This document shows, piece after piece, positions 1-17,015 of a DNA stretch of 17,015 nucleotides. Each line of letters starts with the position of its first letter. Positions within the stretch are counted from its first letter, which is position 1. The stretch is from positions 1 to 17,015 of the forward strand of contig MGQK01000028.1 of NCBI GenBank assembly GCA_001797815.1, given 5' to 3'. The notes under the pieces are model-generated. The model saw only the letters and a list, made by a program, of their open reading frames with translations. It searched no databases and was not told the origin of the DNA. A program made the translations under genes and the position numbers. This DNA comes from Deltaproteobacteria bacterium RBG_13_61_14 (lineage in GTDB: Bacteria; RBG-13-61-14).

Positions 1-59
1 GTGATCTGCTCATACAAAGAAGCCACTCTCCGGCCGCCGGCGAGGACGTGCTTGACCAT
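1..59 (-). CDS. Possible RHS-repeat-like protein fragment, cut by window edge
   Basis: On the minus strand an ATG at 57-59 opens a frame that runs off the left edge; its 19 visible codons include KHVLAGGRRVASL. That stretch resembles the KHxFAGxxRxAS segment of RHS/YD-repeat core proteins, where it precedes the conserved HSDHLGS region. The same frame stays open back to a TAA near position 341, but that part runs through tandem repeats and has no convincing start. No clear Shine-Dalgarno precedes the ATG. It may be the remnant of an RHS gene whose upstream part was lost or replaced by repeats. The assignment rests on about 13 residues and is tentative. Confidence 0.3.
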   Translation of the reverse strand, partial: MVKHVLAGGRRVASLYEQI

Positions 60-166
60 ATAGACGGAGCAAGGAGGCCAGGTCTTCAAATAAAGTTTAA
101 GAGCCGTGCAACCAGGTGTGTTAGCGGTTGATAGACCGGGAGAGATGGTCCCCAGGCGGAAAACCT

Positions 167-250
167 GGGGTGGTTGCCGCGTTGGATGGGGTGGTTGCTG
201 AGCAGAATGGGGTGGTTGCTGGGCAGAATGGGGTGGTTGGCGTGCAGAAT
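167..250. repeat. 21-bp tandem repeat, four units
   Basis: Four contiguous 21-bp units start at 167, 188, 209 and 230, each beginning GGGGTGGTTG. The middle two differ at one base (GCTGAGCAGAAT versus GCTGGGCAGAAT), and the first is the most diverged. The unit length is a multiple of three, so all six frames stay largely open and create spurious ORFs (for example repeated N-H-P-I-L on the minus strand). A minisatellite without evident coding role is the simplest reading. Confidence 0.85.
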
Positions 251-545
251 GGGGGGACGTTTGAAGAGGGTATATCGTATGTGGTATGTCGTATGTCGGG
301 AAAGAGAAGAAGAAGAAACCAAGAGAAACTTCGCCAGGTTAAGTTGGTTCCCGGGTAGTCGGAGCGGAGAATCGGAGGATTCGGGAAAGCCGGTGCTAAG
401 AGATCCCTGGCGTTTTGGGGGCGCTGGGGCCAAAAAACCTTGAGAAATTGACTGGTTAGAGCCAAGAACAATTGTTTTATTTTAGCCCTCATGTTTCCAG
501 GTTCATCCTTCTCTATATATGTAAGAATGTTGCAGTTCTGAAGCC

Positions 546-584
546 AGTGGACAGTGCACAGTGCACAGTGAAAAGTGAAAAGTG
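546..584. repeat. Heptanucleotide tandem repeat (AGTGNAC/AGTGAAA)
   Basis: Five exact 7-bp units run AGTGGAC, AGTGCAC, AGTGCAC, AGTGAAA, AGTGAAA, followed by a partial AGTG. The array lies about 57 bp downstream of the stop codon of the minus-strand YfhO operon. No ORF uses it. It is one of three short-period (7-8 bp) arrays in the window. Confidence 0.85.
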
Positions 585-640
585 ATTGCGGCGGCCGGCT
601 GGCGAAGGAAATATAGGCCCTCCCGCTGGTCGGGCCGGCG

Positions 641-3445
641 TCAACTATCGTCCCCATCCCGCCGCCGGCCCAACCTGACCACCAGCAAAGCCAATCCGCT
701 CGCCAGCAGCATCCACAATCCGATCCGAAACGACCAGGGCTGATAGAAGAACGTGATTTCGGTCTCCCCGGCCGGGACCGGCAAGGCGCGGAGCGCGAGA
801 TGGCCGGGGTAGATCCGCGTCTCTTTCCCGCCGATGGCGGCCTTCCAGCCCGGGAAATACTGGTCGGAGAGCACCAGGAAAGCCGGCCGCGGGCTTTGGC
901 AGTAAAGCTTCACCCGGTCCGGGGTGTATTCCGAGATCAGCATGCGGGAAGGGAGTTGCTTCAAATCCTCGGGCACGGTTTTGGGCCAGGGGAACTCGAT
1001 CTTTTGGGTTAAAAGCACCTGGCTTGAGAAAAGGTCCGGCACCTCGTCCGCCAGCATGGCGAAATTGCGCGCCTGCTCGGCCGGAGTGTCGCCGGGCAGG
1101 ACCGCGGAGCCCATGACCAGGAAGGCGCGGTCTTTGGCCTGATGATTGACGTAAAGAGCCACCAGGTCAAAATCCTCGGCGGTCCGCTCAAAGCCCGGCC
1201 AGTTGACCTGGGGATGGTAAAGCCGGAGCCCGGACCAGGCCAGGAGATTCGATTCGCTTGGTCCCAGGGGTCCGGGCAAGGCCAAGAGCCGCAGGCGGCT
1301 TGCGGCGAGCTCCATTCGGCCCGAGCTCATGCCGAGGGCAGTCGAGCGGGGCAAAGGCTGCTGATCAAAGATCGGCTCGGTCTCGGCCATGATCCAGCGG
1401 CCCCTGTTGTTATCGCGGACCGGGTCCAGGTAGCGCCAGTAAAGCGGGCGAAAACCGGGGCCCAGAGTCATGCCGGCCCAGATCCCGCGGCGGGGGTTGG
1501 AAGCCGGCGAAGCTCCGGTTCCGGGTTCTTCCGCGCCGGGCGCCCCGATCAGAAAGCGGATGGTCCGGCCCTGGGCCTGACCCAACCCTGCCTCCAGGAG
1601 GTCGGGCGCATGGTGGAGCACCGCCTGGCGCGAGGTCCGGCCCAGGCTCATGGGAAGGTGCCGCATCCAGCCGGCAAAAGGACCGATTTCGATGCCCTCT
1701 TCGATCAGGCGCTGGGCTAAAGGCTCGGACCCGATCTCATTTTCCAGCGCCACCCCGACCACGTTGGCGACGTCCAGCAAAGGAGAGGTCCAGCGGTCCT
1801 TTTCGATCTGGAAAAGCATGTGCTGGTCATAATGCTGCCGCGCCTGTTCCGGGCTGAGGCCGTTGAGCGCACACATATAGGTAACGTAGCTTTTCGGATA
1901 CAAGGGGTCATAGGCGCGCAGGTCCGCCACCCGCTGGGGAAGCAGGAGGTTGGGAAAGAAAAGGTCCTCTTCCCCGGTGACCCGATAGGTGCCGCTCTGG
2001 TCCAGGAAGTTGATCGCCTTCAACTGGAAGATCCGATCGTCCTCAAACACCGGCCGGTTGCCGCGAAAATCCTGGAACAAGCCCCAGGCGGTAATCACGA
2101 GAAAGGCCGCGCTCACCGCCCCTGGCGGCATCAAGCCCCTTCGGCCCAGGGCCAGCGCGAGCGCCGCGGCTGCGAGCAGGGCCGCGGCCTGGATCATGCT
2201 GCTTTGGGCGCCAAAGCCGAAAAAGGGGTAAAAGCCGTTGAGCAGGGCCGCGACCAGGTTGGCCACCGCCCACACCAGAATCAGCGCCCCGGCGGCCAGG
2301 GAGAGCCTGGGGTTTTTTTCTTGGAGGACGCGATCAAGGCCTCGGCCGGCCAGGAGGGCGACGGCCAGAGCCAGGATGGGCGCGGCGTATTTGTCGTTAT
2401 AGGTCACGGAGAAAGGATAGAGATGCCCGAGGAGATGGAAAGGGGGAAGGCCGTAGGCAATCCCGGCGCTGAAAAGGGCGACGGCGAAGAAAAATAAAGG
2501 CCGGGGACCGAGCCGGGGCAGAGCCAGCGCGGCCCGCAGCGCGAGCACGAACGGGACCAGGCCCAGGGCCGGGATCAGGAACGGCACCAGGGTGCTGAGG
2601 GCGTTGTCGCCGAAGAACCAGGGCAGGATGAGCGAGACCGCGTAAGCCAGGTCGCGGTGGCGCACTCCGGCCGCCGGATCGTGATAGGTCCAGGCGTGGG
2701 CGAGGTATTCGGCAAAAGGCAGCCATTGGGCCGCGGAAAGGAACAAGCCCAGGCCGAGGCTTAAGCCCAGCGCGACCAAACCGGGCCTGAACTTCCTGCG
2801 GCGAAGGATCTCGAACAGGTAGTATGAGACCACGAGGCTGAGGGCATAGAGCGTGGCTTCGGGAAAACCGCCGGCCACCAGGAGGAAAACGGCCAGCCCG
2901 GCGCTGAGGCTAAGGCTAAAGCCGGGCCTTTGCGCCAGGCGGTGGAAGATAAAGAGGGTGAGCGGCAAGAGCGTCTCCACGTTGAGGTGGGACATATACA
3001 GGTAGCGGGTGAAGTAACCGCAGAGCATGAAGGCGAGGCCGGAGAGGAGCGCGGCGCTTTCGCTTGAGCGCAGGGCTTGGCGGGCGAAGAGGAAGGCAAA
3101 GAAGCCGGCCAGCCAGAGCCGGATCAAGAGGACCAGGTCGGCCGCGGTCCAGAAGCCGAGCAGGTATTTCAGCCATTGGAGCGGAAAGAGCGGGGCGGAC
3201 TGCATGTTGGCCAGGTGCGGGAGCCCCAGGGCGTTATAAGGGTTCCAGAGCGGGAAGTGACCGCGAGCCAGCTCCTGGCCGCTGAATTCATCCCAGGGGT
3301 AAAATCCATAGATGTTGGTGATGTCCTGGATCACGCCGGTGAAAAGGAAGTGCCCGGACAAGAGCATCGGGCCGTAAAAAACCAGCAGGACCAAGACCAG
3401 GATCAACCCGGCCCGGGTTTTCTCCCGAGGCGGCCGGCTAGGCAT
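641..3445 (-). CDS. YfhO-family multi-span membrane protein (second gene of pair)
   Basis: Predicted 934-aa inner-membrane protein of the YfhO family (GT-C-like polytopic proteins; Firmicute members are implicated in glycosylation of lipoteichoic acid). An N-terminal helix (about residues 13-31) is followed by the family-typical outer segment RGHFPLWNPYNALGLPHLAN (61-80) and QSAPLFPLQWL, then many hydrophobic segments to about residue 480. A large soluble region comes next, and the C-terminus holds the family pattern SDQYFPGWKAAI (from about 861), a Y/F-x-P-x-x-F-R-x-G motif and a last helix before an Arg-rich tail. I chose the ATG at 3445, not the first possible start at 3682: it has GGAG six bases upstream, overlaps the upstream stop by 8 bp as in translational coupling, and drops 79 residues that are only the other gene read in another frame. 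The glycan substrate is unknown. Confidence 0.85.
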   Translation of the reverse strand: MPSRPPREKTRAGLILVLVLLVFYGPMLLSGHFLFTGVIQDITNIYGFYPWDEFSGQELARGHFPLWNPYNALGLPHLANMQSAPLFPLQWLKYLLGFWTAADLVLLIRLWLAGFFAFLFARQALRSSESAALLSGLAFMLCGYFTRYLYMSHLNVETLLPLTLFIFHRLAQRPGFSLSLSAGLAVFLLVAGGFPEATLYALSLVVSYYLFEILRRRKFRPGLVALGLSLGLGLFLSAAQWLPFAEYLAHAWTYHDPAAGVRHRDLAYAVSLILPWFFGDNALSTLVPFLIPALGLVPFVLALRAALALPRLGPRPLFFFAVALFSAGIAYGLPPFHLLGHLYPFSVTYNDKYAAPILALAVALLAGRGLDRVLQEKNPRLSLAAGALILVWAVANLVAALLNGFYPFFGFGAQSSMIQAAALLAAAALALALGRRGLMPPGAVSAAFLVITAWGLFQDFRGNRPVFEDDRIFQLKAINFLDQSGTYRVTGEEDLFFPNLLLPQRVADLRAYDPLYPKSYVTYMCALNGLSPEQARQHYDQHMLFQIEKDRWTSPLLDVANVVGVALENEIGSEPLAQRLIEEGIEIGPFAGWMRHLPMSLGRTSRQAVLHHAPDLLEAGLGQAQGRTIRFLIGAPGAEEPGTGASPASNPRRGIWAGMTLGPGFRPLYWRYLDPVRDNNRGRWIMAETEPIFDQQPLPRSTALGMSSGRMELAASRLRLLALPGPLGPSESNLLAWSGLRLYHPQVNWPGFERTAEDFDLVALYVNHQAKDRAFLVMGSAVLPGDTPAEQARNFAMLADEVPDLFSSQVLLTQKIEFPWPKTVPEDLKQLPSRMLISEYTPDRVKLYCQSPRPAFLVLSDQYFPGWKAAIGGKETRIYPGHLALRALPVPAGETEITFFYQPWSFRIGLWMLLASGLALLVVRLGRRRDGDDS

Positions 3446-6107
3446 GGCCGTCTCCGGAAGAAGGCGTGAGGCATGAGGCCTGAGGCCTGAGGCCGGCGGC
3501 ATGAGGCGTTGGGCTTCCGGCGCGAGGCTTGAGGCCAAGGAAAAAGACCAAGAGAAGAAAGAACAAACAGGTGAGGCTGACCCAGAGCCCGATCCGAAAG
3601 TCCAGGGGCTCAAAGCGAAACTGCACCGCGTGTTTGCCCCGGGCCAGAACCACGCCGCGAAAAGCGTAATCCGCCCGAACAATCCGGGATTCCTCCCCGT
3701 CCACCCAGGCCCGCCAGCCGGGATAGGCGGCGTCGGCCAGGACCAGGAGACCCTGGCTCGCCCGGCGGACTTCGAGTTCCACCCGGTCGGGTTTGTAGCT
3801 CAGCAACTCGACCTTGCCGCGGTCGCCGGGATAGCCTTGGACCAGAACACCGGTTGCGGTGACGGTGGCGGCTTCTTTCAACTGCTCGACCGACAAGGAC
3901 CCGAGGATGGGAAGTTCTTGCTCGGGAGTAACAGCCAAACTTCGGCTCACGGAAAAAGCGCGGGGAAAGGCGTCAAGGATCTGGTTTGCCTGCACGGTCC
4001 CCTGGTCCTGGTCTAAGAGGGGGACCGAAGGGAAGGCAACGGCTTCCTGCGCCGGAGCCGCGGTCAGCTCGATCCAGCCGGGCCAGTCGGCATCGCGATT
4101 GTTTTTAGGGCCGGGATCAGTGGCCAAATGCAAGGCGCTTTCTCGGCCGGGGTCCGAGGTCAGCGAAAGATCGAACCGAGTCATGGAAAGGGCATGGCGC
4201 GCCACGAACCGGGTGAACAGGAGTTTTGCACCGCTGGAGCTTTCGCGCCAGAGATAAAAATTGGCGCCGTCTGAATTTTTGTCCCAGGCCAGCAGGGAGG
4301 GAGTGAAGCGAAGTCGGATATCCGATTCTCTCCAGGGGAGGCGATAATCCAGGCGGGAGGGTGGATGCTGAAAGAGGGAGGGCCCGCGAAGCTTCTGGGG
4401 CGGGGTCACTCCATAAACGCCTGAGCTATGGTAGAGGATCTGTTCCATGATCTCTCCGCGCAGGAGCTCTCGACGTCCAACCGCGAAGCGAATCCCCATC
4501 AGTGCGGCCAGGGGCCGAAGCAGGCGCTCGGGCGAGGGCTGGGTATAGTAACTGGGATAAAAATAGTGGACGGCCTGGTCCCCCTCCAGGCCATTGAGGC
4601 GGTTGAGCAATTCCAGGTACGGCCGGTAAAAGAGGGCATCGGAGCTCCGCAGGTCATCGAGGCCGAAGGCGAGGGCGAGGTTGGGGGGGAAGAAGCCCTC
4701 GAGTCCGGTGATCCGGAACGGCCCGGAAACGGCCTGCTCTTGCTGGAGGTAATTGAGGTAGGGCGCTTTCTTGAGGTCGCGGGTGCCGAGTTCGATATAG
4801 GGCTTGACCTCGCGGGCATGATAATAGAGGTTGCCGAGCAAGGCCAGGAGCAAGAGCGCGGCCAGGGCGGGACGCAAGGCGCCTCTTCGCGCCGGGCCGG
4901 AGGCACGGGGCAACAGGGTTTCCAGGCCAAAGCCGGCCAGGATGGCAAAAGCCAGATGGATTTCGGAGAAATAAAACTTGAAGTTGGAAGCCAGGTTGAA
5001 GACCGGCAGGAGCGCGATCAGCCGGAAGCCCGGAAGTCCGAAGGTGAGGCCGAGGAGCAAGGCGAGAATGGCGGCGAAGAAAGCGGCGGCGGGATTAAGG
5101 CGGCGGAGCCGGCCGAGGGCGAGGAGGACGAAGAGCATGGGAAGCAGGCCCAGGCCCGGGGGCACGCCGGGCACCGCGGTCTCGCGGTAGCCGGAGAAGA
5201 GGAGTCCGAGGGTGCCGCGCTCCAAGACTTGGAGCGGGATGCCGGAGGGCTGGTCGGCGAAGATCCGGTGGATCCCGGGCCAGAAGAGGTTGAGGATGCC
5301 CCGGGCTTCGAGGTGGAAGAAGCCGAAGCCAGGGGCATGCAAGGACCAGCAGCGGGTGAGGTAATTGGCAAAGGGGAGCAGCGCGGCCCCGGCCAGAAGC
5401 ATCCCGATCAGCCCGGCCGCGGCCAGGGGTAAAAAGGCGGAAAGCCGGGTCCGGGACCTGGCGGCGAGGAAGATCACGTAGAGCCAGGCCAGGAAAAAGG
5501 TATTGAAAACCGCTTCCGGATGGCCGCCGAGGATGACCAGGGCCGAGAGCAGGCTGGAAGCGGCCATCAGGGAAGCCCGCCGCAAGGTGAACATTTTTGC
5601 CCAAACCAGCATCAAAAGAGGCAGGAGCATCTGGGAGTTTAAGTCCACGAGTTGCAGAAACCAAAGACCATAGCCGCCGAGAGCGTAGAGCAGGCCGGCG
5701 GCCAGCGCGCCGCTAAAACCCTCGCCGGCGTTTTTCCCCAGCACAAAAACAAACGAGGCGGCCAGGATCAGACGGAGCGCCAAGACCAGGTCTTGGGCCA
5801 GGGGCGAGGTCAAGAGGGCCCGGAGCAGCCAGAGCGGGAAGAAGACCGCGGTTTGAAGGTTAGCCAGGTGGGGCTGGCCCAGGGCGGTGTGAGGGTTCCA
5901 GAGCGGGAAGTGGCCGCGGAGCCACTCGGAAGAGGAAAAGGCGTTCCAGGCCCACACCTGCAGCACGCCGGCAGGATCCACCCGGGGCAAGACGGAAAGG
6001 GCGCCGGGAGAGGAAAGCTCGGGGAGAAGGAAGACCAGGACCGCGCCTCCCAGGAGGGAGGCGGCGAGCCAAAACTCTTTCGGCCGCAATGGCGGAAAAG
6101 GGGGCAC
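3438..6107 (-). CDS. YfhO-family multi-span membrane protein (first gene of pair)
   Basis: Predicted 889-aa paralogue of the next gene in the operon. Shared marks are an N-terminal helix (about 13-29), the motif RGHFPLWNPHTALGQPHLAN (64-83), roughly a dozen hydrophobic segments in the first half, an extracytoplasmic region, and the C-terminal pattern DAAYPGWRAWVDG (about 792-804) followed by FEPLDFRIGLW and a last helix. The start is a GTG at 6107, the only usable start before an in-frame TAA just upstream; the ribosome site is weak. The last about 30 residues (from about 859, rich in P, A, S) are translated from a 7-bp tandem repeat and look accidental. The stop overlaps the next gene's ATG, so the two are probably one transcript and may work as a pair in envelope glycosylation (inference from family). 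Confidence 0.85.
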   Translation of the reverse strand: MPPFPPLRPKEFWLAASLLGGAVLVFLLPELSSPGALSVLPRVDPAGVLQVWAWNAFSSSEWLRGHFPLWNPHTALGQPHLANLQTAVFFPLWLLRALLTSPLAQDLVLALRLILAASFVFVLGKNAGEGFSGALAAGLLYALGGYGLWFLQLVDLNSQMLLPLLMLVWAKMFTLRRASLMAASSLLSALVILGGHPEAVFNTFFLAWLYVIFLAARSRTRLSAFLPLAAAGLIGMLLAGAALLPFANYLTRCWSLHAPGFGFFHLEARGILNLFWPGIHRIFADQPSGIPLQVLERGTLGLLFSGYRETAVPGVPPGLGLLPMLFVLLALGRLRRLNPAAAFFAAILALLLGLTFGLPGFRLIALLPVFNLASNFKFYFSEIHLAFAILAGFGLETLLPRASGPARRGALRPALAALLLLALLGNLYYHAREVKPYIELGTRDLKKAPYLNYLQQEQAVSGPFRITGLEGFFPPNLALAFGLDDLRSSDALFYRPYLELLNRLNGLEGDQAVHYFYPSYYTQPSPERLLRPLAALMGIRFAVGRRELLRGEIMEQILYHSSGVYGVTPPQKLRGPSLFQHPPSRLDYRLPWRESDIRLRFTPSLLAWDKNSDGANFYLWRESSSGAKLLFTRFVARHALSMTRFDLSLTSDPGRESALHLATDPGPKNNRDADWPGWIELTAAPAQEAVAFPSVPLLDQDQGTVQANQILDAFPRAFSVSRSLAVTPEQELPILGSLSVEQLKEAATVTATGVLVQGYPGDRGKVELLSYKPDRVELEVRRASQGLLVLADAAYPGWRAWVDGEESRIVRADYAFRGVVLARGKHAVQFRFEPLDFRIGLWVSLTCLFFLLLVFFLGLKPRAGSPTPHAAGLRPQASCLTPSSGDGHA
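3464..3533. repeat. Heptanucleotide tandem repeat inside coding sequence
   Basis: Ten consecutive 7-bp units with consensus GCNTGAG on the plus strand (GCGTGAG, GCATGAG, GCCTGAG twice, and variants) sit in the 3' end of the first YfhO gene, about 20 bp upstream of the second gene's start. Three units make seven codons, so the encoded tail shows loosely repeated PHA/RPQAS-like residues. The units in the middle (GCCGGCG, GCGTTGG, GCTTCCG) are the most decayed. Confidence 0.85.
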
Positions 6108-6181
6108 TAGGGGTTCCCAGGTTTAGAACACGGCTGCTTGAAATTGTTTTTCCAAACCATGATTAAAAGCCAAAGCGAAAT

Positions 6182-6187
6182 ACTATA
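6182..6187 (-). promoter_or_regulatory. Possible -10 element for the YfhO operon
   Basis: TATAGT (read on the minus strand) lies 75 bp upstream of the GTG start of the first YfhO gene in a distinctly AT-rich gap (6110-6330). I could not find a good -35 hexamer 16-18 bp upstream. The element is part of a small ACTAT/ATAGT inverted repeat, so it could equally serve the plus strand. Confidence 0.2.
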
Positions 6188-6329
6188 CTGCATAGTGCCA
6201 TAAAAAATGCCGTTATAAATCAATAGGATAGATAGAACTGTAAAATTTTGTAGAAAATAGTTGCATTTGCGGAGAAAGCATGATACAAATAAAGCTGAAC
6301 TCAAACCCATAAAGAACGGAGAAGCCAAA

Positions 6330-6590
6330 ATGAAACGCTGTCCCAATTGCAACGAGTATCTTTCCGACGAAGCTATTCAATGTAAGACCTGCTTGACATA
6401 CTTGGATGGCAAGGTGCGGGTGGACGAGCGCTGCGAATGCGGCAACCTGGTCGCCAAGCTCACGGAAAGCACGGTCGAGATCAAATGCCGTCGGTGCAAA
6501 CGCATTCGCATCATCCCCATGGATCAACTCGCGGAGAGGTATAAGGTCCTGCTCGAGCGTGCTCCGCGGGAAGTAGCAGAAGCCCGCTAG
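6330..6590 (+). CDS. Small double zinc-ribbon protein with Com-like second half
   Basis: Predicted 86-aa protein with eight cysteines in two metal-binding sets. The first is C4-x2-C7 with C18-x2-C21, a rubredoxin-like zinc ribbon. The second is C35-x-C37 with C53-x2-C56, in the context CxCGNLVAKL...EIKCRRCKRI, which closely follows the Com zinc-finger family of phage Mu (CxxC/CxCGxLLAK...IKCPRCK). Mu Com binds mom mRNA and activates its translation; other members are uncharacterised. I chose the ATG at 6330 because GGAG precedes it by eight bases; an upstream in-frame start at 6261 adds 23 unremarkable residues. It lies alone between two minus-strand genes, with no other phage gene near. A nucleic-acid-binding or regulatory role is inference. 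Confidence 0.8.
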   Translation: MKRCPNCNEYLSDEAIQCKTCLTYLDGKVRVDERCECGNLVAKLTESTVEIKCRRCKRIRIIPMDQLAERYKVLLERAPREVAEAR

Positions 6591-6646
6591 ACCGAACCGA
6601 GCCGTTCTTGGTTCCGAGCCTGGCCCGCTGAGGCCAAGGGTTTGCT

Positions 6647-8578
6647 TTATCTGCGTCTCGATTCCAGCGCGGCCGCCACCAGGTGGTCCACGCCCAGTCC
6701 CATTTCTTCCCAGAGTTCCTCGGGCTTGGCGGAAGCACCATAACCCGTGATCCCCAGTCGCACTAATTTCACCTTTAGCCCCAGGTCGGCCAGAGCATTA
6801 GCCACCCGGCTGCCCAGGCCCGTGGCCACATGGTGATCCTCGTAGGTGATGAGCAACCCCGTCGCCGCCGCTTCTTTCAACTCTTCCGGCTTAAGCGCCA
6901 GCGGACAGGGCACATTGTAAACGGCGAAACGCGCGCCTTTCTCCTGGAGGATCTTCCAGGCGGAAAGCGCCCGCCCGGTCATCGGGCCCATGGCCAGGAT
7001 GGCTCCCTGGTCTCCCTCCCGCAACTTTTCCATCTTCCCGTATTCAAAGCGGTAACCGTCCGCAAAATGGGGCCGGCCCGCTTCGTCGCACAAGACCGGC
7101 TGGCGCGACCGGCCCATGGCCAGAAGGAAATTGCCCTCGGCTACCGCCAGATGGCGCACCGCCCGGTCGGTCTGGTTCGGGTCTGCCGGCACGATCACCT
7201 TGAACCCGAACAGGTTGGCGGCCAGCCCCAGGAAATCAATGCACTGGTGGGTCTTGCCGTCTTCCCCCACGTCCAGCCCGGTGTGGGTCAGGACCACTTT
7301 GAGCTGGGTCCCGTTGATGTCGTTGAGCCGCGCCTGGTTGTAGGTCTCGCAGATGCCGAAGACCCCGAAGTCGGCGAAAAAGGTGAGCACCCCCATGGTG
7401 CTGAGCGCCCCGGCCAGGGTGGCGGTGTGGTGCTCCTGGATCCCGCCCTGGAAAAAGTGCTGCGGGCAGGACTTGGCAAAAGCCGTCGTCTTGACGCTGC
7501 TTGCCAGGTCGCAGTCCAGCACCGCCACCGGGCTTTGCCCGAGAACCCCGCAATTGAGCTTGGCAATGTCCTCGAGCGCGCCGCCCCAGGCGCTCCGGTT
7601 GTCGCTCTTGGCCTCCGGCCCGTAGCTCCGCGGCTCGCCCGGGTTGATCCGCAACGGCACGACCTTCCGCGCCGGCGCCACCCGCGGGTAATCGCCCTTT
7701 TTCCGCCGCTCCCGTAATTCCGCCAGGACGTTGGGTAGCTCCAGCTCTTCCATGGCCTGGGTATACAGGTCGTCGGGCAGGGCGGCCCCGTGCCATTTCT
7801 CTTTGCCCTCCATGAAGGACACGCCCTTGCCCATGACCGTATGGGCCAGGATCAGCGTGGGCCGCGACTTCTCCTGCCGGCCGGCGCGCAGCGCCTGGTA
7901 AATCGCGGGCAGGTCATGGCCATCCAGTTCCACCACCTTCCAGCCGTCCGCCTCCCAGTTGGCCTTGATGTTCTGGGGCATGATCTCCCTGGTCTCCCCG
8001 CTGATCTGCCGGTTGTTGTAATCCACCAGGGCCGTGATGTGGTTCAGCCCGTATTTGACCGCGAAGCGCCGCGCCTCGGAAATCTGGCCCTTCTGCTGCT
8101 CCCCGCAGCCCATCACCACATACACCTGGAAGTCCAGGTGGAGCATCCGTCCGGCCAGGGCAAAGCCGCACCCGGCGGACAGCCCCTGGCCCAGGTTGCC
8201 GGTGTCCCATTCAATGCCAGGCACACTCCGCTCGACGTGGCCCTCGAAGACTGTGCCCAGGGCGCGGAAGCCCAGGACCGCGGCCTCGACCGGGAAGAAC
8301 CCGGCCCGGCCCAGCGCGGCATAAGCCCCGGGCGAGGTGTGGCCGTGGCTGATCACGATCCGGTCGCGGCCTGGAAAGTCCGGCCGCTTGGGGGTGAGCT
8401 TGGCCAAGTGGTAGAGGATGAGGAACATCTCCAGGGAGGACATGCTGCCGCCCGGGTGGCCGGAGCCGGCCAGGGTGGTCATGGTCAGGATGTCGCCCCG
8501 GCCGAGCCGGCCGAGCACTTTGAGTTCCGCCAGGGAAGTGTCGTCAAGTTTTTCTTCCTGGAAACCGCGCGCGATCAT
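6647..8578 (-). CDS. Transketolase (full length) with altered ThDP motif
   Basis: Predicted 643-aa transketolase, the usual length for a single-chain enzyme. It transfers two-carbon ketol units in the non-oxidative pentose phosphate pathway using thiamine diphosphate and Mg2+. Seen in order: GHPGGS (40-45), SHGH (78-81), GNLGQGLSAG (127-136), the cofactor-motif region MGCGEQ (156-161) with DYNN (186-189), WHGA (262-265), QEHH (381-384, with the catalytic-type Glu382), and GEDGKTHQ (438-445). Both the N-terminal pyrophosphate-binding and the pyrimidine-binding halves are present, plus the C-terminal domain. The Asp of the canonical GDG motif, a Mg2+ ligand, is Cys158 (codon TGC). The start ATG at 8578 has AGGAG six bases upstream. 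The gene is divergent from the transferase cassette and convergent with the zinc-ribbon gene. Confidence 0.9.
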   Translation of the reverse strand: MIARGFQEEKLDDTSLAELKVLGRLGRGDILTMTTLAGSGHPGGSMSSLEMFLILYHLAKLTPKRPDFPGRDRIVISHGHTSPGAYAALGRAGFFPVEAAVLGFRALGTVFEGHVERSVPGIEWDTGNLGQGLSAGCGFALAGRMLHLDFQVYVVMGCGEQQKGQISEARRFAVKYGLNHITALVDYNNRQISGETREIMPQNIKANWEADGWKVVELDGHDLPAIYQALRAGRQEKSRPTLILAHTVMGKGVSFMEGKEKWHGAALPDDLYTQAMEELELPNVLAELRERRKKGDYPRVAPARKVVPLRINPGEPRSYGPEAKSDNRSAWGGALEDIAKLNCGVLGQSPVAVLDCDLASSVKTTAFAKSCPQHFFQGGIQEHHTATLAGALSTMGVLTFFADFGVFGICETYNQARLNDINGTQLKVVLTHTGLDVGEDGKTHQCIDFLGLAANLFGFKVIVPADPNQTDRAVRHLAVAEGNFLLAMGRSRQPVLCDEAGRPHFADGYRFEYGKMEKLREGDQGAILAMGPMTGRALSAWKILQEKGARFAVYNVPCPLALKPEELKEAAATGLLITYEDHHVATGLGSRVANALADLGLKVKLVRLGITGYGASAKPEELWEEMGLGVDHLVAAALESRRR

Positions 8579-8617
8579 GAAGGCTCCTTGCCAACTGAAA
8601 AATGAAAAAACGGTTTG

Positions 8618-8646
8618 TATTTATCACGGCTGAGAAGGAAAAGCAA
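8618..8646 (-). promoter_or_regulatory. Possible promoter of the transketolase gene
   Basis: On the minus strand TTGCTT (8641-8646) and TAAATA (8618-8623) are separated by 17 bp and lie about 40 bp upstream of the transketolase ATG. Each hexamer matches the sigma-70 consensus only in part. The location within the divergent intergenic gap supports it. Confidence 0.3.
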
Positions 8647-8671
8647 CCCCCGGCCCAGCCTGAGCGCTTCA

Positions 8672-8701
8672 TTGACAGAGGCGGCGCGGTTCTGCTAAGT
8701 T
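8672..8701 (+). promoter_or_regulatory. Possible promoter of the pyruvyl-transferase-like cassette
   Basis: A perfect -35 TTGACA (8672-8677) is followed after 18 bp by TAAGTT (8696-8701), a weak -10. It lies 77 bp upstream of the ATG at 8778, in the gap divergent from the transketolase gene. Confidence 0.35.
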
Positions 8702-8777
8702 GAGGCATCTTCAACCTGAGAGAAGACCGCTCCGGCCACAGCCCCTTCTCATCCCGGGAGGGGAAGGAGATCCGGAT

Positions 8778-10034
8778 ATGCCGGCTGCCAAAAAGAAAAT
8801 CAAGGCCCTGCTCATGGGCTATAACGGGGAGAACAATACCGGCGCCGAGTCGCGCCTGGTCACCATCGCCCGCGATGTCCGGGAAGTGTTCCAGAGCCAG
8901 AACCTGGATCTGGAGGCGGTGGTGCTGACCGCGGCCAATGCCCGGCGCTACCTCAAGGACCCGGAGGTGAAGATGGTGGAGATCGGGAGGCCCGGCCAGC
9001 TCTGGAAGGTGCTCCAACTCACTTTTGAGCCTTACGATCTGTTAATCCTGGTGGAAGGCTCCACTTTCACCGACCACTTCTCGCCCTTCCTGCTCTACAT
9101 GTTCCTGCTCGGCGCCTGGATCCACTCGTTCAAACCCGGGAAAAGCGTGGCCTACGCGGTGGACGCTTTAGAGATGAGGGAATTCAACAAGAAGCTTGCC
9201 CGCTACGTGGGCAACAAGATTGATCTGATCATCACCCGCAACGAAGACGCCCGGGAGCGGCTCCAGGCTTGGGGGATCACCCAAGACATCCTGGTCACCA
9301 CCGACACGGCATTCCAGTATCAACCTCCGCCCCGGGAACATACCGACCGGCTTCTGGAACGGTTGCAGCTGGACCCGAAAAAGCCGTTGATCGGGCTCGC
9401 TTTCAAGGAGTTTTTCTGGTGGCCGGTGAGCCCCAAGCTATGGGGCCCGAAAGAGGACCTTTACCGCTTCTGGCCGCTCTACCACACCTGGGACCCGGGC
9501 GACAAAGAGAAGAGCATGGAGATGAAGGGCGTCTGGAGCAACTACGCGGACTGGCTGGTGGAGAAATACGATGCCAATATTCTCTGGATCGCCATGGAGC
9601 GGATGGACTTCCCGCCTTCGCGGGACGCTTGCCTGCTCATGGAGCACAAAGACCGGGCCCGGCTGATCCCCAGCAATGACTTTGACCTGGATGACATCAC
9701 CGGGCTTTTGTCCCGGCTCCAGCTCCTCTGCAGCACCCGCTACCACGCCGGCGTGCTCTCCATGGTTTCCAGCATCCCGATGCTGGCGGTCTCCCACGAC
9801 ACCCGGATCGAGAGCCTCTACAAGGAAATCGTCCATATGAAATTCTACATTGACTACCAGACCCCGGACCTGCTCCGGCGAATGCGGGAGCGGACCGAGG
9901 AGTTGCTCGGGGCCGAAGCCGCGGTGCGGGCCAAGATCCGGGGAGCCTATCCCCGTTACCTGGAATTGTGTTTGCAAAACCGAAAGATATTGAAGGAGTG
10001 GTTCAGCCGGGAATTCTGGCCCTTGTCCAACTGA
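8778..10034 (+). CDS. Polysaccharide pyruvyl transferase-like protein 1
   Basis: Predicted 418-aa soluble protein. The fold assignment to the polysaccharide pyruvyl transferase family (PF04230, two-lobed, GT-B-like) rests on an N-terminal GYNGENNTGAESR (14-26) resembling the family's GxGNxGDE-like start, a middle VEGSTF...AYAVDA, D/ITR, and a C-terminal CSTRYHAGVLSM...IPMLAVSHDTRI (318-344). Classical members carry a GGG in the position of VEGS (92-95). A FKEFFWWPVSP block (209-219) is shared with the next gene. Members typically add pyruvate ketals from phosphoenolpyruvate to sugars, but some have other donors. I chose the ATG at 8778 because GGAG lies eight bases upstream; the first possible start, a TTG at 8700, has no ribosome site. 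Substrate unknown. Confidence 0.75.
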   Translation: MPAAKKKIKALLMGYNGENNTGAESRLVTIARDVREVFQSQNLDLEAVVLTAANARRYLKDPEVKMVEIGRPGQLWKVLQLTFEPYDLLILVEGSTFTDHFSPFLLYMFLLGAWIHSFKPGKSVAYAVDALEMREFNKKLARYVGNKIDLIITRNEDARERLQAWGITQDILVTTDTAFQYQPPPREHTDRLLERLQLDPKKPLIGLAFKEFFWWPVSPKLWGPKEDLYRFWPLYHTWDPGDKEKSMEMKGVWSNYADWLVEKYDANILWIAMERMDFPPSRDACLLMEHKDRARLIPSNDFDLDDITGLLSRLQLLCSTRYHAGVLSMVSSIPMLAVSHDTRIESLYKEIVHMKFYIDYQTPDLLRRMRERTEELLGAEAAVRAKIRGAYPRYLELCLQNRKILKEWFSREFWPLSN

Positions 10035-10086
10035 AGCCAGGATCACCCGGAAGCAGTCTCGTTTTTGGCCCGGAAGGAGGCAGGCG

Positions 10087-11598
10087 ATGTTAGAATTTTT
10101 CCGGAAATGGCGACAGATCCCCGATTTCACGCACACGGCCAACTTTTTTGACGTGCTCTATGGGATCATCGGGTGGAGCCTGGTGCAGGTTTTGGGTTAC
10201 GGGGTGAGGTTCCTGGACCTGTTCGGCCTGGGCCTGAACCGGAAATGGAAGCCGGGGGAAAAGCTCCAGGTTCTGTTTCTGGCTTACTCCGGGGCGCGCA
10301 ACACCGGGGCCGAGGTGCGAGTGGCCGAATGTATTGACCAGGTGAACCAGGTCCTGGGCGAAGACGCGGTGGATATCAACATGACCACCCTCAATTTGGA
10401 GGAAGCCCAGGAATATTTCAAGCACAACAAGGTAAACCTCATGCCCATGAACTACGTCTTTTTCTGGGACGTGTTCAAGTTCGTGCTCAAAAACCACATG
10501 GTCGTGCTGGTCGAAGGCTCCTGCTGGAAAGAAAACTTCGCCGCGGCCCTGCTCCTCTTTTTCCTCTACGGCGTGGGTCTGGCCGAAAAGCTCGGCAAAC
10601 CTTCTTTCTCTTATGCCGTGGACGCCGGGCAGATGAACAAGTTCAACAACTTCCTCTCCTGGAACCTGAGCAAGGGCATGACCCGGCTCATCACCCGCAC
10701 CCAGCCGGCCAAAGAAGTGCTGGAAAAAATCTTCCTGCCCGGCGCCATTGTCCGGGTGGACACCGCCTGGACCTTGCGGCCCAACCCGCCGGATTGGGGG
10801 ATCGCGACCCTGAAGAAGCTCGGGTGGGACGGACAGAAGCCGCTGGTGGGCCTGGCCATGCAGAACTTCTTCTGGTGGCCGGTGATCCCGGACTTTGTGC
10901 GGTTCCTCAAGGGCGACAAGGAATACAACTACCGCCTCATCTACTATTACGACTACGATGAGGAGGACAGGAAAAAATACCAGAAATGGGCCGCCATGCT
11001 GGCCGGCCTGATGGACTGGGTCACCGAGAAGTATCAGGTCCAGCCGGTCCTGGTGGCGATGGAGGCGCTGGACGAAACCTCCTGCAAGGATGTCATGGCC
11101 CTGATGAAACACCAGCCCCTCCTGGTCTCCTGCAATCAATTTGTGGGGGTGGAGATCGCTTCCATGCTGCGCAACTTACACCTGCTGGTCACCACCCGCT
11201 ATCACGCCATGGTGCTTTCCATGCCCGGGCTGATCCCGTTCATCGGGCTGTCGCGGGACGAGCGCATCCGGGGGGTCATGCTCGAGACCAAGCTTTATGA
11301 GGACTACTATGCGGACTACTCGCGGGACGACCTGCCCGAATTGCTCCGGCAAAAGGTGAGTCGGTTGATGGAAGACCAGGCCGAGCGCGAGCGGATGAAG
11401 AAGATCATCCGCGAATGGCTGCCCTATTATTTTGCCCAGATGGCGCGCCTGGGCCTGGATATCCGCAAGATCGTCCAGGAATGCTTCCCGGCGCTCAAGC
11501 TCAAGCCCCTGGATGAAAACGACCCGGCCCAGCTCGAGCCGTTTGTCCCGCCCGAGCTTAAGCAGGACATCCGGAAAAAATATCTGGAATTGAACTAG
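10087..11598 (+). CDS. Polysaccharide pyruvyl transferase-like protein 2, N-terminally extended
   Basis: Predicted 503-aa paralogue of the preceding gene, 52 bp downstream, with an excellent ribosome site (AAGGAGG, six bases before ATG). Shared marks: AYSGARNTGAEVR (66-78), LVEGSCW (141-147), SYAVDAGQMNKFNN, LITRTQPA, NFFWWPVIP (260-268), EKYQVQPVLVAME and TTRYHAMVLSM (369-379) with SRDERI. It differs by about 57 extra N-terminal residues, including a hydrophobic or amphipathic stretch (about 23-50) that could anchor it to the membrane. An acidic, Tyr-rich insertion (around 279-295) replaces the loop of protein 1. Two diverged copies side by side suggest sequential or heteromeric action on one glycan or lipid; this is inference. 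Confidence 0.75.
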   Translation: MLEFFRKWRQIPDFTHTANFFDVLYGIIGWSLVQVLGYGVRFLDLFGLGLNRKWKPGEKLQVLFLAYSGARNTGAEVRVAECIDQVNQVLGEDAVDINMTTLNLEEAQEYFKHNKVNLMPMNYVFFWDVFKFVLKNHMVVLVEGSCWKENFAAALLLFFLYGVGLAEKLGKPSFSYAVDAGQMNKFNNFLSWNLSKGMTRLITRTQPAKEVLEKIFLPGAIVRVDTAWTLRPNPPDWGIATLKKLGWDGQKPLVGLAMQNFFWWPVIPDFVRFLKGDKEYNYRLIYYYDYDEEDRKKYQKWAAMLAGLMDWVTEKYQVQPVLVAMEALDETSCKDVMALMKHQPLLVSCNQFVGVEIASMLRNLHLLVTTRYHAMVLSMPGLIPFIGLSRDERIRGVMLETKLYEDYYADYSRDDLPELLRQKVSRLMEDQAERERMKKIIREWLPYYFAQMARLGLDIRKIVQECFPALKLKPLDENDPAQLEPFVPPELKQDIRKKYLELN

Positions 11599-11643
11599 GC
11601 GGCCCAGGATGCCACCACCCAGGATGAGCCGCAGGAGCGCGCC

Positions 11644-12660
11644 ATGACCATCTCGGCCAAAGAACGAGACAACCTGTTGCGCTGGGACGGGAAGAAACCC
11701 GGCCATTACGAGGTTTATTACCTCAAATGGAACGATCTCGTTAGCCGCACCGCCGGCTGGATCCGTTACACCCTCACCTCCCCCCTGCCGGCGGCGGGCG
11801 ATCCTTACTGCGAGCTGTGGGGAATGTTCTTCGACATGGATCAGCCGGCCAACAACTTCGCGGTCAAGAATCGCTTCCCCATCCAAAGTCTGGTCTGGGA
11901 TCAAGACCGCTTCCGGGTCCAAATCGCCGACGCCGAGCTTTGCCAGACCTCCTGCCGCGCCTCCATCACCGACCCCGAGAAAAAACTCTCGATGTCCTGG
12001 GACCTCACCTTCGATTCGCCAACCCCGACCCTGTATTACTTCCCTTCGGAATTTTACTACCAGAGCCGTAACCCCAAGACCAAGTCCCTGGTCCCCCACC
12101 TCGACGCGCGTTTCCACGGCACCGTGGTCGCCAATGGCCGCGAGATCAAGCTCCGCGACGTCCCCGGCCTCGAAAACCACCTCTGGGGCTCCGAGCACGC
12201 TCTCCGCTGGGCCTGGGGCCATTGCAACGCCTTCTCGGAAGATCCCTCCGCGGTCTTCGACTGCATTGATTCCCAGTTGAAAATCGGGCCCTGGGTCAGC
12301 CCTCACATGAAGTTCTTTTACATCAAATTTCGCGGCAAGGAATACGTCCTGAACCAGCCCTGGCATTGGGCCTTGTGGCACCGGAGCCAATGGGAATTGG
12401 GCCGCTGGACTTTTCAGGCGCGCTTTCCCGGGCTCCGGGTTCAAGGCGAGATCAAAAGCCGCTTTGAGGAATTGCTGGCCATCACCTACATGGACCCGGA
12501 CGGCAAACTCCTCTGGTGCAACAACAACACCGCAGGTTCCATCAAACTTTCTCTTTTCGATCTTTCCGGCAAAAGCCTGGGCCGACTCACCAGCGACGGG
12601 GGCTGCACCGTGGAGTTTGTGGACCGCAAGACCTATCCGCAAGTGCCGGTGCGCCTCTGA
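11644..12660 (+). CDS. CrtC/AttH-like (lipocalin-fold) protein of unknown function
   Basis: Predicted 338-aa protein with no signal peptide or membrane span. The pattern matches what I know of the hydroxyneurosporene synthase/AttH/tocopherol-cyclase-like superfamily: HYEVYYLKWND near the start (21-31), ELWGMFFD (57-64), SWDLTF (118-123), a short-chain motif ENHLWGSEHALRWAWGHCN (177-195), and many alternating beta strands rich in W, F and Y. Members bind or hydrate hydrophobic isoprenoid-type molecules; no carotenoid genes are nearby. It follows the transferase-like gene by 45 bp with GGAG before the ATG, so it is probably cotranscribed. A role in binding or modifying a lipid carrier or hydrophobic product of the cassette is possible but inferred. 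Family call moderate, function unknown. Confidence 0.6.
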   Translation: MTISAKERDNLLRWDGKKPGHYEVYYLKWNDLVSRTAGWIRYTLTSPLPAAGDPYCELWGMFFDMDQPANNFAVKNRFPIQSLVWDQDRFRVQIADAELCQTSCRASITDPEKKLSMSWDLTFDSPTPTLYYFPSEFYYQSRNPKTKSLVPHLDARFHGTVVANGREIKLRDVPGLENHLWGSEHALRWAWGHCNAFSEDPSAVFDCIDSQLKIGPWVSPHMKFFYIKFRGKEYVLNQPWHWALWHRSQWELGRWTFQARFPGLRVQGEIKSRFEELLAITYMDPDGKLLWCNNNTAGSIKLSLFDLSGKSLGRLTSDGGCTVEFVDRKTYPQVPVRL

Positions 12661-12751
12661 CCAAAGGAAAGCTTTTGGTCCAGGCGAGCCCGGCAGGGGG
12701 GATTATTTTTCCAGTGCGTGAGCACCCGGAGCCGTGGTCCAGTCCCCTGCC

Positions 12752-12976
12752 ATGAAACTGATCAGTTTCGATAAGAAGCTTTCCCTGCCCGCGGCCATCG
12801 CGGTCACCGTCGGCGCCTTCCGCCTCTTCTCCCGCTTCCCGGAAAAAGTAGCCGCGGCGGAATTTCCGATCACCAAAACCTGGCTCTACCCCTGCGCCGC
12901 AATCTCCGCGCTCCTCTCCTTCGCCGTCGGCGGCTTCGCGGTTTTTCTGCTGGTAAGCGAGTTCCTGCTTAAGTAA
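12752..12976 (+). CDS. Small two-helix membrane protein, unknown function
   Basis: Predicted 74-aa protein. Residues 11-27 and 44-68 are hydrophobic and separated by a charged link (RFPEKVAAAEFP). The C-terminus ends in LLK. Codons are GC-rich in third position, as in neighbours. No clear ribosome site precedes the ATG at 12752; an in-frame GTG at 12734 would add six residues and has GGAG only two bases before it. It lies 91 bp after the CrtC/AttH-like gene and may be the last member of that transcript. I do not recognise a family. Confidence 0.5.
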   Translation: MKLISFDKKLSLPAAIAVTVGAFRLFSRFPEKVAAAEFPITKTWLYPCAAISALLSFAVGGFAVFLLVSEFLLK

Positions 12977-13002
12977 ACCCATGCAGTGTTGCTTGACAGC
13001 GG

Positions 13003-13107
13003 ATGAAACTATGCGTTAAAGTTAATTTAAATGAGGCGATCAAGGAGGCTGACCGGATGGGCATTAAAGCCAAGAGAACCCCAAAGGGAGAAAATCCTGG
13101 ATCATAG
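13003..13107 (+). CDS. Possible small or truncated protein (34 aa)
   Basis: An ATG at 13003 opens a 34-codon frame whose product reads like ordinary protein: VNLNEAIKEADRMGIK followed by AKRTPKGENPGS and a TAG. It looks like the start of small conserved proteins with a pattern of helix, then IKxRRTxKGE, that usually continue 30 or more residues; here it stops early. No ribosome site precedes the ATG; an inner ATG (the M of RMGIK) has AAGGAGG nine bases before it. It could be a decayed gene or chance. Confidence 0.3.
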   Translation: MKLCVKVNLNEAIKEADRMGIKAKRTPKGENPGS

Positions 13108-13199
13108 AAGGCGGTTTCTTTTTTTCTTCTTTTGTCTTGGCGGGAAAAGGGTGGGCCGAGTGTTAAGTTGCGTGTAAAGTAAAGATTTGAGCCCAAATT

Positions 13200-13225
13200 A
13201 AAAAAAACTCCCGCCCGAAGGGCGG
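13200..13225 (-). terminator. Intrinsic terminator on the minus strand
   Basis: Read on the minus strand, CCGCCC-TTC-GGGCGG forms a six-pair GC hairpin, followed by GAG and eight T (plus-strand A8 at 13200-13207). This is a textbook intrinsic terminator for minus-strand transcription. No minus-strand gene lies directly upstream; the nearest is the toxin-antitoxin pair more than 1 kb away. It sits about 100 bp before the plus-strand lipoprotein gene. Confidence 0.65.
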
Positions 13226-13276
13226 AAACCCGGGGGTGAGCAGGCCCAGCCTATTCACTTAACAAAAGAGGGAGTT
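13206..13276. promoter_or_regulatory. Possible structured leader or attenuator-like element
   Basis: AACTCCC (13206-13212) can pair with GGGAGTT (13270-13276), enclosing the CCGCCC/GGGCGG hairpin and a second one formed by GGTGA-AGGC and GCCT-TCACT (about 13235-13259). This gives a three-way junction in the leader of the lipoprotein gene. On the minus strand the outer pairing competes with the terminator hairpin, as in an attenuator. It matches no riboswitch I know. Confidence 0.3.
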
Positions 13277-13327
13277 CTCCATTTTCCGCTGAGCCAGGAC
13301 AAATTCAAAGAAGGGAGGCAAAAGGAG

Positions 13328-13825
13328 ATGAGACGTTTTCTTAAATCACGGACGATTGCGATGGTGGTGCTGGTGGCCCTGATGCTGGCCTCGGTCCAGT
13401 GCGGCTACATCCTGCACTCGGAGCGCAGGGGGACGAAGGGGGGAGATATTGATCTCCCGATTTTGATTATGGACTGCTGCTGGTTCTTTGTGGGGGTCAT
13501 CCCAGGGGCGCTCGCGCTGATTATTGACTTCACGAGCGGCTGCATCTATGAGCCTTCCGGTTCCAAGAAGGTGAGCCTGCGGCCCGACAGCCGGCTTTCC
13601 TTCCGCCTCAATGATCCCGCCCCCGCGGACGCCACCGTGGCCGTGACCCTCGAAGACCCGACCGGCCTGCAGGTGAAGGCCACCCTGATGGAAAAGAACG
13701 TGGCCCAGGGCGAGCGGATCGGCAAGGTCAACCTGGCTCTGCCCGCGGGGCTTCAGCCCGGCGCCTACAAGCTCGCGCTCAAGGTCAACGGCGAAACTTC
13801 AGTTTCGTGGGATATCAGCCTGTAA
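13328..13825 (+). CDS. Predicted lipoprotein with C-terminal beta domain
   Basis: Predicted 165-aa envelope protein. A signal peptide (basic MRRFLKSR, hydrophobic 10-22) ends at a lipobox-like LASVQC, with Cys25 the likely lipidated residue; Gln before Cys is unusual. The mature N-terminus YILHSERRG (28-35), IDLPILIMDCCWFF, a second hydrophobic stretch (about 44-68) and DFTSGCIYEP (67-76) match a widespread small lipoprotein family of the form CGxxxxPERRG...DxxxxFxxGxIY, often left as hypothetical. Residues about 80-165 form an added domain of alternating strands. GGGAGG lies about nine bases before the ATG, and AAGGAG abuts it. It is followed 79 bp later by a small membrane protein gene. Function unknown. 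Confidence 0.75.
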   Translation: MRRFLKSRTIAMVVLVALMLASVQCGYILHSERRGTKGGDIDLPILIMDCCWFFVGVIPGALALIIDFTSGCIYEPSGSKKVSLRPDSRLSFRLNDPAPADATVAVTLEDPTGLQVKATLMEKNVAQGERIGKVNLALPAGLQPGAYKLALKVNGETSVSWDISL

Positions 13826-13904
13826 GAGCAAGTTGCAACCATGATCCAAGGAAGGTAGGGGAACGCGCCCGAGAGGGGGTGCCCCTACTGAAGGAGGAGA
13901 CGAG

Positions 13905-14126
13905 ATGAGCGCAGTCAAGATTGTGGCCATCGTGCTGATCGCGGCCGGCATCCTGGGGCTGGTGTATGGCAAGTTCGTCTACACCAAGGAAACCCACAGC
14001 ACCAAGTTGGGCGCGCTCGAGCTGTTGGTCAAGGACCGGGAGACGGTCAACGTCCCGGCCTGGGTTGGCGTGGGGGCGATCGTGGTCGGCGGCGTGCTCC
14101 TGCTGATCCCGCGCAAGAAGAGCTAG
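13905..14126 (+). CDS. Small two-helix membrane protein (DUF3185-like)
   Basis: Predicted 73-aa protein with an excellent ribosome site (AAGGAGG, seven bases before ATG). Residues 4-22 form a first membrane helix (IVAIVLIAAGILGLVYG), then a polar loop with YTKETHSTKLGALELLVKDRE, then VNVPAWVGVGAIVVGGVLLL and a basic end. This layout (helix, Y-T-xx-K, L-G-x-L/I, K-x-x-xx-P, helix) is a common small membrane protein annotated as DUF3185 or hypothetical in many bacteria. Function is unknown. It probably shares a transcript with the preceding lipoprotein gene. Confidence 0.75.
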   Translation: MSAVKIVAIVLIAAGILGLVYGKFVYTKETHSTKLGALELLVKDRETVNVPAWVGVGAIVVGGVLLLIPRKKS

Positions 14127-14162
14127 GCTCAAGGAGGAGAATGGAAGGAGAATAGGGTTAAA

Positions 14163-14209
14163 GCTTTACTTTAAACCTAAGGCTTGACCGGGATTAGGAA
14201 GTCTGCCAG
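14163..14209. repeat. Left copy of 47-bp imperfect direct repeat
   Basis: This copy and the one at 14978-15024 match at 37 of 47 positions without gaps by manual alignment. Conserved cores are ACTTTAAAC and AAGGCTTGAC. Together they bracket the toxin-antitoxin pair. A partial third copy of the start (AACTTTACATTAAAC) follows at about 14224. Confidence 0.7.
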
Positions 14210-14292
14210 AGATCGGGGTCAGAACTTTACATTAAACATTACAATGCTGCATAATAATCAACGGAAGGTTCTGGGTTTCTGGTTCGGATCCC

Positions 14293-14583
14293 CTATCGGC
14301 GATCTTTCCAGGTGTCGGGGTGTCGGTGCAAGTGCATGACGGCGAGGATCAAGATGCTGTCAGGCTCGATGCTGTAGAGGACGCCGTAAGGGAAACGGTG
14401 GACGAAGCAGCGGCGGATATCGCCTTCGAGGATGGGCCAGGCGTTCGGGTAAGCGGCGATATTTTGCGCGGTGGAGTAGACTTCCAGCGCGAATTCTTCT
14501 CCCAGTCCGGGTTCGCAATCTTCATAGTATGAGATTGCCTCGAGGTATTCCGCTTCGGCCTCGAGATGAAACGCGAATTTCAT
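14293..14583 (-). CDS. ParE/RelE-type toxin of a type II toxin-antitoxin system
   Basis: Predicted 96-aa small basic-cored protein of the RelE/ParE superfamily (PF05016). The pattern is typical: FHLEAEAEYLEAISYYEDCEPGLGEEF at the start, a middle WPILEGDIRRCFVHRFPYGVLYSIE, and the end ILAVMHLHRHPDTWKDR. The conserved Arg-rich strand (RRCFVHRFPYG) and the final HxxRxPxxW-like segment are intact. Superfamily members either cleave mRNA at ribosomes or poison DNA gyrase; sequence alone does not say which. Its ATG overlaps the antitoxin stop by 4 bp, so antitoxin is made first from one transcript. Confidence 0.9.
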   Translation of the reverse strand: MKFAFHLEAEAEYLEAISYYEDCEPGLGEEFALEVYSTAQNIAAYPNAWPILEGDIRRCFVHRFPYGVLYSIEPDSILILAVMHLHRHPDTWKDRR

Positions 14584-14807
14584 CGCGCGAATCGTGCTTT
14601 GATCTTGGCGAAGACCCGGTCTCCGGGAACAGGCTGGACCCGCCCGGAGCGCAGTTCGCGCAGGCGGCGACTCGCGGTTTCCGACCAGGCCCGATCCATG
14701 TCCGGGTTGGGCGCGTTGAGGGTGCGAAGCAACGAGTCAATGACATTGGCGCGGTCTTCCACCGGCAGCTCGGAAGCCTCGCGAATAATCTCCTGGATCG
14801 TGTGCAT
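14580..14807 (-). CDS. Antitoxin (TIGR02574/addiction-module component family)
   Basis: Predicted 75-aa antitoxin. The layout matches the family: an N-terminal helix (TIQEIIREASELPVEDRANV), DSLLRTLN, DxxRAWSETASRRLREL, and the conserved end RSGRVQPVPGDRVFAKIKAR, which usually wraps the toxin. GGAGGTG lies four bases before the ATG. Antitoxins of this kind usually repress their own promoter with the toxin; a CAGGCA/TGCCTG inverted repeat upstream could be the operator. Confidence 0.9.
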   Translation of the reverse strand: MHTIQEIIREASELPVEDRANVIDSLLRTLNAPNPDMDRAWSETASRRLRELRSGRVQPVPGDRVFAKIKARFAR

Positions 14808-14851
14808 CAGGCACCTCCATTCAATTTGATCTTAATCGGGATAGTTGCCTG
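14808..14851 (-). promoter_or_regulatory. Possible toxin-antitoxin promoter and operator
   Basis: CAGGCA (14808-14813) and TGCCTG (14846-14851) form an inverted repeat around the antitoxin ribosome site and a TAAGAT (-10-like, minus strand, 14829-14834). I see no good -35. The placement suits autoregulation by the toxin-antitoxin complex, but a six-base inverted repeat can arise by chance. Confidence 0.25.
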
Positions 14852-14977
14852 GATTCCGGCTGCTTGCCTCCAAAAGAATCCTCAGGGGCTCGTTCCAGCG
14901 AAAGGGCCAAGGCGTCTCCTGCCCCAACTATTAAAAATCATAGCAAAACTGAGTATTCATGTCAATAGATCGGGAGA

Positions 14978-15024
14978 GCTATACTTTAAACAGAAGGCTT
15001 GACAGGGTCTAGGAGTTTTGTCAG
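14978..15024. repeat. Right copy of 47-bp imperfect direct repeat
   Basis: Partner of the repeat at 14163-14209. It ends 71 bp before the GHMP kinase start. It contains TTGACA (14999-15004), whereas the left copy has TTGACC, so this copy may also carry a -35 element for the kinase gene. Confidence 0.7.
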
Positions 15025-15095
15025 GATGAGGTCATGAAGCGGTCGGACCGGATCAAATTTTGGGGAGCGGATCAAGCTCCTTTATCCATGTTCCC

Positions 15096-16097
15096 ATGCT
15101 AGTCGAGAGCCGCGCGCCCAACCGGATCCTGGACTTCGGCGGCTGGACCGACACCCACTTCGCCGGCTCGGGCAAGGTGGTCAACCTGGCCGTCACTCTC
15201 TTCGCCCATGTCACGGTGGCGACTCGCGCCGAGCCGGGAGTGACCATCCACATCCTCGACTACGGCGACCGGATCGAGCTCGCCGACGTGGTCCGCGAGC
15301 GCTACGGCACCAAGCACGACCTCTTGCTGGCCGCGCTCAAGCGGATGCAGATCCAGACCGGGCTCGACGTTTACATTACCGCCGACGTGCCCCCCGGCTG
15401 CGGCACCGGCAGCTCCGCCGCCATCACCGTGGCGCTGCTCCAGGCCCTGGCCCTGATCGCCGGAAAAGCCCTGGTCCCGCACGAGCTCGCCCGCCTGGCC
15501 CATGCCATCGAGACCGAGGAGCTCCAAAACGAGTGCGGGATCCAGGACCAGATCGCCTCCGCCTACGGCGGGCTCAACTACATTGACATGTTCGAATATC
15601 CCTTGGCCCGGGTCTCGCCCATCCCCATCGCCTCCCCGGCGCGGCTGGCGCTCGAAAGCCGGCTGCTTTTAGTTTACGAAGGCGCCGGGCATTTAAGCTC
15701 GGACGTGCACCGGGCGGTGATCGAGAGCCTGAGCCGGCCGGAAAGCAAAGTGCGCGAGCTCCTGGTTAAATTGGCTGATTGCGCCGACCGGGCCAAGGAC
15801 GCGCTCCTGCGCCAGGACCTGGAGGCGCTGGCCCGGACCATGGACGAGAACAACTCCTTGCAGAAGGCGCTCCACCCGGGCATCACCACGCCCCGGCTCG
15901 AGCGGATCGAGGCGCTGGCCCGGGAGCGAGGCGCGAAGGGAGTGATGATCAACGGCGCCGGCGGAGGCGGGAGCATCACCTTGCTTTGTGCGCCGGGATC
16001 GCGCTCGGTGGTGGCCCAGGCGCTCCGGCAGGAGGGCTTCCGCATTCTTCCTTTTGTCATCTGCCCCGAGCCGGCCCTGGCCTGGGTGGCCGGCTGA
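15096..16097 (+). CDS. GHMP-family sugar kinase, heptose-phosphate-kinase-like
   Basis: Predicted 333-aa cytoplasmic kinase with all three GHMP motifs: SRAPNRILDFGGWTDT (5-20) in the sugar-binding start, the ATP loop VPPGCGTGSSAA (98-109), and INGAGGGGSITLL (285-297). GIQDQIASAYGGLNYID (148-164) is typical of the HddA-type (D-glycero-alpha-D-manno-heptose 7-phosphate kinase) and related fucose/galactose kinases. It phosphorylates a sugar at the anomeric carbon in relatives. The ATG at 15096 fits the family start; a TTG at 15060 adds 12 odd residues, and neither has a clear ribosome site. Heptose phosphate as substrate is likely but not proven. Confidence 0.85.
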   Translation: MLVESRAPNRILDFGGWTDTHFAGSGKVVNLAVTLFAHVTVATRAEPGVTIHILDYGDRIELADVVRERYGTKHDLLLAALKRMQIQTGLDVYITADVPPGCGTGSSAAITVALLQALALIAGKALVPHELARLAHAIETEELQNECGIQDQIASAYGGLNYIDMFEYPLARVSPIPIASPARLALESRLLLVYEGAGHLSSDVHRAVIESLSRPESKVRELLVKLADCADRAKDALLRQDLEALARTMDENNSLQKALHPGITTPRLERIEALARERGAKGVMINGAGGGGSITLLCAPGSRSVVAQALRQEGFRILPFVICPEPALAWVAG

Positions 16098-16109
16098 AGA
16101 AAAGTTTCC

Positions 16110-16141
16110 ACGCCAAGGCGCCAAGGGGCCAAGGCGCTAAG
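16110..16141. repeat. Octanucleotide tandem repeat downstream of the kinase
   Basis: Four 8-bp units, ACGCCAAG, GCGCCAAG, GGGCCAAG and GCGCTAAG, follow the kinase stop by 12 bp and end in TTTTT. The unit type is like simple arrays elsewhere in the window but the period is eight. The trailing T tract is not preceded by a strong hairpin, so I do not call a terminator. Confidence 0.8.
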
Positions 16142-16263
16142 TTTTTAACTCTCTAGAGATGTCTCTTGGGGCGGGATCAGCCCCGCCCGAACTTCAGACA
16201 CGGTCCCGGTCCTCGCGGCATGCTCCGACACGGCCAAGGGGTCAAAATTGCCTTGACCGAGCG

Positions 16264-17015
16264 CTAATACTCCTTCCACTTCTTCCCCCACTTCGTCTCC
16301 ATGAACTCTCGGATCACCCGCTTGCCCTTGGTCGGGTACCAGAGGTAGTCGTGGAAGAAGTAGGACCCGAAGACGAAGAAATAGACGAGCGGGGTGTGGA
16401 AGAAGAAGTGCTGGAACCGGCTCAAGGGCCCCCACCAGAAGGGCCGGATAAAGGCGGTGGCGGCATTGTCGCCCACCGAGAAGTTCCAGCGCTCCCTGGC
16501 CGCGTCGGCGTCGCCCACGATCTCGATCTCGGAGAGGATGCCGGTGCCCAGACCCCGCTCGGTCGCCAGCCGGATGTAATCCAGCTTCATCGGGTCAAAG
16601 CCCATCATGCTCGCGCTTACCGCGTCAATCGCCACCTGGTCGCCCGAGGCCAGGATCACGTCTTTGAGATGGGGCGTCATGGTCCGCGGGCCCGGGCCGG
16701 ACCCGGCCACGGTCCCGTCCATCACCGCGAACAGGCCGGAATGGATCTCCTTTTGAATGGCGAGCAGGTCCACCAGGGTCTCGTGGATCCAGGTGTGGGT
16801 GTAGTGCCGCTTGGTGTTGAGCAGTCCGCCGAAGGCGTTCTTCATGGCGCCGGTGGTGCCGGTGTAAACGTGGCACTTCATGGTGGGCAGGTGCACGATG
16901 TTTTTGCCCTTGAAAAAGTCCGGGATATGGATGCCCTCGGGATAAATCTTGGGCAGCACCAGCATCTCCGCCTCCGGCTGAAACCGCACCCACTCCATGT
17001 CCTCCCGCCGGAAGT
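16264..17015 (-). CDS. DUF362 protein, N-terminus outside window
   Basis: At least 250 codons of a DUF362-family (PF04015) protein; the frame is still open at the right edge. Diagnostic text includes HLPTMKCHVYTGTTGAMKNA, FGGLLN, and then GLFAVMDGTVAGSGPGP, ILASGDQVAIDAVSASMMGFDP and DYIRLATERGLG, which match the family core. No cysteine pairs for iron-sulfur clusters appear in the visible part, although some relatives carry a ferredoxin domain. The C-terminal 70 residues are aromatic and basic (FFFHTPLVYFFVFGSYFF, then a basic tail) and may contact a membrane. Function of the family is unknown. It converges on the GHMP kinase with 166 bp between stops. Confidence 0.85.
   Translation of the reverse strand, partial: FRREDMEWVRFQPEAEMLVLPKIYPEGIHIPDFFKGKNIVHLPTMKCHVYTGTTGAMKNAFGGLLNTKRHYTHTWIHETLVDLLAIQKEIHSGLFAVMDGTVAGSGPGPRTMTPHLKDVILASGDQVAIDAVSASMMGFDPMKLDYIRLATERGLGTGILSEIEIVGDADAARERWNFSVGDNAATAFIRPFWWGPLSRFQHFFFHTPLVYFFVFGSYFFHDYLWYPTKGKRVIREFMETKWGKKWKEY

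Follow-up and report, generated by a model that had tools for sequence, protein, structure and literature searches.

The locus and its surroundings

The known role of pyruvyl transferases is to modify sugars. Two enzymes of this type, encoded side by side and followed by a third gene of another family, raise the question of what such a pair acts on when no evident glycan cluster surrounds it, and whether the third gene belongs with them. The window (the whole 17,015-nucleotide stretch that was analysed) carries the three ORFs on its + strand: gene 1 at 8778-10034 (418 aa), gene 2 at 10087-11598 (503 aa) and gene 3 at 11644-12660 (338 aa). The spacing is 52 bp between genes 1 and 2 and 45 bp between genes 2 and 3. 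Sequence inspection places an AGGAG-type ribosome site just 5' of each gene, and no terminator-like or sigma-70-like site was found on the plus strand of either gap. The close spacing suggests that the three genes are co-transcribed. The three genes, the stretch they span and the gaps are those given in an earlier, sequence-only reading of this DNA, and all were verified. Its remark that no glycan cluster surrounds the genes is only roughly true: profile matches identify two YfhO-family membrane proteins (641-6107) and a GHMP kinase (15060-16097), nearest to heptose-7-phosphate kinase, in the window. The YfhO family is regarded in the literature as GT-C-like.

Two separate branches of a CsaB-like family

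Genes 1 and 2 score 58.7 and 30.1 bits, respectively, against the PF04230 profile, whose Pfam gathering score is 25.3, and their products share 34% identity. This confirms the pyruvyl-transferase-fold pair of the sequence-only reading, which had also judged the two proteins unlike textbook enzymes and proposed a comparison with CsaB and WcaK structures. A comparison with curated profiles bears the judgement out: gene 1 reaches 81.7 bits and gene 2 50 bits against CsaB (TIGR03609, cut-off 213 bits), and 27.9 and 13.2 bits against WcaK (cut-off 399 bits). CsaB is nonetheless the best curated model for every family member, and the likely automatic annotation of both genes, as CsaB or polysaccharide pyruvyl transferase, is corrected by what follows.

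In the tree, the two genes are branches of different subfamilies, A for gene 1 (an 8-row subclade, 99% SH-aLRT) and B for gene 2 (a 5-row subclade, 100%), both far from CsaB. Each branches inside the family, beside one clade of fatty-acid-enzyme clusters. A recent, lineage-specific tandem duplication was considered as the origin of the pair; the single-clade topology is rejected with a p-AU of 0.015, for a tested group that was named after inspection of the tree. Both subfamilies co-occur in six genomes of the window lineage and are adjacent in four. Judged from this topology, genes 1 and 2 are two ancient, separate branches of the CsaB-like family. Copies of gene 2 on plasmids were searched for and none was found, nor were there PHROG matches.

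The subfamilies also differ at their N-termini. The median extension is 56.5 aa in subfamily B, with a peak hydrophobicity of 0.51, vs 22 aa and 0.07 in subfamily A, and gene 1 has no hydrophobic extension. In gene 2, residues 20-45 (10144-10221) form a hydrophobic helix in the AlphaFold model, typical of subfamily B and probably a membrane anchor. This model (pLDDT 95.6) retrieves GT-B structures with Z up to 23.5, the top matches being UDP-GlcNAc 2-epimerases, BshA, PimA and MurG; yeast Pvg1p is absent among the fold matches listed, and sequence searches found no solved relatives. Such matches, together with weak Glyco_transf_4 matches in 5 of 53 family members, speak for the two proteins being GT-B glycosyltransferases whose donor is a nucleotide sugar and whose acceptor is a lipid, with only the fold in common with PF04230. 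This is distinctly improbable: PF04230 itself is matched by 52 of the 53 members, and there is no variation at the PEP-site residues established for CsaB and Pvg1p.

Donor-site residues conserved, acceptor-site residues replaced

The PEP site of CsaB comprises S88, R148, R306, H308 and K328, and the K328R mutant stays active (PMC10435577). Its acceptor residues, Y14 and F16, were assigned by docking and mutants, without a CsaB-acceptor crystal structure (PMC10435577). Profile alignment places the counterparts of R148 at Arg154 of gene 1 (9237-9239) and Arg204 of gene 2 (10696-10698), those of R306/H308 at Arg321-Tyr-His323 (9738-9746) and Arg371-Tyr-His373 (11197-11205), and those of K328 at Arg343 (9804-9806) and Arg393 (11263-11265), a change from Lys to Arg. 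Across the 88-row family alignment, S88, R148, R306 and H308 are invariant in every readable row, the R148 position being Arg in all rows except one unreadable X, and the K328 position is Arg in all rows. Genes 1 and 2 thus resemble CsaB in PF04230 membership, in a GT-B fold by profile and in the PEP-binding Ser/Arg/Arg/His set. The sequence-only reading had suggested looking for a PEP or a nucleotide-sugar pocket: the alignment favours the former through these residues, while the GT-B fold alone fits nucleotide-sugar enzymes equally well.

The differences from CsaB lie, besides Arg for K328, on the acceptor side. Mapped via the YYGF motif and profile alignment, Y14 is replaced by N/S and F16 by A/V/E across the 88 rows. 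Furthermore, an aromatic insertion specific to the family (Trp in 83/88 rows, Pro in 88/88) corresponds to nothing in the CsaB profile. It starts with FFWWPV in gene 2 (10867-10884) and is a candidate element of the acceptor site. The family seems, from these alignments, to have kept the PEP donor site but exchanged the sugar-acceptor pocket.

Fatty-acid enzymes beside the relatives' genes

The gene neighbourhoods of the relatives point in the same direction. An AMP-ligase and/or fatty-acyl-reductase gene lies within 1.5 kb at 54/75 family loci, vs 0/12 CsaB controls. The two enzymes are fused at 47 of 70 family loci and split at 7, and a GMC oxidoreductase is present at 26 of the 30 loci with enough flank, often following the ligase/reductase genes. 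A typical cluster, as in Prevotella, Lachnospiraceae, Chloroflexota and methanogens, consists of the transferase, an acyl-ligase/fatty-acyl-reductase fusion, a helical protein of ~200 aa and the GMC oxidoreductase; no description of a ligase-reductase/transferase/GMC cluster was found in the open-access literature. The pairing of transferase and fatty-acid enzymes spans Bacillota, Bacteroidota, Chloroflexota and methanogenic archaea, and most relatives, in contrast to CsaB, lack a sugar-polymer setting. Because their closest relatives, in many gut and sediment microbes, adjoin enzymes that activate and reduce fatty acids, the product that the transferases modify is probably fatty and not sugary. 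The hydrophobic or lipid product put forward by the sequence-only reading thereby gains strong but indirect support by ancestry, while the window itself is devoid of such a cluster. Indeed, no ligase-reductase neighbour was found beside genes 1 and 2, and the search of the window's genome returned no fusion of ligase and reductase; the AMP-ligases there are unfused, and the reductase-like matches weak.

Ordinary glycan pyruvylation has to be weighed against this. Genes 1 and 2 would then attach ketal-linked pyruvate to two sugars, either of a polymer at the cell surface or of a lipid-linked oligosaccharide, with gene 3 unrelated. PF04230 membership, CsaB as best curated model throughout, the YfhO-family proteins and heptose-kinase-like GHMP kinase of the window, and dTDP-rhamnose genes ~4 kb from a gene-2 orthologue at locus L066 all speak for it. 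The family-wide replacement of the CsaB acceptor residues, the scores far under the CsaB and WcaK cut-offs, and relatives' clusters that carry fatty-acid enzymes, not glycosyltransferases, make it rather unlikely.

Two described systems offer partial parallels. ChtnH, of chitinimine biosynthesis, provides an earlier example of a PF04230-type enzyme with a lipid/polyketide chain as its substrate, and for the ChtnH/megapolipeptin pyruvyl transferase the proposed acceptor of the pyruvate is an alkyl-chain diol (PMC13291983). These enzymes of PUFA-synthase-like products are likened to genes 1 and 2 by description, as PF04230-type proteins, but ChtnH sits in a PKS-NRPS-PUFA cluster. The Myxococcus elb ether-lipid operon (ElbA-E) shares, through ElbD, the fatty-acyl-reductase and acyl-ligase logic of the relatives' clusters; it differs in its other genes, which encode HAD, LarA-type (ElbC) and SDR proteins and no PF04230 protein. 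An identity of genes 1 and 2 with ElbC, the only Elb protein of unknown function, was rejected because ElbC is LarA-like (Lar_N PF09861, 121 bits, in a Myxococcaceae genome); a search of that genome with gene 2 gave no match.

Gene 3, a loosely associated neighbour

Gene 3 matches the tocopherol cyclase profile PF14249 (Tocopherol_cycl) over its C-terminal half, with 37.3 bits against a gathering score of 26.6. The same profile is matched by 18 of 23 homologues. It had been taken for a CrtC-like protein, an assignment that is replaced here: CrtC gives no match to gene 3 at E up to 1, nor to the 23 homologues at E up to 0.01. Gene 3 probably binds or modifies a hydrophobic ligand. Its likeness to tocopherol cyclase is one of profile match; sequence searches found no close solved relative. 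Its model, built from only two sequences, has a pLDDT of 39, too low to place its fold.

The three genes might be a true operon, acquired or put together in the lineage and dedicated to a single small hydrophobic metabolite that gene 3 cyclises or carries. The short gaps, the ribosome sites and the lack of a terminator are consistent with it, and the gene 2-gene 3 order is seen one more time, in a MAG from the distant Myxococcota (L067), with reading frames overlapping by 8 bp; by a rough estimate, 0.003 such adjacencies are expected by chance in 76 loci. Several observations make it unlikely, however. Gene 3 was undetected in the genomes of the window's taxonomic order that carry genes 1 and 2, of which G001 and G002 have contigs ending at or within gene 2. 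Relatives of gene 3 occur in 34 of 386 genomes with scattered neighbours, and no transferase was found near any of 24 other gene-3 loci, in 3 of which gene 3 was itself absent from the gene calls. The third-position C/G bias of gene 3 also deviates (0.53/0.26 vs 0.42-0.44/0.39-0.41). The sequence-only reading had proposed a small, undescribed biosynthetic unit, which scattered homologues would speak against; scattered they largely are, L067 being the exception, and no second genome with all three families was found. The link between gene 3 and the transferases rests on two loci, and gene 3 is only loosely tied to genes 1 and 2.

Proposed function

The preferred reading, to which a rough probability of 0.45 is given, is that genes 1 and 2 are PEP-binding, CsaB-like branches with an exchanged sugar pocket. 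At the membrane, and with PEP as donor, they would place a pyruvyl group (ketal or enol-pyruvyl) on a hydrophobic, fatty-acyl-derived acceptor. The N-terminal helix of gene 2 would tether that enzyme there; gene 1 may be a soluble partner or the enzyme of a neighbouring step. In most relatives, the adjoining ligase-reductase would make a fatty aldehyde or alcohol, beside the GMC oxidoreductase. Since the window lineage has both subfamilies without an adjoining cluster, the acceptor would have to be made elsewhere. Gene 3, if involved at all, may bind or alter a hydrophobic intermediate. The YfhO-type genes near the pair and the nucleotide-sugar enzymes among the top structural matches sit less easily with this reading.

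More broadly, and tentatively, the pair may represent a cross-domain family, hitherto undescribed, in which PEP transferases act on lipids derived from fatty acids. Its members would typically lie within the conserved cluster, whose product would be a pyruvylated or enol-pyruvyl-derived lipid not known so far. A deep and widespread branch with its donor site kept, its acceptor site changed and fatty-acid ligase-reductases beside it points to an uncharacterised lipid pathway. Its hosts include gut bacteria and methanogens, and the culturable ones allow testing.

The three genes and their family

Genes 1, 2 and 3 (8778-10034, 10087-11598 and 11644-12660) all lie on the plus strand of the window, which belongs to contig 28 of a genome of 4.7 Mb with 95% completeness. 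The three genes and the spacing described in the sequence-only reading are confirmed, with gaps of 52 bp (genes 1/2) and 45 bp (genes 2/3). A ribosome site precedes each start, and no terminator-like or promoter-like site is found on the plus strand of these gaps. The products of genes 1 and 2 score above the cut-off of PF04230 and far under those of CsaB and WcaK, the textbook polysaccharide pyruvyl transferases. They are the sole copies of the family found in this genome. Elsewhere in the window, two long YfhO-family membrane proteins are encoded on the minus strand (641-6107; the called reading frames overlap at 3438-3682), as is a ParE-type toxin-like gene (14293-14583; PF05016, 32.8 bits). 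A GHMP kinase (15060-16097) is nearest to D-glycero-D-manno-heptose 7-phosphate kinase (114.9 bits, under the cut-off of 600).

To place the TRANSFERASES in a family, the gene 1/2 alignment was scanned once against 84,980 species genomes, which gave 80 loci with 24-41% identity to gene 1. In a maximum-likelihood tree of 98 proteins, the CsaB-type controls split from the family with full support, and the family divides into subfamilies A and B. Gene 1 falls within an 8-row subclade of A and gene 2 within a 5-row subclade of B. Since a single clade for both window-type groups is rejected (p-AU 0.015), the two genes are old lineages retained together and did not arise by recent tandem copying. 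They are 34% identical to each other.

Donor and acceptor sites

CsaB requires R148, H308 and K328 for phosphoenolpyruvate (PEP), while Y14 and F16 are its sugar acceptor residues; the K328R mutant is active and Y14A is dead (PMC10435577). By profile alignment, the family counterparts of R148, R306, H308 and S88 are unchanged in all readable rows of 88, and that of K328 is Arg in every row. At the Y14 position nearly every row has Asn or Ser, and at that of F16 most have Ala, Val or Glu. The family has invariant residues of its own (E143, D225, P265, M325-E326, D329 and D391, gene 2 numbering), and an aromatic insertion beginning FFWWPV is a family addition. Such a pattern would be expected of enzymes that conserved their donor and switched their acceptor.

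The predicted model of gene 2 is confident (pLDDT 95.6) and has a GT-B fold. Its best structural matches are UDP-GlcNAc 2-epimerases and GT-B glycosyltransferases, so the modelled fold by itself does not distinguish PEP from nucleotide sugars as donor. A hydrophobic helix is modelled for residues 20-45, in an N-terminal extension typical of subfamily B and absent in most of A, which suggests that gene 2 works at the membrane.

Gene neighbourhoods in the wider family

In most other members, the transferase is followed immediately by a ~920 aa protein uniting a fatty-acyl-reductase (NAD_binding_4) with an AMP-ligase, then by a ~200-aa protein and a GMC oxidoreductase. This conserved cluster (loci L029-L065 and L071-L101, where the ~200-aa protein is helical and ATC_hydrolase-like) is hosted by gut bacteria and methanogenic archaea; no description of it was found in the open-access literature. 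Fusion loci occur in Bacillota, Bacteroidota, Chloroflexota, Spirochaetota, Thermotogota, Atribacterota and three archaeal phyla, assignments based on MAGs of which single records may be misbinned. A split form, in Planctomycetota, Acidobacteriota, Gemmatimonadota and others, places the same functions on separate genes: HAD-reductase protein, second reductase, transferase, AMP-ligase, enoyl-CoA hydratase-like protein and second AMP-ligase. One Myxococcota cluster also holds acyl-carrier protein, lipid-kinase-like and acyltransferase-like genes (these three by eye). Among 70 loci with usable flank, the fusion accounts for 47 and the split form for 7; the GMC gene is present in 26/30 fusion loci with enough downstream DNA.

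The reductase-ligase logic resembles that of ElbD in the Myxococcus ether-lipid (elb) operon, whose ElbC has no known function in a review (PMC9131029). The elb operon found in a Myxococcaceae genome (L134, 3369-12175) encodes a HAD protein, a Lar_N protein, a reductase-ligase-carrier-acyltransferase and an SDR. The transferases are not ElbC, because ElbC is this LarA N-domain protein (PF09861, 121 bits).

With flanks trimmed to 1.5 kb, a ligase and/or reductase gene stands at 54/75 family loci vs 0/12 CsaB controls. The best-supported reading, to which we give a probability of about 0.45, is that of a family of PEP-dependent transferases turned towards fatty-acyl-derived acceptors: the PEP donor would be kept and the acceptor would have shifted from a sugar to a fatty-acyl-derived compound. 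ChtnH is a precedent for PF04230-type enzymes acting on alkyl chains (PMC13291983). The main rival is ordinary glycan pyruvylation by genes 1 and 2. In the window lineage each subfamily is represented by one gene, with no ligase-reductase cluster of the usual kind beside them, and the window's genome holds unfused AMP-ligases and weak reductase-like matches only.

Other contexts were seen near gene-1 relatives. Upstream of the gene-1 orthologues of L023 (3127-9263), L024 and L025 lie a thiolase gene, a gene that by eye resembles phenylacetate-CoA ligase, and one for an SDR of 602 aa that carries a 4Fe-4S domain at its C-terminus. In a Thermoplasmata MAG (L028, 5160-9931), a DUF362 protein and an unassigned 559-aa protein directly follow the gene-1 relative; a DUF362 gene is also present in the window (16264-17013).

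Gene 3 and the cassette

Gene 3, previously taken as CrtC/AttH-like, matches instead the tocopherol cyclase family PF14249 over its C-terminal half. PF14249 is also matched by 18/23 homologues; neither gene 3 nor any of the 23 matches CrtC. The three-gene cassette is not conserved. G001 and G002, of the same taxonomic order as the window, have gene 1 (about 40% identical) next to gene 2 (68% identical over its full length in G001; in G002 a fragment of 165 residues, 75% identical). Gene 3 was not found anywhere in either genome, but the contigs stop at or inside gene 2, so it may have been lost in an assembly gap. In G002 (L016, 2252-3024), two genes that by eye look nucleotidyltransferase/HEPN-like separate gene 1 from gene 2. 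Nine further genomes were reached via the relatives: genes 1 and 2 co-occur in three, lying side by side and divergent in G205 but apart in G206 (gene 2 a more distant relative, 37% identical) and G207, and gene 3 is found in G212 only.

Gene 3 is present in 34/386 genomes, almost all of which have just one copy. No transferase was found near it at 24 gene-3 loci that include several kb of flanking DNA (at three of them gene 3 was itself overlooked by the simple gene caller), and its neighbours vary between them. Across the genomes covered, the gene 1-2-3 triple is private to the window's genome. The suggested hydrophobic product gains indirect support from the neighbourhood counts, and the cassette gains none. 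Gene 3 would fit such a product, by analogy with the PF14249 namesake, which acts on a prenyl-lipid, but is loosely tied to the gene 1/2 pair. The one exception to the lack of a transferase near gene 3, G212 (L067, a Myxococcota MAG), has a gene-2 relative ending at 9332 and a gene-3 relative starting at 9325, an 8 bp overlap. Given that about 9% of genomes have gene 3, about 0.003 such adjacencies are expected by chance in 76 loci (a rough, post hoc figure), and the gene 2-gene 3 pairing may be recurrent but rare.
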